From Vagococcus hydrophili (GTDB taxonomy: Bacteria; Bacillota; Bacilli; Lactobacillales; Vagococcaceae): 64,000 nt of DNA. The DNA lies in the NCBI RefSeq assembly GCF_011304195.1, contig NZ_CP049887.1, positions 434,001 through 498,000 of the forward strand, written 5' to 3'. This document shows, piece after piece, positions 1 to 64,000 of this stretch. The position numbers and the translations under genes are program-made. How positions within the stretch are numbered: the first letter of the stretch is position 1; the number at the start of each line of letters is the position of its first letter. The notes beneath the pieces are model-generated. The model was not told the DNA's origin. It searched no databases and was given only the letters and a program-made list of their open reading frames with translations.

Positions 1-1888
1 TTAACTCTTTATACATTACCGCTAAATAAATTGGGGCAAGTAATACAAATGGAATGTAGTAACGATGATAGCCAATCATTAGAGGACCTACGATTAATGT
101 TCCTAAAAGTAATAATGTCGGTAATAATAACCATAAAAGTTTATACATTTTACGATATAACGCTAGTGCTAAAATCATCATGATTAAAATAATATAAAGT
201 GAGTAATTATTTAATAACCCTAATACAGGTAATGAATCAAACAGTTTTGAATAACCCATCTTGGTTAAACTCAAATCCGTATTTATTTGAGGTTGTGTTA
301 AATTATAAATTTCAAAATGTGAGTTTGTCCATGGTGTTATTTTGGATGTTGATTCTAAGCTCGCATAATATGTATTATAGTTAGTCACTGTAAACAGCGG
401 GAATATTTGATGCATGGTTGCTTCAAAATAAACCATAGGATGTTTCGTGAATTGTTTTCCCCAAACTCCCATATATTCTTTGATATCCTCAGAAGAAACA
501 TCTTCTTGGAAAGATTCTTTAATCGGATCAGATCTAGTTGGTAGATATCTTTCTGGGATTCCTTCATATTTGATTACTTTGTTGATTGTTTTCTTTTCAC
601 TCTCTGTGACTTCATCTCCATATTTTTTTACATATCTTGCTGTTTGTTGAAGAGGCACTGATAGCTTTTCTCTCTCCATTACTTCTGAACTGATTTTGTA
701 ATGAGAAACCAAACCATTTTCAATAAGAGTAGCCATCCCAATTGGTAAAATAATCAGTGCTACTAACACAAAATGAGTCGCCTTTTTTTTGTAAAGTTTA
801 AAGAGTTCAAAAGGAATCAAAATAAACAACATTGGGACAATCGCATAAATAGCATTTTTTCTAAGCAAAATTGCTAGTGTTAATGTAACAACAGTTACTA
901 AGTATATTTTATTTTTGAAGTACAAGTCCTTTTTATATAAATATAAACAAGCACTTGCCACACTTGCCGCAAAAGCATGTGAGAACATTGTATCTTTCAC
1001 AGGTACGGTAATTAAATTAGTCATAATTGGTAGCAGTCCTACTAACACAACGTAACCATAAGCCATTTTCTTTTTATCTGTAATTTGGTAAATCACCCAT
1101 GAACTAAAAGCAACTAGTAAACCTGAACCAACCATATGATATAAACTATGGAAAAAGACTCCTAATGATGGATAGCCTAATTTAGTTCCAATCTTCACCG
1201 CATTCCCTAACATCGCTGTTGAAAAAATAGGGTGATCATTTCTAAGTTCCATATCATGGTTAAACTGGATCAATTGAATCAGCGTATCATAAGAAATCGT
1301 TCCAGGATAATCCATTAAAACAACTGGTAATACCAATAATAAATATAAAATTAAAGCTGAAAAATAGACATGTTTTCTAGCAAAATTAACTATTTTAGAT
1401 GATTCGTATTTGCCTAAATCATAAGGCTTCAACTTAAATTCTGTCAGCATATAAACTAAAAAGGACTGAATCAAATTATAAAACCAAAACCATGATACTA
1501 ATAAAATTAAAGTTTTAATCGTTTGAATATTATTTTCAAAAAGAATACTCCAAGTTCCATCTTTTAAGTTAGGAAATGAAAAAGCCATTCCCGATACTGC
1601 AAAGATTGACAAAATTACTGAGAGTAAATATTGAATCCAATTTATTTTGATTTGTTTTTTACTAACAAATCTTAAACTGACACACATCAAAGCAAAAATC
1701 AACGTTACGACAATTCGATTCACAGTAATTGAAACCATTAGCTCATTAAATAAATGATAAACAAATTTTAGAAAACTATTAGAAATTCTGTCATAACTAT
1801 CTGGGCCTAATTTATGCGCTTGCGGCGTCATCACTAACCCACAAGACATAATAAAAGCCATCAAAACTAAACTTATTTTTTTTCTCAT
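1..1888 (-). CDS. large multi-pass membrane protein, DUF6020-like (C-terminus cut by window edge)
   Basis: The minus-strand frame is open from ATG 1888 to the left edge with no stop, so the C-terminus lies outside the window. The product has more than 620 residues in view, with many hydrophobic segments, a basic start (MRKKISLVLMAF) and a motif near residue 200 (YPGTISYDTL, followed by NDHPIFSTAM). This pattern resembles the DUF6020 membrane proteins of lactobacilli and enterococci, whose biochemical role is unknown. There is no good ribosome binding site directly before ATG 1888, but AGGAGG at 1919-1924 lies 6 nt before an in-frame ATT (1910-1912), so the protein may start 8 codons earlier. 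It lies downstream of a terminator and appears monocistronic within the window. Family assignment is by motif memory only. Confidence 0.7.
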   Translation of the reverse strand, partial: MRKKISLVLMAFIMSCGLVMTPQAHKLGPDSYDRISNSFLKFVYHLFNELMVSITVNRIVVTLIFALMCVSLRFVSKKQIKINWIQYLLSVILSIFAVSGMAFSFPNLKDGTWSILFENNIQTIKTLILLVSWFWFYNLIQSFLVYMLTEFKLKPYDLGKYESSKIVNFARKHVYFSALILYLLLVLPVVLMDYPGTISYDTLIQLIQFNHDMELRNDHPIFSTAMLGNAVKIGTKLGYPSLGVFFHSLYHMVGSGLLVAFSSWVIYQITDKKKMAYGYVVLVGLLPIMTNLITVPVKDTMFSHAFAASVASACLYLYKKDLYFKNKIYLVTVVTLTLAILLRKNAIYAIVPMLFILIPFELFKLYKKKATHFVLVALIILPIGMATLIENGLVSHYKISSEVMEREKLSVPLQQTARYVKKYGDEVTESEKKTINKVIKYEGIPERYLPTRSDPIKESFQEDVSSEDIKEYMGVWGKQFTKHPMVYFEATMHQIFPLFTVTNYNTYYASLESTSKITPWTNSHFEIYNLTQPQINTDLSLTKMGYSKLFDSLPVLGLLNNYSLYIILIMMILALALYRKMYKLLWLLLPTLLLLGTLIVGPLMIGYHRYYIPFVLLAPIYLAVMYKEL

Positions 1889-1999
1889 TTTTTTATTATG
1901 TATTTTTCTAATACATATCCTCCTACTTCTATTTCATTAAACGTATGATACTATTTTACTATAAACTTTCCAACCTGAACATTACAATTTAACTTCTAA

Positions 2000-2026
2000 A
2001 AAAAGAGGCTGATCACTGTCAGCCTC
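2000..2026 (-). terminator. Rho-independent terminator of the CNNM-family gene
   Basis: The stem GAGGCTGA (2005-2012) pairs with TCAGCCTC (2019-2026) around a 6-nt loop. Read on the minus strand it is followed by a run of seven T. It lies just after the stop codon at 2035. Confidence 0.85.
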
Positions 2027-2034
2027 AACCTGCT

Positions 2035-3420
2035 TTACTCTTCTTTTTCTTTACTCTTCTCACGATCAGCCGATCCCTTCAAAATACGATATTTCTCTTC
2101 TTCAGGTTCGTCTTCTATTTCGTGGACTTTTAGTTTAATTTCTAAAAGTCGAGTTCCTTCAACTTTGTGGGTTGTTAGAGTGACGTGCTCCACATCTATT
2201 GACAAGGTTTCATCTACTTCAGGAATCACACCTAAAGCCGTAATCACGTAACCTGCCATTGTGTCCACATCGTTCATTGCTAAATTCGTACCAAAGGCTT
2301 CATTAAAATCATCAATTGGCATTTTGGCTTGAACCAAGTATTCATCTTCACCAATTTTTTCGAATAATTCATCAATGGTCAACTCATCAGATTCGTCGTC
2401 GATTTCACCAACGATTTCCTCTAATAAATCTTCCAATGTGACTAAACCAACCACACCACCATACTCATCTAAAAGAATTGCCATATGGTTTTGAGTTCTT
2501 TTAAGTTCAATCAATAAATCATCAATAAAAATTGTTTCAGGAACAAATAAGGGTTCGTGAATAACTTTTAATAAGTCTAAGTCTTTAAATCCAGAAACTC
2601 TGGCTTCTTTTAATAAGTTTTTTAAATGTAGAATACCAATGATACGATCTTTGTCGTCATCATATACGGGAATTCTAGAAAAATTGTTGGATAAAACTTT
2701 ATCTATATTCTCTTCAGATGAATCATGAATATCGATCATAAAACTTTCGGTTCTTGGAACCATGACTTCACGAGCAAGGGTTGTGTCCATATCAAAAATC
2801 CCTTGGACCATCTCAAGTTCCCCAGAATCAAGGACACCTTCATTGGTTAAGATATAAGCCATCTCTTCTCTTGTCATTTTATCATCGACGTCATCAAACG
2901 TCATCGGGGTTAAACGGCTTAATAAATTAGTTGAACTTGAAAGTAACCAAACAAACGGCTTCATAATAATTCCTAAAAATTTAATAGGACCCATTACAAA
3001 TTTTGCGACTTCCTCTGATTTATTTAACGCAATTCGTTTTGGATATAACTCTCCAAAAACAATCGAAATATACGTTAATAAAATCAATACAATAAATTGT
3101 GACACTTGTTTTGCCCAGGTAGCACCACCAAATAATGGAGCAAGTTCTCTAGCAAAAGAATTGGCTAAAGAGGCACCAGATAAAATAGTGACCAAAGTAA
3201 TACCTACTTGAATGGTTGATAAAAAATTACCAGAATCATTAATTAATCGTAATAACTTAACAGAAGATTTTTCCCCCTCATCGGCTTTTGCCTCGAGACG
3301 ACTCCTATTAACAGATACCACGGCCATCTCTGCAGCAGCAAAAAAGGCATTTAGTAGTGTTAAAATAATTAAAATAATGATGTTGATTAAAATAGACTGA
3401 CTATCAGGGTCAGCGTTCAT
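2035..3420 (-). CDS. CNNM/HlyC-CorC family membrane protein with DUF21 and CBS pair
   Basis: A 461-residue protein often annotated as hemolysin C or a magnesium/cobalt efflux protein. An N-terminal DUF21 domain with about four membrane segments occupies residues 1-190. A CBS pair follows at about 205-330, including LLDEYGGVVGLVTLED, and a CorC_HlyC transporter-associated domain at about 345-430. Family members are implicated in Mg2+ homeostasis; the hemolysin name is historical. I chose ATG 3420 (MNADPDSQ) because AGGAGAG sits 9 nt before it, whereas an upstream in-frame ATG at 3441 has no ribosome binding site and contains that Shine-Dalgarno within its own codons. It is monocistronic with its own terminator. 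The highly acidic and lysine-rich C-terminal tail (residues 440-461) is probably disordered. Confidence 0.9.
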   Translation of the reverse strand: MNADPDSQSILINIIILIILTLLNAFFAAAEMAVVSVNRSRLEAKADEGEKSSVKLLRLINDSGNFLSTIQVGITLVTILSGASLANSFARELAPLFGGATWAKQVSQFIVLILLTYISIVFGELYPKRIALNKSEEVAKFVMGPIKFLGIIMKPFVWLLSSSTNLLSRLTPMTFDDVDDKMTREEMAYILTNEGVLDSGELEMVQGIFDMDTTLAREVMVPRTESFMIDIHDSSEENIDKVLSNNFSRIPVYDDDKDRIIGILHLKNLLKEARVSGFKDLDLLKVIHEPLFVPETIFIDDLLIELKRTQNHMAILLDEYGGVVGLVTLEDLLEEIVGEIDDESDELTIDELFEKIGEDEYLVQAKMPIDDFNEAFGTNLAMNDVDTMAGYVITALGVIPEVDETLSIDVEHVTLTTHKVEGTRLLEIKLKVHEIEDEPEEEKYRILKGSADREKSKEKEE

Positions 3421-3517
3421 AAGCTTGTTCTCTCCTAACATAAATATAAGTTGTAATTTTTAAAACAATTACCAGAAAATCGTATCACACTCTACTAATT
3501 TTGACAATCAGAAACAC

Positions 3518-4642
3518 CTATTTTTTAGGTTCTTCTAACTGAACTGTATTCGGTTCTTCTTGCTTATTCAGTTTTACCATATTAAACACATAAACAAAAA
3601 TAGTTTTACACACAGCGTAGAACGGTACACCTAAAATCATTCCTAGTAAACCAGCTAAGTTTCCGGCAACTAATAAAATAATAATAATGGTTAGTGGATG
3701 AATATCTAAACTCTTACCAATCACATTTGGATAAATAATATTACCATCAATTTGTTGAACCACTAAAACTACCACACAGGCAAGAGCGGCTTTCCAAGGA
3801 TCAGAAAAGACGGTGATAAAGACTGCTGGAGCTAAACCGATGTACGGGCCAATGTAAGGAATCATGTTAGTCATCCCAGCAATGAAGCCAAAAAGAAACG
3901 CATAGTCCACACCAATTAACATGTAACCTAAACTCGTTGATACACCAACGAATAAACACTCAATCATTTGACCACTAATATATTTAGAGATCGTTTCACC
4001 CATTTTACTTAAAAGCTCAATCATTTCATTTTTGTGCTTCGTTGGTAAATACGGTTCAATTGCAGGAATAAATTTGTGACCGTCTTTTAACATGTAAAAT
4101 AGAATAAATGGGACAGTTACTACTAACATGGCAATCCCTGCTACAGAAGAAACAATCGATCCGATTCCAGTACTTAACCCGTTAAATGTCGACTGAGCAA
4201 TACTGCCTAAAGACAAGTTCCACTTATCAATATAAGATTGGATATCCACATTTTGTAACATTGGATGATGACTGACTTGGTCCGCCCATGCTTCTACCAT
4301 TGTAATAAATTGAGGCATTTTTTTCGTTAAGGCTGCAATCTGATTAATCAAATTCGGAATTAATGAAGAAATCGATAACACAATAATACCTACAAGAAGT
4401 AACATCACTATCGTTACAGAAAGTGTTTTACCTAATCCTTTTCTCTCTAAGAAAGAAACAACTGGCTTAAAACAGTAATATAAAAAACCAGAGATTAAGA
4501 TTGGGGCAAACATGGTGGTAAACATGGTGCCGATTGGTTTAAAGATAAAATTAATCTTCGTGCCAACCAGTATAAGTGTTGCAATAACTAATAATTCAAC
4601 TGACCAAAACATTAGTTTCGATCGTTTTAATTTATCATACAT
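3518..4642 (-). CDS. AI-2E family transporter (YueF/PerM-like membrane protein)
   Basis: A 374-residue integral membrane protein with seven to eight hydrophobic helices: two near the N-terminus (about 10-50), one at about 60-90, and a block at about 160-345. The conserved sequence GMTNMIPYIGPYIG marks the AI-2E/PerM (UPF0118) family. Members have been linked to autoinducer-2 export and to Na+/H+ antiport, so the substrate cannot be told from sequence. The start is ATG 4642 (MYDKLKRSKL) because GGAGG lies 7 nt upstream; the longer frame would begin with a TTG inside that ribosome binding site. It is divergent from the GNAT gene and separated from it by about 140 nt with a candidate promoter for the GNAT. 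Confidence 0.88.
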   Translation of the reverse strand: MYDKLKRSKLMFWSVELLVIATLILVGTKINFIFKPIGTMFTTMFAPILISGFLYYCFKPVVSFLERKGLGKTLSVTIVMLLLVGIIVLSISSLIPNLINQIAALTKKMPQFITMVEAWADQVSHHPMLQNVDIQSYIDKWNLSLGSIAQSTFNGLSTGIGSIVSSVAGIAMLVVTVPFILFYMLKDGHKFIPAIEPYLPTKHKNEMIELLSKMGETISKYISGQMIECLFVGVSTSLGYMLIGVDYAFLFGFIAGMTNMIPYIGPYIGLAPAVFITVFSDPWKAALACVVVLVVQQIDGNIIYPNVIGKSLDIHPLTIIIILLVAGNLAGLLGMILGVPFYAVCKTIFVYVFNMVKLNKQEEPNTVQLEEPKK

Positions 4643-4694
4643 TTTTAGTTCCTCCAATTAGATTAGATCATAGATAGAAAACAATGTCTCATTT

Positions 4695-4723
4695 TTGTTT
4701 CTATAATTACCCTATAGTATAAT
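4695..4723 (+). promoter_or_regulatory. SigA-type promoter of the GNAT gene
   Basis: TTGTTT (4695-4700) and TATAAT (4718-4723) are separated by 17 nt, about 60 nt before the ATG at 4782. The -10 is consensus and the -35 has two mismatches. Confidence 0.5.
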
Positions 4724-4781
4724 ATAAATTAACCAAAATTGCTTTTATTATTTTTTATCTCAGAAAAGGAGTGTCCAACGA

Positions 4782-5210
4782 ATGGAAATCAAACAAACCA
4801 CAGATCTTAATAGTCCTACTTATCAAGATGCCCTAAAGATTCGTAAAGAAGTCTTTGTCAAAGAACAAAATATTCCTTTAGATATTGAAATTGCCCAAGA
4901 AAGTGACTGCCTACATTTTGTTTTGTATGACAATAATCAAGCTAAAGCCACTGTTAGATTACTAGATAAAGGAAACCACATTTTTAAAGTGCAACGAATG
5001 GCTGTTTTAAAAGAAGCTCGTAAAAAAGGGTATGCGAAGCAACTTTTATTATTTGCGGAACAATCAGCTAAAGAAACAGGTGCTACAAAAATAGTTCTTG
5101 GTGCTCAAGAAAGTGCTCTTGGCTTTTACGAGTCTCTTAACTACTTAGTTGAAGACGACGAATACTTTGAAGCAGGTATCAGGCATTTTGATATGGAGAA
5201 AGAATTGTAG
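4782..5210 (+). CDS. GNAT family N-acetyltransferase (YjcF/ElaA-like)
   Basis: A 142-residue single-domain acetyltransferase. The acetyl-CoA binding region is visible at about residues 70-90 (VQRMAVLKEARKKGYAKQLL), corresponding to the RxxGxG/A pyrophosphate loop in slightly degenerate form. The C-terminal GAQESALGFYESLNY matches the YjcF/ElaA subgroup, where this segment forms the last helix and strand. The acceptor is unknown. AAGGAG lies 9 nt before the ATG. It is a single gene with its own promoter, followed by the type I toxin-antitoxin locus. Confidence 0.88.
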   Translation: MEIKQTTDLNSPTYQDALKIRKEVFVKEQNIPLDIEIAQESDCLHFVLYDNNQAKATVRLLDKGNHIFKVQRMAVLKEARKKGYAKQLLLFAEQSAKETGATKIVLGAQESALGFYESLNYLVEDDEYFEAGIRHFDMEKEL

Positions 5211-5247
5211 AACATATTTTTTTCACCTCTTTATTTGAACTTATTCG

Positions 5248-5256
5248 TGATATAAT
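5248..5256 (+). promoter_or_regulatory. extended -10 promoter of the holin-like toxin mRNA
   Basis: TGATATAAT, an extended -10 element, lies 55 nt before the toxin ORF. No good -35 at the usual distance is visible, which is common for extended -10 promoters. The predicted antitoxin promoter carries the identical element on the other strand. Confidence 0.45.
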
Positions 5257-5311
5257 ATCTCTGTAGAAAAGTTTTATGGTGGTGGTGATCCTGTATTGGA
5301 GGTGGTGGCTT

Positions 5312-5455
5312 ATGAATATAACCACTCAATCTAGGAAAGGAGAACCTATTTTGTCGATATCAGAAGCATTACAATTGATGATCGCCTTTGGGAGCTTTAC
5401 GCTGACCTTGGTCTCAACAATTGTTCTTATTCTGAAAAATGATAAAAAAAAATAA
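5312..5455 (+). CDS. putative holin-like (Hol_Tox/Fst-TxpA class) type I toxin
   Basis: A small membrane peptide of 47 residues from ATG 5312, or 34 residues from TTG 5351. GGAGG lies 9 nt before the ATG, and AGGAG lies before the TTG, so either start is possible. The core SISEALQLMIAFGSFTL followed by a hydrophobic helix and a charged tail (KNDKKK) is characteristic of the putative holin-like toxin family of Lactobacillales. These are membrane-damaging toxins of type I systems. The stop codon lies inside a bidirectional terminator hairpin and an opposing promoter sits downstream, the layout expected for a toxin mRNA overlapped by an antisense RNA. Confidence 0.78.
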   Translation: MNITTQSRKGEPILSISEALQLMIAFGSFTLTLVSTIVLILKNDKKK

Positions 5456-5566
5456 ACCATCGAAACTTTGACCGAGTTTTAGATATGGTTTATTTTTTAA
5501 TCATATAAAATTTATGTCACCATCTTAAATGGTTCTACATGGGAACGTGTTAGCGCACGTTCCTTT
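5443..5566 (-). ncRNA. predicted antisense antitoxin RNA of the holin-like toxin
   Basis: A minus-strand extended -10 (TGATATAAT, 5573-5581) would start an RNA near 5566. It would fold a 5' hairpin (CACGTTCC/GGAACGTG) and end at the shared hairpin 5451-5494, which has a T-run at 5443-5450 on this strand. The RNA would be fully complementary to the 3' end of the toxin message, as in Fst- and TxpA-type loci. No experimental support; boundaries are predicted. Confidence 0.55.
5451..5498. terminator. bidirectional terminator shared by toxin mRNA and antisense RNA
   Basis: AATAAACCAT (5451-5460) pairs with ATGGTTTATT (5485-5494). T-rich runs follow on the plus strand (5491-5498) and on the minus strand (5450-5443). 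An inner AAACT/AGTTT stem could extend the structure. The toxin stop codon lies in the left arm. Confidence 0.75.
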
Positions 5567-5568
5567 TT
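5542..5568 (+). terminator. second hairpin downstream of the toxin; 5' stem of the antisense RNA
   Basis: GGAACGTG (5542-5549) pairs with CACGTTCC (5556-5563) and is followed by TTTTTG on the plus strand. It can act as a backup terminator for the toxin transcript, while its complement would form the 5' stem-loop of the predicted antitoxin RNA. Confidence 0.65.
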
Positions 5569-5572
5569 GTTT

Positions 5573-5581
5573 ATTATATCA
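5573..5581 (-). promoter_or_regulatory. extended -10 promoter of the predicted antitoxin RNA
   Basis: Minus-strand TGATATAAT; no clear -35 hexamer at 17 nt. It points leftward into the 3' end of the toxin gene. Confidence 0.45.
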
Positions 5582-5695
5582 TGCTTACCTTTTTTATACC
5601 ATCCATCTCTCTTTAAGAAATAAAAGAACACTTTAATCATTTTTCCTAAAAGATACGTGAATAAACCAACAATCTTATTTAACAATGAAAATGAA

Positions 5696-5724
5696 TTGAC
5701 ATTACTACTATCTTTTTATACATT
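5696..5724 (+). promoter_or_regulatory. SigA-type promoter of the lipoprotein gene
   Basis: A consensus TTGACA (5696-5701) is followed after 17 nt by TACATT (5719-5724), 35 nt before the ATG at 5759. The stretch 5582-5695 upstream shows no gene and no convincing signal. Confidence 0.55.
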
Positions 5725-5758
5725 TAAAAGGTAAATATAAATAGGAGAGTGTTTAAAG

Positions 5759-6880
5759 ATGAAAAAGAAATTAGGAACGCTTGCTACACTTAGTTTAGCA
5801 GTTGTTGTTTTAGCTTCTTGTGGGAAAAGCCCTCAGGATGAATTTGTAAGCTACATGGAATCACAAAATAAACAAACAGTTGGAACTTGGGATTTCAAAA
5901 TGAACATTGAAGACATCGAAGTTAGTGACCCTTCAACAGATAAAGCTGCTAACCCTATGATGAACATGATGGTCACACAAATGAAAGATGCTGCTATTAG
6001 CGGAACAATGAAAGCTGATTTTGAAAAAGAAATGGCTTTTGGTCTTGATATGAAAGTCAAAGCACTTGGTATGGAAATGCCTGTTAATATGGTAGGCTCA
6101 TTTGGAAAAGAACCAAAAATGTACCTTGCCACAGATATTTATGAGTACATTATGAATATTGTAGGCTCAATGTCTCAAGGTGCTGTGGATACAAGCAAAA
6201 TGGATATGTCAAAACTAAAAGGTAAATACATTGATGTGTTAGATATTGATGCAGATACTGTTGGCAAAAAAGAATTACAAGACGCTTCAAAACAATTACA
6301 ACAATCAGAAAAAGATCGTCAAGAGATGGCTAAAAAATACTCAGAATTTTTAAAAGGCTTAGATAAAAAGACTTTCACTAAAAAAGATGATGTCATTAGC
6401 CACACTTTCACTAAAGAAGAAATGACTAAATTAGTTAAAATTGTTTCTGAAAACGCAAAAGACAAAGATGCTGATTTAGATAAAGCATTTGATGATTTAA
6501 AAGATATCACAGTGACCGCAAATATTGACGTTAAAAAAGACACAACAAAAGTTTCAATGAAAATGACGCCTAAAGAAGATACTGGCATTAAATCAATGAA
6601 ACTTAAATTTGAAACAACAATGAAAGACAAAAAAGCGGATATCAAAATGCCTAAAAAAGAAGATATCATCTCAAGTAAAGAATTAGAAAAAATGTTCCCA
6701 CAAGGTGCCCCTGTAGGACAAAAAGAAGAAGTTTCTGATGCAGAATTCCAAGAAGTTCTAAAAGCAATCAAAGAACACAAAGATCAAATCGATGATAAAA
6801 CAAAAGAAGAGCTATTAACAACATATAAAGCTGTCTTATCAGAAGAACAGTATAAAGAAATCGAAAGTGCTTTAAAATAA
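5759..6880 (+). CDS. putative lipoprotein of unknown function
   Basis: A 373-residue predicted surface lipoprotein. The signal peptide (MKKKLGTLATLSLAVVVLASC) has a lipobox LASC at residues 18-21, so Cys21 would be diacylated and the protein anchored outside the membrane. The mature part is rich in Lys, Asp and Met, with stretches of alternating beta-like segments (about residues 75-115 and 210-300) and a helical C-terminus (about 320-373). The pattern of repeated short amphipathic strands recalls DUF6612-type lipoproteins, but I cannot assign a family. AGGAG precedes the ATG at normal spacing. It is monocistronic, bounded by its own promoter and a bidirectional terminator. Confidence 0.8.
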   Translation: MKKKLGTLATLSLAVVVLASCGKSPQDEFVSYMESQNKQTVGTWDFKMNIEDIEVSDPSTDKAANPMMNMMVTQMKDAAISGTMKADFEKEMAFGLDMKVKALGMEMPVNMVGSFGKEPKMYLATDIYEYIMNIVGSMSQGAVDTSKMDMSKLKGKYIDVLDIDADTVGKKELQDASKQLQQSEKDRQEMAKKYSEFLKGLDKKTFTKKDDVISHTFTKEEMTKLVKIVSENAKDKDADLDKAFDDLKDITVTANIDVKKDTTKVSMKMTPKEDTGIKSMKLKFETTMKDKKADIKMPKKEDIISSKELEKMFPQGAPVGQKEEVSDAEFQEVLKAIKEHKDQIDDKTKEELLTTYKAVLSEEQYKEIESALK

Positions 6881-6885
6881 ATAAT

Positions 6886-6930
6886 AAAAAAAGAAACGCT
6901 AGGAAATCTCCTAACGTTTCTTTTTATTAT
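6886..6930. terminator. bidirectional terminator between lipoprotein and phosphatase genes
   Basis: AGAAACG-C-TAGGA (6892-6904) pairs with TCCTA-A-CGTTTCT (6909-6921) with one mismatch. T-rich tracts flank both ends, so it serves both convergent genes. Confidence 0.85.
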
Positions 6931-6956
6931 TTTCTACGCAACATGATGGATTAGTG

Positions 6957-7493
6957 TTACTGTCTTCTTGATAATTGTTGATACCTTTCGTACCAAACAT
7001 CAACGTACTCCATAGAAAAAGGGCCCTTTTCATTGTTAATCCAGTCTACCAAAATCTTGACGTTCTCTTTTAATACAAGATCAATTTCATCGGAATAATT
7101 CATCTCTTTTCTGTGGTCTTCGTACTCATCCACATCTAAAAGACGCTTTTCGCCATCTGGAAAAACTTTAATATCCAAATCATAATCAATGTACTTCAAG
7201 GCTTCTTCATCTAAAACATAAGGCGAAGCCAGATTACAATAATAAGAAACTCCCTTCTCACGTATCATAGCAATTATATTGAACCAGTATTTTGTATGGA
7301 AATACAAAATAGCAGGTTCTCGTGTCACCCATCTTCTACCATCGGCTTCGGTCACTAAGGTGTGATCATTCATCCCGATAATAGAACATTCGCTGGTTTT
7401 TAATACCATCGTGTCACGCCAAGTTCGATGTAAACTTCCGTCATGCTTGTAACTTTGGATCGTTATAAACTCTCCTTCTTTAGGTACACGCAT
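6957..7493 (-). CDS. DUF402/UPF0374 nucleoside tri-/diphosphate phosphatase (Ntdp-like)
   Basis: A 178-residue protein of the DUF402 family, whose characterised staphylococcal member hydrolyses nucleoside tri- and diphosphates with divalent metal. Visible family features are the N-terminal [12 protein letters not shown], the beta-barrel core (residues about 10-110) and the acidic metal-binding stretch [14 protein letters not shown] at about 111-124. Length is as expected. The ATG 7493 has a weak, closely spaced GAGGA upstream plus a GGG tract 10 nt away. The gene is monocistronic, convergent with the lipoprotein gene, and has a candidate extended -10 promoter about 80 nt upstream. Confidence 0.85.
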
Positions 7494-7570
7494 TCCTCAA
7501 TTACCCTGCTTTCCTTGGCTCTTTTTGCCAAATTTTACACTAGGGTGTTCATTACACCAATATCAAAATT

Positions 7571-7579
7571 ATTATATCA
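7571..7579 (-). promoter_or_regulatory. extended -10 promoter of the DUF402 gene
   Basis: Minus-strand TGATATAAT about 80 nt before the start codon; the -35 region is poor. Confidence 0.4.
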
Positions 7580-7599
7580 TATATCTTATTTTAATAGCA

Positions 7600-8793
7600 C
7601 TATTTATTTCTTTTTTCGTCTAATATAACCACCATTTTTTGTTGAGGTTTTGGAAAGACAAAGCTATCAAAGTCTTCTACATGTACCCACTGCTCATTTT
7701 CTTTTAGTTTTAATTCTTTTTCCACTCGAGTAAATCCTTTGGCTAATAAGAGATGCCATTTTCTATGACTAAAGACGTGCTTCACTTCGCCTATTGGTTG
7801 CTTTTGCCAAATGACATCTGGTTGTTCCTCGTTCAATAAACCGATTAAACTATCATCTAATAAAGAAACATCTTCTTCTGCCACAAAATCAAAAAGATTC
7901 GGCTCCTTTGTATCTTGCTGATAATTTTGCCAGTCTTGAGCCATTTGTGTATAAACACTTTTACTAACTTCAACTAAAGGAAACGTCCACATATTCGCCA
8001 GTAAACCATCTTCTGGGCGCTTATTTAACAGGTATTCTTCCTTGTCATTTTGAACTGCTAGTGCCACATAAAACATAGGAACCGTCTTGATTTTTTTCTT
8101 TTTCACAGGAAAATCAGTGGTCTGATCACGAGACAAGGCACCACACATCTCTTTCAAAGGACAAATTTCACACTTAGGAGAAGTGGGTGTACAAACAGTC
8201 GCCCCTAGATCCATCAAAGCTTGATTAAAATCACCCGGACGCTCCTGACTCATCGTTTCCCGAACTTTTTCATCGAACACCTTTCGTGACTTTGCTTCAC
8301 CGATATCATCCCCTAAGCAAAAAAGACGACTATAAACGCGCATCACATTACCATCAATCGCAGGCTCAACAAGCTTATAAGCAATACTACCAATCGCACC
8401 ACCTGTATAAGGGCCGATTCCTTTTAAACTTAAAATATCCTCAATGTTACTAGGCATCTTCCCACCGAATCGCTCCATAATATCCTGAGCCGCACTTTGC
8501 ATGTTGCGAACGCGGGAATAATAACCAAGTCCCTCCCAGGCTTTTAGTAAGCGATCTTCCTCAGCTTCTGCTAAATCTTTAATGGTCGGAAACCAATCTA
8601 AAAAACGGTGAAAATAAGGAATAACCGTGACCACTTGAGTTTGTTGAAGCATAATCTCTGAGACCCACACACGGTAGGGGTCCGTATTTTCTCGCCAAGG
8701 AAGTAGCCTCATCTCCTGATCATACCAGTCTAAAAGTCGCGGACTCATGACTGCTTTTTCTTCATCACTCCATACAATTTGTGTCTTATTCAT
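7600..8793 (-). CDS. mutY: A/G-specific adenine glycosylase MutY
   Basis: A 397-residue DNA repair glycosylase removing adenine mispaired with 8-oxoguanine. The catalytic Glu lies in WVSEIMLQQTQV (about residue 46). The helix-hairpin-helix is at about 120-140 (LKGIGPYTGGAIGSIAY), followed by the conserved Asp in AIDGNVMRVYSR. The 4Fe-4S cluster ligands show the exact C-x6-C-x2-C-x5-C spacing in CTPTSPKCEICPLKEMC. A C-terminal NUDIX-like 8-oxoG recognition domain covers about 235-390. Its start overlaps the end of recX by 8 nt, so the two genes are probably co-transcribed and translationally coupled. Confidence 0.97.
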   Translation of the reverse strand: MNKTQIVWSDEEKAVMSPRLLDWYDQEMRLLPWRENTDPYRVWVSEIMLQQTQVVTVIPYFHRFLDWFPTIKDLAEAEEDRLLKAWEGLGYYSRVRNMQSAAQDIMERFGGKMPSNIEDILSLKGIGPYTGGAIGSIAYKLVEPAIDGNVMRVYSRLFCLGDDIGEAKSRKVFDEKVRETMSQERPGDFNQALMDLGATVCTPTSPKCEICPLKEMCGALSRDQTTDFPVKKKKIKTVPMFYVALAVQNDKEEYLLNKRPEDGLLANMWTFPLVEVSKSVYTQMAQDWQNYQQDTKEPNLFDFVAEEDVSLLDDSLIGLLNEEQPDVIWQKQPIGEVKHVFSHRKWHLLLAKGFTRVEKELKLKENEQWVHVEDFDSFVFPKPQQKMVVILDEKRNK

Positions 8794-9583
8794 CTTCTAG
8801 TTCTTTCTCCTCAATAAATCGATTAATCAAATCAAAATCATAGCCTTTTTGAAAAAGTGATTGGCGGATTTTTTGCTTTTTCTTTGAAGCGTCAAGTCGC
8901 TGATGTCTACGCCATAGTTTTTGACCTTCTACCATAATTCGGTCCCATTCATCGTCCTCATCTTTCTCGACTTCCAAGTTACTCATAACCAGCTCAATCA
9001 CGTCGCCACTATACCCTTTTGTAAATAAATGCTGACGAACTTTGTTAATTTTTTCTTTGTGACTTTTATTTTGATATTTTCTTAGCGCTTTTTCGGCAAG
9101 TCGCATGCCCATCTCTTCTTGCTCATCAAAGGTAAATAACTCAAGAGCTTTAGCAATATTGTCCTCAGAAATCCCCTTTTTAAATAGTTGTTGCTTCACC
9201 GTTTGCGGTCCCTTATCTTGAGTTTTCATTACCGTTCGAACATAACTTTCCGCAAAAACTAAATCATCCAATAAATTGATTTCATGTAGTTTATTCACTA
9301 CATAAATAATCCCCTCAGAAGAAACTTCCTTTTTCTTTAAATGATCTCTGATCTCTTTCTCAGACCTTAACTGATAGCTCAAATAAGACAAGGCAAATTG
9401 ATAACCAATGTCTAGCTCTGCTTCTTTTTCGATTTCAGTTAACGCGTCATCTTCAATTTCTTGACCTTTAAGTAATCTAAACCTTACCAAGGTATCCTCA
9501 GAGACTCTGATTTTGCGCCCTGATTTTGTTGTCACATTATAGTGATTGTTTTTTAATTTTCTAATTGATTGTATGATTTCCAT
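8786..9583 (-). CDS. recX: recombination regulator RecX
   Basis: A 265-residue RecX protein, built of repeated three-helix modules that bind the RecA filament and modulate its activity. The repeats are visible as related blocks, for example LSYQLRSEKEIRDHL, VKQQLFKKGISEDNI, VRQHLFTKGYSGDVI and IRQSLFQKGYDFDLI. The length fits Firmicute RecX. I chose ATG 9583 because AAGG lies 8 nt upstream; the longer frame starts with a GTG (9592) that overlaps that ribosome binding site. An extended -10 (TGCTATAGT) is visible about 25-35 nt upstream. It overlaps mutY by 8 nt. Confidence 0.95.
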   Translation of the reverse strand: MEIIQSIRKLKNNHYNVTTKSGRKIRVSEDTLVRFRLLKGQEIEDDALTEIEKEAELDIGYQFALSYLSYQLRSEKEIRDHLKKKEVSSEGIIYVVNKLHEINLLDDLVFAESYVRTVMKTQDKGPQTVKQQLFKKGISEDNIAKALELFTFDEQEEMGMRLAEKALRKYQNKSHKEKINKVRQHLFTKGYSGDVIELVMSNLEVEKDEDDEWDRIMVEGQKLWRRHQRLDASKKKQKIRQSLFQKGYDFDLINRFIEEKELEDE

Positions 9584-9638
9584 GTTTTTCACCTTCTAAT
9601 TTGCTAATACTAACTATAGCATAATCTGAAAAACTTCT

Positions 9639-10415
9639 CTAAAACACACTCTTATACATCAAAAAAAAATTAGCAATGACGATCATGTCCTCCGCACTTG
9701 GAAATAATTTTTTTGTCTGGTATTTTGTCACTAAACGTTGATAATTATTCCGAGAAGTTCTTTGAACGGCTTTTCCGGCTAACTCTTTTTTTATTCTGGG
9801 ATAGGCTCCTTCCCAATGTGTTACAAAGCTCAAACTTTCTTTGTCCACTTTGTAAGAGTCAGAAAAGTAAGTGATCACCGTGTAATATTCAAAGGCGCGA
9901 TCCAAATGTTTTTCAAGAGATTGGATTCTTTGAGGAATAATAATTTCCAGATGGTTATAAAAGGATAGGACGGATTCATGATTAGAAATAGCTCTCACAT
10001 CATTCAACATCGTAAAATTAATATAATTCACGTTTCCCTTGGATGGACCTTCTAAAGGAACGAATAAAAAATCTGGTTCGATCTCTGGAAACTTATAAAT
10101 ACTCTGCTCAAACACTTCTTCCATGACTTTTTTATGAATCAGATAATTGTAATTGTTTGCCTCTCGGTACTTTCCTATCAGTTCTCCTGTTCGAAGCTTC
10201 GTGACTACTGGCTCCATCTCACTACTTAAAATCAACGACTTGTACTTGTGCGCACTGGATTCAATATTAAATAAACCAATCGTCCGGTGATTAATTTTAA
10301 CTGAACCGTCATACAACCAGCAATCCTTAAAATTTTCGGAAATATCAGCCAAGGCTATTTCCTCACCGTGTAATAACTCAACATAGTGGTTCTTTTTTTG
10401 TTCTAGAAGTGACAT
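9639..10415 (-). CDS. ComK-like putative competence transcription factor
   Basis: A 258-residue protein starting at ATG 10415, with TTGGAG 9 nt upstream. Two stretches resemble the ComK family: INHRTIGLFNIES (about 46-58), in the place of the RSCxxFGSS region, and FLFVPLEGPSKG...YINFTMLND (about 122-145), in the place of the FLFPTxS...W.S region. An E/NPxRI-like segment, EIIIPQRIQSLEKHLDRA, follows. ComK binds DNA and switches on DNA-uptake genes. The protein is longer than Bacillus ComK, with an extra C-terminal part ending TKYQTKKLFPSAEDM. It is divergent from a sigma-factor gene, which supports a competence role. The assignment rests on motif alignment by eye; a different regulator family is possible. 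Confidence 0.5.
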   Translation of the reverse strand: MSLLEQKKNHYVELLHGEEIALADISENFKDCWLYDGSVKINHRTIGLFNIESSAHKYKSLILSSEMEPVVTKLRTGELIGKYREANNYNYLIHKKVMEEVFEQSIYKFPEIEPDFLFVPLEGPSKGNVNYINFTMLNDVRAISNHESVLSFYNHLEIIIPQRIQSLEKHLDRAFEYYTVITYFSDSYKVDKESLSFVTHWEGAYPRIKKELAGKAVQRTSRNNYQRLVTKYQTKKLFPSAEDMIVIANFFLMYKSVF

Positions 10416-10626
10416 CTGTATCATCTCCAATTGAATTAATTTTTAAAACCATGAAAACGCTTAACAACGAAATCACAGCACACATTTTTGTTATTTATCA
10501 ATAAATATTGAGGGATATTTGAACCTTTTAATCAAATCATCATGTTTTTTCATTATGACTTGTTTTTAAAAACTTTTATATACTCTTCTTGACTGGCCGG
10601 TCTAAAAATCATGAGGAGTGTTTACC

Positions 10627-11127
10627 GTGGAAAATGACTTAATTAAAGAGCATCATGTCCTAATACTAGGAGCACTAAAAAAATGCCATGTGACAACTTA
10701 TCACCCATTATTTGAAGACTACTTACAAATTGCCAGATGGACACTCATTGAAACACACCGACGCTTTATAGAAGAAGACACTGAGATGAGTACCTTTAAT
10801 CAATACGTTTATCAACGAATTTACTGGAAGATTACCGACGAAATTAGAAAAGAAAGGCTGAACACTGAACGCCAAGAAAACAGTTCAAGTGATGACACGC
10901 TTTTACAACTACCAGATAAAGAAGCTGATGACTTACTAGAAGTAAAAGAACTCTTAGAAAAAATCAGCCCTCTCTTAACTGATATAGAACGATGTTTCCT
11001 TGAAGATGCTTATATTCATGATTTATCTATTTTAGAGATTGCCAAAAAGAATAAAACCAGTCGGAACACTGTTTATAAATGTCGAAACCGTGTCGCACTG
11101 AAAGTGATAAAATTTTTAAATACTTAG
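10627..11127 (+). CDS. sigma-70 family factor, ComX/SigH-like
   Basis: A 166-residue small sigma factor. The region-2-like part spans about residues 1-75 (HPLFEDYLQIARWTLIE, then FNQYVYQRIYWKITDEIRKE). A region-4 helix-turn-helix lies at about 110-160 (LTDIERCFLEDAYI then SILEIAKKNKTSRNTVYKCRNR). This architecture is shared by SigH and the competence sigma ComX/SigX of Lactobacillales. GTG 10627 has GAGGAG 8 nt upstream and is preferred over the overlapping GTG at 10618. Position next to a ComK-like gene and upstream of the DUF1659/DUF2922/GH25 genes suggests a small competence-associated regulatory locus. The promoter specificity is not determinable here. Confidence 0.7.
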   Translation: MENDLIKEHHVLILGALKKCHVTTYHPLFEDYLQIARWTLIETHRRFIEEDTEMSTFNQYVYQRIYWKITDEIRKERLNTERQENSSSDDTLLQLPDKEADDLLEVKELLEKISPLLTDIERCFLEDAYIHDLSILEIAKKNKTSRNTVYKCRNRVALKVIKFLNT

Positions 11128-11207
11128 GGTGACATTTTCCCAACTCATTTCGTTATTAATAGTGTAGGGCGCGCAACTTACTAAAAAATTAAAAGGAAGT
11201 GGCTAAG

Positions 11208-11417
11208 ATGGAACCAATCTTTGAAGGAAAAAAATTAGAACTACATTACAACAACGTGGGTGAAGAAAGACCACGTCGCCAAACATTAAATAATATGAAA
11301 AAGGACGCAAAAAATGAAGAAATCGTCCAATTCGGTCAACTCATGGGGCAATTAGCACCACAAGAAGAAGCAATTAATTCAGTTATGGTGATTGAAAAAT
11401 CACGCTTTGACATCTAA
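11208..11417 (+). CDS. DUF1659 family small protein
   Basis: A 69-residue cytosolic-looking protein with the DUF1659-type layout: an N-terminal strand KKLELHYNN, a helical middle (QTLNNMKKDAKNEEIVQFGQLM) and the C-terminal EKSRFDI. Its function is unknown. In many Firmicutes such genes sit next to DUF2922 genes, exactly as here (25 nt to the next start). ATG 11208 has AAGGAA 9 nt upstream and is preferred over the in-frame GTG 11199. Confidence 0.7.
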   Translation: MEPIFEGKKLELHYNNVGEERPRRQTLNNMKKDAKNEEIVQFGQLMGQLAPQEEAINSVMVIEKSRFDI

Positions 11418-11441
11418 AAAAAATAAAAGGGAGCGATTATC

Positions 11442-11654
11442 ATGAAAAAATTATCAATGACTTTTTTAAACGAAACAGGAAAGAAAACTTACCTAAGACC
11501 AAAAGTAGCCAGCGAAACATTAGATGCTGGTACAGTGAAAACGGTCATGGACGATATCACAGGGCTTGATCTCTTCGAAAAAACTGGCGAAAAAATGTAC
11601 GCGGAAACTAAATCAGCTAAGTACACAGAAACGATTACAACTGAATTGTTTTAA
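11442..11654 (+). CDS. DUF2922 family small protein
   Basis: A 70-residue protein matching the DUF2922 pattern: KKLSMTFLNETGKKTYLRPK, then a helix with TVKTVMDDI and a second strand pair. Function unknown. It is co-directional with DUF1659, shares its operon and is followed by a strong terminator. GGGAGCG precedes the ATG. Confidence 0.75.
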   Translation: MKKLSMTFLNETGKKTYLRPKVASETLDAGTVKTVMDDITGLDLFEKTGEKMYAETKSAKYTETITTELF

Positions 11655-11670
11655 GAAATAAAAAACAAGA

Positions 11671-11708
11671 GACTATAACAAAACATTTTCGTTCTGTTAT
11701 AGTCTTTT
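11671..11708 (+). terminator. terminator after the DUF1659-DUF2922 pair
   Basis: A perfect 10-bp stem, GACTATAACA (11671-11680) with TGTTATAGTC (11695-11704), followed by TTTT. The GH25 gene starts only 23 nt downstream, so it needs read-through or its own promoter. Confidence 0.85.
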
Positions 11709-11726
11709 AATTAAAGGAGAATGTCT

Positions 11727-12518
11727 ATGTTAACTGTTATCGATATCTCAAACCACCAAAGAGGATTAGATTTAAACTCACTGAGTGCGGATGCGTTTAT
11801 CTTCAAACTCACGGAAGGGAATTACTTTAAGGATGATACCGCTGAAGAGTTTATCCAACAAGCACGCGCTTTAGGTAAACCTTTTGGCTTGTATCATTTC
11901 TTAGATCAATCTCCCGTGGAAGAACAAGCTAACTTCTTTCTGTCTTATGTCACTCCTTACCTTGGAGAATGTCTCCTGGTTCTCGACTATGAGGATTATG
12001 GTCGACAAGGTGCTGATCAAGCTAAGCTGTTTTTAGATATCATCTATCAAAAAACACAAGTCAAACCACTGATTTATATGAATGAAAGTGATGCTAACGC
12101 GGAGGATTGGTCACAAGTGATTGCTGGGGATTATGGTTTATGGATTGCTAAATACTCTAGTAACCTACCAGAACTCACCCAGTGGCTTGATTATGCTATG
12201 TGGCAGTATACAAGCTCACCCTATGACACGAGTTACTTTTACGGTGACTTACATGCCTTTAATAAATACGGACAAAAAGAAGCCAAAGACTGTCCCAACT
12301 ATCATGTAAGAGGCAAACGATTTAAAGCTCTCAAACCACTTATCATTAAGGCGGATGAGTTTTTTAAAAAAGATACCGGGATGTTGTTTTCCAAAAGCAC
12401 TGTATTTGATATTCAAGCCATTTGCCACACCGAAACAACAACGCATGCTCTTATATACTATAATCATCGTGAAGTCTTTGTTACACTTCGTAAGGATTAT
12501 GTTGAACTGGTAGAATAG
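11727..12518 (+). CDS. GH25 family muramidase-like protein without signal peptide
   Basis: A 263-residue protein with a glycoside hydrolase family 25 (Lyc25) domain at about residues 1-185. Typical strands are VIDISNHQRG, FIFKLTEGNYFKD, GLYHFLDQS, LLVLDYEDY (acidic catalytic pair region) and PLIYMNES. The C-terminal 70 residues look like a DUF5776/SH3-type cell-wall-binding module. GH25 enzymes cleave peptidoglycan between MurNAc and GlcNAc. No signal peptide or membrane anchor is visible, so export would need lysis, a holin or a non-classical route. ATG 11727 is preferred to ATG 11721 because AGGAG lies 7 nt before it. No phage structural genes are nearby. Its place after the sigma/ComK-like genes makes a competence-associated lysin (fratricin-like) conceivable, but that is inference. 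Confidence 0.85.
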   Translation: MLTVIDISNHQRGLDLNSLSADAFIFKLTEGNYFKDDTAEEFIQQARALGKPFGLYHFLDQSPVEEQANFFLSYVTPYLGECLLVLDYEDYGRQGADQAKLFLDIIYQKTQVKPLIYMNESDANAEDWSQVIAGDYGLWIAKYSSNLPELTQWLDYAMWQYTSSPYDTSYFYGDLHAFNKYGQKEAKDCPNYHVRGKRFKALKPLIIKADEFFKKDTGMLFSKSTVFDIQAICHTETTTHALIYYNHREVFVTLRKDYVELVE

Positions 12519-12520
12519 TC

Positions 12521-12563
12521 AAAAAGAGATTAACTCAGACATGTTGAGTTAATCTCTTTTTTT
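12521..12563 (+). terminator. strong terminator after the GH25 gene
   Basis: AGAGATTAACTCA (12525-12537) pairs perfectly with TGAGTTAATCTCT (12545-12557), followed by a T-run to 12563. Confidence 0.92.
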
Positions 12564-12564
12564 A

Positions 12565-12860
12565 ATTTCTCCGATTGCTTGGCGCTAATCACCTTTTTCA
12601 CTACATTTTTTTAGTTAGAGTTCAAAAGGCAACTCCCGCGACAATTTCACAACTAAAAATCAATCCGAAAGTCGTGGATTGGTTTTTAGTTCCTCCAATT
12701 GCTTGGAGCTAATCGCCTTTTTCACTACATTTTTTTAGTTAGAGTTCAAAAGGCAACTCCCGCGACAATTTCACAACTAAAAATCAATCCGAAAGTCGTG
12801 GATTGGTTTTTAGTTCCTCCAATTGCTTGGAGCTAATCGCCTTTTTCACTACATTTTTTT
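12565..12860 (-). repeat. 124-bp tandem structured repeat (two full units and one partial)
   Basis: Two nearly identical 124-bp units (12613-12736 and 12737-12860) plus a diverged partial unit (12565-12612). On the minus strand each unit holds AAAAGGC...GCCTTTT ends, a local CTCCAA/TTGGAG hairpin, a long hairpin AACTAAAAACCAATCC/GGATTGATTTTTAGTT, and the block GTCGCGGGAGTTGCC. Related copies with changed but still complementary stems occur at 59057-59168 and 62788-62911. The last unit supplies the final codons and the stop of the RelE-like gene at 12849. No ORF crosses it. It fills most of the 330 nt between the GH25 and RelE-like genes. Confidence 0.85.
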
Positions 12861-13256
12861 CCTTATACGTTTTGCTGCCTGTTTATATACTTCTAATTCT
12901 TTTCTCTGATCAATTGCGACCACACTAGCCATTAAATCTGCTTCATTTTTTTCTAAATCACTTCCTGTAATTGATACGACAGATACACCTAATCCATCAC
13001 TACTTATACTCAAAACCATTCGTACACCTAATTTAGGATTCTTTAGTTTATAGTAACCTTTTAAATTTATACCATTTTTATCTTCTAAAGGCTCAATTAC
13101 ACCACTGATTTTTAATTCGGCATAATTTTCTTCAACTCTTTTTATTACCGCAATCACCCACTTACGCCTAACACCATCTATTTTTTTGAAATCTTTTTTG
13201 GCATTATCAGTAAGTCCTACAAAAATCTTTGTTTTATCTTCCAAAGAGTTCCTCAT
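12849..13256 (-). CDS. RelE/ParE-like toxin (antitoxin partner truncated)
   Basis: A 135-residue protein with a RelE/ParE-like pattern: an N-terminal helix (LTDNAKKDFKKIDGVRRKW), a central GYYKLKNPKLGVRMVLSI strand region and VSVVSITGSDLE, then a helical tail. Such toxins usually cleave mRNA at the ribosome or poison gyrase. It starts at ATG 13256, overlapping the last codons of a truncated upstream frame that looks like its antitoxin. The last residues (KKM) and the stop come from the adjoining 124-bp repeat, so the original C-terminus may have been replaced. No functional antitoxin is visible, so the toxin is probably unexpressed or inactive, or is countered from elsewhere. Confidence 0.55.
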   Translation of the reverse strand: MRNSLEDKTKIFVGLTDNAKKDFKKIDGVRRKWVIAVIKRVEENYAELKISGVIEPLEDKNGINLKGYYKLKNPKLGVRMVLSISSDGLGVSVVSITGSDLEKNEADLMASVVAIDQRKELEVYKQAAKRIRKKM

Positions 13257-13332
13257 TACTTAGATCTAAAAATTCATTTTGCTCGTTAGAATCAATCAGT
13301 AAATCAATATCAGTATGAAGACGGCACTCATA
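13234..13332 (-). pseudogene. remnant of the antitoxin gene of the RelE-like toxin
   Basis: Minus-strand codons from 13332 down to TAA 13234 encode an acidic peptide, YECRLHTDIDLLID then SNEQNEFLDLSNEELFGR. It overlaps the toxin start by 23 nt, the usual antitoxin-toxin arrangement. The frame has no start codon: upstream it runs into TTGACCA-containing IS-like sequence and a stop. It is best read as the last 32 residues of an antitoxin whose 5' part was lost. Confidence 0.45.
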
Positions 13333-13412
13333 ATTGACCACCTCGGCGAACAAATGAGCCACTGAGTGCGAAAGTATTGACCAGTGATTGCATTAAAATT
13401 TACCACTTTTAC
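13333..13412. mobile_element. probable terminal remnant of an IS21-family element
   Basis: Three spaced copies of a TTGACCA/TTTACCA motif (about 13334, 13377 and 13399) and the segment ATTGACCAGTGATTGCATTA resemble the multiple terminal repeats of IS21-family elements. No istA or istB gene remains. The remnant abuts the truncated antitoxin on one side and ends shortly before the Fic stop codon on the other. Alternative: part of the antitoxin coding region itself. Confidence 0.35.
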
Positions 13413-13418
13413 CTGTTA

Positions 13419-14027
13419 CTAATAATTGTTAATTGAGTCTTTTACTATTTTTAGCAAATAATTTTTTTCTGGTTTTTCTGGAACATTGTATAGGACAAGT
13501 GAGTCTCTAACGTAGCTTGCATTATTTTTTAGTAACTTAGCATCTAGTGGAAATCCTTTTGATGCTGCAAATATACCTGCGAATCTCATTACTGTTCGTG
13601 TGTTACCTTCTCTAAAGGGATGAATAAGCCATAATTTCGCGATTAAATCGCCAAACTTAAAAGCGGTTTCATAAAGACTCAAAGAAGACCAATCAATTGA
13701 ATTCATATCACTGATTATTTCAGTCGCTTTTCTCTCAATTTCTACATGATCAGTATAAACTAACGAAGCGCCACCTAGTACTTTCTCTTCTTTTGAAATA
13801 TTTAACGTTCTAGTCTTACCCGCCCAGGAATAGATATCACCGAAAATATACTTATGCATTTCTAAAATGGCTAAATAATTTAATTCATCTTTTTCAAAAT
13901 AGGCATCACTATCAAGTAGCCTCATGTAAGTAATATCAGCTTCTGCTTGAGTTAAGACTTTTTCTGTGGTAATTCCTAGTAAATTTTTCAATATTTTTGT
14001 TTTTGGGTCTATATACGGATCAATCAC
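13419..14027 (-). CDS. Fic domain protein (probable AMPylating toxin)
   Basis: A 202-residue Fic/DOC family protein. The active-site motif HPFREGNTRTVMRF (residues 136-149) matches HPFx(D/E)GNxR, with Thr where the canonical motif has Gly; this variant occurs in other Fic proteins. The N-terminal helices include IFGDIYSWAGKTRT (61-74), typical of Fic proteins that AMPylate targets such as topoisomerases. It starts with GTG 14027 and overlaps the small upstream antitoxin gene by 8 nt, the class I Fic/VbhA arrangement in which a separate antitoxin supplies the inhibitory helix. The operon lies directly beside an IS66 insertion. Confidence 0.88.
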   Translation of the reverse strand: MIDPYIDPKTKILKNLLGITTEKVLTQAEADITYMRLLDSDAYFEKDELNYLAILEMHKYIFGDIYSWAGKTRTLNISKEEKVLGGASLVYTDHVEIERKATEIISDMNSIDWSSLSLYETAFKFGDLIAKLWLIHPFREGNTRTVMRFAGIFAASKGFPLDAKLLKNNASYVRDSLVLYNVPEKPEKNYLLKIVKDSINNY

Positions 14028-14235
14028 GTGACCTTCCTAATTTTCGGTATTTTTCAATAGTTAAAGCTAACGCTTCTGATATTTCAATATCACCATCAAC
14101 ATATCTATCAACTAAATCCCGTGTTCCTTGCGTAGGTTTTGGTGCATCTAAGATAGAATAGCTTAAAGCAGTTTTTTTCAATTTCTCACGCTGAATTTTA
14201 GTTGTATTTTCTACCGAATATTTGTAATTAGCCAT
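14020..14235 (-). CDS. VbhA-family antitoxin of the Fic protein
   Basis: A 71-residue protein upstream of and overlapping fic. The C-terminal part (LVDRYVDGDIEISEALALTI) matches the VbhA antitoxin domain. The inhibitory helix of this class normally carries (S/T)xxxE(G/N), whose Glu blocks the ATP gamma-phosphate site. Here the aligned segment at residues 25-34 is SYSILDAPKP, giving Asp in place of Glu and no Gly or Asn after it. The inhibition may therefore be altered or my alignment shifted. A GGAGGG ribosome binding site precedes the ATG. The promoter region is interrupted by the IS66 element 22 nt upstream. Confidence 0.75.
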   Translation of the reverse strand: MANYKYSVENTTKIQREKLKKTALSYSILDAPKPTQGTRDLVDRYVDGDIEISEALALTIEKYRKLGRSRD

Positions 14236-14257
14236 ATGATCCCTCCTAGATTACCTT

Positions 14258-14265
14258 ATTGTATC
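14258..14265. repeat. left 8-bp target duplication of the IS66 element
   Basis: ATTGTATC, identical to 16553-16560. In the reconstructed empty site it forms part of ATTGTATCACAAT, an imperfect palindrome overlapping a TGATACAAT extended -10 on the minus strand. Confidence 0.9.
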
Positions 14266-14300
14266 GTAAGCGGGAAGTAACCAAGTATATAGTCACATCT

Positions 14301-14342
14301 AACCTCCTCGGTTATTCTTAAGATACAAATAACGAGGAGGTT
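14301..14342 (+). promoter_or_regulatory. hairpin sequestering the tnpA ribosome binding site
   Basis: AACCTCCTCGGTTATT (14301-14316) is complementary to AATAACGAGGAGGTT (14328-14342) with one bulged base. The right arm contains AGGAGG of tnpA. A transcript entering from outside the IS would fold this stem and hide the Shine-Dalgarno, limiting transposase synthesis. Transcripts starting inside the stem would not. Confidence 0.7.
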
Positions 14343-14347
14343 TTTCA

Positions 14348-14539
14348 ATGATAGACAAACAAGAAATTGTTCCCGTTTCTTTACAACCGACACCGCCTAA
14401 AAGTGCCCCTACACCCAATCAAACCACGCAAAAAATTGCTTTACGAGTCAAACGAGATAATATGGATATTACGATTTACAATGGATGTAATAACTATATT
14501 CTTAACGCTGCATTGAAAGAGTTCAATCATGGTTCTTGA
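14348..14539 (+). CDS. tnpA: IS66 accessory protein TnpA (short)
   Basis: A 63-residue protein encoded by the first frame of the IS. The N-terminus is proline-rich and probably disordered (PVSLQPTPPKSAPTPNQ), followed by a short beta-like segment (IALRVKRDNMDITIYNG). TnpA of IS66 elements is an accessory protein of unclear role and is often longer, about 100 residues or more. AGGAGG lies 7 nt upstream inside a hairpin. It overlaps tnpB by 11 nt. Confidence 0.7.
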   Translation: MIDKQEIVPVSLQPTPPKSAPTPNQTTQKIALRVKRDNMDITIYNGCNNYILNAALKEFNHGS

Positions 14540-14885
14540 TTATACGAAGATACAAACTATTTATATTGTTTGTGGTAAGACAGACTTAAGACGTGGGATT
14601 GATGGTCTGGCTTCAATTATCATGAATCAATATGAGTTAGATGTTTATTCGGATGCCTTATTTCTATTTTGTGGCAATCGTTCAGACCGGTTCAAAGCAC
14701 TTTACTGGCAAGGGGATGGTTTTATTCTCCTGTATAAACGGTTTGAAAATGGAAAATTACAATGGCCTAGAAAACAAGAAGAAGTCAAAGAATTAACGCA
14801 ACAACAACTCCGTTGGTTATTAGAAGGTTTATCCATCGAACAAAGAAAAAAGATATTAAAAGCTAAAACTGGATTTGTTTCTTAA
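14529..14885 (+). CDS. tnpB: IS66 family protein TnpB
   Basis: A 118-residue protein of the IS66 Orf2 family (not the IS200/IS605 TnpB nuclease). Family signatures are KTDLRRGIDGLASII, LFLFCGNRSDRFKALYWQGD and GFILLYKRFENGKLQWP. Its start lies inside tnpA (11-nt overlap), so it is probably translated by coupling. It is needed for full transposition in the IS66 family. Confidence 0.93.
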   Translation: MVLDYTKIQTIYIVCGKTDLRRGIDGLASIIMNQYELDVYSDALFLFCGNRSDRFKALYWQGDGFILLYKRFENGKLQWPRKQEEVKELTQQQLRWLLEGLSIEQRKKILKAKTGFVS

Positions 14886-14889
14886 TTAG

Positions 14890-14920
14890 CCGTTTATAAT
14901 GAAAATTATAGACGGTTTTT
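14890..14920 (+). terminator. terminator-like hairpin between tnpB and tnpC
   Basis: CCGTTTATAAT (14890-14900) pairs with ATTATAGACGG (14905-14915) with one mismatch, followed by TTTTT. It would lower tnpC transcription relative to tnpA and tnpB. Confidence 0.6.
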
Positions 14921-14976
14921 CGTCGTATTATTGATAGAATTAGCTATCATATCATGTGTGAATGGAGGTGTTACTT

Positions 14977-16479
14977 TTGACCGAGTTTGAAGAACGATTG
15001 TTAAAACAAAACGAAGCTTTAACTAATGAACTTAAACTTCTAAGAGAACAGAATCAATTTCTTTTAAATAAATTGTATGGACGTTCATCTGAAAAATCAA
15101 TTGACCCTAATGGGCAATTAGATTTATTTGAAGAGGACTCGTCTTTTAATCTAGCAGAGACAACTGAAGAAAAAACCGTCTTTGAGGAAATTAACTATCA
15201 GCGGAAAAAGAAAAAAGGCTACAAAGCAGCCCTCACAAAAGATTTACCTATAAAAGAAGTTCATTGTCAGCTTGAAGGAGAAGACTGCACCTGTGATTGG
15301 TGTTGTTCTGATTTAAAAGATATTGGTAAATCTAAAATCCGTGAAGAAGTTATTTTTGTTCCTGCAAAGATGTATAAAAATGTGTACTACCAACATGCCT
15401 ACGAATGCCCTAATTGTAAAAAAGATGGAGCTGATGCCATAAAAAAAGCCGTTGTTCCTAAACAACCAATCACTCATAGTTTGGCGTCTGCCTCTATCTT
15501 AGCTCACTTATTTCATCAAAAAATAGAAATGAGTTTGCCTTTTTATCGACAAGAAAAGGAGTGGGAATCTTATGGATTACGAGTGCCACGTAGAACACAA
15601 GCAAACTGGTTCATCACCTCATGTGAAAAATGGTTAACACCTATTTGGGAGGAGCTCAAAAAGAAACTAGTCAAAGAAGAGCTCATCCATGCGGATGAAA
15701 CTTACTATAATGTTTTATCAAGTGAAAAAGAAAAGTCTTACTTTTGGCTCTTTCGAACCATCGAACAAGCAGAGTATCCAATTATTTTATATCATCATGA
15801 CCTGAGTCGTAAAAGTAGTGTCGCTCAACAATTTTTAGCCGAATTCTCAGGCTATTTGCATTGTGACGGCTACTCGGCTTACAAATCGATTGAGAATACG
15901 ACGTTAGTTAATTGTTGGGCTCACGTCCGAAGAAAATTCTTTGAAGCGAAAGATTCCTCTTCTAAAGATACTCCGGCAAGCCAAGGAGTTACCTATTGCG
16001 ATCAACTCTTTCATATTGAAAAAGAAATGAAGGGATTAAGCCATCAAGAAAGATATGATTTACGGTTGGCAAAAAGCCAACCCATTCTTGATGAATTCTG
16101 GCAATGGATCGCTTCTTTCAGAGCTCTTCCAGGTTCGAAATTAGGAAAAGCGGTTAACTATGCGCTTAATATGAAGGCTGGTTTGATGAATTTTCTGGAG
16201 GATGGTCGATGTGCCTTATCAAATAATTTAGCTGAGCGAAGTATTCGCCCAACAACGATTGGCAGAAAAAATTGGCATTTTTCTGCGAGTGAACGGGGAG
16301 CAACAGCTAACGGAATCGCTTATTCTATCATCGAAACGGCTAAAGCTAATAACTTAGTTCCTGTGAAGTATTTAGAATATTTGTTTAAGCATCTTCCTAA
16401 TTTAGAAGATAGTTCAAATTCTAAAGCACTTGAGGTTTATTTACCTTGGTCAGAACAGATTCAAGCTACGTGTCGATAA
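14977..16479 (+). CDS. tnpC: IS66 transposase TnpC
   Basis: A 500-residue DDE transposase. An N-terminal leucine-zipper-like helix (LLKQNEALTNELKLLREQNQ) is followed by a zinc-finger-like Cys cluster (about 95-145, including CTCDWCCSDL and CPNCKK). The catalytic domain contains HADETYYNVL (first Asp), HCDGYSAYKSI (second Asp) and NLAERSIRPTTIGRKNW (Glu). The end carries ATANGIAYSIIETAKANNL, typical of IS66. The start is TTG 14977, with GGAGG 8 nt upstream; the ATG at 14962 overlaps that ribosome binding site. No frameshift or stop is present. Confidence 0.95.
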   Translation: MTEFEERLLKQNEALTNELKLLREQNQFLLNKLYGRSSEKSIDPNGQLDLFEEDSSFNLAETTEEKTVFEEINYQRKKKKGYKAALTKDLPIKEVHCQLEGEDCTCDWCCSDLKDIGKSKIREEVIFVPAKMYKNVYYQHAYECPNCKKDGADAIKKAVVPKQPITHSLASASILAHLFHQKIEMSLPFYRQEKEWESYGLRVPRRTQANWFITSCEKWLTPIWEELKKKLVKEELIHADETYYNVLSSEKEKSYFWLFRTIEQAEYPIILYHHDLSRKSSVAQQFLAEFSGYLHCDGYSAYKSIENTTLVNCWAHVRRKFFEAKDSSSKDTPASQGVTYCDQLFHIEKEMKGLSHQERYDLRLAKSQPILDEFWQWIASFRALPGSKLGKAVNYALNMKAGLMNFLEDGRCALSNNLAERSIRPTTIGRKNWHFSASERGATANGIAYSIIETAKANNLVPVKYLEYLFKHLPNLEDSSNSKALEVYLPWSEQIQATCR

Positions 16480-16552
16480 AATAAGGAGCCACTTGTCATA
16501 TTATGACAGAGTGACGCCTTATTTGGCATATACTCGATTACTTCCCGCTTAC

Positions 16553-16560
16553 ATTGTATC
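16553..16560. repeat. right 8-bp target duplication of the IS66 element
   Basis: ATTGTATC directly after the right inverted repeat, identical to 14258-14265. Confidence 0.9.
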
Positions 16561-16576
16561 ACAATACATACGGAGC

Positions 16577-16606
16577 AAAAAAACCGCTAATTACTTAGCG
16601 GCGTTT
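16577..16606 (-). terminator. terminator of tagD
   Basis: CCGCTAA (16584-16590) pairs with TTAGCGG (16595-16601). On the minus strand a T7 tract follows at 16583-16577. The tagD stop codon lies in the loop. Confidence 0.85.
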
Positions 16607-16998
16607 TTCTCGTGTAAATCTTTTTTTATTTGAGAGGTTGAAATCTCTGGTGTACGTTCTAGGTAAACGACTTCTGCTCCTGTTTCTTTCACAAAGTCAA
16701 ACTTACCTTTCCAGTCATCTCCCATGACAAAAACATCTACTTTAAATTCTTCGATATCTGTCATTTTTTGATCCCAGTTATTTTCTGGAATAACTAAATC
16801 CACGTAGCGAATCGCTTCTAAAAGCATTTTACGCTTTTCGTAAGAGAAGTAGCATTTCTTTTGTTTCTCATCCCAGTTGAATTCATCTGAAGATAAAACA
16901 ACGATTAGGTAATCCCCTTGCTCCTTCGCACGTCTCAATAGATTAATATGACCATAATGTAGTAAGTCAAATGTTCCATATGTAATTACTTTTCTCAT
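16591..16998 (-). CDS. tagD: glycerol-3-phosphate cytidylyltransferase TagD
   Basis: A 135-residue enzyme that makes CDP-glycerol from CTP and glycerol-3-phosphate for teichoic acid polymerisation. The nucleotidyltransferase signature GTFDLLHYGHINLL (HxGH at 14-17) and the C-terminal ERTPEISTSQIKK (equivalent of RTxGISTT, with PE replacing the usual residues) are present. ATG 16998 has AAGGTGG 8 nt upstream; an 18-codon upstream extension has no support. It is separated from the other tag genes by the whole capsule locus, on the same strand as the epimerase upstream (82 nt gap with a weak TGCTATCCT element), so it may have its own promoter. It is now flanked by the IS66 insertion. Confidence 0.95.
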   Translation of the reverse strand: MRKVITYGTFDLLHYGHINLLRRAKEQGDYLIVVLSSDEFNWDEKQKKCYFSYEKRKMLLEAIRYVDLVIPENNWDQKMTDIEEFKVDVFVMGDDWKGKFDFVKETGAEVVYLERTPEISTSQIKKDLHEKNAAK

Positions 16999-17080
16999 TT
17001 TGTATTCCACCTTAATGTAGTTGTTATGGTTAAGGATAGCATAAAAGTTCAAAATATGAAATAACTCTATTTAATTGGTT

Positions 17081-18037
17081 TTATTTAATTAAATCTAGAA
17101 ATTTTAAATACGATTTCAAACCATTATCAATTGTATAATCTACTTCAAATCCTAATTCTCTTAAATTAGAAATATCTGCAACTGATTTCTTGATATCTCC
17201 AGAACGCTCTTCTAATTTATTAATTTTAATTTCTTCATTTAAATACCTAGATATTATTGATATTAAATCATTAATAGTTGTTTCATTTCCAGTTCCCACA
17301 TTATAAACTTTCCCTTTTGAATCATTAGAGTATGCTATAATTTCTAGTGCTTTTACAACATCATCAACATAAATAAAATCTCTAGACTGTTCTCCATCTC
17401 CAAAAAGATTAAATTCAGAAGACTCATTTTTTATTTTTTTAACATATCTATCTACCAAGATCGACATTACTCCAGAATAAGGAGAACTTGGATTTTGATT
17501 TGGTCCGTAAACGTTGAAAAATCTAACACTGCTTGTTGGCACACCATACAAATCATTATACATTAGTGTATATTTTTCTGAAGAAAATTTATCAATTGCA
17601 TAAGGTGACAAAGGTTTAATTGGTGAATTTTCTTTTTTAGGTAGTTCTTTATCATCTCCATAAACCGCTGCGGATGAAGAAAAAATTAATCGTTTTAAAT
17701 TACGATTCTCCATTTTTCTAAGTGTTTCTAAAATAAACAGTGTTGAATCAAAATTTACTTCATGGGTCTCTGATGGTCTTTCAATAGAATCTGCAACACT
17801 TGCGATTGCTGCTAGGTGGTATATACAATCAAAATTCTCTTGAATTAAAATATCTTCCATAAAATGTCTATCTAAAACTGATTTCTCATAGAAAGTAACA
17901 TTAGGTAAATTATTAATATTTTTTTTTCGCCCCATACTTAAATCATCAATTATAACTACCTCATTGCTAATACAAATTTTTTTCACTAAATTAGATCCAA
18001 TAAAACCTGCCCCACCAGTTACTAGAATTTTTTTCAT
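17081..18037 (-). CDS. NAD-dependent nucleotide-sugar epimerase/dehydratase (SDR)
   Basis: A 318-residue extended SDR enzyme. The NAD-binding loop GGAGFIGSNL is at residues 8-17 and the catalytic YxxxK in SPYAIDKFSSEKY at about 150. Overall it looks like UDP-glucose or UDP-GlcNAc 4-epimerases (GalE/WbpP type), which supply a galacto-configured sugar to the polymer. It is the last gene of the capsule locus before tagD and follows the acyltransferase gene by about 30 nt. Exact substrate cannot be told. The codon use is AT-rich like its neighbours. Confidence 0.85.
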   Translation of the reverse strand: MKKILVTGGAGFIGSNLVKKICISNEVVIIDDLSMGRKKNINNLPNVTFYEKSVLDRHFMEDILIQENFDCIYHLAAIASVADSIERPSETHEVNFDSTLFILETLRKMENRNLKRLIFSSSAAVYGDDKELPKKENSPIKPLSPYAIDKFSSEKYTLMYNDLYGVPTSSVRFFNVYGPNQNPSSPYSGVMSILVDRYVKKIKNESSEFNLFGDGEQSRDFIYVDDVVKALEIIAYSNDSKGKVYNVGTGNETTINDLISIISRYLNEEIKINKLEERSGDIKKSVADISNLRELGFEVDYTIDNGLKSYLKFLDLIK

Positions 18038-18068
18038 AAAACATCTTCCTTATCAAATATTATTGGAA

Positions 18069-18581
18069 TCAACTTTTCCATATTTGTTTTATAATTTCTT
18101 CTCTTGATAAATCTTTATTCATACTATGTTCTTTTTTTCTTACTTCAAATACTTTTTCGAATTCTTTTATTTTTTTTAGAGGAATTCCAGCATAAACACC
18201 AGATTGATTTATATCTTTATACACATGACTGCCAGCTGCAATAATTACATTATCGGAAATTTTTATATTAGGAAATAATATTGTATTAGCACCTATAAAT
18301 ACATTATCTCCTATTTCTATTTTTCCCATATGATAACTCGTAGAATGTTTTTCAATGTTATTAAATACATGATGCATAACGTCATGATTGATAAAGACTA
18401 CTTGAGAAGCAATAACTACATTGTTGCCTAACGATACTAACTTAGCATCACTAGGAATTTTTCTAGGTTGAAAAAAAACATTGTCACCACAAAATTTCAA
18501 ATATTTTTTCTTTTTTAGTATTTTTCCTCTTGTAAATCCGTTACGAGAAAAGAAAAAATTTATTTTATCAATCATTATCAT
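18069..18581 (-). CDS. left-handed beta-helix O/N-acyltransferase
   Basis: A 170-residue acyltransferase with hexapeptide repeats from about residue 45 (LVSLGNNVVIASQVVF, IEIGDNVFIGANTILF, IKISDNVIIAAGSHV), ending in the typical SGVYAGIPLKKIK. It resembles maltose/serine O-acetyltransferase-type capsule modifiers. It probably acetylates a sugar of the repeat unit or an amino-sugar precursor. ATG 18581 has GGAAG at 6 nt and is preferred to ATG 18587, which abuts the ribosome binding site. It lies 15 nt after the flippase gene and belongs to the same operon. Confidence 0.85.
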   Translation of the reverse strand: MIMIDKINFFFSRNGFTRGKILKKKKYLKFCGDNVFFQPRKIPSDAKLVSLGNNVVIASQVVFINHDVMHHVFNNIEKHSTSYHMGKIEIGDNVFIGANTILFPNIKISDNVIIAAGSHVYKDINQSGVYAGIPLKKIKEFEKVFEVRKKEHSMNKDLSREEIIKQIWKS

Positions 18582-18596
18582 AAACATCTTCCTTTT

Positions 18597-20012
18597 TTAT
18601 ATTTCTTTTTTTAATAATTCTTTTACCATAACTAATGAATTAACAATTTTAGATTTTTTTAAGAATAAGTATAACAATAAAAATATTAAATACAAAAAAC
18701 TCCCTAGTAAAGGCGACAAAAACCAAGAACTACATATAAAAATTACTGTTAGTAATAATTCATAAAAAATATCATTATATGACTTGATTTTTAAACTATA
18801 TAAAATATAAACTTCTGCTAAAATACATCTAGTTGCTAATACCACTAATATGCTTACAACTGCTAAATTCAAAGAATGAAAGATTTTTGTTGATACAAAA
18901 CTAAAAAAAATACTCAGTAATAAACTAACAATATTCACTTTCATTAATATCTTCTCTTTGCGTAAACACTTTAAATATGTATTAACTAGTAAATACATTT
19001 TACCTTCGTATAAGCACATAGGAAATAGTATAGCCATAAAGTAAATACTTTGATAATAGTCTGGTAACCAAATATTCAGTACATACTTTAATGGATAATA
19101 TCCTAATAATAATAATAGTATTGTACTCATTAGAACATCTCTAATTGCTAAGTAGATACTAGGAAGCAATTCCTTTTGGACTTTTCTAATTATTGGATAA
19201 AGAACTACTCCTATAGAATTTATTAATACTAATAAAAAATTAGATATACTAAGTGTTAACGAAATTTTAGCAAATGTTGCAATCCCCCATTCAGATACAA
19301 TATTCAGTCTGGAAATTCCTATTATAAATATACTGCATAAATAGGACATTAATAGTTTTATACCCGAACTCATATTTTTGTATACTTCTATAAAATCTAT
19401 TTTTTCGAATTTAAAAACAAATGAAAACACAACTCTAATATAGTATACACCGATTAATGCAGATAAAAATTTAGAAAAAATATCTAAAATCATCAAATAC
19501 TCGATTGAAACTTTTTTTATTAATATCAATGCTAAAAAAACAATTAAGAATATAATTCTATCAATAATTACCATAACTGAGTATTCTCTTATTTTATTAA
19601 AAGATTGTAATATATACATAATTAATGACTTAAAATTTAAAATAAGTATGTTGATAATGGAAAAATAGATAATAAATTTTGGTTGCTTCGTCTCAAAATT
19701 ATAAGATAAAAAAAGTAAAATAATGGTTAGCACTGTCTCAAAAAATATAAATAAAATAATTTGATTATTTAAAGTAGACTTGTTAATATCAGAAAGACTT
19801 TTACCACCATATCTTAAATAAATACCATCAACCCAACCTAGATGAAATATACCTACATATGATACATACAAAAGATATAATTGCCAATAACCATACTCAG
19901 TAACAGAAACTAGTTTAGGTAAAACTAAAATGATTAATATGGATAAAATTGTAATTACAATATTCGATAATAAAGAGTATGATAGATTTCGTGAAACTGT
20001 ATTCTTTTTCAT
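18597..20012 (-). CDS. wzx: polysaccharide flippase (Wzx-type, MOP family)
   Basis: A 471-residue integral membrane protein with about 12-14 hydrophobic helices and few charged loops, beginning MKKNTVSRNLSYSLLSNIVI, the usual Wzx start. It would flip undecaprenyl-linked repeat units to the outer face for polymerisation by Wzy. It starts 3 nt after the neighbouring glycosyltransferase stop, so it is in the same transcript. Very AT-rich coding sequence, consistent with horizontal transfer of the serotype-specific region. Confidence 0.88.
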   Translation of the reverse strand: MKKNTVSRNLSYSLLSNIVITILSILIILVLPKLVSVTEYGYWQLYLLYVSYVGIFHLGWVDGIYLRYGGKSLSDINKSTLNNQIILFIFFETVLTIILLFLSYNFETKQPKFIIYFSIINILILNFKSLIMYILQSFNKIREYSVMVIIDRIIFLIVFLALILIKKVSIEYLMILDIFSKFLSALIGVYYIRVVFSFVFKFEKIDFIEVYKNMSSGIKLLMSYLCSIFIIGISRLNIVSEWGIATFAKISLTLSISNFLLVLINSIGVVLYPIIRKVQKELLPSIYLAIRDVLMSTILLLLLGYYPLKYVLNIWLPDYYQSIYFMAILFPMCLYEGKMYLLVNTYLKCLRKEKILMKVNIVSLLLSIFFSFVSTKIFHSLNLAVVSILVVLATRCILAEVYILYSLKIKSYNDIFYELLLTVIFICSSWFLSPLLGSFLYLIFLLLYLFLKKSKIVNSLVMVKELLKKEI

Positions 20013-20015
20013 AAT

Positions 20016-21143
20016 CTAAATTTCCTTATTTTTTATAGATTCTACATAAAAATTTGCCATCTTTTTGGCCTCATCATCTATATCAAATCCCTGTTCTTTT
20101 AATTTATAAAATACAGATTCTCTATCAATCGTATTTTCTCTATATTTTTTTATCGTTGTAACCCATAAATTAATGTCATTTAAAGATAAAAATTGACAAC
20201 GCTCTGTTAATTTAACTTCCTTCGTTATTTTATCGGATAATAATGTAGGCAAACCACTACATTGTGCTTCAACAGCTGATATAGGTAACCCTTCAAATTT
20301 TGAAGGTAAAATAAAAACATCCATCATGCTTAGAAGACTTGAGACATCATCAGTAACTCCTAAAAATTTTATTTTATTTTGAATATCCAAATCTATAGCT
20401 AAATCTTCTATATTTTTTTTCAAAATTCCATCACCTATAAGAATTAAACAACTATTTTCATTTTCTTTTAACAAACTTTTAAACATTTCTAATATAAACT
20501 CATGATTTTTTACAGGAGTAAAATATCCTATATGACCAATAACTAAGCATTTGTCGTCCAGTTTAAATTTATTTCTGAGCTCTACTCTTTTATTTTTATT
20601 AAATCTAAATTTTTCTAGTTTAATTGCATTTTTTACAACTTTATAATTTTTATCATTAAACAGCCATTCACCAGCCAATTCAGAGCAAGCAAATTTATCT
20701 GTTACAAATTTATTTATCTTTTTTTTATTCCATTTTTCAATATTTTTTACTAGTTTACCACTACTAAACATATTCCCTGAACTATGAGAATGTATGATTC
20801 TTACTGGAACTTTTGAAAAATAAGACAACATTATATATTCAATGTCGATTAATGAAGTTTTATGGAAATGAACAACATCAATTTCTGGATGATTTTTAAA
20901 AAAAAAGAACGGAAATCTTAAATAATGATTTAAAATATTTCTTCTTTTATAACCAACATCATAAACTTTTCCTCCTAAATTTTCAATTTCAGCTTGATAA
21001 GCAATCTTCTCATCCTTAAAAGAAAAAAAATCAAATTGAATTTTTTCTCTATCCATACTTCTATACATACTCATAATATAAGACTCTAATCCGCCTTGAT
21101 TTGGAGTCATTCCAATTTGCATCACTCTTAATGGCTTACCCAC
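20016..21143 (-). CDS. GT4 family glycosyltransferase (EpsF-like)
   Basis: A 375-residue GT-B glycosyltransferase. The N-terminal domain has MQIGMTPNQGGLESYIMSMY and a HFHKTSL segment. The C-terminal domain has IGHIGYFTPVKNHEFIL, LIGDGILKK and the E-x7-E-like FEGLPISAVEAQCSGLP. It would add one sugar of the repeat unit on the cytoplasmic side. Start is GTG 21143 with GGAGG upstream. It lies 19 nt after the polymerase gene. Donor and linkage unknown. Confidence 0.88.
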   Translation of the reverse strand: MGKPLRVMQIGMTPNQGGLESYIMSMYRSMDREKIQFDFFSFKDEKIAYQAEIENLGGKVYDVGYKRRNILNHYLRFPFFFFKNHPEIDVVHFHKTSLIDIEYIMLSYFSKVPVRIIHSHSSGNMFSSGKLVKNIEKWNKKKINKFVTDKFACSELAGEWLFNDKNYKVVKNAIKLEKFRFNKNKRVELRNKFKLDDKCLVIGHIGYFTPVKNHEFILEMFKSLLKENENSCLILIGDGILKKNIEDLAIDLDIQNKIKFLGVTDDVSSLLSMMDVFILPSKFEGLPISAVEAQCSGLPTLLSDKITKEVKLTERCQFLSLNDINLWVTTIKKYRENTIDRESVFYKLKEQGFDIDDEAKKMANFYVESIKNKEI

Positions 21144-21162
21144 TATGATATATCCTCCTTTG

Positions 21163-22593
21163 TTACTTTTCTTTTTTTATTCTTTTAATAGTTATACCTA
21201 AAAAATAAATCATTAAAATTCCTAATATATTAATAAATGTAATGCTATTCGACACGAATGATATAAACTCAGCTCGTGGAATTAATAAAATATTTCGCAT
21301 AAACATAAAGGAAAATATGTTAAGTATCCAATTGTTTTTATTTAAAAGTCTAGGTAGCAAGCTTAGCAACATGCCGATAAAAATATTGGCTGTTATTAAC
21401 CCTATAAAGCCAAAATCATAGTAAACTTCTGCTATATATGAAGATCCATATCCTCTTCCTAATAAATATGCAGTTGGCATAATATAATACGATATTGTAT
21501 GAGCAAATAAATTCCCTTCCATAGCTCTTTCAACAGTTTGACCAGAAAAAGCTGTACTTCCAAATATTTTTTTATAGATAACATTGCTTTGAACAAATTC
21601 TATTAACGGTCCAAATGAATAAAGTTTTCCTTTTGGTAATGTATCTTTAAATTCATATGTATAACCTATCAAATTTACAGTTACACCTTGAGAAAATAAG
21701 AAGCTTTTTACATTTCCAAATAATCCCAATGTCTGTTGGTGAATTGAATCTCTTTTAGACGAAATAGAATTTAATAAAATCAATAAAAAAGGACTTCCTA
21801 ATATTATTGTCAGTTTATTTTTAAAGGATAGTTTCTTAGAGCTATCACTATCATTTTTCAATGTAAGGTATATAACAATTAGTAAGATATTTAACATAAA
21901 CTCTATTCTTCTACCTACAGTCATAGAATATAAACTAACTAATAAAAATAAACCCGTTATTATTCTAAATTCTTTCTTGTTTGGTTTCGAAGAGATAAAG
22001 GCAACATATGAAATTAGGTTCATTTCTGCCAATTTGACAATCCATCTTGGAAGATTACTTTGATAACTTAAAAAAAAGTCATAATATGAAGTACTTGAAA
22101 CAAAACTACTTTGATCTTTTATATATATAAATTTAAACAGAAATGTAATCACAAAGAAAAGCATACTACTTATTTTGAAATAGTAGAGACTATTATCTTT
22201 ATTTTCTTTTTTCTCAGTAAAGTTTATTCTTGAAAAAAATAAATAACCCATTACCAAGAAAAAGAGTGAAATATATAAACTATCTAGCATAAAATTTATA
22301 GTTTCCATATTTGTGAAGTTTGTACCATACATTCCATATTCTGTAGATTCATAATTTAAAAAAATATTTAAACTAAATCTTGAAAATAAAAATAGAAAAA
22401 AGCTGATATTAAATAATAAAAACAACACATTTTTTTTTATATTTTCAAAGGATAATATCATATTTGAAATCAAGATAACGAATATACCTACAGCTTTTAC
22501 TTCAATACTTTTATTAAAAAAAGCAATACAGAAAATAATAGCTGATACTATTAAAAGTATATATGAGCATAATTTATTGATTGATATTCTCAA
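21163..22593 (-). CDS. wzy: polysaccharide polymerase (Wzy-type)
   Basis: A 476-residue membrane protein with about 11-12 predicted helices and a large loop around residues 270-385, matching the oligosaccharide repeat-unit polymerase layout. Low sequence conservation is normal for Wzy; assignment rests on topology and locus context (Wzx, glycosyltransferases, CpsBCD). It starts with TTG 22593, which overlaps the TGA of the upstream glycosyltransferase as TTGA, with GGGTG upstream, indicating translational coupling. Confidence 0.8.
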   Translation of the reverse strand: MRISINKLCSYILLIVSAIIFCIAFFNKSIEVKAVGIFVILISNMILSFENIKKNVLFLLFNISFFLFLFSRFSLNIFLNYESTEYGMYGTNFTNMETINFMLDSLYISLFFLVMGYLFFSRINFTEKKENKDNSLYYFKISSMLFFVITFLFKFIYIKDQSSFVSSTSYYDFFLSYQSNLPRWIVKLAEMNLISYVAFISSKPNKKEFRIITGLFLLVSLYSMTVGRRIEFMLNILLIVIYLTLKNDSDSSKKLSFKNKLTIILGSPFLLILLNSISSKRDSIHQQTLGLFGNVKSFLFSQGVTVNLIGYTYEFKDTLPKGKLYSFGPLIEFVQSNVIYKKIFGSTAFSGQTVERAMEGNLFAHTISYYIMPTAYLLGRGYGSSYIAEVYYDFGFIGLITANIFIGMLLSLLPRLLNKNNWILNIFSFMFMRNILLIPRAEFISFVSNSITFINILGILMIYFLGITIKRIKKEK

Positions 22594-23849
22594 TTTTTTT
22601 CACCCTTCATTTCTAGAACTTCTAATGAAAAATCCTTATATAATATTTCAGAATTATACATTGATTTCCAAATATAATATGATTTATCCCTCATTTTGTT
22701 ATATTCTTGGATATTTGAAGAAATGATTTTCATAATCTCTTCTGAGATTTCTTTCTTCCCTGTTTCTTTCTTCAGCAACGTTCCATTTTCTCCATTAAAA
22801 ACGATCTCTCTTGTTCCACCAACATCTGTTGCAATTACTGGTATAGAAAAAGATAATGCCTCCATAATTGATACCGGTATTCCTTCAGAAGCTGATACAT
22901 TTATAAAACATCCCACACTGTTCTCTTTATAGAATTTTATAACTTCTGAATTCTTAACAAATCCTTTAAACTTATAATTTCTTTTATTCAACTTTAACTG
23001 AGCTAATTTAGAAACATTTTCCAATTCCTCACCGTCACCAAAATGTGTCCAATGATATTTTATGTTTTTACTTTCTAAAATTTCTAAAGCCTCTACTATT
23101 AAATTAATTCTCTTTATTGGTCTTAAAGCTGAACAAGACACTATTTCAAATGGAATTTCATTAGTAAATATATTGGTTCCTTTATAACTAGTTCCTAACT
23201 TTCTAGACATTATTTTATCTGAATATTTAGGATACTTACTTGTTAAATATTCAGCTCCATCATCTGAACAAGGATAAATATAATCATTATTTTTTAATAA
23301 AAATTTTCTTGATGGTAGAAAATTTAAGCGTGTTTCATTCTCATACAAATCATATCTATGTGCTCTGGAAATTAATTTAACCGATATATTATGTTTATCT
23401 ATTAACTCTCTTTTTAGAAGTACTCCTATTTGAGAAGTGGTATATAGCCAGTAACTATAAATAACCACTTCCATATTATCAACAATAAAATCATTTTTTT
23501 GAGAAAATAACTTTTGAGAAATTAATTTAAAAACCGCTTCACAACGATTACTAAAATAATTCTGATATAATAAGCACTTAAATTGCTTAGTAGTCTGTTC
23601 TACGTCTTCTCCTTTATATCTCTTTACTGTGTTTTTCAGTTTACTAATAGTTGTATGATGATAGTTAATCTCAATTATATCCACATTTTTTGGTGTACTT
23701 CTTGTAACTTTCATTTTCTCATTTATCATAGTTGGAATTATAATAATTTTTTCAAATGTATTAGAAAGATGCTTGATTTCTGATTCTAAATATTCTTCAC
23801 CTTTATAATAAGGATAATAGTTGGTCAACAAAATTAATTTTTTTCCCAT
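22590..23849 (-). CDS. GT4 family glycosyltransferase
   Basis: A 419-residue glycosyltransferase. The N-terminus is LILLTNYYPYYKGEEYLESE, a common start for capsule GT4 enzymes. The C-terminal nucleotide-sugar domain shows VSCSALRPIKRINLIVEAL, WTHFGDGEELENV and the donor-binding SASEGIPVSIMEALSFSIPVIATDVGG. It acts on the lipid-linked repeat unit. It lies 9 nt after the priming transferase gene and overlaps the polymerase gene by 4 nt. Confidence 0.88.
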   Translation of the reverse strand: MGKKLILLTNYYPYYKGEEYLESEIKHLSNTFEKIIIIPTMINEKMKVTRSTPKNVDIIEINYHHTTISKLKNTVKRYKGEDVEQTTKQFKCLLYQNYFSNRCEAVFKLISQKLFSQKNDFIVDNMEVVIYSYWLYTTSQIGVLLKRELIDKHNISVKLISRAHRYDLYENETRLNFLPSRKFLLKNNDYIYPCSDDGAEYLTSKYPKYSDKIMSRKLGTSYKGTNIFTNEIPFEIVSCSALRPIKRINLIVEALEILESKNIKYHWTHFGDGEELENVSKLAQLKLNKRNYKFKGFVKNSEVIKFYKENSVGCFINVSASEGIPVSIMEALSFSIPVIATDVGGTREIVFNGENGTLLKKETGKKEISEEIMKIISSNIQEYNKMRDKSYYIWKSMYNSEILYKDFSLEVLEMKGEKN

Positions 23850-23858
23850 ATCTACCTC

Positions 23859-24446
23859 TTAATGATTATTTATATTTTTTCTTCTTATTACTGACTTCAA
23901 CGTCCAATAAAATATTTTTACATCTAAAAAAAAACTAATATTGTCAGTGTAATAAGCATCATTTTCTATTCTTTCATCCATTGTAGCAGAATTACGTAAT
24001 AAAGCTTGATTATAACCAGTTATTCCAGGTTTAACTTCATATTTCTTAAAAAATTTTTTTGGATACATGTCTTTATTTCCAAGTGGACTTGGCCTAGGCC
24101 CTATAATACTCATATCACCCTTCAAAACATTAATAAACTGAGGTAACTCATCTACACTCAGTTTTCTTAATGTATGACCTACATTAGTCACTCTCTGATC
24201 ACTGGCACTATTATATGTGGTCCCATCGGAATTTCTTAAATCAGGTGCCCCGGTTTTCATTGTTCTAAATTTATACATTTTAAATTCTTTCATATTTTTT
24301 CCTAATCTCTTACCGTTAAAAAAAATTGGACCTTGATCTTCTTTTTTTATTACAATTGAAACAGGAATCATAACTAAAAATAAAATACCTATACCTATGA
24401 AAGAAATCAATATATCTAAAATACGTTTAATATAAGTCTGGTACAT
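23859..24446 (-). CDS. priming sugar-phosphate transferase (PglC/WecP-like, short form)
   Basis: A 195-residue bacterial sugar transferase of the monotopic phosphoglycosyl transferase superfamily. One N-terminal reentrant/membrane helix (residues 9-32) is followed by the catalytic domain with KMYKFRTMKTGAPD, LSVDELPQFINVLKGDMS and IIGPRPSPLG. It transfers a sugar-1-phosphate from a UDP-sugar to undecaprenyl phosphate, starting the repeat unit. The short PglC-like form fits a diacetamido- or amino-sugar donor, matching the dehydratase and aminotransferase upstream. It overlaps the SDR gene by 20 nt. Confidence 0.92.
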   Translation of the reverse strand: MYQTYIKRILDILISFIGIGILFLVMIPVSIVIKKEDQGPIFFNGKRLGKNMKEFKMYKFRTMKTGAPDLRNSDGTTYNSASDQRVTNVGHTLRKLSVDELPQFINVLKGDMSIIGPRPSPLGNKDMYPKKFFKKYEVKPGITGYNQALLRNSATMDERIENDAYYTDNISFFLDVKIFYWTLKSVIRRKNINNH

Positions 24447-25323
24447 TTGGTAACTCCTTCATTTCTGTAAAAATCTCTTTCAAAGCATCTTCAAAGCTAT
24501 ATTCTGAAGAGTACATTAATGTCTCTATTGCTTTACTATTATCCATATATGATGCAGATATACCTTCACTACCTTCTTTATTTAAAACAGATACCTCATT
24601 TTCATTTTTGAATACACTATTTATCTTATTAGCGACCTCTTCATTCGTCAACCTAATGCTAGAACCTATATTATAAGTACCTGATGACTCAAGTAAAAGT
24701 GCTTTCTGTATGGCTCTTGCCACATCCTTAACATAAATGAATTCTCTTTTGGAAATTGAAGGAGTATTTAATAATAATTGTTTTTTATTGTACGCTAATC
24801 TCATAAATTTATTGATCATATAATTATTTTTTTCATTAAATCCAAAGACATGAGCTATTCTCAAATTTTTTATATTCATGCCATGTTTCTTAGAATATAT
24901 ATTTGCTATACACTCATTAGAAAATTTACTCACACCGTACATTAATTCTGGATCCACAGTAGAACACTCGTTCCAAGGCAACTCATCTTGCTTGCTATAT
25001 ACTGAAATAGTTGATGCATTCACTATATTATCAATTTTTAATTCTTTACATACTTCAAAAATGGTTTGAGTCATCACTTCATTACTATGAAATTCCTCAA
25101 TTCTACCTTGGTTTCCTCTTTTTGATGCTAAATGTACAAATGAATCTATATTTTTTAATTTGTAAATCAAATCACTATATGTATAATCTGTTTTAATTGT
25201 TTCTATATTTTTATATTTATTCTCTCTCCTAGATAAAATTACTGGCTCCATTCCACAATTTAACAATTCCTTACATAAGTATTGACCAATAAAACCTGAA
25301 CCACCAGAAATAGCTACTCTCAT
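24427..25323 (-). CDS. NAD(P)-dependent SDR epimerase/reductase
   Basis: A 298-residue extended SDR protein with GGSGFIGQYL at residues 6-15 and a YxxxK catalytic pair in MYGVSKFSNE (about 147). It is placed between the ATP-grasp and priming transferase genes. It probably acts on the amino-sugar intermediate or a 4-keto sugar. It overlaps ATP-grasp by 4 nt (ATGA) and the transferase by 20 nt. Substrate unknown. Confidence 0.82.
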   Translation of the reverse strand: MRVAISGGSGFIGQYLCKELLNCGMEPVILSRRENKYKNIETIKTDYTYSDLIYKLKNIDSFVHLASKRGNQGRIEEFHSNEVMTQTIFEVCKELKIDNIVNASTISVYSKQDELPWNECSTVDPELMYGVSKFSNECIANIYSKKHGMNIKNLRIAHVFGFNEKNNYMINKFMRLAYNKKQLLLNTPSISKREFIYVKDVARAIQKALLLESSGTYNIGSSIRLTNEEVANKINSVFKNENEVSVLNKEGSEGISASYMDNSKAIETLMYSSEYSFEDALKEIFTEMKELPNVPDLY

Positions 25324-26438
25324 ATTTGAGCCTCTTTATTATTTACAAAATATCCTATTTTTTCATATTTTCCATTTACTGGTCTAATTAGATCACCTTC
25401 ACAATAATAGTAATAATACTCTTCAGAATTCTCTTCATTTTCCTTATAATCAGTATAAACTGCATTGGTATTAGGTTTTTGACACGCAAATTCTAATTCA
25501 TATTTTCTAACATTAGTTTCTACTGATAGATTTGGATTTTTATTTTCAATTAAATGGTATAAACTTGATTCAAGTATATCGAATTCCGTTGCATATTTTA
25601 ATAGCTTCCACATGTGACAACCATCTAACCTTGGTGTTATTTCAATAATATATGGACTATTATCTTCTATTTTCATTTGTACATAAACTGGACCATTATT
25701 TATATTCAGTTTTAAGCACGCATTTTCAATAATTGAAATCAATTTATTTTTTATATCAGGCGTTATTTTTTCTGATGGTACTACATGCTTTCTTATCAAT
25801 CCTGTATATTTTTCCCATGTTTCTCTATCTGAAACTTCCAAAAATGTTATTTTCCCATCTTCCATATATCCATTAACCGAGACTTCTGGACCATCTATAT
25901 ATTGCTCAATTATAACTAACTTATCTCTTGAATAGCCTTGTGTTTCGTTAAATAGGCTTTCAAATTGCTCCTGAGTATGAATTAAATTTACACCTCGTTG
26001 TCCTTGAGAATCAGTAGGTTTCATAATGAAAGGAAAATCTAATTTTATAGACTCACTTTTCGCTTTCAATATCTGGTAATTTACATTTCCTTCAAAATTA
26101 TTTCCTAAAAATTCTCTCATTTTATCTTTTTTATTACAAATTTTTGCTGTTTCACTTGTAACAAAGTAAGGCAATTTTAAATTTTCACTAATTTCTGAAG
26201 CAACAGGAATAGCTAAATCTGATCCTACAGAATAAACAACATCAATCTTATTTTCTTTTACATATTCTGTTACTTTCTCAATATCTAGTATATTTATCTC
26301 TTTAAAACTATCTGCTAAATCAGCACCTGGACCATCTTTTTTCATCGCTAACGCATGTGTTTCATACCCTAATCTGTTCAATGTTTTTATAGCATCAGCT
26401 TGTACCGATGCCACACCTAAAATAAGAATTTTTTTCAT
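25320..26438 (-). CDS. ATP-grasp family carboxylate ligase in the capsule pathway
   Basis: A 372-residue ATP-grasp enzyme. The N-terminal preATP-grasp fold is ILILGVASVQADAI. The ATP-binding part has FPFIMKPTDSQGQRGVNLI and VIIEQYIDGPEVSVNG. The metal-binding residues lie in IIEITPRLDGCHMWKLL. ATP-grasp ligases join a carboxylate to an amine or thiol through an acyl phosphate. In this setting it could amidate the 4-amino group of the sugar made by the aminotransferase, for example with an amino acid. That is inference. It overlaps the aminotransferase stop by 1 nt and the SDR start by 4 nt, so the genes form a tight functional unit. Confidence 0.88.
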   Translation of the reverse strand: MKKILILGVASVQADAIKTLNRLGYETHALAMKKDGPGADLADSFKEINILDIEKVTEYVKENKIDVVYSVGSDLAIPVASEISENLKLPYFVTSETAKICNKKDKMREFLGNNFEGNVNYQILKAKSESIKLDFPFIMKPTDSQGQRGVNLIHTQEQFESLFNETQGYSRDKLVIIEQYIDGPEVSVNGYMEDGKITFLEVSDRETWEKYTGLIRKHVVPSEKITPDIKNKLISIIENACLKLNINNGPVYVQMKIEDNSPYIIEITPRLDGCHMWKLLKYATEFDILESSLYHLIENKNPNLSVETNVRKYELEFACQKPNTNAVYTDYKENEENSEEYYYYYCEGDLIRPVNGKYEKIGYFVNNKEAQI

Positions 26439-27643
26439 TATAAATCATTCTCCTTTTTTATTTTTTTACCAATGTAGTGCACATCTTCTACACTCATTAA
26501 ACTATTTAACGGAAGTGTTATCTCATTAACATATAATTCATATGCATTAGGATAATCTTCTATATCAAAACCTAAATTTTTATATGCTGTTAACAAAGGT
26601 AACGGTTTATAGTGAACATTAGTTGATATGCCTTCTTTAGCTAACGAAATAATCATATCATTTCTCTCTTCTAAATTTAAATCCCTAAAATTAGTTATCA
26701 ATAAATGACCACTAGAATTTGATTCAGAATGATAATGTCCTAATACTTTTACCATGTTTACGTCACTTAATTCTTTTTCATAAGCTTCAATAAGTTTTTT
26801 TCTTTTTTTCAATATTGATGGGTACCTTTCTAATTGAATCAAACCTATTGCAGCCATGATATCAGTCATATTACATTTATAATTCGGAGCTACGATATCG
26901 TACTCCCAAGACCCAATCTCAGTTTTCGCCAACGCATCTTTGGACTGACCATGAAGAGATAACAACATAAATTCCTTATAGATTTCTTCATTATCTATCC
27001 CGTCAATAGTTTTCCAAGTAACTGCTCCACCTTCTGCAGTTGTTAAGTTTTTAACAGCATGAAAAGAAAACGATGTAAAGTCAGCCACTTCGCCACTAAT
27101 TTTATTTTTATACGTAGCTCCAAATGAATGAGCTGCATCTGCTAATACAACCACTCTACCAATAGCTTCTTGGATTTTATTAGATGATTTAAATTTATCT
27201 TTAGTACTATCTATTACTTGATACAATTTGTCATAATCACACATTATTCCCGCTAAATCAACTGGAATAATTGCTTTTGTTTTTTCAGTAATTTTACTTG
27301 CTAATTGATCGTAATCCATTTCATAAGAATCTTTTTGTGTATCAACTAAAATAATTTTAGCACCGACATGATGAATTACACTTGCGGATGCAGTATATGT
27401 ATAGGCAGAAGTTATTACTTCATCTCCAGGTCCAATTCCCAACACTCTTAATGTCATTTCCATACATGCAGTTGCTGAATTTAAAGCGACTGCTCTTTCT
27501 GTACGACAATATTCAGCAATCTTTCTCTCAAACTCTTTTGTTTTAGGTCCAGTAGTTATCCAACCTGACTTTAATACCTCGATAACAGAATTAATTTCTG
27601 CTTCTGTTATATCTGGTGGTGAAAATGGTATATTTCTTTTCAT
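26438..27643 (-). CDS. DegT/DnrJ/EryC1/StrS aminotransferase (PglE-like)
   Basis: A 401-residue PLP enzyme starting MKRNIPFSPPDITEAEI, with the catalytic Lys in SFHAVKNLTTAEGG and the phosphate-binding region LNSATACMEMTLRVLGIG. Such enzymes aminate 4-keto-6-deoxy nucleotide sugars, and the upstream 4,6-dehydratase can supply that substrate. The start ATG 27643 has GAGGAG upstream inside the end of the dehydratase gene (1-nt gap). The 10-codon longer frame is unsupported. Confidence 0.92.
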   Translation of the reverse strand: MKRNIPFSPPDITEAEINSVIEVLKSGWITTGPKTKEFERKIAEYCRTERAVALNSATACMEMTLRVLGIGPGDEVITSAYTYTASASVIHHVGAKIILVDTQKDSYEMDYDQLASKITEKTKAIIPVDLAGIMCDYDKLYQVIDSTKDKFKSSNKIQEAIGRVVVLADAAHSFGATYKNKISGEVADFTSFSFHAVKNLTTAEGGAVTWKTIDGIDNEEIYKEFMLLSLHGQSKDALAKTEIGSWEYDIVAPNYKCNMTDIMAAIGLIQLERYPSILKKRKKLIEAYEKELSDVNMVKVLGHYHSESNSSGHLLITNFRDLNLEERNDMIISLAKEGISTNVHYKPLPLLTAYKNLGFDIEDYPNAYELYVNEITLPLNSLMSVEDVHYIGKKIKKENDL

Positions 27644-27644
27644 T

Positions 27645-29465
27645 TTAATTCTCCTCACTCGATTTATTCGCAAAACGAATTAATTCTCTTGCTAAAGCAT
27701 CATGATTGTCAGGTAATCCTTCCACAAATTCTAATACCTGATCATAAGTAAATCCTTTAACATTACCAACAAAGATTTTTTCATGAACTTGTTCTTTCGA
27801 ACGTTCTTTATCTACTAATAATTCTTCATATAATTTTTCACCAGGTCTGATGCCTGCTTCAATAATCGGTATTTCATTTTCAGTGTAGCCACTTAATTTA
27901 ATGACTTTCTTCGCTAAGTCATAAATCTTAACAGGCTCACCCATGTCCAAGATAAAGATTTCCCCACCTTGAGCTAAGGAACCAGATTGAATTACTAAGC
28001 GGCTCGCTTCTGGTATCGTCATAAAGTAACGGGTCATTCTAAAGTCAGTTACCGTTAGCGGTCCGCCATTGGCTACTTGTTCTTTAAATAAAGGAACCAC
28101 ACTACCACGACTCCCTAATACATTTCCGAAACGTACAGCACTAAATTTCGTTGTACCTTTTCCGTTAAGTCCTGTCACAATCATCTCAGCAATTCGCTTC
28201 GTTGATCCCATGACATTAGGTGGTTTAACCGCCTTGTCTGTTGAAATCATCACAAATGATGTAACATCATTAGCTAAAGCAGCTTCTGCCACATTCTTTG
28301 TTCCGTAAATATTATTTTTTAACGCTTCTGCTGGATTGCATTCCATTAAAGGCACATGTTTATGCGCTGCGGCATGGTAGACAATCGCTGGTTGGTATTT
28401 TTTCATCACTTCAAAGATTCGTTTAGCATCTCTAATATCCGCAATAATCGGGACAATCTCTGTGTTCTTTTCGCTATAACATTGGTTTAATTCTTTCTCA
28501 ATCAAATAAATAGAGTTTTCACCATGACCTAAAAGTAAAATTTGTTTAGGTGAAAAAGCCATAATTTGACGGCAAATCTCAGAACCAATCGAACCACCTG
28601 CACCAGTTACCATGATTACTTGATTCGTAATCTGACTTTTAATAACATCCATCTCTAATGTAACTTCCGCACGACCAAGTAAATCCACGACATCAATTTC
28701 ACGAAGTTTGGTTACCGCAACTTTACCTGTAGCTAATTCTTCAATAGAAGGTATTGTATAAAGTTCAACGTCTAAAGGATTTACAATATCTAGTAAACGT
28801 TCGTACTGAGCTGCTGTCATTGAGGGAATTGCCACTGTTAAAACTTCAATACCATATTCAGCAATCAAATCTGGTAGTTGCTCAATATTTCCAAGAACTT
28901 TTTGCCCTGAAAGGATTGTTTTATACTTATTAATATCATCGTCAATAAAACCTTTGATTTCTAAATGAGTCTTTTCTGAATTTTTCTTTAACGTGTTGTA
29001 AAGAAGCTCTCCCGCATCTCCTGCACCAATAATAAAGGCATTTTGAATCTCTACACCGTTACGGCTACCTTTTTTCATTTGGTACTCCACAAGAATGCGC
29101 CAAGCAATCCGACTACTAATAATTAGTAGTAAAGCGACAAAGAAGGAAGAAATGGTTTGAAATAAATCCTCTTTTCTTGTATCTAAGGCGTAAAAAAATA
29201 CTAACTCAATCGCACTTGCTACCGTAATCGCTGAAAAGATCGATACGATTGAGTTAATACTTGTATATCTCGTTATTCTATTAAACACCCCAAATAAAAA
29301 ACCAAAGACGACGTATAACGCTACTTGCGCAAGTAGCGCATACACCATATGTCTACGTGAAACGGTCATCATTGACGCTAAAAAAATGTTACTTGCTAAA
29401 TTGGCAAACACTATTATTGCTGAATCTATCAGCAAGATAACTGCCATTTTCGTCTTTCTCCCCAT
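27645..29465 (-). CDS. membrane-bound UDP-sugar 4,6-dehydratase (CapD/PglF-like)
   Basis: A 606-residue protein. Four N-terminal membrane helices (about 1-125) are followed by a Rossmann domain (about 140-260) and a catalytic SDR domain beginning MVTGAGGSIGSEICRQI. The active-site segment STDKAVKPPNVMGSTKR is that of FlaA1/PglF-type 4,6-dehydratases (Met in place of Tyr). It converts UDP-GlcNAc to the 4-keto-6-deoxy sugar. It starts at ATG 29465 with AGGAGAG 7 nt upstream. It lies 18 nt after cpsB and belongs to the conserved proximal part of the locus, less AT-rich than the following genes. Confidence 0.93.
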   Translation of the reverse strand: MGRKTKMAVILLIDSAIIVFANLASNIFLASMMTVSRRHMVYALLAQVALYVVFGFLFGVFNRITRYTSINSIVSIFSAITVASAIELVFFYALDTRKEDLFQTISSFFVALLLIISSRIAWRILVEYQMKKGSRNGVEIQNAFIIGAGDAGELLYNTLKKNSEKTHLEIKGFIDDDINKYKTILSGQKVLGNIEQLPDLIAEYGIEVLTVAIPSMTAAQYERLLDIVNPLDVELYTIPSIEELATGKVAVTKLREIDVVDLLGRAEVTLEMDVIKSQITNQVIMVTGAGGSIGSEICRQIMAFSPKQILLLGHGENSIYLIEKELNQCYSEKNTEIVPIIADIRDAKRIFEVMKKYQPAIVYHAAAHKHVPLMECNPAEALKNNIYGTKNVAEAALANDVTSFVMISTDKAVKPPNVMGSTKRIAEMIVTGLNGKGTTKFSAVRFGNVLGSRGSVVPLFKEQVANGGPLTVTDFRMTRYFMTIPEASRLVIQSGSLAQGGEIFILDMGEPVKIYDLAKKVIKLSGYTENEIPIIEAGIRPGEKLYEELLVDKERSKEQVHEKIFVGNVKGFTYDQVLEFVEGLPDNHDALARELIRFANKSSEEN

Positions 29466-29483
29466 TTTCAAACTCTCCTAAAT

Positions 29484-30251
29484 TTATCCAAATAATTTGA
29501 ATTTCTTTTTGTACTCCGTGTGTTCTGCTATTTTTACTCGGTCACCGTTAACAATGTCTTTCAATGTTTGAGTGAACCGTTCTTTCTTCTCGATGCCAAA
29601 TTCTTTTTCCAGTAGATCATAGGCTTCTTTTGTATAAAAGCCTCTGTGTCCTGTGTTATGGGCATCGGAACTTAACATATGGGCTAAATCATGCTCAATC
29701 ATGATTTTTGCCACTTTTTGAATCTCTTTTCCAAATTGACCAGTATAACTAGCACACGTTACTTGAGCTAAACACCCCATCTCAATAAATGGGATAAGTA
29801 AATTTGGATTCTTCATGAGTTGTTGGTTACGCTCTGGATGAACAATAATTGGGCGATAACCACTCGTACATAGATCAAACAACGTGTGACGGGCATATAA
29901 TGGAACTTCCGCAGAGGGAAATTCAATCAATAGATAAGAATCATCTAAATCGGTAAATAAAATTTCATTTTGTGAGATGCGACGTAACACGTCATGAGAC
30001 AATCTAACCTCTTGACCTTCAAAAAGTGTAATCGGTATGTCTTTCTCATCTAAAATGATTTGAAGCTCTTCGACTTTTTTGATAACATCATGTTTTGGAT
30101 TTAAGTAAACACCATTATTATGATGAGGTGTACAAAGAATGTGAGTGATCCCCTCAGAAACAGCTACGCGTGCCATTTCGAGAGAATCCTCTATTGTTTG
30201 TGCTCCGTCATCGATTCCTGGTAGTATGTGACAATGAATATCGACGAGCAT
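29484..30251 (-). CDS. cpsB: CpsB-type protein-tyrosine phosphatase (PHP family)
   Basis: A 255-residue PHP-family metallo-phosphatase. HCH at residues 6-8, a central VHPERN and the late LSSDAHNTGHRG supply metal ligands. It dephosphorylates the CpsD kinase and so sets capsule chain length and output. It follows cpsD by 20 nt in the cpsC-cpsD-cpsB order. A GGGG-type ribosome binding site precedes ATG. Confidence 0.93.
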   Translation of the reverse strand: MLVDIHCHILPGIDDGAQTIEDSLEMARVAVSEGITHILCTPHHNNGVYLNPKHDVIKKVEELQIILDEKDIPITLFEGQEVRLSHDVLRRISQNEILFTDLDDSYLLIEFPSAEVPLYARHTLFDLCTSGYRPIIVHPERNQQLMKNPNLLIPFIEMGCLAQVTCASYTGQFGKEIQKVAKIMIEHDLAHMLSSDAHNTGHRGFYTKEAYDLLEKEFGIEKKERFTQTLKDIVNGDRVKIAEHTEYKKKFKLFG

Positions 30252-30271
30252 ATTTTTTTCCCCTTTATGTT

Positions 30272-30967
30272 TTAACTATAGTAATAACTGTAATCTTGGT
30301 GTCCTGTTTCTCCCATATAAACAGCTCCCAAAATTTTTGAATCCACGCGCTCTAATAATTTAACAGCACGTTCTAAACCAGCTTTATCCGTTTGATCTTC
30401 ACGAACCACAAGTAATGTTCCGTCGACTTGTGAAGCGATTAGCTGACCATCAGTTACGGTACTGATTGGCGGCACATCGAAAATAATGAAGTCATATTGA
30501 CTTTTTAGGATGTGAACCACTTTTCTCATACGTGCTGATGATAGTAATTCAGATGGATTAGGTGATACGGGTCCACAAGGTAATAAATCTAGATTACGGA
30601 TCTCACTTGGTTGGATAACCTCACCTAAAGACATACGTCTCACACTTAGTAAACTCGCTAAACCTTTTGTATTATCCGTATCAAAGGTACGGTGAACCGT
30701 CGGACGACGTAAATCCGCATCAACTAGTAATGTTTTAATACCAGATTGAGCGAAGATAACAGCTAGGTTTGCTGCTGTTGTTGATTTACCTTCTGATGGT
30801 CCAGAAGATGTCACGATAATGCTTTGTGTTCTTGATTCTGGATTTGAATATAGTAAATTGGTTCTAATTGTACGATATTGTTCTGCTACTGTTGATAAGG
30901 GATCAACCACTGTAAAGAGCGTTACCGCTTCTGGGTTGATTAGTGTTTTTCTTTTATCTTTTGCCAT
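30272..30967 (-). CDS. cpsD: CpsD-type bacterial tyrosine kinase
   Basis: A 231-residue BY-kinase. Walker A is SSGPSEGKSTTAA (about 54-66), Walker A' is LLVDADLRRPTVH and Walker B is FIIFDVPPIS. The C-terminus carries the autophosphorylation cluster YSYYYS. It is activated by the membrane adaptor CpsC encoded just upstream and reset by CpsB. Together they regulate Wzy-dependent polymerisation and perhaps attachment. It lies 30 nt after cpsC. Confidence 0.95.
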   Translation of the reverse strand: MAKDKRKTLINPEAVTLFTVVDPLSTVAEQYRTIRTNLLYSNPESRTQSIIVTSSGPSEGKSTTAANLAVIFAQSGIKTLLVDADLRRPTVHRTFDTDNTKGLASLLSVRRMSLGEVIQPSEIRNLDLLPCGPVSPNPSELLSSARMRKVVHILKSQYDFIIFDVPPISTVTDGQLIASQVDGTLLVVREDQTDKAGLERAVKLLERVDSKILGAVYMGETGHQDYSYYYS

Positions 30968-30997
30968 TAGTATACTCCTCTAACCTTCAAATATCTT

Positions 30998-31969
30998 TTA
31001 TCTAACAAATCTACGTGTTGCTCTAGTTGCCTCTGATTTTGGTTGAGGCATAGCAAGGTCATCATCTGATGAATCTAAATCCAATGATGTTAAATCAATT
31101 TTTGTAATATCTAAGTTTGATAAATCAATCGTGTCTTCTAAGTTCACGTCGCGATTCAATTTTGATAAATCATCATCTAGACCATCAATTTCAGATTGGA
31201 AGTCAAATAATTCGTCACTGTTGTTATCCGTCATGGCATTTGTATCTTCTAGGGCTGCCCATTGTTTCGCACGATTTTCTTTGACTGTCTTAGCGTCCAC
31301 TAGTGGTAAAATACCCACGATTGGAATATTTAATGTTTCAGTTAAGTATTCAGGATTTTTCACAGTACGGTTAAATAACTGGCTTAATAACGCTAAACCA
31401 ATTCCTAAGATAACCCCTAAAATCCCACCAATAGCTAAGTTGATTTTTTTATTTGGTGAAACAGGTGAAGTTGGTACTTCTGCTTCTGAGATAATCGAAA
31501 CTTTATCTGCTTCTGTATATTCTTTCGCTTCTTCTCTAAAGATATTAGCAATAACATTGGCTGTTGTAGCCGCTTCTTTAGGACTTTCTGAAGTTACAAC
31601 AATTGAGAACATTTGTGAGTTTTGTGTTTGTGTCACATTGACCATGTTTTCAACATCTGTCGCTGTTCCTTTAAAACCAATCTCTTTTTCAAGTTGTTTT
31701 CTTGTCTCTTCTGTTACCACACGACCTTTAATAAAGTCTTTGTAGGTATTGATCATCATTAAGTTACTGTTGATGTTATCTGTACTTACATTTTTATCTT
31801 TATTTTGTGATGTCGCTATTAATTGTGATGCTGCACTATACTTTGGTGTAATCAGCATAAAAGTTACTAATGCTGCAATCCCAATCCCTACAAAAAACAT
31901 TGATAATATTAAAACCACATTCTTTTTAAGCAGGGTAAAAATCTCTTGTAAACTAATCGTCTCTTCCAT
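30998..31969 (-). CDS. cpsC: CpsC-type Wzz/chain-length regulator and kinase activator, with Asp-rich tail
   Basis: A 323-residue membrane protein. TM1 lies at about 18-40 and TM2 at about 180-200, preceded by the proline motif PTSPVSPNKKIN. The extracellular Wzz domain lies between. The cytoplasmic tail is unusually long (about 120 residues) and holds repeated leucine-aspartate segments (DLSNLDITKIDLTSLDLDSS) before a basic end. CpsC activates CpsD. ATG 31969 is chosen because GGAGG lies 5 nt upstream; the longer frame starts at a TTG within that site. It is the first gene of the capsule transcript. Confidence 0.92.
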   Translation of the reverse strand: MEETISLQEIFTLLKKNVVLILSMFFVGIGIAALVTFMLITPKYSAASQLIATSQNKDKNVSTDNINSNLMMINTYKDFIKGRVVTEETRKQLEKEIGFKGTATDVENMVNVTQTQNSQMFSIVVTSESPKEAATTANVIANIFREEAKEYTEADKVSIISEAEVPTSPVSPNKKINLAIGGILGVILGIGLALLSQLFNRTVKNPEYLTETLNIPIVGILPLVDAKTVKENRAKQWAALEDTNAMTDNNSDELFDFQSEIDGLDDDLSKLNRDVNLEDTIDLSNLDITKIDLTSLDLDSSDDDLAMPQPKSEATRATRRFVR

Positions 31970-32006
31970 TTGTTCCTCCAAATAACTTACATATTATTTT
32001 TCTACT

Positions 32007-32034
32007 ATCATAACACATTTACTGACTTCAATAA
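32007..32034 (-). promoter_or_regulatory. candidate promoter of the capsule operon
   Basis: On the minus strand TTATTG (32034-32029) and TATGAT (32012-32007) are 16 nt apart, with a TGT extension before the -10. It lies about 40 nt before cpsC, in the short gap after mnaA. Read-through from mnaA is also possible as no terminator is visible between them. Confidence 0.45.
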
Positions 32035-32050
32035 CATAAAAAATGACATT

Positions 32051-33157
32051 TTATTGTTCATTTAATAAATTAACAATTTTTATACTGGCATAGCCGTCTC
32101 CGTAAGGATTGTTTTGTTTAGTTAAAGACTGGTAATATTCACTATCCATCATTAATTTCTCAACGGCGTTCAATATTGTTTTTTCACAAGTTCCAACAAG
32201 TTTTAAAATACCTGTTTCAAGACCTTCAGGACGTTCGGTTACCTCTCTTAAAACTAAAACTGGTTTACCTAATGAAGGTGCTTCTTCCTGAACACCACCT
32301 GAATCACTCATAATAAAATAACATTCGCTCATGCAATTATGGAAATCAATCACATCTAGCGGGTCAATTAAATGAATCCGTTTCTGATTTTTGAACATCT
32401 CTTCCGCTTGTTTTTTTACATTTGGATTAGGATGTACTGGATAAATCACTTCTAAATCTGAATAAGTCTCGACCATTTTGATTACCGACTTAAATACTTG
32501 TTCCATCGGTTTTCCAAAATTTTCCCGGCGATGACATGTTAGTAACACTTTCTTACTATCAGGGTCCCATTTTTTTGTGATTTCATGTGAAAATCCATGT
32601 TTCGTTGTCTGCTGTAAGGCATCAACGACTGTATTGCCTGTCACAAATATTTTTTCTTCTGGGACATTTGCTTGAAGTAAATTAGCCTTACTTAATACTG
32701 TCGGCGCAAAATAGATATCACTTAAGCAATCTGTCATCTGACGGTTCATTTCTTCAGGATAAGGAGCATATTTATCCCATGTTCTAAGACCGGCTTCCAC
32801 GTGACCGATTTTTATTTGGTGATAAAAAGCGGCAAGACTTGCTACAAATGACGTCGTTGTATCACCATGAACTAAGACCACATCAGGCTTTTCTACTTCT
32901 AAAATCGGATCTAATTTCATTAAAACACGGCTTGTTAATTGAGCCAAGGTTTGATTTGGTTGCATGATATTTAAGTCATAGTCTGGTTTAATATTAAAAA
33001 CAGTCAATACTTGATCAAGCATCTCTCTTTGTTGGGCTGTCACAACAACCACCGATTCGAATTCGTCAGATCTCTTTTCTAGTTCTTTGATAACTGGTGC
33101 CATTTTTATGGCTTCTGGCCTTGTACCAAAGATACTTAGTATTTTTTTTCGTTGCAT
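32051..33157 (-). CDS. mnaA: UDP-N-acetylglucosamine 2-epimerase (non-hydrolysing)
   Basis: A 368-residue GT-B-fold epimerase making UDP-ManNAc, the donor for TagA in the teichoic acid linkage unit. Conserved blocks are SIFGTRPEAIKMAPVI, HVEAGLRTWDKYAPYPEE, LLTCHRRENFG and SDSGGVQEEAPSLGKPVLVLR. It sits between the teichoic acid and capsule operons, with its own promoter and an unusual hairpin leader. ManNAc may also serve the capsule. Confidence 0.96.
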   Translation of the reverse strand: MQRKKILSIFGTRPEAIKMAPVIKELEKRSDEFESVVVVTAQQREMLDQVLTVFNIKPDYDLNIMQPNQTLAQLTSRVLMKLDPILEVEKPDVVLVHGDTTTSFVASLAAFYHQIKIGHVEAGLRTWDKYAPYPEEMNRQMTDCLSDIYFAPTVLSKANLLQANVPEEKIFVTGNTVVDALQQTTKHGFSHEITKKWDPDSKKVLLTCHRRENFGKPMEQVFKSVIKMVETYSDLEVIYPVHPNPNVKKQAEEMFKNQKRIHLIDPLDVIDFHNCMSECYFIMSDSGGVQEEAPSLGKPVLVLREVTERPEGLETGILKLVGTCEKTILNAVEKLMMDSEYYQSLTKQNNPYGDGYASIKIVNLLNEQ

Positions 33158-33180
33158 TTTATTGCTCCTTTTTACCTTAA

Positions 33181-33212
33181 ATAAAAAGGAGTGTTTTTTA
33201 CACTCCTTTTTT
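33181..33212. terminator. hairpin ending the teichoic acid operon and starting the mnaA leader
   Basis: AAAAAGGAGTG (33183-33193) pairs with CACTCCTTTTT (33201-33211). T-rich runs occur on both strands. Read on the minus strand it follows the tagF-like gene and lies directly after the mnaA promoter, so it may also attenuate mnaA transcription. Confidence 0.75.
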
Positions 33213-33241
33213 ATAATAGAACGATATCCCTAAATATTCAA
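33213..33241 (-). promoter_or_regulatory. SigA-type promoter of mnaA
   Basis: Minus-strand TTGAAT (33241-33236) and TATTAT (33218-33213) with 17-nt spacing. Transcription would start inside the hairpin at 33183-33211. Confidence 0.6.
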
Positions 33242-33261
33242 CTCTTTTTTACATTCTCATA

Positions 33262-36200
33262 TTATTTTAATGAGGTTAATGTTTGATAAAACATTTTAAT
33301 TGCTTCTTGATTATACGCGTATGGGTCAAAAGTTTCAAACCTTTGTTCTTTATTTATCATTTCAGTTAGACTTTGAGCCACACCATACGCATCATTTGTT
33401 TCTGAAATCAAACCATAAGCACCGTCTTTAAGAACTAATCGACAGGCTGGGATATCTGTTGAGACGCATTTCATTCCTAATGTCAAAGCTTCGATTAAAA
33501 CCAACGATTGACCTTCATATAAAGAAGTCAACGCAAAAATATCACAGCGTTTAATAAATTCAAAAGGATTGTAGACCTGACCCAACAATTCAATATAGTC
33601 TGACATACCTAATTCTTGAATTTTATTTTGTAAGTTATTTCCTTCTGGACCAGCACCAATAATGTATAAGTGGCTATTTGGCTGATTTTTTTGAAATTCT
33701 ACAAAAGCTTCTATTAATACGATTTGATTTTTTTCCTGAGATAAACGTCCAACGGTTACAATGTTTACTTTATCTTGATCAGGATAAGGAATTATTTCAT
33801 CCTTGGCATTTAAAATACCTTCACCTCTCATAATATTTAAAGAAGCTTGTTCTACAAACAAGAACTTGTCTTCCCACTTAACTTCATAGAAGATATTATT
33901 TTCAGATGTTTTTATTTCTTTAGTCACTGTGACAGAATCCAAAGATGTTACGACTGTACCTTTTTTATCAATTGCTTCTAGCAACGTACTAAAAACAACT
34001 GTTTCAATCTTTTTGAAGGTTGCTGTTTTGAACACTTCTTTTTCAGTCATTACCGTTTCTTCTGAAAAGCTCTTTATAGAGATGGCTTCTTCCTTCACGA
34101 AATACGTCTTACCAGAATCATCCATTATTTCATACCATCTACCATTTAGCGTAGTTGCTAGAGATTGGACGTAGATTGATTGAAATACTCCTAATTCCTT
34201 ATAGTTTTCATTTTCAATTGGTAATAAGTAACCTTTTAAACTAGTTTTGTTTTTATTTTCATAATAAGCTGCTAGCCATTCTTTTTTTAGTGGGGTATCT
34301 TTCAAACGTTTCATCTGATAACGTTTTTCTAGATGATTTGCTGATAATGCAAACGCCCTAAGTAACTTAACTTTAAATGAAGGTTCCTTAGTTTTTGTCC
34401 AATTTAATTTTTTAGAGAAAGTTATTTTCCCTTTTGGCAACCAGCCTAAATCATTCCCTTTGAGCATTACTCTAACAGAAATACCTGTTTGAGTCACAAC
34501 TTCATCAGTAATCGATACATAGATGTTTCGATATAAACCGGCTTTACTTAAAGGATAACTCTCAGCTAAACCTAGTGGTTCTGTATAAAAATAATCTGCA
34601 GCTGAGGTGTTTAATTTACCAAAGTAACTGACTTTATTCTTCGAAAGTATTTTGACAGAATCAACTTCTACTCCACTTGCCTCGACCCAACCAAGGTATT
34701 GATGATTTTGAGAGATTTTATAATAAAGGATTTCATTGTACTCAAATTTTCCTAAAACATCCACGTGAGGATCACGTAATTCTTTTTTATCCACATTTCC
34801 TAGTACCATATCTGGTCTTGAACTTCTCAATTTGATTGTTTTTTCTAGATTGTTTATATGACCATCTCTAAAGAAAAATTCTGTGTCTTTAACTTCTATT
34901 ATTTTTTCTTCTTTAGTACCTTCTAAAATCTTCTTAGGATTAATCGTATTATCCGCATACGTAAATTTACTTCTATCTGCATACTGTGCTAATTTTTCTT
35001 GATTAATCTCTTTCATAACCTCAGAAACAGAGACTAGACCATCATAACGATTATAGACGCTAAAAACACCTTGAAGGTTAATCTTATGGATTTTTCTTCC
35101 ATTAACTTCTCGTTCCATATCAAGCATCATGTCGCTATGTAAGTAACAAACATGTCGATCTGCTTTTGATGCCAAAATAATCTTGCCCCAATGTAAGCTG
35201 TAACCACTAAAGTCAATTGCCACGTCAAAGCGTTGTTTTCCTAGTAACCTTCTAACATCACGTTCGTAGATTTCATTAGGATATTTATCTTCCTTACCTT
35301 TTTTCACCCCTTTAAGGTGAATGTGCATATCTTGATAGTACTCTTTAGCTGTAAAGTTTGAAATATCAAATCTAAACAAAAGTGATACATTTTTTGGAAT
35401 ATCTGCTACATTTTTAATCTGATCTAAAGCACGAATATTATCCAGTAAGCACACTACATCATATTCTTCATAGTTAATACTTTGCACTAAACTAAGAAAA
35501 CTACTCGTAATCCCATTACTACGCATGCCACCTGGATAAATTAATAACCTTTTTTTACAACTTGTCGGTTGAATCACTTTTACACCTAATAGAGTTTCTT
35601 TATTAAAAATAATCTCCACAACTCTAGCTGTTACTTGACCATCATCATAAGGAACAAATTTTTCTTTACACAGTTTATAATTAGCTTTATAGATTTCTTG
35701 TTGCTCATCTAGGTGCTCTAATTTAGTTATTAGCTCATCAATATTAAATGCCACGGGTCCTGGTAATTCATCGTATTCAAAATACTTACCTCGTTTATTA
35801 GAATACAAATCATCATCCCAGCAATAAAATAATATTGGTTTATCCGTTACTAAGTAATCAAAGAAAATACTGGAGTAGTCAGTAATCAAACAATCAACAA
35901 TTCCTAGCAATTTATTGGTATCAATAATATCAGGTATTAAAAATTCTCTAAGTGGAACATATTTTTTTGCTTGATCATAAATAAAAGGATGCACTTTGAC
36001 TAATACATTGTACTCCTCACCGAATCGTTCTCTCACTAAAGACATTTCTTGATGAATTTGAGCAATCTCTCCATCAGAGACACTTAAGTCCGCCCCTTTA
36101 AAAGTAGGTGTATAAAGAATAATTTTCTTCCCTAAATCTAAAGAGACGTTAAAATCAAACAACATTTTTAATAAATCATCTTTATTCTCATGAAAGGTTT

Positions 36201-36819
36201 GATCAATTCTTGGATAACCAGACTCGATGATTTGCCCTGTATAATTTTCGTTTAACCGATAATTTTTAACAAACATCTCTGTTGTATGTGGATTTGGACT
36301 AATTAAGTAATCTGCCATAAAAAAGTTACGAACCACATTTTTAGCGTTCGCTGGATTTCCTGGAATATCAAAGCCCATGGTTTTTAAAGGTGTTCCGTGC
36401 CATGTGTTGATATAGGTTTGTTCATCTTTGATGGTTACAAAAGGTTGGAAAGTTGAATTATTAATTAAAAATTCTGCCTTTGTTAACCATTTTAAATACT
36501 CATCTGAATTTCTAATAACGAAAATGACATTTTTCTTACTCTTATATAATTCTCTTACTTTTTCCATTTCGCTTGATTCTGTGACACTCCAAATATGCGT
36601 GTACTCTTGTTCAGGATCTACTGATAATAAGTACTCAAAAATGGCAAAAGGAGAATCTGTTAAAGATTTTCCATCACGACTTTCATACAGTACCGTTTTT
36701 TTCTCAACTTTTTCTGACACAAAGTATTTCGTGTATGAATCAACCGTTTTACGGTAATAGGATATTTTCGGTAATACAGCGGGTCCAATCAAACGCGCAA
36801 TTTTATTTGCTACTCCCAT
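33262..36819 (-). CDS. fusion: CDP-glycerol glycerophosphotransferase + GT4 with inserted GW/SH3-like modules
   Basis: A 1185-residue enzyme. Residues about 1-405 form a TagB/TagF-type CDP-glycerol:polyglycerophosphate transferase with NTWHGTPLKTMGFD, ILYTPTFKG and LITDYSSIFFDYL. Residues about 420-640 look like a GT-B N-terminal domain (LLIYPGGMRSNGITSSFLSL). Residues about 1035-1185 are the matching GT4 C-terminal domain (IVTVGRLSQEKNQIVLIEAF, SLYEGQSLVLIEALTLGM). Between them, about 640-1030, lie several GW/SH3-like repeats (QYLGWVEASGVEV, NDLGWLPKGKI, YFVKEEAISI, LFVEQASLNI). No signal peptide is present, so it acts in the cytoplasm, probably polymerising and glycosylating poly(glycerol phosphate). 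Last gene of the teichoic acid operon; AGAGGA precedes the ATG. Confidence 0.9.
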   Translation of the reverse strand: MGVANKIARLIGPAVLPKISYYRKTVDSYTKYFVSEKVEKKTVLYESRDGKSLTDSPFAIFEYLLSVDPEQEYTHIWSVTESSEMEKVRELYKSKKNVIFVIRNSDEYLKWLTKAEFLINNSTFQPFVTIKDEQTYINTWHGTPLKTMGFDIPGNPANAKNVVRNFFMADYLISPNPHTTEMFVKNYRLNENYTGQIIESGYPRIDQTFHENKDDLLKMLFDFNVSLDLGKKIILYTPTFKGADLSVSDGEIAQIHQEMSLVRERFGEEYNVLVKVHPFIYDQAKKYVPLREFLIPDIIDTNKLLGIVDCLITDYSSIFFDYLVTDKPILFYCWDDDLYSNKRGKYFEYDELPGPVAFNIDELITKLEHLDEQQEIYKANYKLCKEKFVPYDDGQVTARVVEIIFNKETLLGVKVIQPTSCKKRLLIYPGGMRSNGITSSFLSLVQSINYEEYDVVCLLDNIRALDQIKNVADIPKNVSLLFRFDISNFTAKEYYQDMHIHLKGVKKGKEDKYPNEIYERDVRRLLGKQRFDVAIDFSGYSLHWGKIILASKADRHVCYLHSDMMLDMEREVNGRKIHKINLQGVFSVYNRYDGLVSVSEVMKEINQEKLAQYADRSKFTYADNTINPKKILEGTKEEKIIEVKDTEFFFRDGHINNLEKTIKLRSSRPDMVLGNVDKKELRDPHVDVLGKFEYNEILYYKISQNHQYLGWVEASGVEVDSVKILSKNKVSYFGKLNTSAADYFYTEPLGLAESYPLSKAGLYRNIYVSITDEVVTQTGISVRVMLKGNDLGWLPKGKITFSKKLNWTKTKEPSFKVKLLRAFALSANHLEKRYQMKRLKDTPLKKEWLAAYYENKNKTSLKGYLLPIENENYKELGVFQSIYVQSLATTLNGRWYEIMDDSGKTYFVKEEAISIKSFSEETVMTEKEVFKTATFKKIETVVFSTLLEAIDKKGTVVTSLDSVTVTKEIKTSENNIFYEVKWEDKFLFVEQASLNIMRGEGILNAKDEIIPYPDQDKVNIVTVGRLSQEKNQIVLIEAFVEFQKNQPNSHLYIIGAGPEGNNLQNKIQELGMSDYIELLGQVYNPFEFIKRCDIFALTSLYEGQSLVLIEALTLGMKCVSTDIPACRLVLKDGAYGLISETNDAYGVAQSLTEMINKEQRFETFDPYAYNQEAIKMFYQTLTSLK

Positions 36820-36822
36820 AGT

Positions 36823-37995
36823 CTATTCCTCTCTATGCTTGAAAATAACCTCAGTAACACTTTTTGATGCCTCAGCCTTTTCAAGTGATGTAAATTTTTC
36901 TTTAAATTTAGTGTAGTTGTCAGTTTTTAAACTAACTCCATTTTGATAATCATTCAATGTTGCTAATAAACCCTCTTTATTTTCTATTAAAGGTCCAGGC
37001 ATCGTTTCCTCCATTTTGAAATAAAACCCTCTCAATTCTTGATCGTACTCTTCTTGATCAGGAATAAAGAAAACTATCGGGTTATTCGTTATGGCAAAAT
37101 CAAACATACAAGATGAATAATCCGTAATAAGCAAATCACTAATTGCTAGTAATTCACTCATGTCATAGTTTGATGACACATCGATTATTTTTTTGTTACA
37201 GTCTGAAAAATCAAAATTTTGAGCAACTAAATAGTGCATTCTAACTAAAAGCAGAGTATCTTCGCCTAAAACCTCTTCCATCTTATCAAAAGGAAAATCT
37301 GTGGTGAACTCATATTTACCATTCACTCGATTTTCTTTTTCACGCCAAGTTGGCGCATATAAGATAACTTTTTTATTTAAAGGAATGTTTAACTTTTCTT
37401 TTAACTGATTCTTAATTGCTTTTTCTTTGGTTGCTTGAACTAACAAATCATTTCTAGGATAACCAGACTCTATGAGTTTACCAGAATAAGCAAAAGCTTT
37501 CTTAAAAATTTCAGTGGTATACGAGCTTGGTGAAACCAAATAATCCCACCTGCTAGATTCTTCTGCGAAAGATTGATCGTAACTTTCCTTTGTATACCCA
37601 GGTATATTAACTTTAGGAATATCACAGCCAATTTTTTTCAGCGGTGTTCCGTGCCACGTTTGAATATAAATTGTTTGCTTATTTTTTGGTAACCACTTTG
37701 GCGTTCGTGTATTAATCACCCAAGCACAAGCTCTTGGCATCGTTAAAAACCACTTAAAAGAAAAGCGATATACATAAGAAACCTTTTCATCACGAAAAGG
37801 TTTCTCACTGCCCTTATTAACACCCCAGACGAGGTTATAATCAGGATATTCTTTTACCATTGACTCATAAATAGCCTTTGGATTATCGCTGTACTGAGTG
37901 CCATGAAAGCTCTCAAAGTAAACTGTTTTCGGACTACGGAAAACACCCATACTTTTGAATAAAATACTGATAATAGCTTCTATTATTCCTTTCAT
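36823..37995 (-). CDS. CDP-glycerol glycerophosphotransferase (TagB/TagF-like)
   Basis: A 390-residue member of the CDP-glycerol glycerophosphotransferase family. Signature blocks are IQTWHGTPLKKIGCDIP, PSSYTTEIFKKAF, IESGYPRNDLL, VILYAPTWRE and LLITDYSSCMFDFAITN. It would transfer glycerol phosphate to the linkage unit (TagB role) or extend the chain (TagF role). The N-terminal amphipathic helix (MKGIIEAIISILFKSMGVF) fits peripheral membrane binding. Start is ATG 37995 with AGGAG 7 nt upstream. It is 3 nt from the fusion gene downstream and 11 nt after tagG. Confidence 0.93.
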   Translation of the reverse strand: MKGIIEAIISILFKSMGVFRSPKTVYFESFHGTQYSDNPKAIYESMVKEYPDYNLVWGVNKGSEKPFRDEKVSYVYRFSFKWFLTMPRACAWVINTRTPKWLPKNKQTIYIQTWHGTPLKKIGCDIPKVNIPGYTKESYDQSFAEESSRWDYLVSPSSYTTEIFKKAFAYSGKLIESGYPRNDLLVQATKEKAIKNQLKEKLNIPLNKKVILYAPTWREKENRVNGKYEFTTDFPFDKMEEVLGEDTLLLVRMHYLVAQNFDFSDCNKKIIDVSSNYDMSELLAISDLLITDYSSCMFDFAITNNPIVFFIPDQEEYDQELRGFYFKMEETMPGPLIENKEGLLATLNDYQNGVSLKTDNYTKFKEKFTSLEKAEASKSVTEVIFKHREE

Positions 37996-38006
37996 CACAC
38001 GTCTCC

Positions 38007-38825
38007 TTAGATAAAGTCTACAAATCGCGCTCTAAATTTCATATGAACATGAGATCCGATAATCATTAAGAAACCAACAATCAACCAAAAGAAGACTGTC
38101 TGTGTTCCTTTTTCCCAGAACCATTGTTTCGATAAAAATGAATCTCTAAAGCCGTCAATAATGTAGTAAATTGGATTTAATTCTAACACTTTAATAATCC
38201 AACGGTGCTCTGTTCCTTGGAACATTGTTCTAAAGTTCCAAATGGGACCTGATAGATAGAATAATAATCTAAGGATAGATTGTAACATGATATGATAATC
38301 TCTTACTAAAACTGTAATCGTTGAATTTAAGATACCAAAGGCAAATAAAAAGGCAATCATACAGAAAAAGTAATAGAAATATTGTAACCAATAAATGGTT
38401 GGGTAAATACCAAAACCAAACATTGATGCTAATAACACTAACATCATGGCGCGGTAACTAACAAAATTACTTGAGATATTAACCATTGGCAAAATACTCA
38501 CTGGGAATTTCATTTTAGACACCATACCAACTTGTTTATAAATACTGTTTGATCCACCTAAAATCGAGCTATTAATAAAGAACCACGCAGTGATCCCGAT
38601 TAACATCCAGATAATAAAAGGAACACCATCTGTTTTCTTACCTTGATTAACACCTAATCCGAAAACCAAGTAATAAATCCCGATTTGAATTGCTGGGTTT
38701 AAAAATTGCCAAATTAAGCCTAAATAGTGACTTTGGTAGGTTGCTTTTTCTTCATATTTTGATATACGACGGATAATACCGAAATTATTTACTTGTTCTA
38801 AAATTATTGTTTTTACGTCATTCAC
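38007..38825 (-). CDS. tagG: teichoic acid ABC exporter permease TagG
   Basis: A 272-residue ABC-2 type permease with six membrane helices, starting MNDVKTIILEQVNNFG, followed by ATYQSHYLGLIWQFLNPAIQ, a conserved segment of TagG and polysaccharide exporters. With TagH it moves wall teichoic acid across the membrane. The start is GTG 38825, with GGAGAG 8 nt upstream. The longer frame overlapping tagA is not supported. It lies 14 nt after tagA. Confidence 0.95.
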   Translation of the reverse strand: MNDVKTIILEQVNNFGIIRRISKYEEKATYQSHYLGLIWQFLNPAIQIGIYYLVFGLGVNQGKKTDGVPFIIWMLIGITAWFFINSSILGGSNSIYKQVGMVSKMKFPVSILPMVNISSNFVSYRAMMLVLLASMFGFGIYPTIYWLQYFYYFFCMIAFLFAFGILNSTITVLVRDYHIMLQSILRLLFYLSGPIWNFRTMFQGTEHRWIIKVLELNPIYYIIDGFRDSFLSKQWFWEKGTQTVFFWLIVGFLMIIGSHVHMKFRARFVDFI

Positions 38826-38839
38826 GTTTAAAACTCTCC

Positions 38840-39589
38840 TTAATGCTTCCCGTTTTTCCGATGCCAACTTAATGATTTAAAGACAAAAATTGGTATCTGA
38901 ATCATGCGATAAAATCTTTTTGGATTACTACAAGAGCGGTATAACCACTCCAAATTAGTTTTAATAAAAAAGCTAGGGGCTCTTTTGACCGAACCACTCA
39001 TCACGTCAAGACTTCCACCAACTGTTTGAAAAATAGTGGCTTGTATCTTTGGCATATTACGTTCCAACCATTCTTCTTGCTTCGGACTTCCCATTGCAAC
39101 AAAAACAATATCAGCTTTTTCTTGATTCATTTTAGCTACAATATCGTGATCAGAGAGTTCGGTGTAACCATCAATCCAACCAACTAAGTTCAGATTTGGG
39201 TATTTATGTTGAATGTTCTCTGCCGCTTTTTGAGCCACTTCTGGTGCAGCCCCTAAAAGAAAGACATTCTTTTGATGTGCGTTGGCAAAAAGCAATACTT
39301 CTTCCATGACTTCAATACCAGCGACACGTTCTTTGATGTCACCCTTTGTCCATTTCGACACTTTTACCAAGCCGATACCATCAGCAATTCGGTGGGTTGA
39401 TTGTTCGATGAAGTGCTTTACCGTGCCGTTTGTTTCGGCCATTAAAATAATTTGCGGATTCACACTTGTTAGCGTCATTTTTTGATTAGTTTCAAAAAAA
39501 TTCAGCATATCTTTTTTTATATCAGACATGTTCAAGATATCCACTGGCACATCCATTATTTTCTCTACTTTATATTCTGGCATTTTCAT
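38840..39589 (-). CDS. tagA: TagA/WecG N-acetylmannosaminyltransferase
   Basis: A 249-residue GT26 (WecG/TagA/CpsF) enzyme adding ManNAc from UDP-ManNAc to undecaprenyl-PP-GlcNAc. Motifs are HRIADGIGLVKVSKW, VFLLGAAPEVAQKAAENI and VFVAMGSPKQEEWLERN. It overlaps the upstream gene by 4 nt (ATGA). A second ATG two codons on (39583) has better spacing to GGATG. Its presence with mnaA and tagO shows that the linkage unit is of the standard GlcNAc-ManNAc type. Confidence 0.95.
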   Translation of the reverse strand: MKMPEYKVEKIMDVPVDILNMSDIKKDMLNFFETNQKMTLTSVNPQIILMAETNGTVKHFIEQSTHRIADGIGLVKVSKWTKGDIKERVAGIEVMEEVLLFANAHQKNVFLLGAAPEVAQKAAENIQHKYPNLNLVGWIDGYTELSDHDIVAKMNQEKADIVFVAMGSPKQEEWLERNMPKIQATIFQTVGGSLDVMSGSVKRAPSFFIKTNLEWLYRSCSNPKRFYRMIQIPIFVFKSLSWHRKNGKH

Positions 39590-40710
39590 ACATCCAATTC
39601 TTTTTTTATCACTTCTAATAACCGTTCAACTGCCTTACCATCATTGTGAGTATTCCAGTAATCATTAAATGTAGATAAATTTTGTTCTTCATTCTTAATT
39701 TCATGAAGGACTTCTTCTATAGTATAGCAAATTTTACTAGGCATTGATTCTCTTAGTTTATCTTGAATGCCTGTTTGATTTATATAGATACCCTCATCAT
39801 ACCAATAAAAAATTAAGTTTCCTAAAGGATGAACCAAAGCGTAATCAAAGGCAACTGAAGAATAATCAGTTATTAAGATATCCGCCTGAGTCAACAACTC
39901 ATCTGAGGAAGTATTTCCATCTAACAAGTAAATTCCTTCAGTCTTTTGAAGCTCTTCTTTATTCCCCCAGTTTTCATGAGGATGAGGCTTAATATATAAA
40001 TCCATAGTAGGATCTATCTTTTTCCTTAAGATAAGCAAATCCTCTACTATATTGTTTGTTTCTATCTCTCGGTACGTTGGTAAATACACCACTTGTTGAG
40101 TCATCTTTTCGACTTGTTTGATTTGATGTAGAAAATCTGTTCGCGGAAAACCAAGATACAACATCTGTTCTTCTCTTGCTCCGTAACTATTTTTAAAGAC
40201 TTCAGCCATCGCTTTAGAACCAACAACAAAGTAATCGAAAGATTGATATACTCGCTTAAATCGCTCCTGATCTTCATTAGATCTCTTTTGAGCCGTTTTA
40301 TCTTCTAAACCAAATTGTTTAATCGCTCCGGTTGCATGCCAAATTTGAAAAATCGACTGATCTTCTCGTTTGTTTATGTCACCCAAAAAAGCAAAATAAT
40401 TATCAGCTAATACTACGCGACTTGTGGACACTAACTCAATGGTTTTTCGTAAACCTTGGTAACTATTGATATTCCAGATTGGAATACCAAGTGACCTTAA
40501 TTTCATCGCTTCTTTTTCTAATTGCTTCGTGTAACAAACTGCTACATCAAACTCTTTACTCAATGTTTCAATCAAGCCATGGTCATTGTTTGGAAAACTT
40601 AGTAGATAAACGACCTGCTTTTTAATTGGTTGCTTTTTAGTTCTAGCTGAAACCTGCCGAACATACTGACTATAAATCTTTTTTAATTGCTCAAGAATAA
40701 TAGATTTCAT
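39586..40710 (-). CDS. CDP-glycerol glycerophosphotransferase family protein (divergent TagB-like)
   Basis: A 374-residue protein of the same family as its two neighbours but more divergent. The family block is IWHATGAIKQFGLED, where the usual WHGTPLK has become WHATGAI. It retains VVGSKAMAEVF, LGFPRTDFL, VVYLPTYRE and ILITDYSSVAFDYALVH. It may be the TagB primase or a modified transferase. It overlaps tagH by 20 nt and has no strong ribosome binding site, so translation is probably coupled to tagH. Confidence 0.88.
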   Translation of the reverse strand: MKSIILEQLKKIYSQYVRQVSARTKKQPIKKQVVYLLSFPNNDHGLIETLSKEFDVAVCYTKQLEKEAMKLRSLGIPIWNINSYQGLRKTIELVSTSRVVLADNYFAFLGDINKREDQSIFQIWHATGAIKQFGLEDKTAQKRSNEDQERFKRVYQSFDYFVVGSKAMAEVFKNSYGAREEQMLYLGFPRTDFLHQIKQVEKMTQQVVYLPTYREIETNNIVEDLLILRKKIDPTMDLYIKPHPHENWGNKEELQKTEGIYLLDGNTSSDELLTQADILITDYSSVAFDYALVHPLGNLIFYWYDEGIYINQTGIQDKLRESMPSKICYTIEEVLHEIKNEEQNLSTFNDYWNTHNDGKAVERLLEVIKKELDV

Positions 40711-41779
40711 TGTTTTGTTTCTGCTCTTGCGTATTTTCTAAAGCTAATTTTTCCTTCACGTGAGTTTGATTCACACTGAAAAGACTTGATGGGTTTGTGA
40801 TAATTGATGTAAAGGAACGACCACTAAGTTGTAAATACCCAAACAACATCATGCTGAACAACATAACGACTAGCAAGACTTTGGTTAGTACCGACATCTT
40901 GCCAATCGCAGGACCTTTCAGTGCTGAAGCGTCATGACCTCTTTCAGATGCGATTATTTTCAAATTCTCTTCATTAAATTCTTTTTGTTCGACTTTAAAT
41001 TTATCTTGATACTTTTTCTTATCTGCTGCGCTTTGCTTTTTAAACCATTCAATGAACTCTTTGTAATGAGTCACCACTTCTTTAGTGTCTCCATACTCTC
41101 TTAACTCACCGTAATGAATCCAAGCTACTTTGTCACATAATTTTTCAATTTGTTGTAGTGAATGAGACACAAAAAAGATTGTTTTTCCTTCTGATTTAAA
41201 CTTCATGATTCTTTCCACACATTTTTGGTAGAATGTATCATCTCCAACAGAAAGGGCCTCATCAATAATCAAGACATCTGGATTATTGTGAACTGCAATT
41301 GAGAAACCTAAACGTGATCTCATCCCACTTGAATAATTCTTTACAGGTTGATCAATGAAATCTCCTAAGTCTGCAAAAGCCTGAATATCATCCATCATGT
41401 CATCAATTTCCTGATTCGTAAAACCACTCATCAAACATTTCAGGCGAATATTTTCTTTACCTGATAGTTGCGGTTTTAACCCAGCACCAATTGCAATAAT
41501 AGACGTTTCACCATCAATTTTCATTTCACCCGTACTTTGAGGAATAATCCCTGCTAAAATATTAGATAAGGTTGATTTCCCAGAGCCATTGATACCGATT
41601 AAACCGACCGCTTCTCCTGCATAGACTTTTAGATCGATTCCTTTTAGTCCCCAAAAATGTGGGACGCTTTTTTCAGAGAATTTGAATAGTGCTTTAATTT
41701 TATCTGATTTTTTCTTATATAAATCATATTCTTTTGTAATCATCGTTAGTTCAACTTTTACATTTTCATCTTGTTTCAA
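40691..41779 (-). CDS. tagH: teichoic acid ABC exporter ATP-binding protein TagH
   Basis: A 362-residue ATPase. Walker A is LIGINGSGKS, the signature SSGMRSRLGFS, Walker B VLIIDEALSVGDD and the H-loop FVSHSLQQIEKL. After the ATPase domain (to about 245) a charged linker leads to one membrane helix (VLTKVLLVVMLFSMMLFGYL, about 298-317) and an outer tail, typical of long TagH forms. Start is TTG 41779, with AGGATGAG upstream. It is the first gene of the teichoic acid operon. Confidence 0.94.
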   Translation of the reverse strand: MKQDENVKVELTMITKEYDLYKKKSDKIKALFKFSEKSVPHFWGLKGIDLKVYAGEAVGLIGINGSGKSTLSNILAGIIPQSTGEMKIDGETSIIAIGAGLKPQLSGKENIRLKCLMSGFTNQEIDDMMDDIQAFADLGDFIDQPVKNYSSGMRSRLGFSIAVHNNPDVLIIDEALSVGDDTFYQKCVERIMKFKSEGKTIFFVSHSLQQIEKLCDKVAWIHYGELREYGDTKEVVTHYKEFIEWFKKQSAADKKKYQDKFKVEQKEFNEENLKIIASERGHDASALKGPAIGKMSVLTKVLLVVMLFSMMLFGYLQLSGRSFTSIITNPSSLFSVNQTHVKEKLALENTQEQKQNNEIYYS

Positions 41780-41822
41780 AATTGTCTCATCCTATCTTTC
41801 GTTTCATTGAAACCTCATAGAG

Positions 41823-41851
41823 ATTTTACACTAAAATTGACTTTTTTTCAA
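41823..41851 (-). promoter_or_regulatory. SigA-type promoter of the teichoic acid operon
   Basis: Minus-strand TTGAAA (41851-41846) and TAAAAT (41828-41823) with a 17-nt spacer, 43 nt before the tagH start. Confidence 0.6.
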
Positions 41852-41885
41852 AATTACTTCAAAAGCTTACAACATTCTTAGTAGT

Positions 41886-41940
41886 TTATAGTAAAAAAAG
41901 CAGGAAAAAGGCGCTTTTTTAGACCTTTCTCCCGACTTTT
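41886..41940 (-). terminator. terminator of the LCP gene
   Basis: An imperfect stem pairs AGCAGGAAAAAGG with CCTTTCTCCCGACT; on the minus strand it is followed by seven T. It lies directly after the LCP stop. Confidence 0.55.
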
Positions 41941-43077
41941 CTAATTTACAATTGCCATCCCGTCATTCGGGAATGTTTCTGGTGATACGACACCATTTGA
42001 TTCAAATTTATAACCTGGTTCATCTCTTTCATCTTTTTGATCAAGACCTAATGATAAACGCATTTTATGAGAGATATAATCAATACTGTCTTGGTGTAAA
42101 CCAACCATACTAATGCTTTCTCCGTAAGGGGCATAATCAAAACTCATCCATGAAAAGGCGTGAGACTCGAATTTATAATCTTTTGTTAGACCAGATTGTG
42201 CAATAGAGAGAATTTTATTAGAAGGCATATCTGTTTTAATATGTCCGTCTAAAGCTTCTAAAATACTCTTATACTTAGCAATCGTGCCAACATCCATTGC
42301 TTTTTTAGCGATTGCTTCCACAACTTGTTGTTGTCTTTTCCCGCGTTCAATATCGTTATCCACATAACGTGTTCTTGAAAATGCTAAAGCTTGTTCTCCA
42401 TTAAGTTTATGATGACCTTCTTTTAATTCCACTACTTTTTTACCTTGTGAGTTCTGTTCTGTTAAGGTAAATGGTACGTCCATCTCAATACCACCTAAGG
42501 CATCAACGATATTTTCAAAGGCTTGGAAGTCTGCTGTTGCATAGTAATTAATCGGTACCTTCACTAAATTTTCAACGGCATCTATCGTGGCATCTATTCC
42601 ACCATAAGCAAAAGCAGAGTTGATTTTGTCTTTACCTTCAAAATCTTTTGACTTGATGCTTGTATAGGTGTCCCTTGGAATACTTGTGATATTCACTAAC
42701 TCTTCTGTTGGGTTAATTGTTAAAAGCAGCATAGAATCTGTTCTAGCACTTCCCAATTCACGTTCGCTGTTATCATCCAATCCTAGTACTAAAATAGAAA
42801 TAGGATCTTTTTGAACGTCAATCTTATCGTTTTGAACGCTTTTAGATGTTCTTGGTGTGTATGATTTATTCAGAAAATCATTGGTATCCATTAACCCTTT
42901 AACCACATAAACTAAACCACCCAAAATGGTAATAAGCATGACAATGGTTAAACTTTGCCAAACCATAGTCCATTTTTTCTTTGTTTTTTTACGTGTCGTT
43001 CTTTTAGTACTGTCTCCAGTAAGTGTACTCAGAGATGTTTCATTGGTATTTTTTCTTTTATCTTTTCTTCTTGTCAA
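41941..43077 (-). CDS. LytR-CpsA-Psr (LCP) family cell-wall polymer ligase
   Basis: A 378-residue membrane protein. A basic cytoplasmic N-terminus leads to one TM helix (SLTIVMLITILGGLVYVVKGL, about 45-65). The LCP domain includes ILVLGLDDNSERELGSARTDSM, ITSIPRDTYTSI and LAFSRTRYVDNDIERGKRQQ, with the conserved Asp and Arg residues for pyrophosphate binding. LCP enzymes attach teichoic acids or capsule to peptidoglycan. The start is TTG 43077, with AGGAG 8 nt upstream. It is divergent from tagO. Confidence 0.95.
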   Translation of the reverse strand: MTRRKDKRKNTNETSLSTLTGDSTKRTTRKKTKKKWTMVWQSLTIVMLITILGGLVYVVKGLMDTNDFLNKSYTPRTSKSVQNDKIDVQKDPISILVLGLDDNSERELGSARTDSMLLLTINPTEELVNITSIPRDTYTSIKSKDFEGKDKINSAFAYGGIDATIDAVENLVKVPINYYATADFQAFENIVDALGGIEMDVPFTLTEQNSQGKKVVELKEGHHKLNGEQALAFSRTRYVDNDIERGKRQQQVVEAIAKKAMDVGTIAKYKSILEALDGHIKTDMPSNKILSIAQSGLTKDYKFESHAFSWMSFDYAPYGESISMVGLHQDSIDYISHKMRLSLGLDQKDERDEPGYKFESNGVVSPETFPNDGMAIVN

Positions 43078-43112
43078 TGTCAAAACTCCTACGCTTCAAA
43101 TTATTCTTTGTT

Positions 43113-43121
43113 AGTATAACA
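43113..43121 (-). promoter_or_regulatory. extended -10 promoter of the LCP gene
   Basis: Minus-strand TGTTATACT about 35 nt before the TTG start. The -35 is weak. Confidence 0.4.
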
Positions 43122-43193
43122 TAGGCTATCTATCAAAAATAGAAAATCCTTGTTTTTTTAACTATCTTAAAGAATTCCTTAAAATTTTACACA

Positions 43194-43222
43194 TTGTTTA
43201 GCCCTTAAAACTCGTGTATAAT
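43194..43222 (+). promoter_or_regulatory. SigA-type promoter of tagO
   Basis: TTGTTT (43194-43199) and TATAAT (43217-43222) with 17-nt spacing, 32 nt before the start codon. Confidence 0.65.
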
Positions 43223-43254
43223 GTTGATGAATTATGAAAGTAGGTAATTAACAA

Positions 43255-44382
43255 ATGGATTTCATTTTAAAAGTAGCTTTCCGTTTATTTTTAACAATGA
43301 TCCTAGCTCTTTGTTTAACACCTTTAATAAAAAAATTAGCTTTTAAAATTGGTGCTGTTGATAAGCCAAACGCTAGAAGGATTAACAAAACGCCGATGCC
43401 AACAGCTGGTGGTTTGGCAATTTACATTGCTTTTTCCATCTCTGTTTTGTTCTTCTTTCCTGATCTGATTCCTTTTAACTATAGCTTACACTTAGTTATA
43501 TCATCTGGAATTGTGGTTCTCACAGGTTTAATCGATGATATCTTTGAACTTAAACCAAAACAAAAATTAATCGGTGTCACACTTGCCGCCCTTTATGTTT
43601 GTTTTGTTTTTGACATTACCGTAAGTACGATTACGTTGCCTCATATTGGTTTAGTGCCTTTAGAGTGGTTAAGTTATCCCATTACAGTGTTATGGATTTT
43701 AGGTCTGACCAACGCTATCAATTTAGTGGATGGTTTAGATGGTTTAGCTTCTGGTATCTCGATGATTGCCTTAACAACGATTGGGATTGTCGGATACGTG
43801 GCCTCATCGACAGGAGCTGTTAAAATACAAGTTCCTTTAGCTATTTTTATTTTATTAATGAGTGTACTAGGATTTTTCCCATTCAATTTTCATCCAGCCA
43901 AAATATTTCTTGGTGATACTGGTGCCCTTTTACTTGGATTCTTAATTTCCGTCTTATCTATCCAAGGATTGAAAAATGCTACCTTTATCACACTGATTAC
44001 ACCTTTAATTATTTTAGGTGTTCCTATCACTGATACTTTGTTTGCGATGATTAGAAGATGGCTAAATAAACGTCCCATCTCATCTGCTGATAAGATGCAT
44101 TTGCATCATCGGTTGCTTTCTCTCGGGTTTACTCACAGAGGCGCTGTTTTATCTATTTATTGTATGGCATTGATTTTTTCTCTGATTGCCTTACTTTACA
44201 TGTTTACAAACACATGGGCTACGATTCTTTTAACGATTGCGTGTCTGTTTGGTTTAGAAATTTTTATTGAGATGATTGGTTTAACTGGTGTTGATAAACA
44301 ACCTCTTTTAAACTCTTTAAAATTTTTAGGAAACCGCGCATACCGTCAAGAAGTCATAAAAAAAAGAAAAGAACAAGACTAA
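43255..44382 (+). CDS. tagO: undecaprenyl-phosphate GlcNAc-1-phosphate transferase (TagO/WecA)
   Basis: A 375-residue MraY-family membrane enzyme with about ten helices. It shows DKPNARRINKTPMPTAGGLA, the Asp-rich GLIDDIFELKPKQKL, NLVDGLDGLASGIS and FLGDTGALLLGFL, then the HLHHRLLSLG segment typical of WecA/TagO. It starts the teichoic acid linkage unit by forming undecaprenyl-PP-GlcNAc. It is divergent from the LCP gene and ends in a terminator shared with the BrkB-like gene. Confidence 0.95.
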   Translation: MDFILKVAFRLFLTMILALCLTPLIKKLAFKIGAVDKPNARRINKTPMPTAGGLAIYIAFSISVLFFFPDLIPFNYSLHLVISSGIVVLTGLIDDIFELKPKQKLIGVTLAALYVCFVFDITVSTITLPHIGLVPLEWLSYPITVLWILGLTNAINLVDGLDGLASGISMIALTTIGIVGYVASSTGAVKIQVPLAIFILLMSVLGFFPFNFHPAKIFLGDTGALLLGFLISVLSIQGLKNATFITLITPLIILGVPITDTLFAMIRRWLNKRPISSADKMHLHHRLLSLGFTHRGAVLSIYCMALIFSLIALLYMFTNTWATILLTIACLFGLEIFIEMIGLTGVDKQPLLNSLKFLGNRAYRQEVIKKRKEQD

Positions 44383-44413
44383 AACATTAGATGTTTTGAT
44401 CTTGTTCTTTTTT
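44365..44413. terminator. bidirectional terminator between tagO and the BrkB-like gene
   Basis: A stem of about 20 bp pairs AAAAGAACAAGACTAAAACA (44367-44386) with TGTTTTGATCTTGTTCTTTT (44392-44411) with one mismatch. Stop codons of both convergent genes lie in it. Confidence 0.9.
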
Positions 44414-45340
44414 ATTATTATTTTTTGATTCAATAACTTCTTCGTTTTTATCTAACTTTTTAGCAATATAATCGCCAACAATATTTTTCTTTGGTTCGAT
44501 GGTCCCATAATAATGCCGTTCTAGCGCCACATTTATGACCCCACCAATAATAATCAACGTGGCGGCAATGTTTAACCATAAAATAAAGAAAATAAAGGTT
44601 CCAATAAACCCGTAACTATTAATTCTTTTGGCAAAATTATTAATGTAGAAACCATAAAACTGAGTCACACTCATCCAACAAACCGTTGTGAAAAGTGTTC
44701 CCGGAATGATTGTTTTAAAATGAACCTTCGCACTTGGGACGTAATAATATAGCATCAAAAGAATAATTAATAGCACAGAAGCTGTTACTGGCCATTTTAA
44801 GGTTTTGAAAGTTGTTAAAATTTCTTCTGGATGACCAAATATTGGCAGGACGTACTCCAATATCGTCTGACCAAATGCCATAAATAGCATCAACGCTCCG
44901 ATTCCTAACATTAAAATGAAAACCATTAGGAATGAAAACAAGCGTCTTAAAAATTGAAACTTCTCTCGTTTAACACCATACGCCTTATCTAAACTAATCC
45001 GTATCGCATCAATACCTTTACTCATCGCCCAAAAAGTACCGATTGCAGAAATAGAAAGTAACCCACCACTACTCGTTTTAAGCAAACTACTAATAGTATC
45101 TTTCAACATGATATAAATATCGGGTGGTAATAATTCTTTAATGTAAGGCAACACACTTTTATCACTTAAATTTAAAAACGGTAGGATATTTCCTAACGCA
45201 ATGAGCAAGGGAAAAAATGACAGAAGTAAATAATAGGTAACCACCACTGCATAAATTGCTACTTCTGATTGTTGATATGTCTCGATAAAAGACTTAACAA
45301 ACGTTTTCCACCCTGACTCTTTTTTCTCTTGCTCTTGCAT
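44387..45340 (-). CDS. YihY/BrkB family membrane protein
   Basis: A 317-residue protein with six predicted membrane helices between residues 20 and 285. Typical pieces are VVTYYLLLSFFPLLIALGN, STIGTFWAMSKGIDAIR-like SAIGTFWAMSKGIDAIR and GFIGTFIFFILWLNIAA. It belongs to the YihY/BrkB (UPF0761) family, of unsettled function; it is not a ribonuclease despite old names. The charged C-terminus is disordered-looking. It lies 15 nt downstream of map, probably in one operon. Confidence 0.92.
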   Translation of the reverse strand: MQEQEKKESGWKTFVKSFIETYQQSEVAIYAVVVTYYLLLSFFPLLIALGNILPFLNLSDKSVLPYIKELLPPDIYIMLKDTISSLLKTSSGGLLSISAIGTFWAMSKGIDAIRISLDKAYGVKREKFQFLRRLFSFLMVFILMLGIGALMLFMAFGQTILEYVLPIFGHPEEILTTFKTLKWPVTASVLLIILLMLYYYVPSAKVHFKTIIPGTLFTTVCWMSVTQFYGFYINNFAKRINSYGFIGTFIFFILWLNIAATLIIIGGVINVALERHYYGTIEPKKNIVGDYIAKKLDKNEEVIESKNNNKKEQDQNI

Positions 45341-45355
45341 ATACCTACTCCTTGA

Positions 45356-46105
45356 TTAGTCTTGTAAAGTTAAGATTTTTGGACCTTCTTTTGTAATAGC
45401 TAAGGTATGCTCGTATTGACATGATAAACCGCCATCTTGTGTACGAGCTGTCCAACCATTGTTGTCCATCTTCATTTGCCATGTTCCTGTATTTACCATT
45501 GGTTCAATTGTAATAACCATACCTTGTTTTAGGCGTAACCCTTTACCTTTTTCGCCGTAATGAGGAACTTGTGGCGCTTCGTGAATTGTTGGTCCAATGC
45601 CGTGTCCGATAAAATCACGAACTACTGATAAGTTTTCAGATTCAACATACGTTTGAATCGCATGACCGATGTCACCGATGCGATTTCCTTCTTGAGCTTG
45701 TTCAATTCCTAAGTACAAAGCTTTTTTCGTTACTTCCATTAAGTGATCAATTTCTGGTGTTGATTTACCAACGACATATGCCCAACATGAATCACTCATC
45801 GCCCCTTTATATTCCACACACATATCGACTTTGATTAAATCGTTGTCTTTTAAGACTTCTTTTCTTGGGAATCCGTGACAAATTTCATCATTAATAGTAC
45901 AACATGTGGCATATTTATATCCTTCAAATCCAATTTGAGCTGCCACTGCGTTTTTTTCTTTGATTAAATTATGGACAAATAACTCGATGTCCCAGCTAGT
46001 AATCCCCGGTTTAATAAAATCACGTAAAGCGCGGTGAACACTTGCTAAAACCTCGCCTGAATCAGCCATCATTTCTATTTCTCTTGGTGATTTTAATGTA
46101 ATCAT
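45356..46105 (-). CDS. map: type I methionine aminopeptidase
   Basis: A 249-residue enzyme removing N-terminal Met. Metal-ligand regions are visible: IKVDMCVEYKGAMSDSCW (two Asp), FIGHGIGPTIHEAP (His) and ITIEPMVNTG (Glu), plus a late Glu in YEHTLAIT. GRSxQ-type details fit the Lactobacillales form. It has a good promoter and is followed by the BrkB-like gene. Confidence 0.96.
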   Translation of the reverse strand: MITLKSPREIEMMADSGEVLASVHRALRDFIKPGITSWDIELFVHNLIKEKNAVAAQIGFEGYKYATCCTINDEICHGFPRKEVLKDNDLIKVDMCVEYKGAMSDSCWAYVVGKSTPEIDHLMEVTKKALYLGIEQAQEGNRIGDIGHAIQTYVESENLSVVRDFIGHGIGPTIHEAPQVPHYGEKGKGLRLKQGMVITIEPMVNTGTWQMKMDNNGWTARTQDGGLSCQYEHTLAITKEGPKILTLQD

Positions 46106-46139
46106 TTTTATTCCCTACTTTCTCTTAATTAGCATTCCT

Positions 46140-46168
46140 ATTTTAGCACAATCAGTAAGATACGCCAA
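46140..46168 (-). promoter_or_regulatory. SigA-type promoter of map
   Basis: Minus-strand TTGGCG (46168-46163) and TAAAAT (46145-46140) with 17-nt spacing and a TGC extension before the -10. Confidence 0.65.
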
Positions 46169-46190
46169 ATATGCGTATAATCATAAAAAA

Positions 46191-46218
46191 TTGAAAATAC
46201 CATTTATTTTGATATAAT
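46191..46218 (+). promoter_or_regulatory. SigA-type promoter of the flavodoxin gene
   Basis: TTGAAA (46191-46196) and TATAAT (46213-46218) with 16-nt spacing, plus a TGA extended -10. Confidence 0.72.
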
Positions 46219-46252
46219 TTAGTAGCACTAATTTAAGAAGGGAGTTCTTTTT

Positions 46253-46702
46253 GTGACTGTTGCAAAAATTGTTTACGCTAGTCTTACAGGAAATACAGAA
46301 GAAATTGCTGATATTGTGGCTGAGGCTTTAGAAGAAAAAAATATTGATGTTGAAATAAATGAATGTACTCAAGTCGACGCGGCTGATTTTTTAGATGCTG
46401 ATATTTGTGTGGTTGCTTCTTATACCTATGACGACTTTGAATTACCCGATGAAATTATCGATTTTCATGAAGAACTATTAGAACTTGATCTATCCGGAAA
46501 AGTTTACGGCGTTGTTGGGAGTGGCGATTCTTTCTACACTTATTTCTGCCAAGTAGTGGATCAATTTGACAAGGCCTTTGCAAGTGTCGGTGCTACAAAA
46601 GGCGCTGAGTCAGTTAAAGTCGAGTTAGCTGCTGAAGAGGATGATATTGTCGCTTTAGAAGCCTTCGCTCAAAAACTAGTCGAAGCTGTAGAAAATAAAT
46701 AG
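46253..46702 (+). CDS. flavodoxin
   Basis: A 149-residue flavodoxin. The FMN phosphate loop is SLTGNTEEIADIV (residues 9-21), followed by VVASYTYDDFELPDE and VGSGDSFYTYFCQVVDQF, which form the isoalloxazine-binding loops. It is an electron carrier, acidic as usual. It starts with GTG 46253, with GGGAG upstream. Monocistronic with its own promoter and terminator. Confidence 0.95.
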   Translation: MTVAKIVYASLTGNTEEIADIVAEALEEKNIDVEINECTQVDAADFLDADICVVASYTYDDFELPDEIIDFHEELLELDLSGKVYGVVGSGDSFYTYFCQVVDQFDKAFASVGATKGAESVKVELAAEEDDIVALEAFAQKLVEAVENK

Positions 46703-46711
46703 ATATAACAC

Positions 46712-46743
46712 AAAAAAGGATGCCTAACAGCATCCTTTTTTAT
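46712..46743 (+). terminator. terminator of the flavodoxin gene
   Basis: AAAAAAGGATGC (46712-46723) pairs with GCATCCTTTTTT (46730-46741). Confidence 0.9.
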
Positions 46744-46778
46744 TCAGAATCATAAAAGTACGTTTTACGAACAATAGA

Positions 46779-46826
46779 TAACTAAATAATTTTAATTTAG
46801 TCAAGAAATTTTAAAATTATTTAGTT
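46779..46826. terminator. AT-only long hairpin at the end of the TetR gene
   Basis: AACTAAATAATTTTAA (46780-46795) is perfectly complementary to TTAAAATTATTTAGTT (46811-46826). The TetR stop codon lies in the right arm. No long T-run follows, so it is a weak terminator or an mRNA 3' stabiliser. Confidence 0.5.
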
Positions 46827-47389
46827 GTTATGGTGAAATTAGGAAAACTTTTCAATGATTTATTAACAAATTTTAAAATACTTACCATTTCTTCTGTTGT
46901 TGCATGAATTCTTCCACTTGTTGCTAGTGATGCTAAACCTGTCGCAGTTACCCAGTTACCTAAGAATGCTGTATTAAGTTCTTCATCAGTCATCCCATTG
47001 TACTCTTCTTTTAATTTAGCTTTTTCTAAAAACATCTCTAAACCAAATTTATTTAACAATTCGCCATCAGCATGTTCTTCAACAAACAACGCACGGAATA
47101 ACATTTGCTCATTCTTAGCAAACTCCACGTAGTTTAAAGTTAAATCGATAATCGGATCTCCTGAAACTTCCTTGTTAAATACTTCATCTCTTAGATATTT
47201 TTCAACTTCTTCAAAAAATGCTTCTCTTAAATCATCCATATTTTTAAATTCTAAATAAATGGGTTGAGTTGAACTTTTCATCTTGCTGGCGATATTTCTT
47301 GCTGTAAAGCCAGAGAAACCTTCAGTTGCAACTACTTCATGTGCGGCATTTAAGATATGTTCTCTTGTAATAGTTTTCTTTCTAGCCAT
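46817..47389 (-). CDS. TetR/AcrR family transcriptional regulator
   Basis: A 190-residue repressor-type protein. The N-terminal helix-turn-helix is ITREHILNAAHEVVATEGFS with FTARNIASKMKSSTQPIYLEF (to about residue 48), followed by an all-helical ligand domain. Start is ATG 47389 (MARKKTITRE), with GGTGG 8 nt upstream. No adjacent co-directional target gene is present; it is divergent from the aminopeptidase gene with 244 nt between starts. The ATCATGAT palindromes in that gap may be its operators, which is untested. Confidence 0.88.
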   Translation of the reverse strand: MARKKTITREHILNAAHEVVATEGFSGFTARNIASKMKSSTQPIYLEFKNMDDLREAFFEEVEKYLRDEVFNKEVSGDPIIDLTLNYVEFAKNEQMLFRALFVEEHADGELLNKFGLEMFLEKAKLKEEYNGMTDEELNTAFLGNWVTATGLASLATSGRIHATTEEMVSILKFVNKSLKSFPNFTITTK

Positions 47390-47580
47390 GAGATTTCCCA
47401 CCTTTCTTTTTTTGTAATCATGATTTTTTATAATAAAAAAACTTTATTGTTCTTTTACTTATCATAATTGTATCATGAATTTTTAATAATACCAATTAAT
47501 TTAATCTGTTTTTTGTAATTTTTTATATATTTTATACATTTCTTAAGCCTTTATTCAAACTTTATTCAATTGATATAACC

Positions 47581-47608
47581 TTGCTCTTATGCTACTATTT
47601 ACTATAAT
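47581..47608 (+). promoter_or_regulatory. SigA-type promoter of the M29 aminopeptidase gene
   Basis: TTGCTC (47581-47586) and TATAAT (47603-47608) with 16-nt spacing, 25 nt before ATG. The rest of 47390-47580 is AT-rich with no gene. Confidence 0.55.
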
Positions 47609-47633
47609 ACTTAAACTTGGGAGGAATTTATTT

Positions 47634-48872
47634 ATGGTCTTAGAAAATTTTGATACGTTATTAAAAAATTATGCGAAATTGATTACAAAAGTTGGTGTGA
47701 ATGTCCAAAAATCACATACTGTTGTTGTTCAAATTCAGGTCGAACAAGCTCCTTTAGCACGCTATATTGTGAGCGAAGCCTACAAATTAGGTGCTAAACA
47801 AGTCATTGTTCAATGGACAGATGATTTCATTAGTCGTGAAATGTTTGTTAACGCTGATCAAGAAATTATTGAAACGGTCCCTCAATATAAAATTGATGAA
47901 ATGAATGATTGGGTGGAAAAAGGCGCTAGTCGTATTAGTGTGGTTTCTCAAAATCCTGATGCTTACGCTGGTGTTGATAATGAGCGCTTATCTACTTATC
48001 AACTAGCGATGGGTAAAGCAATGATGCCACTTCGCCAAGCAACTCAAGCAAACAAAGTAAGCTGGGTTGTCGTTGCTGCGGCTGGTAGTGATTGGGCTAA
48101 AAAAGTTTTCCCAGAACTTGATTCAACGGAAGAACAAGTAGATGCTTTATGGGAGTCAATCTTCAAAGTCACTCGTATGTACGAATCAGATCCTATCGCT
48201 GCATGGGATGCTCATGATAAATTGTTAGAAGCTAAATCAGCTGAATTAAACGCTGAACAATTTGACGCATTACACTATACAGCGCCAGGTACTGATTTAA
48301 TCATTGGTTTACCTGAAAATCATCACTGGGAAGGCGCTGGTAGCTTAAACGTTCGTGGGGAACGCTTCATGGCTAACATGCCAACAGAAGAAGTCTTCAC
48401 AGCTCCAGATAACCGCAGAATTGACGGCGTTGTCACTAGTACTAAACCTTTAAGCTACTCAGGAAATACCTTAGAAAACATGACATTTACTTTTAAAGAT
48501 GGTAAAGTCATCGAAGCTAAAGCTGAAAAAGGCGAAGAAGTGTTACAAAAATTAATCGCTATTGACGAAGGAGCGAAAAGTTTAGGAGAAGTTGCTCTTG
48601 TTCCTGACAGCTCACAAATCTCTCAATCTGGTTTAACTTTCTTCAATACATTATTTGATGAAAATGCTTCAAACCATTTAGCTCTTGGTTCAGCTTACGC
48701 TTTCAATATCCAAGGTGGGACTGAAATGACAGAGGAAGAATTAATCGCAGCAGGTCTTAACCGTAGCCAAACTCACGTTGATTTTATGATTGGTTCAAAC
48801 AAAATGAATATTGACGGTATTAAAAAAGATGGGACTCGTGTTCCTGTCTTTAGAAATGGTGAATGGGCGTAA
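47634..48872 (+). CDS. pepS: M29 family metallo-aminopeptidase (AmpS/PepS)
   Basis: A 412-residue aminopeptidase of family M29. Metal-ligand regions occur in order: the Glu in TDLIIGLPENHHWEG/GERFMANMPTEEVFTAPD, the Glu in KSLGEVALVPD, the His in ASNHLALGSAYAF and the His-x-Asp in QTHVDFMIGS. It releases N-terminal residues from peptides. The start is ATG 47634 with GGGAGG 9 nt upstream; the in-frame ATG at 47589 lies upstream of the -10. It is monocistronic with a strong terminator. Confidence 0.95.
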   Translation: MVLENFDTLLKNYAKLITKVGVNVQKSHTVVVQIQVEQAPLARYIVSEAYKLGAKQVIVQWTDDFISREMFVNADQEIIETVPQYKIDEMNDWVEKGASRISVVSQNPDAYAGVDNERLSTYQLAMGKAMMPLRQATQANKVSWVVVAAAGSDWAKKVFPELDSTEEQVDALWESIFKVTRMYESDPIAAWDAHDKLLEAKSAELNAEQFDALHYTAPGTDLIIGLPENHHWEGAGSLNVRGERFMANMPTEEVFTAPDNRRIDGVVTSTKPLSYSGNTLENMTFTFKDGKVIEAKAEKGEEVLQKLIAIDEGAKSLGEVALVPDSSQISQSGLTFFNTLFDENASNHLALGSAYAFNIQGGTEMTEEELIAAGLNRSQTHVDFMIGSNKMNIDGIKKDGTRVPVFRNGEWA

Positions 48873-48897
48873 CAGATAAATTAGTTAAGTATTTTTT

Positions 48898-48936
48898 AAG
48901 AGGATGTGACTCAATAATGAGCCACACCCTCTTTTT
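48898..48936 (+). terminator. terminator of the M29 aminopeptidase gene
   Basis: AAGAGG-TGTG-CTCA pairs with TGAG-CACA-CCTCTT with small mismatches, followed by TTTTT. Confidence 0.88.
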
Positions 48937-48954
48937 ATCATTATTAAATTAAAT

Positions 48955-48991
48955 ACAAAAAAATTGAGAAGATGTCAGGTACATCTCCTCA
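48955..48991 (-). terminator. orphan minus-strand terminator
   Basis: TTGAG-AGATGT (48964-48975) pairs with ACATCT-CTCAA around CAGGT. On the minus strand TTTTTTT follows. No minus-strand gene lies upstream before the Mga-like gene, so it suggests a small minus-strand RNA. Confidence 0.55.
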
Positions 48992-49213
48992 AAGAAAGAA
49001 AGTTTTTTCATGATTTGCTAACAATCTTACCTAGTGTAAGTCCCCTTCCCAAGGTTTAGCAACCATTCAATAATAGTAGTATACTCCTATTATTCTTATT
49101 TTTATTACTTTAAATTGGCGCAATATCTGCCAAAAAAATAAAACACTTATCTTGTAAAAGAAGAAACTTCACGTTAGTATAAAACAATCAAATAGAGTTA
49201 AGGGGACTCCAGC
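48992..49213. other. gene-free region upstream of the Mga-like gene
   Basis: No ORF. It holds an imperfect palindrome, AATAATAG (49069-49076) with CTATTATT (49087-49094) around GTATAC, a candidate operator. It also has an inverted pair of GCTAAC/GTTTAGC-type segments around a GC-rich block (49040-49055) that could belong to a minus-strand RNA ending at the orphan terminator. Confidence 0.4.
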
Positions 49214-50722
49214 ATGCGTCTGAAATATTTTTTAAGCCGAAAAGAATTGATTAAGATTGAAATTCTAGACGATTTACTTATTAGTCAGAAAAGAATTTTT
49301 CCAAAAGATTTAACAAGAAAATTTAATGTTTCTAAAAATTCTATTTTAAGGTACACCGCTGAATTACAAGAAGATTTAACAATTGTCTTTGATGACATTA
49401 CTTTGTGCTGCTCTGAGGATGGTGATTACTACCTTGAAAAATGCGAGTGGCAAAACCGTGCTTATCTTATTAACCACATGAAAGAATTTTATATTGACAA
49501 CAGTTCCCTTTATCTAGTTTTAAAGGCTGTTATCAGCACTAACTTAACCATTCCTCAAATAGCCGAAACGCTGAATTATTCTTTATCTACTGTTTACGCC
49601 AAACTAACAACATTGAATACACTTGCTGAACCTTATGAAATTGAAATCGACATCACTCACCCAAGTAGATTTAAAGGTCGAGAATTTAATGTACGCTTTT
49701 TTCTGTACCATATTCTTTTATTTCAAAATCGAACCATTAAACAGAACCCATTTCCAACTAATATCCCGCAAATTTTTTTAGATTTGACTAACATTGAAAC
49801 TAATCTTATTTCACCGAAAAAGTTAACTTCGTCTCATGAAATGCGTATTCGAATGATTCAAGGGATCTCCCTCTACCGAACAACTTATCATCAAGAGTGG
49901 TTGACTGAAGACGATAGCTTTCTTAAAGATATTATCTTTTTTAATGAATCAAACTTTAATTTATTTGGAGATAATGACCTGATAGCTACCTCATCACAAC
50001 TTATTGAATCTCGGGTTTTTTGTTTTTTACTGCGAGCATCTGTTTTTGAAATTGAGTCTTTCCAAGAAAAGAGAAAAATTATTTCAAAATATCAACAATC
50101 TGGTTTAAAAATCGCACAAAAAATTGAGTACATTCTTGAAAGTTTCGCCAAATTCGCCAAGTTTGAGTATACAACAGCTGGCTATACGGAGTCTTACTAC
50201 TTGCTGTTAATTAATTTGATTTACTTAAAGCATGTTTCTATCGATCTATGCGTCTTTTACGAAGATGATACTTTTTCTGAAAATCCATATGATAAAACGA
50301 ATGAAGCTTTTATTTCCAACAGTTCTAAAATCAAAGCCTTTATTCAAGAGAACTCTTTTTCATCTTTTTTTACTAAGATTCCAAGTCATAAGTTGCATCA
50401 GTTGGTTTATATTCTTCACTACATTTTCGATATTAATACACAACCTAAACAATTAAACATTTTTATTCAATTTTCAAAAAATATTCACACTGAAGCGTTA
50501 CTTGCCCATTCTTTAACTAGTTCATTTAGTTCTGAAGCTCTTAGCATCACTAAAAACCCTGATGAAGCTAATCTTTTTGTTTCCGACAGTTATGAGGGTA
50601 AAAATTGCCATGTCGAGCATTTCTTTTTTGAAAATACTTATAATAGTTTAGAATATCAACGATTATATCAGTTCATCACTCGACTAATTTATGATAATAT
50701 GTTCTTTAAAAAAATTGAATAA
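49214..50722 (+). CDS. Mga-like transcriptional regulator
   Basis: A 502-residue regulator. An N-terminal DNA-binding part includes FPKDLTRKFNVSKNSILRYTAEL (about 35-57). A second helix-turn-helix of the Mga type is TIPQIAETLNYSLSTVYAKLTTL (about 115-137). The long helical middle resembles PRD-like domains and the end resembles an EIIB-like fold. Mga regulators in streptococci control surface proteins and sugar-linked virulence genes. It starts at ATG 49214 with a GGGG tract upstream and is monocistronic. Target genes are not evident nearby. Confidence 0.8.
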   Translation: MRLKYFLSRKELIKIEILDDLLISQKRIFPKDLTRKFNVSKNSILRYTAELQEDLTIVFDDITLCCSEDGDYYLEKCEWQNRAYLINHMKEFYIDNSSLYLVLKAVISTNLTIPQIAETLNYSLSTVYAKLTTLNTLAEPYEIEIDITHPSRFKGREFNVRFFLYHILLFQNRTIKQNPFPTNIPQIFLDLTNIETNLISPKKLTSSHEMRIRMIQGISLYRTTYHQEWLTEDDSFLKDIIFFNESNFNLFGDNDLIATSSQLIESRVFCFLLRASVFEIESFQEKRKIISKYQQSGLKIAQKIEYILESFAKFAKFEYTTAGYTESYYLLLINLIYLKHVSIDLCVFYEDDTFSENPYDKTNEAFISNSSKIKAFIQENSFSSFFTKIPSHKLHQLVYILHYIFDINTQPKQLNIFIQFSKNIHTEALLAHSLTSSFSSEALSITKNPDEANLFVSDSYEGKNCHVEHFFFENTYNSLEYQRLYQFITRLIYDNMFFKKIE

Positions 50723-50726
50723 AAGA

Positions 50727-50778
50727 AAAAAGGTTGATATATAAGCACTTACTAGAGGCTTTTATATCAACTTTTTTA
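50727..50778. terminator. terminator between the Mga-like gene and tRNA-Arg
   Basis: AAAGTTGATATA-type arms (50730-50742 and 50761-50771: GGTTGATATA with TATATCAAC) flank a long loop. T-runs are present on both strands, so it can serve the convergent Mga-like gene and tRNA. Confidence 0.75.
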
Positions 50779-50782
50779 ATGA

Positions 50783-50856
50783 CGTCCACGAGAGGAGTTG
50801 AACCTCCGACCTACCGCTTAGGAGGCGGTTGCTCTATCCAACTGAGCTACGAGGAC
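50783..50856 (-). tRNA. tRNA-Arg (anticodon CCT)
   Basis: Minus-strand cloverleaf of 74 nt: acceptor GTCCTCG/CGTGGAC (one mismatch), D-arm with AGCTCAGTTGGATAGAGC, anticodon stem CCGCC/GGCGG-type pairing with loop CTCCTAA (anticodon CCT) and T-arm GGTTCAACTCC. CCA is not encoded. It decodes AGG. Plus-strand ORFs here are spurious. Confidence 0.95.
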
Positions 50857-50923
50857 TTAGAAATTAACATATCTATTTTCTCACTAACACATAGAAATGT
50901 CCATGGCATATTTAGATGGATTT

Positions 50924-50981
50924 AAAACAAAAAGATCAAAAACTATTTCTACCTAGAAAATAATTTTGATCTTTTCGTTTT
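50924..50981 (-). terminator. terminator of the PTS IIB-IIA operon
   Basis: AAAACAAAAAGATCAAAA (50925-50942) pairs with TTTTGATCTTTTCGTTTT (50963-50980) with one mismatch, then T-rich sequence on the minus strand. Confidence 0.75.
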
Positions 50982-51294
50982 ACTTACTAATTCTTCGATG
51001 TAATTCAATAATTTCAATTGCTAAATCTTTAAACGCAATCGCTGTCATTAAATGATCTTGACTGTGTACTGTTAGTAGTGTAACAGTCATGTTATCTCCT
51101 TGGGCTTCTTTCGTTAAAAGGCCTGTTTGAGATTTATGAGCCATTGTTAACGACTCTTCTGCGTCTTTAATTTTTTTATCGGCTAATTCAAAGTCATTAC
51201 TCTTAGCTGCTTGGATAGCCTCCATTGCATCACTCTTAGCATTCCCTGAATTCATAATTAAGCCCATGATTGCTTCTAAATTTTGTTGATCCAT
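50980..51294 (-). CDS. PTS lactose/cellobiose-type IIA component
   Basis: A 104-residue IIA protein of the lactose/cellobiose family. It is an all-helical trimer-forming domain beginning LEAIMGLIMNSGNAKSDAME. The phosphorylated His lies in LLTVHSQDHLMTA (about residue 79). It passes phosphate from HPr to IIB. Start is ATG 51294 with AAGGTGG 8 nt upstream. It lies 34 nt after the IIB gene. No IIC gene is present in the window, so the transporter membrane part must be encoded elsewhere, or the pair is regulatory. Confidence 0.93.
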   Translation of the reverse strand: MDQQNLEAIMGLIMNSGNAKSDAMEAIQAAKSNDFELADKKIKDAEESLTMAHKSQTGLLTKEAQGDNMTVTLLTVHSQDHLMTAIAFKDLAIEIIELHRRISK

Positions 51295-51328
51295 CTCTTT
51301 TCCCACCTTGAAATTATAATTTTTTGAT

Positions 51329-51649
51329 TTATTCACCCATTAAAGTTACGGCTGCGTTTAATACATTCTCACCATTCATCATACCGTAATCAGACATATT
51401 GATAACTTCTAATGGAATATTTTTGTCAGCTAATTTTTCTTCCATTTGAGATTTCATGAAACGAACTTGTGGGCCTAATAATAAAACATCAATATCTTTT
51501 TTTTCTAATTGAGCATCTACTTCTGAAGCTGAAATAGCAAAAATTTCTGCTTCCATTCCTCTTGCTTCTGCAGCTTTTTCCATCTTAGTTACTAATAAAC
51601 TTGTACTCATTCCTGCTGAACACACTAACATAATTGTTTTTTTTGACAT
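51329..51649 (-). CDS. PTS lactose/cellobiose-type IIB component
   Basis: A 106-residue IIB protein. The phospho-accepting Cys is in MLVCSAGMSTSLLVTKM (residue 10), followed by VDVLLLGPQVRFMKSQ-type strand and loop (here IDVLLLGPQVRFMKS). ATG 51649 has AGGAG 8 nt upstream; the longer frame overlaps the sigma-54 promoter and is not real. First gene of a sigma-54-dependent operon. Confidence 0.94.
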   Translation of the reverse strand: MSKKTIMLVCSAGMSTSLLVTKMEKAAEARGMEAEIFAISASEVDAQLEKKDIDVLLLGPQVRFMKSQMEEKLADKNIPLEVINMSDYGMMNGENVLNAAVTLMGE

Positions 51650-51686
51650 ATTAACCACTCCTAAATTTAGTTTACACTTATATATA

Positions 51687-51703
51687 AGCAAGATGCGTGC
51701 CAA
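51687..51703 (-). promoter_or_regulatory. sigma-54 (RpoN) -24/-12 promoter of the IIB-IIA operon
   Basis: Minus-strand TTGGCACGCATCTTGCT matches the TGGCAC-N5-TTGCW consensus exactly. It lies 38 nt before the IIB start, and a sigma-54 activator with a GAFTGA motif is encoded about 0.5 kb upstream. Confidence 0.9.
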
Positions 51704-51795
51704 CTTTACCAGTTGAAATCGTTGCTATATAAGCGTTTACTTTTTATTATAGTATACAACAAAAATTACACACTAGGTTAGTGTGTAATTAAGAA

Positions 51796-51993
51796 TTATT
51801 TATTTTGCTTTCTAAAGTCCCACCAATACAACAAACAGCTACCTGGCAAGACAATGATTAAAAGGATTAATAAGACACCTATTAAATTTCTCTCTGAGAA
51901 AAAGATGATTCCCATTGTGATTGCAATCAACACAATTAACAATAAATCACTTTTCTCCATAATACTTTTTGTCTTCTGTTTTTTATTTATCAT
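51796..51993 (-). CDS. small membrane protein of unknown function
   Basis: A 65-residue protein with a basic N-terminus (MINKKQKTKSIMEK) and two hydrophobic helices (about 16-33 and 38-58) ending in WWDFRKQNK. The start ATG 51993 has GTGGATG at 9 nt; a 23-codon longer frame has no ribosome binding site. It lies between the sigma-54 activator and its PTS target, on the same strand. Whether it belongs to that system is unknown. No family recognised. Confidence 0.6.
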   Translation of the reverse strand: MINKKQKTKSIMEKSDLLLIVLIAITMGIIFFSERNLIGVLLILLIIVLPGSCLLYWWDFRKQNK

Positions 51994-52098
51994 CTTTTCA
52001 CATCCACTTTGAATTTCTATTAAATTCATTATAGCCAAAGTTTCTTGTTTAAGTATTAACAAATTATGTTTTATTTCTTAACTTTTATTAAGTGGAAT

Positions 52099-52143
52099 AA
52101 GAAAAGATAACGGATATTACAAACTTTGTAATATCCGTTATCT
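52099..52143 (-). terminator. terminator of the sigma-54 activator gene
   Basis: AGATAACGGATATTACAAA (52105-52123) pairs perfectly with TTTGTAATATCCGTTATCT around one base. On the minus strand TTTTCTTATT follows. Confidence 0.88.
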
Positions 52144-52153
52144 AAGTGTGATG

Positions 52154-54823
52154 CTATATTTTATTTTTTAAATACATTTCAGTAATGTAGGCTATTTCAT
52201 CACTAGAGACGGTGACTTGATATTTTTTCTCTAAACTTAAAATATTCACTTTGACAATATCCATCTCATAGCGATAATTTTTCTTAAACCCTTGAAGTTC
52301 ATTAAAAACTCTTTGATGTTTTCCAGTTAGTAAACTATCGATTAAAAAAGCAATATGAAGTAGAATCCCCATGTCAACTCCTGGTTCTAATACTAAAGAA
52401 AGTTCAGTTTCTATCTTCTCTGTTATTCCTTTTACTTCATCTAACAGTCCGTACAATGAAGAAACACTCTTAATCGCCCCGTCTAAAGACTGAGATAATT
52501 CTTTCACAGAGATTTCTTTATAAACTAATTGTCTTAGTTTAGTTAAATGATCGTCTTTGAATATATCATAAGCTGAGAAGAAAGGAATATTCTGATAGTT
52601 AATATCCACAGTTCCAACGATTGCTTTTATCTCATAGGTATCCATGAGTTCGTCCATTCGATTTCTAAAGGCCATTTTTTCTAAAAACTGCATTTGGATA
52701 ATCGTAATTTCATCACTCTCTAAGACAGGCTTAATTCTCTCAGCTAACTTGTTAGCGACACCTTCACCAGTAAAGCACGTTACGACCACGGCTTTTTTTA
52801 AGGTAGTGATTTCTTTAAACTGAGCATGAACAGCTGTTTCAAATGACAACTGGATATTCTGATAAATTTCTTTCAAGCTACGCCCCACACTCGCCATTCT
52901 CACAGCTTCTAGGACAACTAGTGTACTGACCATGGAAATCGTTTTCGTCGTGACACCCGTTTCTTTCATCAACATATGGCTGAAACTATTTAAAGAACCC
53001 ATATCTGTTAAAATCAGAACCCCACTCGCTAAATCCTCTCGGTTTGTTTGAACGTAGTTTTTCACTTGTTCATACATGGTCGTGACTTCCATCGTAAGAG
53101 GCATGTTAAACGCGACTCCTGATTCCACATCTAATAAATCCTGAACAGCTTCTAACATACTAGATGCTGTTGATTTTCCGTGCATAAGGAGTAAGACCGT
53201 CACTTTATCTTCCTGTTTTTCAAGCTCATCACTAATATCTAAGGTTAAGAACATCGTAATAAAACCTATTTCATCAAAAGGAACATCTATGTTAAATTCT
53301 TTTTCAATCAAACTAGATAGTTCAATTGCCACTTGAAACTCTTTTAAATATTTTTTTCTGACACCATTTAAATCAGGATGGACAATCATCTTGTCGTTTT
53401 GAATCCGCTCAATGGTACTTTGAAGATGCATGGAAAACGTAAAGCGTGTGCGCTCATTAAACCGTCTCGCTAACTTCTCTTCAGCAATATTATAAAGTTC
53501 TTCAGTTAAATGCCAAATTTTAGGGTCAATTAATTCTTTATGAATATCATTTCGAGCCAACTCATTCACATAGACTTCAAAATATTGATTTAAGTTCTTT
53601 TCAATCAGTTCTTCTAAATCTATTTCTTCTAATTCGACTTTAGAAAGTGATGACACTTGATCATCAATCGTCGAATAGACATCCATTTCTTGGGTCTTGT
53701 CTTGGGTCCAAACCACCTGATTACTACCTGGTTTAAAACTTAAACTCGTCACGGTGGACTCAAAGAACGAATCAATCCGATCACCTAAATCTTTTATTTT
53801 CAGTAATCCTTTTTGGACCTGTAGCGGCAAATCATTCACACCCACACTTAAATGATCCGTTTCATTGGTTCGGTAATGTAAGAAAGCTTTGGCACAGATT
53901 AGTTTCAAGTCACGCTTCACTTGCCCAATATTTCCTTCAGTACTGTAGAGCATAAAGGCTAAAATAACATCTCGATCAACAACGATTTTATTATTAAGAC
54001 GACCTGCTTCTTGTGTTAGAAATAAGGTGATAATTTCAAAGCGTTCATCCAACGTTCTTTTATCTAGTGAAGGTAATGTGATACTCATAGGAATTCGGCG
54101 ATTAAATGTTGCTAAAAAGATATCAGTGGATTCTGTTGTTGCCCCAATTATTTGAACAGAGGCTGAATAAGTTTTAGAGCTTTCTCCAAGTGGGCGATAC
54201 GTCCCTTTATCAATAAACGTAAAGAGCATCTCTTGTCCTTCTGGAGGTAACCTGTGGATTTCATCTAAAAATAAAATCCCGCCGTCAGCTTTAGCAATTA
54301 ACCCAGGACTATCTACGTCAGCTCCTGTAAAAGCACCCTTTTTCACCCCAAATATATGACTAAATAATAATTGAGGTGTTTGCGCGTAATCAGCACAGTT
54401 AAAAGAAATAAAAGGCGCGTCTTTTTTCATTGATTCTGAACTCAAACCAAATTCATACATACATTCAGCAAAAAGTGATTTTCCTGTACCGCTTTCTCCA
54501 AAGAGAATGGTATGTAATCCTCGCGGTGGATAGAGCATGGCTGCTTTAGCTTGTTGGATAGATAACTTTAACGATTCGTCTTTTCCCACTAAGTGATCAA
54601 AGGAAATCAAATTAAGGTTCTCTGTCATTTTTTTAGTTTCTTTAACGACGTAAAGAACAGGTCGACCTTCAATCCGCTCGATTTCGTTTTCCTTAAAAAG
54701 TTCTGATAAATGACGACTGACATTACTTCTCTCTAGCCCTAATTTTTCTGCGATATCTGCAGCACTAATTGGTTCCACTGACTTCTTTAAAACAGTAAAA
54801 ATTTGCTCTTTTCTACTAGACAT
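52154..54823 (-). CDS. LevR/CelR-type sigma-54 activator with PRD and EIIA-like domains
   Basis: An 889-residue PTS-controlled activator. An N-terminal winged HTH (residues 1-60, ISAADIAEKLGLERSNVSRHL) precedes an AAA+ domain with Walker A GESGTGKS (109-116) and the sigma-54 contact GAFTGA (163-168). Then come a PRD (about 430-540), an EIIA-Man-like domain with LLLMHGKSTASSM (about 553-565), an EIIB-like segment VVVTCFTGEGVANKL and a second PRD at the C-terminus. It is expected to activate the -24/-12 promoter at 51687-51703 according to PTS phosphorylation. ATG 54823 has GGGGG 7 nt upstream. It follows the helicase gene by 19 nt. Confidence 0.93.
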   Translation of the reverse strand: MSSRKEQIFTVLKKSVEPISAADIAEKLGLERSNVSRHLSELFKENEIERIEGRPVLYVVKETKKMTENLNLISFDHLVGKDESLKLSIQQAKAAMLYPPRGLHTILFGESGTGKSLFAECMYEFGLSSESMKKDAPFISFNCADYAQTPQLLFSHIFGVKKGAFTGADVDSPGLIAKADGGILFLDEIHRLPPEGQEMLFTFIDKGTYRPLGESSKTYSASVQIIGATTESTDIFLATFNRRIPMSITLPSLDKRTLDERFEIITLFLTQEAGRLNNKIVVDRDVILAFMLYSTEGNIGQVKRDLKLICAKAFLHYRTNETDHLSVGVNDLPLQVQKGLLKIKDLGDRIDSFFESTVTSLSFKPGSNQVVWTQDKTQEMDVYSTIDDQVSSLSKVELEEIDLEELIEKNLNQYFEVYVNELARNDIHKELIDPKIWHLTEELYNIAEEKLARRFNERTRFTFSMHLQSTIERIQNDKMIVHPDLNGVRKKYLKEFQVAIELSSLIEKEFNIDVPFDEIGFITMFLTLDISDELEKQEDKVTVLLLMHGKSTASSMLEAVQDLLDVESGVAFNMPLTMEVTTMYEQVKNYVQTNREDLASGVLILTDMGSLNSFSHMLMKETGVTTKTISMVSTLVVLEAVRMASVGRSLKEIYQNIQLSFETAVHAQFKEITTLKKAVVVTCFTGEGVANKLAERIKPVLESDEITIIQMQFLEKMAFRNRMDELMDTYEIKAIVGTVDINYQNIPFFSAYDIFKDDHLTKLRQLVYKEISVKELSQSLDGAIKSVSSLYGLLDEVKGITEKIETELSLVLEPGVDMGILLHIAFLIDSLLTGKHQRVFNELQGFKKNYRYEMDIVKVNILSLEKKYQVTVSSDEIAYITEMYLKNKI

Positions 54824-54842
54824 ATCCATTCCCCCTACATGT

Positions 54843-56132
54843 CTATTTCCAGCTAGCACCTTTATTTTTATTTCGGTTGGTTCTATTTTTTTTCTTTTTC
54901 TTTGGTTTAGCAGGTGTTTCTTTTTTAGTTTCTCTGACTACTTTTTTGTCTGTTGTAGAATAATTTTTATTAACTTCTTTCTTTTGCGGTAATTCATGCT
55001 CTTCAACTTCTAATTTTTCTGTCATGATTTGGTTATGGCTCACAAAAACTTCTGTTAATTCACGGTCCATTCCCTTCACCATCTTGTTTAATTCACGGGC
55101 TTCACGTTCATTGACTAAACTAATCACTTCACCGTTTTTACCCATACGCCCCACACGACCTGAACGGTGAACATAATTTTCAGCATTGATGGCAATATCG
55201 TATTGAATCACATAGGTTAATTCAGAAAAATCTAATCCTCTAGCACCGATATCAGTTGTTAAAAGTAAGGACACTTTATTGTTTTCAAAATCTTCAATGG
55301 CTCTTTTTCGCTCTGATTGATGTTGATCAGAGGCTAGCGTTCTGTGATCGATTCCTAGATAAGTTAAACGCTCAGAAGCCACACCTAACTCACTTAATTG
55401 ATTGAAGAAAACAAGTCCTTTAAAATCTGTCACATAAGATAAACGTCTTAACGTATCAGATCTTTTTCTCGTTGGTGCGTTAATATAAGAATGTTTAATG
55501 ACACCTTTTGTTGTATCTTCACTAGTCACATCTACAATTTCAGGGGTGACTTTAAACAATGTATCAATTTCTGGCAAGATAACTTGTCCTGTTGCTGATA
55601 CGGCAACAATTTGCGTATCTGCCATGACACTCTTCATCACGCTTTTTGTTGCATTGTATTCAACTTGAGCCACTAAATCATCGACTTCATCTAAAACTAA
55701 CGTATTGATTAAATGAGCTTTAATTTTTTTCGCTTTAATCAGCTCTAACACACGCCCTGGTGTCCCAACTAACACTTCTGGGCGTTTTTTCAATCGTTCA
55801 ATTTGACGACTAATATTAGCACCACCGATGATACTTTGGATATTTAAGTCTAAGGGTTTAATCCATTCTCTAGTGACTTCCGCTACTTGTGACGCTAATT
55901 CTTGTGAGGGTAACAAAATAAGCAACTGATTCCCTTCACCTTTTTTGATCGTTTGTAGTAGTGGTAAAAGATAAGCCAAAGTTTTTCCTGAGCCTGTTGG
56001 AGAAATCCCCAAAACGCTTTTCCCTACCTTTAAAGGAGCGAACATTTTTTCTTGAATCAAGGTCGGTGCTTTAAAATTTTCTTTTTCCCATTTTTCTTGC
56101 CATTCTTTTAATAACTCTTCGTACATACTCAT
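54843..56132 (-). CDS. DEAD-box RNA helicase (YfmL/CshC-like, DEVD variant)
   Basis: A 429-residue helicase. Q-motif region PTLIQEKMF, motif I SPTGSGKT (about 41-48), Ib GTPGR, motif II DEVD in place of DEAD, motif III SAT and motif VI HRSGRVGRMG are all in order. The C-terminal tail is strongly basic (KPKKKKKNRTNRNKNKG), suited to RNA binding. It probably acts in ribosome assembly or cold adaptation. It is 17 nt downstream of the oxidoreductase gene and may share its transcript. Confidence 0.92.
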   Translation of the reverse strand: MSMYEELLKEWQEKWEKENFKAPTLIQEKMFAPLKVGKSVLGISPTGSGKTLAYLLPLLQTIKKGEGNQLLILLPSQELASQVAEVTREWIKPLDLNIQSIIGGANISRQIERLKKRPEVLVGTPGRVLELIKAKKIKAHLINTLVLDEVDDLVAQVEYNATKSVMKSVMADTQIVAVSATGQVILPEIDTLFKVTPEIVDVTSEDTTKGVIKHSYINAPTRKRSDTLRRLSYVTDFKGLVFFNQLSELGVASERLTYLGIDHRTLASDQHQSERKRAIEDFENNKVSLLLTTDIGARGLDFSELTYVIQYDIAINAENYVHRSGRVGRMGKNGEVISLVNEREARELNKMVKGMDRELTEVFVSHNQIMTEKLEVEEHELPQKKEVNKNYSTTDKKVVRETKKETPAKPKKKKKNRTNRNKNKGASWK

Positions 56133-56149
56133 CTCATTCTCCTAATTTT

Positions 56150-57163
56150 TTATTTATCTGCTTCAAAAACAATACCTGATTGTTTACGTAAATCTTCCAT
56201 TACTTCATGAACTTCTTTAGCTAATTGAATCCATTTTTGGTATTTCTTTTGTTGTTCCACACTCATCGGGTTTTGAATCACTTGACTAAAAGCAATCGCC
56301 TCTTCAATCATCGGATTTTCCAATTTTGGATTACCATAATTTAATTCAACTAATTTTCCAGCTTCGCGTTTTTTCACCTTAATTTCTTGAATAGAATTAA
56401 CAGCGTCTAAACAAATCGTGCTATCACTCAAATAAACTTCTGAGGGCAAATAACTATCTGCATTTTTACCTGTTGTCATCGTCACATCAAAGTCATCGTA
56501 TCTAAGGATCATCGTCCCTAATCCATCTACCTCTGTGACTAACTTTTGGTTGAAATAGAAACTCTCATTTGGTTTTCCAAACCAACCAATTGCTGTATAA
56601 ACAAGATAAACACCTAAGTCCATTAAGGCGCCACCTGAAAATTTAGGTGAAAAAATATTTGGCTCCTCGCCTCTTAAAACAGCATCGTAACGTGAGGAAT
56701 ATTTCATAAAGTTTAAATTAGCCCCTACTATGTCGTGACGGTCCTTCACTAAAGCTCTCACACGTTCGTAGTTGTCCTCATGAATGTTTCTAGCAGCTTC
56801 AAAATAAAAGACTTCTTTTTCTTCTGCCAAATCAATCAATTCTTCAATTTCAGCTAATCTTGAAACAGCTGGTTTTTCCACAATCACGTGCTTTCCTGCT
56901 TCAATAGCTCCTTTAGCTTGCTCATAATGTAAGCTATTAGGTGACGCAATATAAATAACATCAATATTATCTAGTTTATAAAAAGTAGATAAATCAGTCT
57001 CAATGGTAATTTGTTCATGATTTTCGTACTTTTCCGCAAACTTTTTAGCACGTCCCTCACTTCTTGAATACACTGCCTTTAGTTGGTACTCTTCACTTGT
57101 GATAGCTGCTTTAACAAATTCATGTGTAATCCAATTGGTTCCAATAATTCCTAAATTCAACAT
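56150..57163 (-). CDS. Gfo/Idh/MocA family oxidoreductase
   Basis: A 337-residue NAD(P)-dependent oxidoreductase. The Rossmann start is LGIIGTNWITHEFVKAA, EKPAVSR (catalytic Lys region) lies at about 93-99, and the C-terminal beta-sheet domain contains GGALMDLGVYLVYTAIGWFG. Substrate is unknown, probably a sugar or inositol-like dehydrogenase. It is 6 nt after sfsA and co-directional with the helicase gene. Confidence 0.93.
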   Translation of the reverse strand: MLNLGIIGTNWITHEFVKAAITSEEYQLKAVYSRSEGRAKKFAEKYENHEQITIETDLSTFYKLDNIDVIYIASPNSLHYEQAKGAIEAGKHVIVEKPAVSRLAEIEELIDLAEEKEVFYFEAARNIHEDNYERVRALVKDRHDIVGANLNFMKYSSRYDAVLRGEEPNIFSPKFSGGALMDLGVYLVYTAIGWFGKPNESFYFNQKLVTEVDGLGTMILRYDDFDVTMTTGKNADSYLPSEVYLSDSTICLDAVNSIQEIKVKKREAGKLVELNYGNPKLENPMIEEAIAFSQVIQNPMSVEQQKKYQKWIQLAKEVHEVMEDLRKQSGIVFEADK

Positions 57164-57169
57164 ATTCCC

Positions 57170-57883
57170 TCAACCCTTCTCTATCTTAAATGGGATTTTC
57201 TTATTTATTTCGACTAAACTTGGTGTGACTTTTGTATTATAAATTTGCACTTCTAGACCTTGATCCATGCCTTTTTCAAACGCTTCCTTCAAAGCTGGTT
57301 GCATCTCTTGGTTAATCGTTCCGTAGCTAATTTTTTCAAACTGAGCCACAAAAATAACGCCTCTTAAATAACCATCTTTCTCTGCATCAATCAACGTCTC
57401 CACATGTTTCAATCCACGTAGACTTGGCGCATCTGGAAAGGAGCCGATTTGCTCATTTTCTAAAGTCATTCCTTTAACTTCTATTAATAACTTTTCATCT
57501 AATTCTGTTTCAATTAAGAAATCAAAACGTGAATCTTCATAGGTGTATTCTCTTCTAAAGTTAAGCTTTTCGCCCTTTAGTATATCAAATTTTATGATGT
57601 TTTGCTTGATTCCTTCTTCCACTAAATCATTGGGAAGTTGGCTATCGATATTGAACCAAGCACCATTTTTCTTAACAGCCACTAAATCATACTTGGTTTT
57701 TCTGGTGGGTTTATCTTGAAAGTTAACAGCTACTTCCACACCTGGAATCAGTAATTCTTTACATCTCCCAGTATTTTTAACGTGGGTGATAATTTCCTCC
57801 CCTTTTTGATTGAGGCAGGTAGCGATAAATCGGTTCTGTCTTTCTTTAAAGGTGACTACTTCAATTGCTTCGTATTCGGCCAA
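57170..57883 (-). CDS. sfsA: SfsA family sugar-fermentation stimulation protein / nuclease
   Basis: A 237-residue SfsA protein. An N-terminal OB-like part (VTFKERQNRFIATCLNQKGE, HVKNTGRCKELLIPG) is followed by a restriction-endonuclease-like domain with SRFDFLIETELDEKLLIEVKGMTLE (Asp, Glu, Lys of a PD-ExK-like site) and FPDAPSLRGLKHVETL. SfsA binds DNA and has been reported as a nuclease. It starts with TTG 57883, GGGAGG 7 nt upstream, and leads the three-gene run sfsA-oxidoreductase-helicase. Confidence 0.95.
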   Translation of the reverse strand: MAEYEAIEVVTFKERQNRFIATCLNQKGEEIITHVKNTGRCKELLIPGVEVAVNFQDKPTRKTKYDLVAVKKNGAWFNIDSQLPNDLVEEGIKQNIIKFDILKGEKLNFRREYTYEDSRFDFLIETELDEKLLIEVKGMTLENEQIGSFPDAPSLRGLKHVETLIDAEKDGYLRGVIFVAQFEKISYGTINQEMQPALKEAFEKGMDQGLEVQIYNTKVTPSLVEINKKIPFKIEKG

Positions 57884-58039
57884 CGTATGACCTCCCTAAT
57901 TTTTAGTATTGCCTCTTATTGTAACATCTTATAGTTCTTTTAATAAGTTTTATTCTCTTAATTCCAACCATCTATGATAAACTTGGTTCAAATACTGAAA
58001 TAATAAATAGTCAGATCATTTTAATGTTAGGAGAACTAT

Positions 58040-58798
58040 ATGTATAACCATTACGGAAATTTAGCCACTACTGTTTATGAAATAACTAAACCTGTGGGAA
58101 CCTCACTGAATGGGGACATTGATTATTATAGTGAACGTTTAGAGGGGATCACTGGAAAAATTCTTGAAGCAGGTGTAGGAAGCGGTCGGATGTTGATTCC
58201 TTTACTTGAAGAAGGATTTCAAGTTGAAGGTGTGGATCAATCGACTGATATGCTCGCTGTTTGCCGAGATAATCTAGATAAGCACCATCTACAAACTAGC
58301 TTACATCAAGATAATCTAACTCATTTTTCATTAGGGAATAGTACTTTTGAAGCGATTATCCTGCCTACCTCTACTTTTTGCTTGATTGAAAATGAACAAC
58401 TAGCCTATCAAACACTAACTAATTTTTATCAGCATCTTAAAGTGGGCGGAAAATTAATTCTTGATTTAGATTTGCCTTTCTATCCTGAGGTGGAAGAATC
58501 GACTACTACCAGTTTTACTTTGTCTGAGACTGAAGTTATCACTTTTGAGAAGAAAATTATTAGCATTGATTTTCTAGAGCAACACATCGTCTATCATTTA
58601 ACCTATTCTCTTTGGCGTCATGGTGAGTTGGTCAAAACTGAATTGCAACAATTTTTACTTCGTTGGTATGGACTAAATGAGTTTAAACTCATGCTTGAAA
58701 AAGTTGGATTTAAAAATATCAATGTTTCTTCTGATTATGAATTTGATGTGATGCCAACTGATAGCAACCAGACAATTACTTTTGAAGCTTGGAAATAA
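58040..58798 (+). CDS. class I SAM-dependent methyltransferase
   Basis: A 252-residue methyltransferase. The SAM-binding glycine loop is ILEAGVGSGRMLIPLL (about 37-52), followed by VEGVDQSTDMLAVCRDNL (acidic ribose-binding residue) and the FEAIILPTSTFCLI motif IV region. Substrate unknown. Good AGGAGA ribosome binding site. It is followed after 21 nt by a small ORF with AGGAGG and an apparent ATT start, probably co-transcribed. Confidence 0.9.
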   Translation: MYNHYGNLATTVYEITKPVGTSLNGDIDYYSERLEGITGKILEAGVGSGRMLIPLLEEGFQVEGVDQSTDMLAVCRDNLDKHHLQTSLHQDNLTHFSLGNSTFEAIILPTSTFCLIENEQLAYQTLTNFYQHLKVGGKLILDLDLPFYPEVEESTTTSFTLSETEVITFEKKIISIDFLEQHIVYHLTYSLWRHGELVKTELQQFLLRWYGLNEFKLMLEKVGFKNINVSSDYEFDVMPTDSNQTITFEAWK

Positions 58799-58819
58799 AC
58801 TAAATAGGAGGTCTTCACT

Positions 58820-59005
58820 ATTAATACATCTAAAGAATCCTACTATAATCAATCAACAGCACATATCGATTCTTCTGAACTAACAAAAGAAGAATTTTTA
58901 GAAAATCAAATAGATGTAAATCTTTACGAAAAAGCAATGAAAGCTCATAATTTAAATGATGAAAGTATTTCACACCAAGAGATGCTCCATAAACTAGATT
59001 TATAA
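58820..59005 (+). CDS. small acidic protein with apparent ATT start codon
   Basis: An open frame of 61 codons after AGGAGG (58806-58811) with an ideal 8-nt spacer ending at ATT 58820. A TAG lies five codons upstream, and no ATG, GTG or TTG occurs before the Met at about codon 43. The peptide (INTSKESYYNQ, SSELTKEEFLENQIDV, NLNDESISHQEMLHKL) is soluble, acidic and helical. Codon use looks coding. Either ATT is the true start, as in infC, or the start was mutated. No family recognised. Confidence 0.55.
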   Translation: MNTSKESYYNQSTAHIDSSELTKEEFLENQIDVNLYEKAMKAHNLNDESISHQEMLHKLDL

Positions 59006-59056
59006 ATAAAACAGAGGCTGAGCCAGATGTCTGTATCTGCCTACTCTTTAATAGTA

Positions 59057-59168
59057 CAGGTTCAAATAGCAGCTCCTTGAGGTAAATTCAAAAACCAGCA
59101 GCAATCCGAGATACATGGATTGCTGCTGGTTTTTATAGTTACTTGAAGCTAAACGCCGCTTTCACCAC
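59057..59168 (-). repeat. dispersed structured repeat, copy at the ABC exporter 3' end
   Basis: On the minus strand it reads GTGAAAGCGGCGTTTAGCTTC, then a long hairpin AAAACCAGCAGCAATCC/CGGATTGCTGCTGGTTTT and GGAGCTGCTATTTGAACC. The order matches the 124-bp unit at 12613-12860. The hairpin tip CAATCC...CGGATTG is conserved while the lower stem differs but remains paired. It may also act as terminator of an upstream plus-strand transcript. Confidence 0.75.
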
Positions 59169-59173
59169 TCTGA

Positions 59174-60934
59174 TTATTCCACTTCTTCCTGAAATTGACT
59201 GTTGTACAATTTCTCGTAGAAGCCTTTTTTAGCTATTAATGTTTCATGATTACCTTGTTCGATAATATGACCTTGATCCATCACTAAGATTAAATCTGCA
59301 TCTCTGATAGTTGATAATCTATGGGCAATCACAAAACTTGTTCGGCCTTCCATGACTTTATCCATGGCCTTTTGAATTAAGCTTTCTAGTCGTGTATCCA
59401 CTGAACTTGTCGCTTCATCTAAGATGAGAATTTTTGGATCTGAGATGATCGCACGAGCAATGGTTAAGAGTTGTTTTTGACCTAGGGAAACATTGTCCCC
59501 TTCTTCATTAATCTCCATGTTGTAACCATCTGGCATCGTCCGAATGAAATGATCCACATTGGCTGTTTTAGCAGCGTCTACCACTTCATAATCTGTGGCA
59601 TCTAATTTACCAAAGCGAATATTGTCACCAAGTGTCCCACTATATAGCCAAGCATCTTGTAGTACCATGCCAAAGAGTGAACGCACATCACTTCGGTTCA
59701 TCTGTTTCGTATCAATGCCGTCAATCTTAATAGCTCCTTCTGTCACGTCATAAAAACGCATTAAAAGGTTAATTAAAGTTGTTTTACCAGCACCAGTTGG
59801 ACCAACAACAGCCACTGTTTGACCACTTTTGACTTCCACATTTAAGTTTTCAATCAACGGTTTTTCTGGATCATAACTAAATGACACATTTTCAAAAGTC
59901 ACGTGACCTTCAATTTTTTCTGGTAAAGGAATATCAGACTCGTTTAGGACTTCTTCTGGTTCGTCCATAATTTCAAACACGCGCTTAGTTGCAGCAGACG
60001 CACTTTGAATCACAGATGATAATTGGGTGATTTGTCCCATTGGTTGACTGACTTGCCATACATATTGAATAAAGGCTTGCAAGTTACCTAGTAACAAAGT
60101 TCCTTGAATGATGTAGTAAGAACCAAACACTGCTACTCCTACGTAAGCACTGTAAGCTGTTAAGTTGACTAAAGGCATCATCAAGCCAGAAAGTGCCGCT
60201 GCTCTAAAACCATTATGTGCCAATTTTTTATTAACAGCTTTAAAATCTGTCATAGTTTGCTCTTCACGTCCGTAAAGTTTCAAGACGTTAAATCCAGTAA
60301 GGTTTTCTTGGACAAAACCATTTAAATCTCCTAAAGAATCTTGTTGTTTTTTGAAATACTTTTGTGAAATACTAACAACCACTTTTGAAATAATGATTGA
60401 TAACGGAATAATGATAATAACGATTAACGCTAATTTTGTATTAATCATTAGCATCGCAACAATCGCAATGGTTAATCCTAAGATAGCATTAATAATCGCA
60501 ATAAAACTTTGTTGCATGGCATTACTCACCGCATCCACATCATTTGTGACACGTGATAAAACATCCCCTAATTGATTTTTATCAAAATAAGATACTGGTA
60601 ATCGGTTAATTTTTTTATCCAAGTCACGACGTAAATCTTTCATAGAATGTTGGACCACGTTTGTCATGAAGCGTTGTGACAAGTAATTGGCCACACTATA
60701 AATGACCCCAATAACCATCACCAAGACTAATACTTTTCCAATATAATCAAAATCAAGACCTTGACCATCTTTTATATTTTGTGCCACTCTTGTTGTTGGT
60801 AGACCTGTTATGTAGGGGAAAATACCATTCATTACAACAGCGACAATCGCCATGAAAATGGCTAAGAAAAAGTTACCTTTGTAAGGAGAGATGTAAGCAT
60901 ACAAACGACTTAGTAATCCGAATGATTTTTTCAT
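59174..60934 (-). CDS. ABC exporter half-transporter (catalytic-site partner, BmrD/LmrD-like)
   Basis: A 586-residue fused permease-ATPase with six TM helices (about 15-310). The nucleotide-binding domain has Walker A VGPTGAGKT, Walker B KILILDEATSSVD with the catalytic Glu, and H-loop VIAHRLSTI. The signature motif is degenerate, VSLGQKQ instead of LSGGQ. It overlaps its partner gene by 4 nt. The pair forms a heterodimeric multidrug-type exporter with one active site, made by this Walker A/B and the partner's signature. Confidence 0.94.
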   Translation of the reverse strand: MKKSFGLLSRLYAYISPYKGNFFLAIFMAIVAVVMNGIFPYITGLPTTRVAQNIKDGQGLDFDYIGKVLVLVMVIGVIYSVANYLSQRFMTNVVQHSMKDLRRDLDKKINRLPVSYFDKNQLGDVLSRVTNDVDAVSNAMQQSFIAIINAILGLTIAIVAMLMINTKLALIVIIIIPLSIIISKVVVSISQKYFKKQQDSLGDLNGFVQENLTGFNVLKLYGREEQTMTDFKAVNKKLAHNGFRAAALSGLMMPLVNLTAYSAYVGVAVFGSYYIIQGTLLLGNLQAFIQYVWQVSQPMGQITQLSSVIQSASAATKRVFEIMDEPEEVLNESDIPLPEKIEGHVTFENVSFSYDPEKPLIENLNVEVKSGQTVAVVGPTGAGKTTLINLLMRFYDVTEGAIKIDGIDTKQMNRSDVRSLFGMVLQDAWLYSGTLGDNIRFGKLDATDYEVVDAAKTANVDHFIRTMPDGYNMEINEEGDNVSLGQKQLLTIARAIISDPKILILDEATSSVDTRLESLIQKAMDKVMEGRTSFVIAHRLSTIRDADLILVMDQGHIIEQGNHETLIAKKGFYEKLYNSQFQEEVE

Positions 60935-62661
60935 GCTAATTCCTCCTCTGTTAATTGAGATGAAGCAATATCATAGTAAATAGAACAATTTTTAAGCAAT
61001 TCCTTATGTGTTCCTGTTCCTACAACATTTCCTTCGTTTAACACAATAATCTTATCCGCATGCATAATCGTGCTGATCCGTTGTGCCACAATTAAAACCG
61101 TTGATTCTGTTGTTTCTTTTTTCAATCTATTTCTTAACGTTGCATCCGTCTTATAATCTAATGCCGAAAAACTATCATCAAAGACATAGATAGCTGGTTT
61201 TCTAATTAAGGCACGAGCAATCGCCAAGCGTTGTTTTTGTCCCCCTGAGAAGTTCGAGCCACCTTCTGAAATAGGTTCTTCTAAACCTTTGTCTTTTTGG
61301 GCAATAAATTCTGTTGCTTGTGCGATATCAAGCGCTTCTCGCATTTCTTCTTCTGTTGCGTCAGGTTTTCCGTATTTCAAATTATCCGCAATCGTTCCAG
61401 AGAACAACAACGCTTTTTGAGGTATAAATCCGATTTTATGGCGTAGTGCTGACAGTTTATAATCTCTCACGTCCACACCATCAATTTTAATCGCCCCTCT
61501 TGAAACATCATAAAATCTTGGGATTAACTGAATTAACGTTGATTTACCGCTTCCAGTACTACCAATAAATGCCACTGTTTCACCAGGACTCGCAGTAAAG
61601 GACACATCACGAATCACAGGACTTTCTGAATTTCCTGGATAAGCAAATGAAACGTCCTCAAACGACAGAACTCCTTGTGTTGTTGTTTCAGTTACCCCTT
61701 CTGGTAAATCTTTAATCACTGTTTCCATATCCAATACTTCTTGAACCCTAGCAGCTGAAACTGCGGCACGCGGATACATCATAAAGACTGATGAGAATAG
61801 AAGGAATGAAAATAACGCATGGAAAATATATTCGATAAAAGCAATTAAATTGCCGACTTCTAAACTACCTGCATCAATTTGGATACTCCCAAACCAAATA
61901 ACAAGCACCATAACAATATTAAATAAGAAGAAAAAAGCTGGTTGTGCTGCGGCCATTAATTTAAATAATTTTTTTGAACTTTCAGCGTAATCAGAATTTA
62001 CTTTGTCGAAACGCTCCTCTTCAAAAGGTTCATTGACAAAGGCACGAATCACTCGTAAACCAGATAGATTTTCTCTTAAAATCTTATTAATGTTGTCTAA
62101 ATTTTTCTGTTGTTTTGTTGATAAGGGTTCTGATTTTTTACCAATAAATAAAATTCCACCCAGTAAGAATGGTAAGGCGCCAATCACAAAAGCTGTCAAT
62201 GACGGACTTGTTCTAACAATCATGTACACACTTGAGGCAAACATAATCGGTGTAATAAACCCAATTCTTAAAATCATTCCCATAAAGGTCATGACTTGAA
62301 AAGCATCATTTGTTGTTCTTGTAATCAAAGATGACATTCCAATTTTTTCATATTCTTGATGAGAAAAAGTTTGAATATTTCCCATCATATCGTCTCGCAT
62401 ATGTTGAACCAAGCGCGTGTTAATTTTAGCTCCCACAACAGCTAAACCAATATATAGAATAATTCCTACAATAATGGTCATCACCATGAAACTACCCATT
62501 TTTTTCACATACTCAAAATCGCTGTTAACAATTCCCACGTCTAACATTTTAGCAAGTAACGTCGGTAATCCTAACTCGATAATGACAAAACCAAAAACGC
62601 AGATCATGTTAACCAACAATAATCCTTTTTGGCGCATTGCGTAATGCCACATAGTTTTCAT
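60931..62661 (-). CDS. ABC exporter half-transporter (degenerate-site partner, BmrC/LmrC-like)
   Basis: A 576-residue permease-ATPase. Walker A is IGSTGSGKS and the signature FSGGQKQR is canonical. Walker B is IYVFDDSFSALD, with Asp in place of the catalytic Glu, and the H-loop is IVAQRISTI, with Gln for His. These losses complement the degenerate signature of the next gene, as in BmrCD, LmrCD and TM287/288. The start ATG 62661 has AGGAG 8 nt upstream. It is the first gene of the two-gene operon. Confidence 0.94.
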   Translation of the reverse strand: MKTMWHYAMRQKGLLLVNMICVFGFVIIELGLPTLLAKMLDVGIVNSDFEYVKKMGSFMVMTIIVGIILYIGLAVVGAKINTRLVQHMRDDMMGNIQTFSHQEYEKIGMSSLITRTTNDAFQVMTFMGMILRIGFITPIMFASSVYMIVRTSPSLTAFVIGALPFLLGGILFIGKKSEPLSTKQQKNLDNINKILRENLSGLRVIRAFVNEPFEEERFDKVNSDYAESSKKLFKLMAAAQPAFFFLFNIVMVLVIWFGSIQIDAGSLEVGNLIAFIEYIFHALFSFLLFSSVFMMYPRAAVSAARVQEVLDMETVIKDLPEGVTETTTQGVLSFEDVSFAYPGNSESPVIRDVSFTASPGETVAFIGSTGSGKSTLIQLIPRFYDVSRGAIKIDGVDVRDYKLSALRHKIGFIPQKALLFSGTIADNLKYGKPDATEEEMREALDIAQATEFIAQKDKGLEEPISEGGSNFSGGQKQRLAIARALIRKPAIYVFDDSFSALDYKTDATLRNRLKKETTESTVLIVAQRISTIMHADKIIVLNEGNVVGTGTHKELLKNCSIYYDIASSQLTEEELA

Positions 62662-62787
62662 CTAACCATCTCCTAACTAAAAAAAAGTAAATACTATGCT
62701 TTTTCTAACATACCATATTTATTTATAAAAAGCCTATCTTTTTCGTCCATTTCAAAAAGACATTATTTACATTTGTCGCATTACCAA

Positions 62788-62911
62788 CGTGATGAAAAAG
62801 GCGTTTAGCTCCAAGCAGCTGGAGTGAATATTAAACAATCCACGGTTTTCGGATTGATTAATATTTGCGAAGTTGCCGCAGGAGCTGCCTTTTGAATCCA
62901 AACTACAACAG
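62788..62911 (+). repeat. dispersed 124-bp structured repeat, plus-strand copy
   Basis: GTGATGAAAAAGGCGTTTAG leads into CTCCAAGCAGCTGGAG, hairpin AATATTAAACAATCC/GGATTGATTAATATT, then GCCGCAGGAGCTGCCTTTTG. It has the same length and element order as the units at 12613-12860, with compensated stem changes (AGCTCC pairs with GGAGCT here and with GGAGTT there). Confidence 0.85.
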
Positions 62912-63005
62912 CGTGAATAAAAAATCGGTTTGCTCTGAGTAACTGGAAGGAGCAGATTTTTTATTCCGGACTACAGCGTGATGAAAAAGGCGCTTAGCTC
63001 CAAAC
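62912..63005 (+). repeat. second hairpin and partial repeat copy
   Basis: GAATAAAAAATC (62915-62926) pairs perfectly with GATTTTTTATTC (62955-62966), with an inner TGCTC/GAGCA stem. It is followed by a partial repeat start, GTGATGAAAAAGGCGCTTAG (62979-62998), and CTCC. No gene lies in 62662-63057 apart from these elements. Confidence 0.7.
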
Positions 63006-63010
63006 AAATA

Positions 63011-63051
63011 AAAAAATAGAGTCCAACACGCAACGTCAGTCTCTATTTTTT
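63011..63051 (-). terminator. terminator of the small membrane protein gene
   Basis: AAAAATAGAG (63012-63021) pairs with CTCTATTTTT (63041-63050); T-rich on the minus strand after the stem. Confidence 0.75.
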
Positions 63052-63057
63052 AAATAT

Positions 63058-63225
63058 TTAATTTTCGATTTCTTTTCTTTCATCCCACGTTGTTTTTATC
63101 TGACTAGCTAAAACTGACAGCATGCCTAATGTAAATATGATGTTTATCAAAATATTTCCTTGGCAGAAAACAACTGCAATTAATACGTTCATTACTATTC
63201 CAAATACCACAAGACTCAATACCAT
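63058..63225 (-). CDS. small membrane protein of unknown function
   Basis: A 55-residue ORF from ATG 63225 with AAGGGGG 7-8 nt upstream. It has two hydrophobic stretches (MVLSLVVFGIVMNVLIAVV and ILINIIFTLGMLSVLA) and a charged C-terminus (TTWDERKEIEN). It is followed by a terminator. It is divergent from the yjdI remnant. No family recognised. Confidence 0.6.
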   Translation of the reverse strand: MVLSLVVFGIVMNVLIAVVFCQGNILINIIFTLGMLSVLASQIKTTWDERKEIEN

Positions 63226-63329
63226 GTCTCTTCCCCCTTAACTTTACCTTTTTTATTATACTATCTGTTCTTAAAAAAAATAAGTCATAAATTCTTATTT
63301 TTTTCTGAATTTTACCCTCGTTAAAAAAA

Positions 63330-63338
63330 TGATATAAT
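63330..63338 (+). promoter_or_regulatory. extended -10 promoter of the yjdI-yjdJ pair
   Basis: TGATATAAT (TG 63330-63331, TATAAT 63333-63338), 26 nt before the ATG. The -35 region (TTTTACC) is weak. Confidence 0.5.
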
Positions 63339-63364
63339 GTAAAAAAGAGAAAGGATTGATGACA

Positions 63365-63632
63365 ATGACACATTCAAATGAATCACTTTTATCTGAAAAA
63401 GAATTAATTAATGAGGGTTACAGAAAGTACTCCGGACAGACGATGGATATCTTCTATAAATAAAGAAAAATGCCAACATGTCGGTAATTGCGTTCGCGGA
63501 AATTCGGCTGTTTTTGAAGTTGGTCGACGTCCTTGGATTATTACGGATAATGCCGATAACACTAAAAATGAAACAGTTGTTAATACTTGCCCTACTGGTG
63601 CTCTAAAATTCATTAAAAAGGAGAACAAATAA
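63365..63632 (+). pseudogene. yjdI: frameshifted YjdI-type (4Fe-4S) mono-cluster protein
   Basis: The first frame (63365-63463) encodes MTHSNESLLSEKELINEGY then RKYSGQTMDIFYK and a stop. The +1-shifted frame continues at once with NKEKCQHVGNCVRGNSAVFE, GRRPWIITDNAD and CPTGALKFIKK. Together they make a typical YjdI protein with its Cys cluster. One extra A in TATAAATAAAG (63455-63465) explains the break; removing it restores a single ORF of about 88 codons. Either a real frameshift or a sequencing error. yjdJ follows directly, as is usual. Confidence 0.85.
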
Positions 63633-63908
63633 ATGTTTACTTACACTCAGGAAGAAAAACGTTTTGTTGTCTTTAATCAAGAAGAAACAGAAATCGGTGA
63701 AGTGACTTGGTCTACTGCAGGGGATTCAATGATCATTATTGATCACACCTATGTTGACGACAAATACCGGGGACAAGGTATCGCTGAGAAGCTCGTTTCT
63801 CTCGTTGTTTCTTATGCTAGAGAACATCATAAAAAAATTATCCCACTTTGTCCATTTGCTAAAAAAGAGTTTGATAGAAAAAAAGAATACCAAGATATTT
63901 TAAAGTGA
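63633..63908 (+). CDS. yjdJ: YjdJ-type GNAT family N-acetyltransferase
   Basis: A 91-residue minimal acetyltransferase. The acetyl-CoA loop is VDDKYRGQGIAEKLVSLVV (RGQGIA), followed by KIIPLCPFAKKEFDRK, typical of the YjdJ/YidJ subgroup. It begins directly after the yjdI stop, with AAAGGAG upstream, so it is coupled to yjdI. Substrate unknown. Confidence 0.93.
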   Translation: MFTYTQEEKRFVVFNQEETEIGEVTWSTAGDSMIIIDHTYVDDKYRGQGIAEKLVSLVVSYAREHHKKIIPLCPFAKKEFDRKKEYQDILK

Positions 63909-63914
63909 AACGAC

Positions 63915-63953
63915 GCGTGGTTGACTAAAATTGTCTGCCACGCTTTATTTTTT
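63915..63953 (+). terminator. terminator of the yjdI-yjdJ operon
   Basis: GCGTGG (63915-63920) pairs with CCACGC (63938-63943), followed by TTTATTTTTTT. Confidence 0.8.
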
Positions 63954-64000
63954 TAGTAGTGAATGTTTCTATACAATTACTATTGATTATGATAGAATGA

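Follow-up and report, generated by a model that had tools for sequence, protein, structure and literature searches.

Repeat units in the window

The window, by which we mean the whole 64-kb stretch of Vagococcus hydrophili DNA analysed here, carries full, shortened and half units of a palindromic repeat at three sites. Each full unit, about 119 bp long, forms one interrupted hairpin, in which boxA (AAAAGGC-AGCTCC-TNCGG-CAACT) and boxB (AGTTGC-TTGGAGCT-AAACG-CCTTTTT) enclose a variable inner hairpin. The three sites comprise the following features (window coordinates):

12521..12561, plus strand: intrinsic terminator hairpin of 18 pairs, where site 1 begins (terminator scan and sequence)
12569..12611, plus strand: boxB half unit (3′ arm only) of site 1 (sequence; direct repeat D2)
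12612..12730, plus strand: site 1, full unit 1 (covariance model match, contig 446612-446730)
12736..12854, plus strand: site 1, full unit 2 (covariance model match, contig 446736-446854)
59013..59047, plus strand: imperfect hairpin AGAGGC...GCCTACTCT just upstream of the site 2 unit (sequence read by eye)
59052..59170, plus strand: site 2, full unit (covariance model match, contig 493052-493170)
62787..62905, minus strand: site 3, full unit (covariance model match, contig 496787-496905)
62910..62973, minus strand: mini unit of subtype B, AAAAAATCTGCTCC...GAGCAAACCGATTTTTTATTC, with the inner hairpin deleted (sequence; compare locus 239844)
62974..63007, minus strand: boxB half unit of site 3 (sequence; direct repeat D4)
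63008..63049, minus strand: terminator-like hairpin with a T tract, AAAATAGAGACTGACG...TTGGACTCTATTTTTT, where site 3 begins (read by eye)

The terminator hairpin of site 1 has a T tract on the plus strand and an A tract on the opposite strand. The two tandem full units that follow (direct repeat pair D1) are 96 per cent identical, and the right end of the second overlaps the stop codon of a convergent ORF (12849-13256, minus strand). At site 2, the stop codon of a minus-strand ABC transporter ORF (59174-60934, Pfam) lies 4 nt from the end of the unit. The mini unit of site 3, only 64 nt long, belongs to a second subtype, whose boxes are of other sequence and still pair (AAAAAATCTGCTCC with GAGCAAACCGATTTTTTATTC). 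When the folding energies of three window units were compared with those of 200 shuffles, the z-scores were -5.2, -6.6, and -6.0, and none of the shuffles was equally stable.

A preliminary description of the window had reported a near-identical tandem pair and further copies near 59057 (plus strand) and 62788 (minus strand). All of these are present, with coordinates now refined by the covariance model matches; that inventory was correct for the full units and missed the half units and the mini unit. Elsewhere in the window, Rfam matches to rli28 (5241-5417, plus strand) and RatA antitoxin (5494-5581, minus strand) within 5241-5581 adjoin a short ORF for a small hydrophobic peptide, and this locus looks like a type I toxin-antitoxin pair.

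Copy number, location, and turnover in Vagococcus

A covariance model (R1), trained on 43 units drawn from the V. hydrophili genome and Vagococcus fluvialis, matched at least 150 units at no fewer than 95 sites of the single-contig V. hydrophili genome. What had been presented as a three-locus repeat family is therefore a real family of far greater extent, and the search for further copies in this genome and its relatives yielded many, both in Vagococcus and in Lactobacillales. A blastn search of the genome gave 71 matches, and a search with the boxA pattern added a few copies beyond those found with R1. The units are a non-coding palindromic repeat dispersed in intergenic DNA (95 sites listed); ORFs overlap units at 18 sites, but these are mechanical ORF calls and not evidence of genes.

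Among the 95 sites listed, 56 hold single units and 39 hold head-to-tail arrays of 2-6 units, which are never of mixed strand and are mostly spaced at 123 or 124. Units within an array are more alike than units of different arrays (0.81 versus 0.67 for the inner hairpin). Two sites, at contig 1766850 and 1770172, have the same right flank, a gene end that has been duplicated, and differ in unit number and left flank, and at contig 2222139 there is a hybrid unit that joins a 5′ half of the common Vagococcus type to an Enterococcus-like hairpin and 3′ half. The units show no orientation bias relative to replication (P-value = 0.22). The GC skew of the fetched pieces flips sign at about 1.1 and 2.35 Mb, and the contig start is therefore seemingly not the replication origin.

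The location of the element is well defined. A hairpin of -12 kcal/mol or better lies within 75 nt upstream of 72 per cent of sites, versus 9 per cent for downstream positions and 7 per cent for random ones, and at 68 of the 95 sites a boxB half stands between the hairpin and the first unit. Read in the orientation of the element, the flanking genes are arranged +- at 49 sites, -- at 24, ++ at 21, and -+ at 1; convergent pairs are thus far more frequent at element sites (49/95) than among the gene pairs of the window (7/55; P-value = 1.5e-6). At 73 of the 95 sites the gene to the right lies on the minus strand, and 67 of these 73 genes have their stop codon inside the element or at most 10 nt from its right end. 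The element therefore occupies the space that separates a terminator from the stop codon of the adjacent minus-strand gene.

V. fluvialis bH819, in which R1 detects 101 units, allowed the occupancy of individual sites to be compared. At 19 orthologous loci with matching flanks, chosen near V. fluvialis elements and so biased towards occupied sites, 8 were empty, 1 held only a half unit, and 10 were occupied. Arrays are labile: the unit counts of the 10 occupied loci differ between the species (e.g. 6 versus 2 and 5 versus 1). At contig locus 833842, V. fluvialis has a half unit only, and the extra unit is flanked by repeated CACGCTATTT. At locus 239844, a full unit of V. fluvialis corresponds in V. 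hydrophili to a mini unit that lacks the inner hairpin, a clear case of palindrome deletion. The empty sites come from this between-species comparison, their junctions are inexact, and both gain in V. hydrophili and loss in V. fluvialis fit them. No clear target-site duplication was found in this comparison, and the outer pairing was weak.

These placements could also be expected if the units were primarily functional RNA or terminator elements of the host, that is, bidirectional 3′-end structures which serve to terminate transcription, protect transcripts, or insulate convergent genes, and which have spread by duplication of the ordinary kind and not by transposition. Their placement at gene 3′ ends, their enrichment between convergent genes, and their deep structural conservation agree with such a role, as does the similarity of AAAAGGC...GCCTTTTT to a terminator stem with a T run. 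However, most sites already have an upstream terminator hairpin, the full units were not called by the terminator scan, and at 21 of the 95 sites the element lies between a same-strand terminator and the gene that follows it. Moreover, the element is missing at 8 of the 19 orthologous loci, and a copy number that ranges from 0 to about 150 within the genus Vagococcus is unlike that of a needed regulatory element. We therefore regard a primary host function as an unlikely basis for the family.

Covariation and the probable folded strand

In the 43 Vagococcus units, 96 per cent of cells are paired, and 22 of the 32 pairs change on both sides, which none of 500 shuffles matched. When the partners were slid relative to each other, pairing fell to 34-56 per cent. 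GCAACT and AGTTGC form a further conserved helix. All 32 pairs covary in the Lactobacillales set (score of 0.81 versus 0.21 in shuffles; 0/500 shuffles), and the same holds for other Bacilli (32/32 pairs; 0/500 shuffles on the covariation score), although the alignments A2 and A4, which were fitted to a model, are biased towards the structure of that model.

These results bear out the compensatory stem changes noted in the preliminary description and its expectation that covariation would exceed background once more copies were aligned, as seen in the Vagococcus and Lactobacillales sets. Two of its other proposals fared worse. The hairpin tip CAATCC...GGATTG, taken there as a conserved feature, is not family-wide, and the alternative local hairpin CTCC/GGAG, on which two mutually exclusive folds had been based, showed no covariation when tested. 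Two conserved unpaired motifs break up the five helices; on the 3′ side lies TAAACG and on the 5′ side either TTCGG or CTCGG, and both motifs stay unpaired from Vagococcus to other Bacilli families.

The mismatches within the helices are unevenly distributed between the strands. On the plus strand, A.C mismatches outnumber G.T mismatches by 130 to 39 (117 to 37 when counted once per site; 23 columns against 2). Because an A.C mismatch on the plus strand is a G.U pair on the opposite strand, this wobble tolerance points to the minus strand as the one that folds. The minus strand also folds more stably in 131 of 143 Vagococcus units, 43 of 54 Lactobacillales copies, and 17 of 19 copies from other Bacilli. 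The asymmetry thus favours the strand opposite to the one on which the structure was drawn earlier. The A.C to G.T ratio is 39:17 in other Bacilli and only weakly skewed in the Lactobacillales set (43:34). By class of flanking genes it is 64:19 at +- sites and 27:6 at -- sites, at which the abutting gene would transcribe the minus strand, and, more weakly, 26:12 at ++ sites, at which it would not. Since the excess extends to this last class, it need not reflect an effect on mRNA alone.

Covariation of this kind might, in principle, result from DNA template switching (quasi-palindrome correction) acting on a mobile palindrome, with no selection on an RNA or single-stranded DNA fold. G.U intermediates are very few, at some sites boxB is opposed by an exact inverted copy of itself so that the two form a perfect palindrome, and the TAAAC bulge of the unit at contig position 1311978 has been filled by an inverted copy. 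We infer that these palindromes and the filled bulge are products of template switching, and part of the covariation could come from the same process, which perfects palindromes. As an explanation of the whole pattern it is nonetheless improbable: correction would erase bulges and internal loops, yet TAAACG and T/CTCGG have stayed unpaired, and it predicts no asymmetry between A.C and G.T mismatches, but an asymmetry is seen.

Distribution, proposed mobility, and relation to known elements

Within the family Vagococcaceae, R1 matched 16 of 29 genomes, and across Lactobacillales it found copies in 60 of 246 genomes, representing 22 of 64 genera. A broader model (R2), built from 54 copies outside V. 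hydrophili and V. fluvialis, matched 23 of 300 Bacilli genomes, including families outside Lactobacillales. The layout is kept in distant copies (TAAACGG..., AAAAGGC-AGCTCC-TTCGG-CAAT, a variable hairpin, and ATTGCTCGGAGCT-AAACG-GCCTTTTGTCACAACCTC), and the R2 copies in Bacilli retain the boxes, with a head-to-tail period that is often again about 123. When 398 genomes were sampled across the phylum, matches were limited to V. hydrophili and one other Bacilli genome, and the non-Bacilli Firmicutes sampled gave no R2 match; the model is therefore not simply picking AT-rich hairpins. No match to the family was found in Rfam 15 at either gathering or relaxed thresholds. Intergenic copies occur on Enterococcus faecium and Lactococcus plasmids, and a plasmid search with the Vagococcus unit gave no match. 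Enterococcal-type copies were also seen in two Listeria phage records (OR846874.1 and OR849296.1) and a Klebsiella plasmid record (CP069369.1), where they are perhaps host or contaminant DNA.

Enterococci harbour a repeat, EFAR, whose original description by Venditti and colleagues in 2007 reportedly records lengths of 42-650 bp (most commonly 170 bp), a structure of two stem-loops, and targets that are themselves stem-loops. In about 249 kb of a chromosome-like Enterococcus faecalis record, R1, which contains Vagococcus copies only, found four copies, three with E-values between 7e-12 and 2e-10 and one at 7e-7; R2 recovered these four as well, with E-values of at most 6e-17. Each comprises a hairpin (GAGCGTGGGACAAAA...TTTTGTCCCACGCTC) and a unit, together about 170 bp in two adjacent stem-loops. 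In density (4 in about 249 kb), length, and paired stem-loops, these copies agree with Efa-1 of E. faecalis as described, a 163-nt intergenic repeat of 65 copies with a pair of adjacent stem-loops (PMC2267715); EFAR has been listed among the MITEs of enterococci (PMC3733652). It is therefore very probable that the Vagococcus repeat belongs to the EFAR family, the match to published EFAR being one of description. The E. faecalis record NZ_CP143580.1 is labelled a 747-kb plasmid but contains tuf, polA, and leuS along with the ribosomal protein operon, and so probably represents a chromosome that was wrongly split.

Among the boxA matches inspected, we found no autonomous copy or boxA-bearing IS, only further units, minis, and a hybrid, and no partner IS sharing terminal inverted repeats as expected of a MITE. 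The palindromes, strand asymmetry, intergenic positions, and arrays resemble in outline REP/RAYT-like elements, whose single-stranded hairpins are the substrate of a mobilising Y1 (IS200/IS605-type) transposase. However, units of about 120 nt are not the 20-40 nt of such elements, and the Y1_Tnp profile has no match in the high-copy V. hydrophili genome, although it matches five control genomes; with the enzyme absent, we consider this mobiliser very unlikely, while a past Y1 transposase, since lost, would still be compatible with these data. The RT of group IIC introns, whose insertion sites are intrinsic terminators and attC hairpins (PMC4424553), is another candidate mobiliser in view of the position of the units after terminators and the four group II introns of V. 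hydrophili with identical RT scores (contig about 226, 896, 1664, and 1711 kb), but it is highly improbable because RT does not track copy number (G003, G005, and G006, with 21, 8, and 3 units, lack RT, and G007, G008, and G013 have RT and no units) and the intron loci have no family match beyond a weak one (E-value of 0.005).

The repeat is probably the Vagococcus branch of a Bacilli-wide group of non-coding, hairpin-forming mobile repeats that includes EFAR, inserts beside terminators, expands in tandem, and is under selection for the folded form of its minus strand. This reading supports, in outline, the earlier suggestion of a non-autonomous mobile repeat or a structured RNA or terminator family. 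An element would insert in fixed orientation beside an intrinsic terminator hairpin, in the short gap before the stop codon of a minus-strand gene, presumably transposed in trans by an enzyme that it does not encode; the insert would be harmless because it sits between stop codon and terminator. Units would then multiply head to tail, probably through recombination or replication slippage between the repeated boxB and spacer sequences, and may shrink to mini or half units by palindrome deletion. Selection on the minus-strand fold may act on RNA, within the 3′ region of the gene that the element abuts, on single-stranded DNA while the element moves, or on both.

An orphan E. faecalis repeat would thereby be linked to a structured, Bacilli-wide family that has no Rfam entry and that reaches over 150 copies in one genome, at most sites ending a few bases from a stop codon. 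Now that the family has a covariance model and a defined target and its arrays are seen to be polymorphic, mobility and any effect on transcript 3′ ends become directly testable, and annotation pipelines could name many such intergenic units. More speculatively, EFAR may be one tip of a Bacilli-wide set of hairpin elements that seek out terminators and are recognised, through a folded minus strand with conserved bulges, by a widespread enzyme that they do not encode, in a form of mobility distinct from REP/RAYT, MITE/IS, and group IIC systems; we offer this as a tentative possibility.

Compared with known systems, the repeat shares insertion beside intrinsic terminators with group IIC introns but has neither ribozyme nor RT, and its distribution does not track RT. 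Like REP/BIME elements with RAYT, it is palindromic, intergenic, and clustered, whereas its units are much longer, are arranged head to tail rather than alternating, and occur in a genome without a Y1_Tnp gene. The bacterial MITEs RUP, BOX, NEMIS, and bcr1 are likewise small, intergenic, non-coding, numerous, and foldable; the Vagococcus repeat differs in lacking a partner IS or sharp terminal inverted repeats among those found, and in consisting of one interrupted hairpin with conserved internal bulges and no Rfam match. The closest resemblance is to EFAR/Efa-1, which is also intergenic, hairpin-forming, and without coding capacity, and whose stem-loop targets may correspond to the terminator hairpins that adjoin most Vagococcus sites. 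A Vagococcus half, a half with one unit, and additions of further units give lengths of about 45, 168, and 292, and these steps of about 124 fit the modular lengths of EFAR. In Vagococcus, however, the place of the first stem-loop is usually taken by an unrelated terminator of the host together with a boxB half (a terminator hairpin being present at 72 per cent of sites), arrays reach six units and copies exceed 150, and the family is widespread outside enterococci. The known part of this picture is EFAR, a little-studied kind of element described so far only in enterococci; its Bacilli-wide reach, full covariation, terminator-to-stop-codon location, and strand asymmetry are new.
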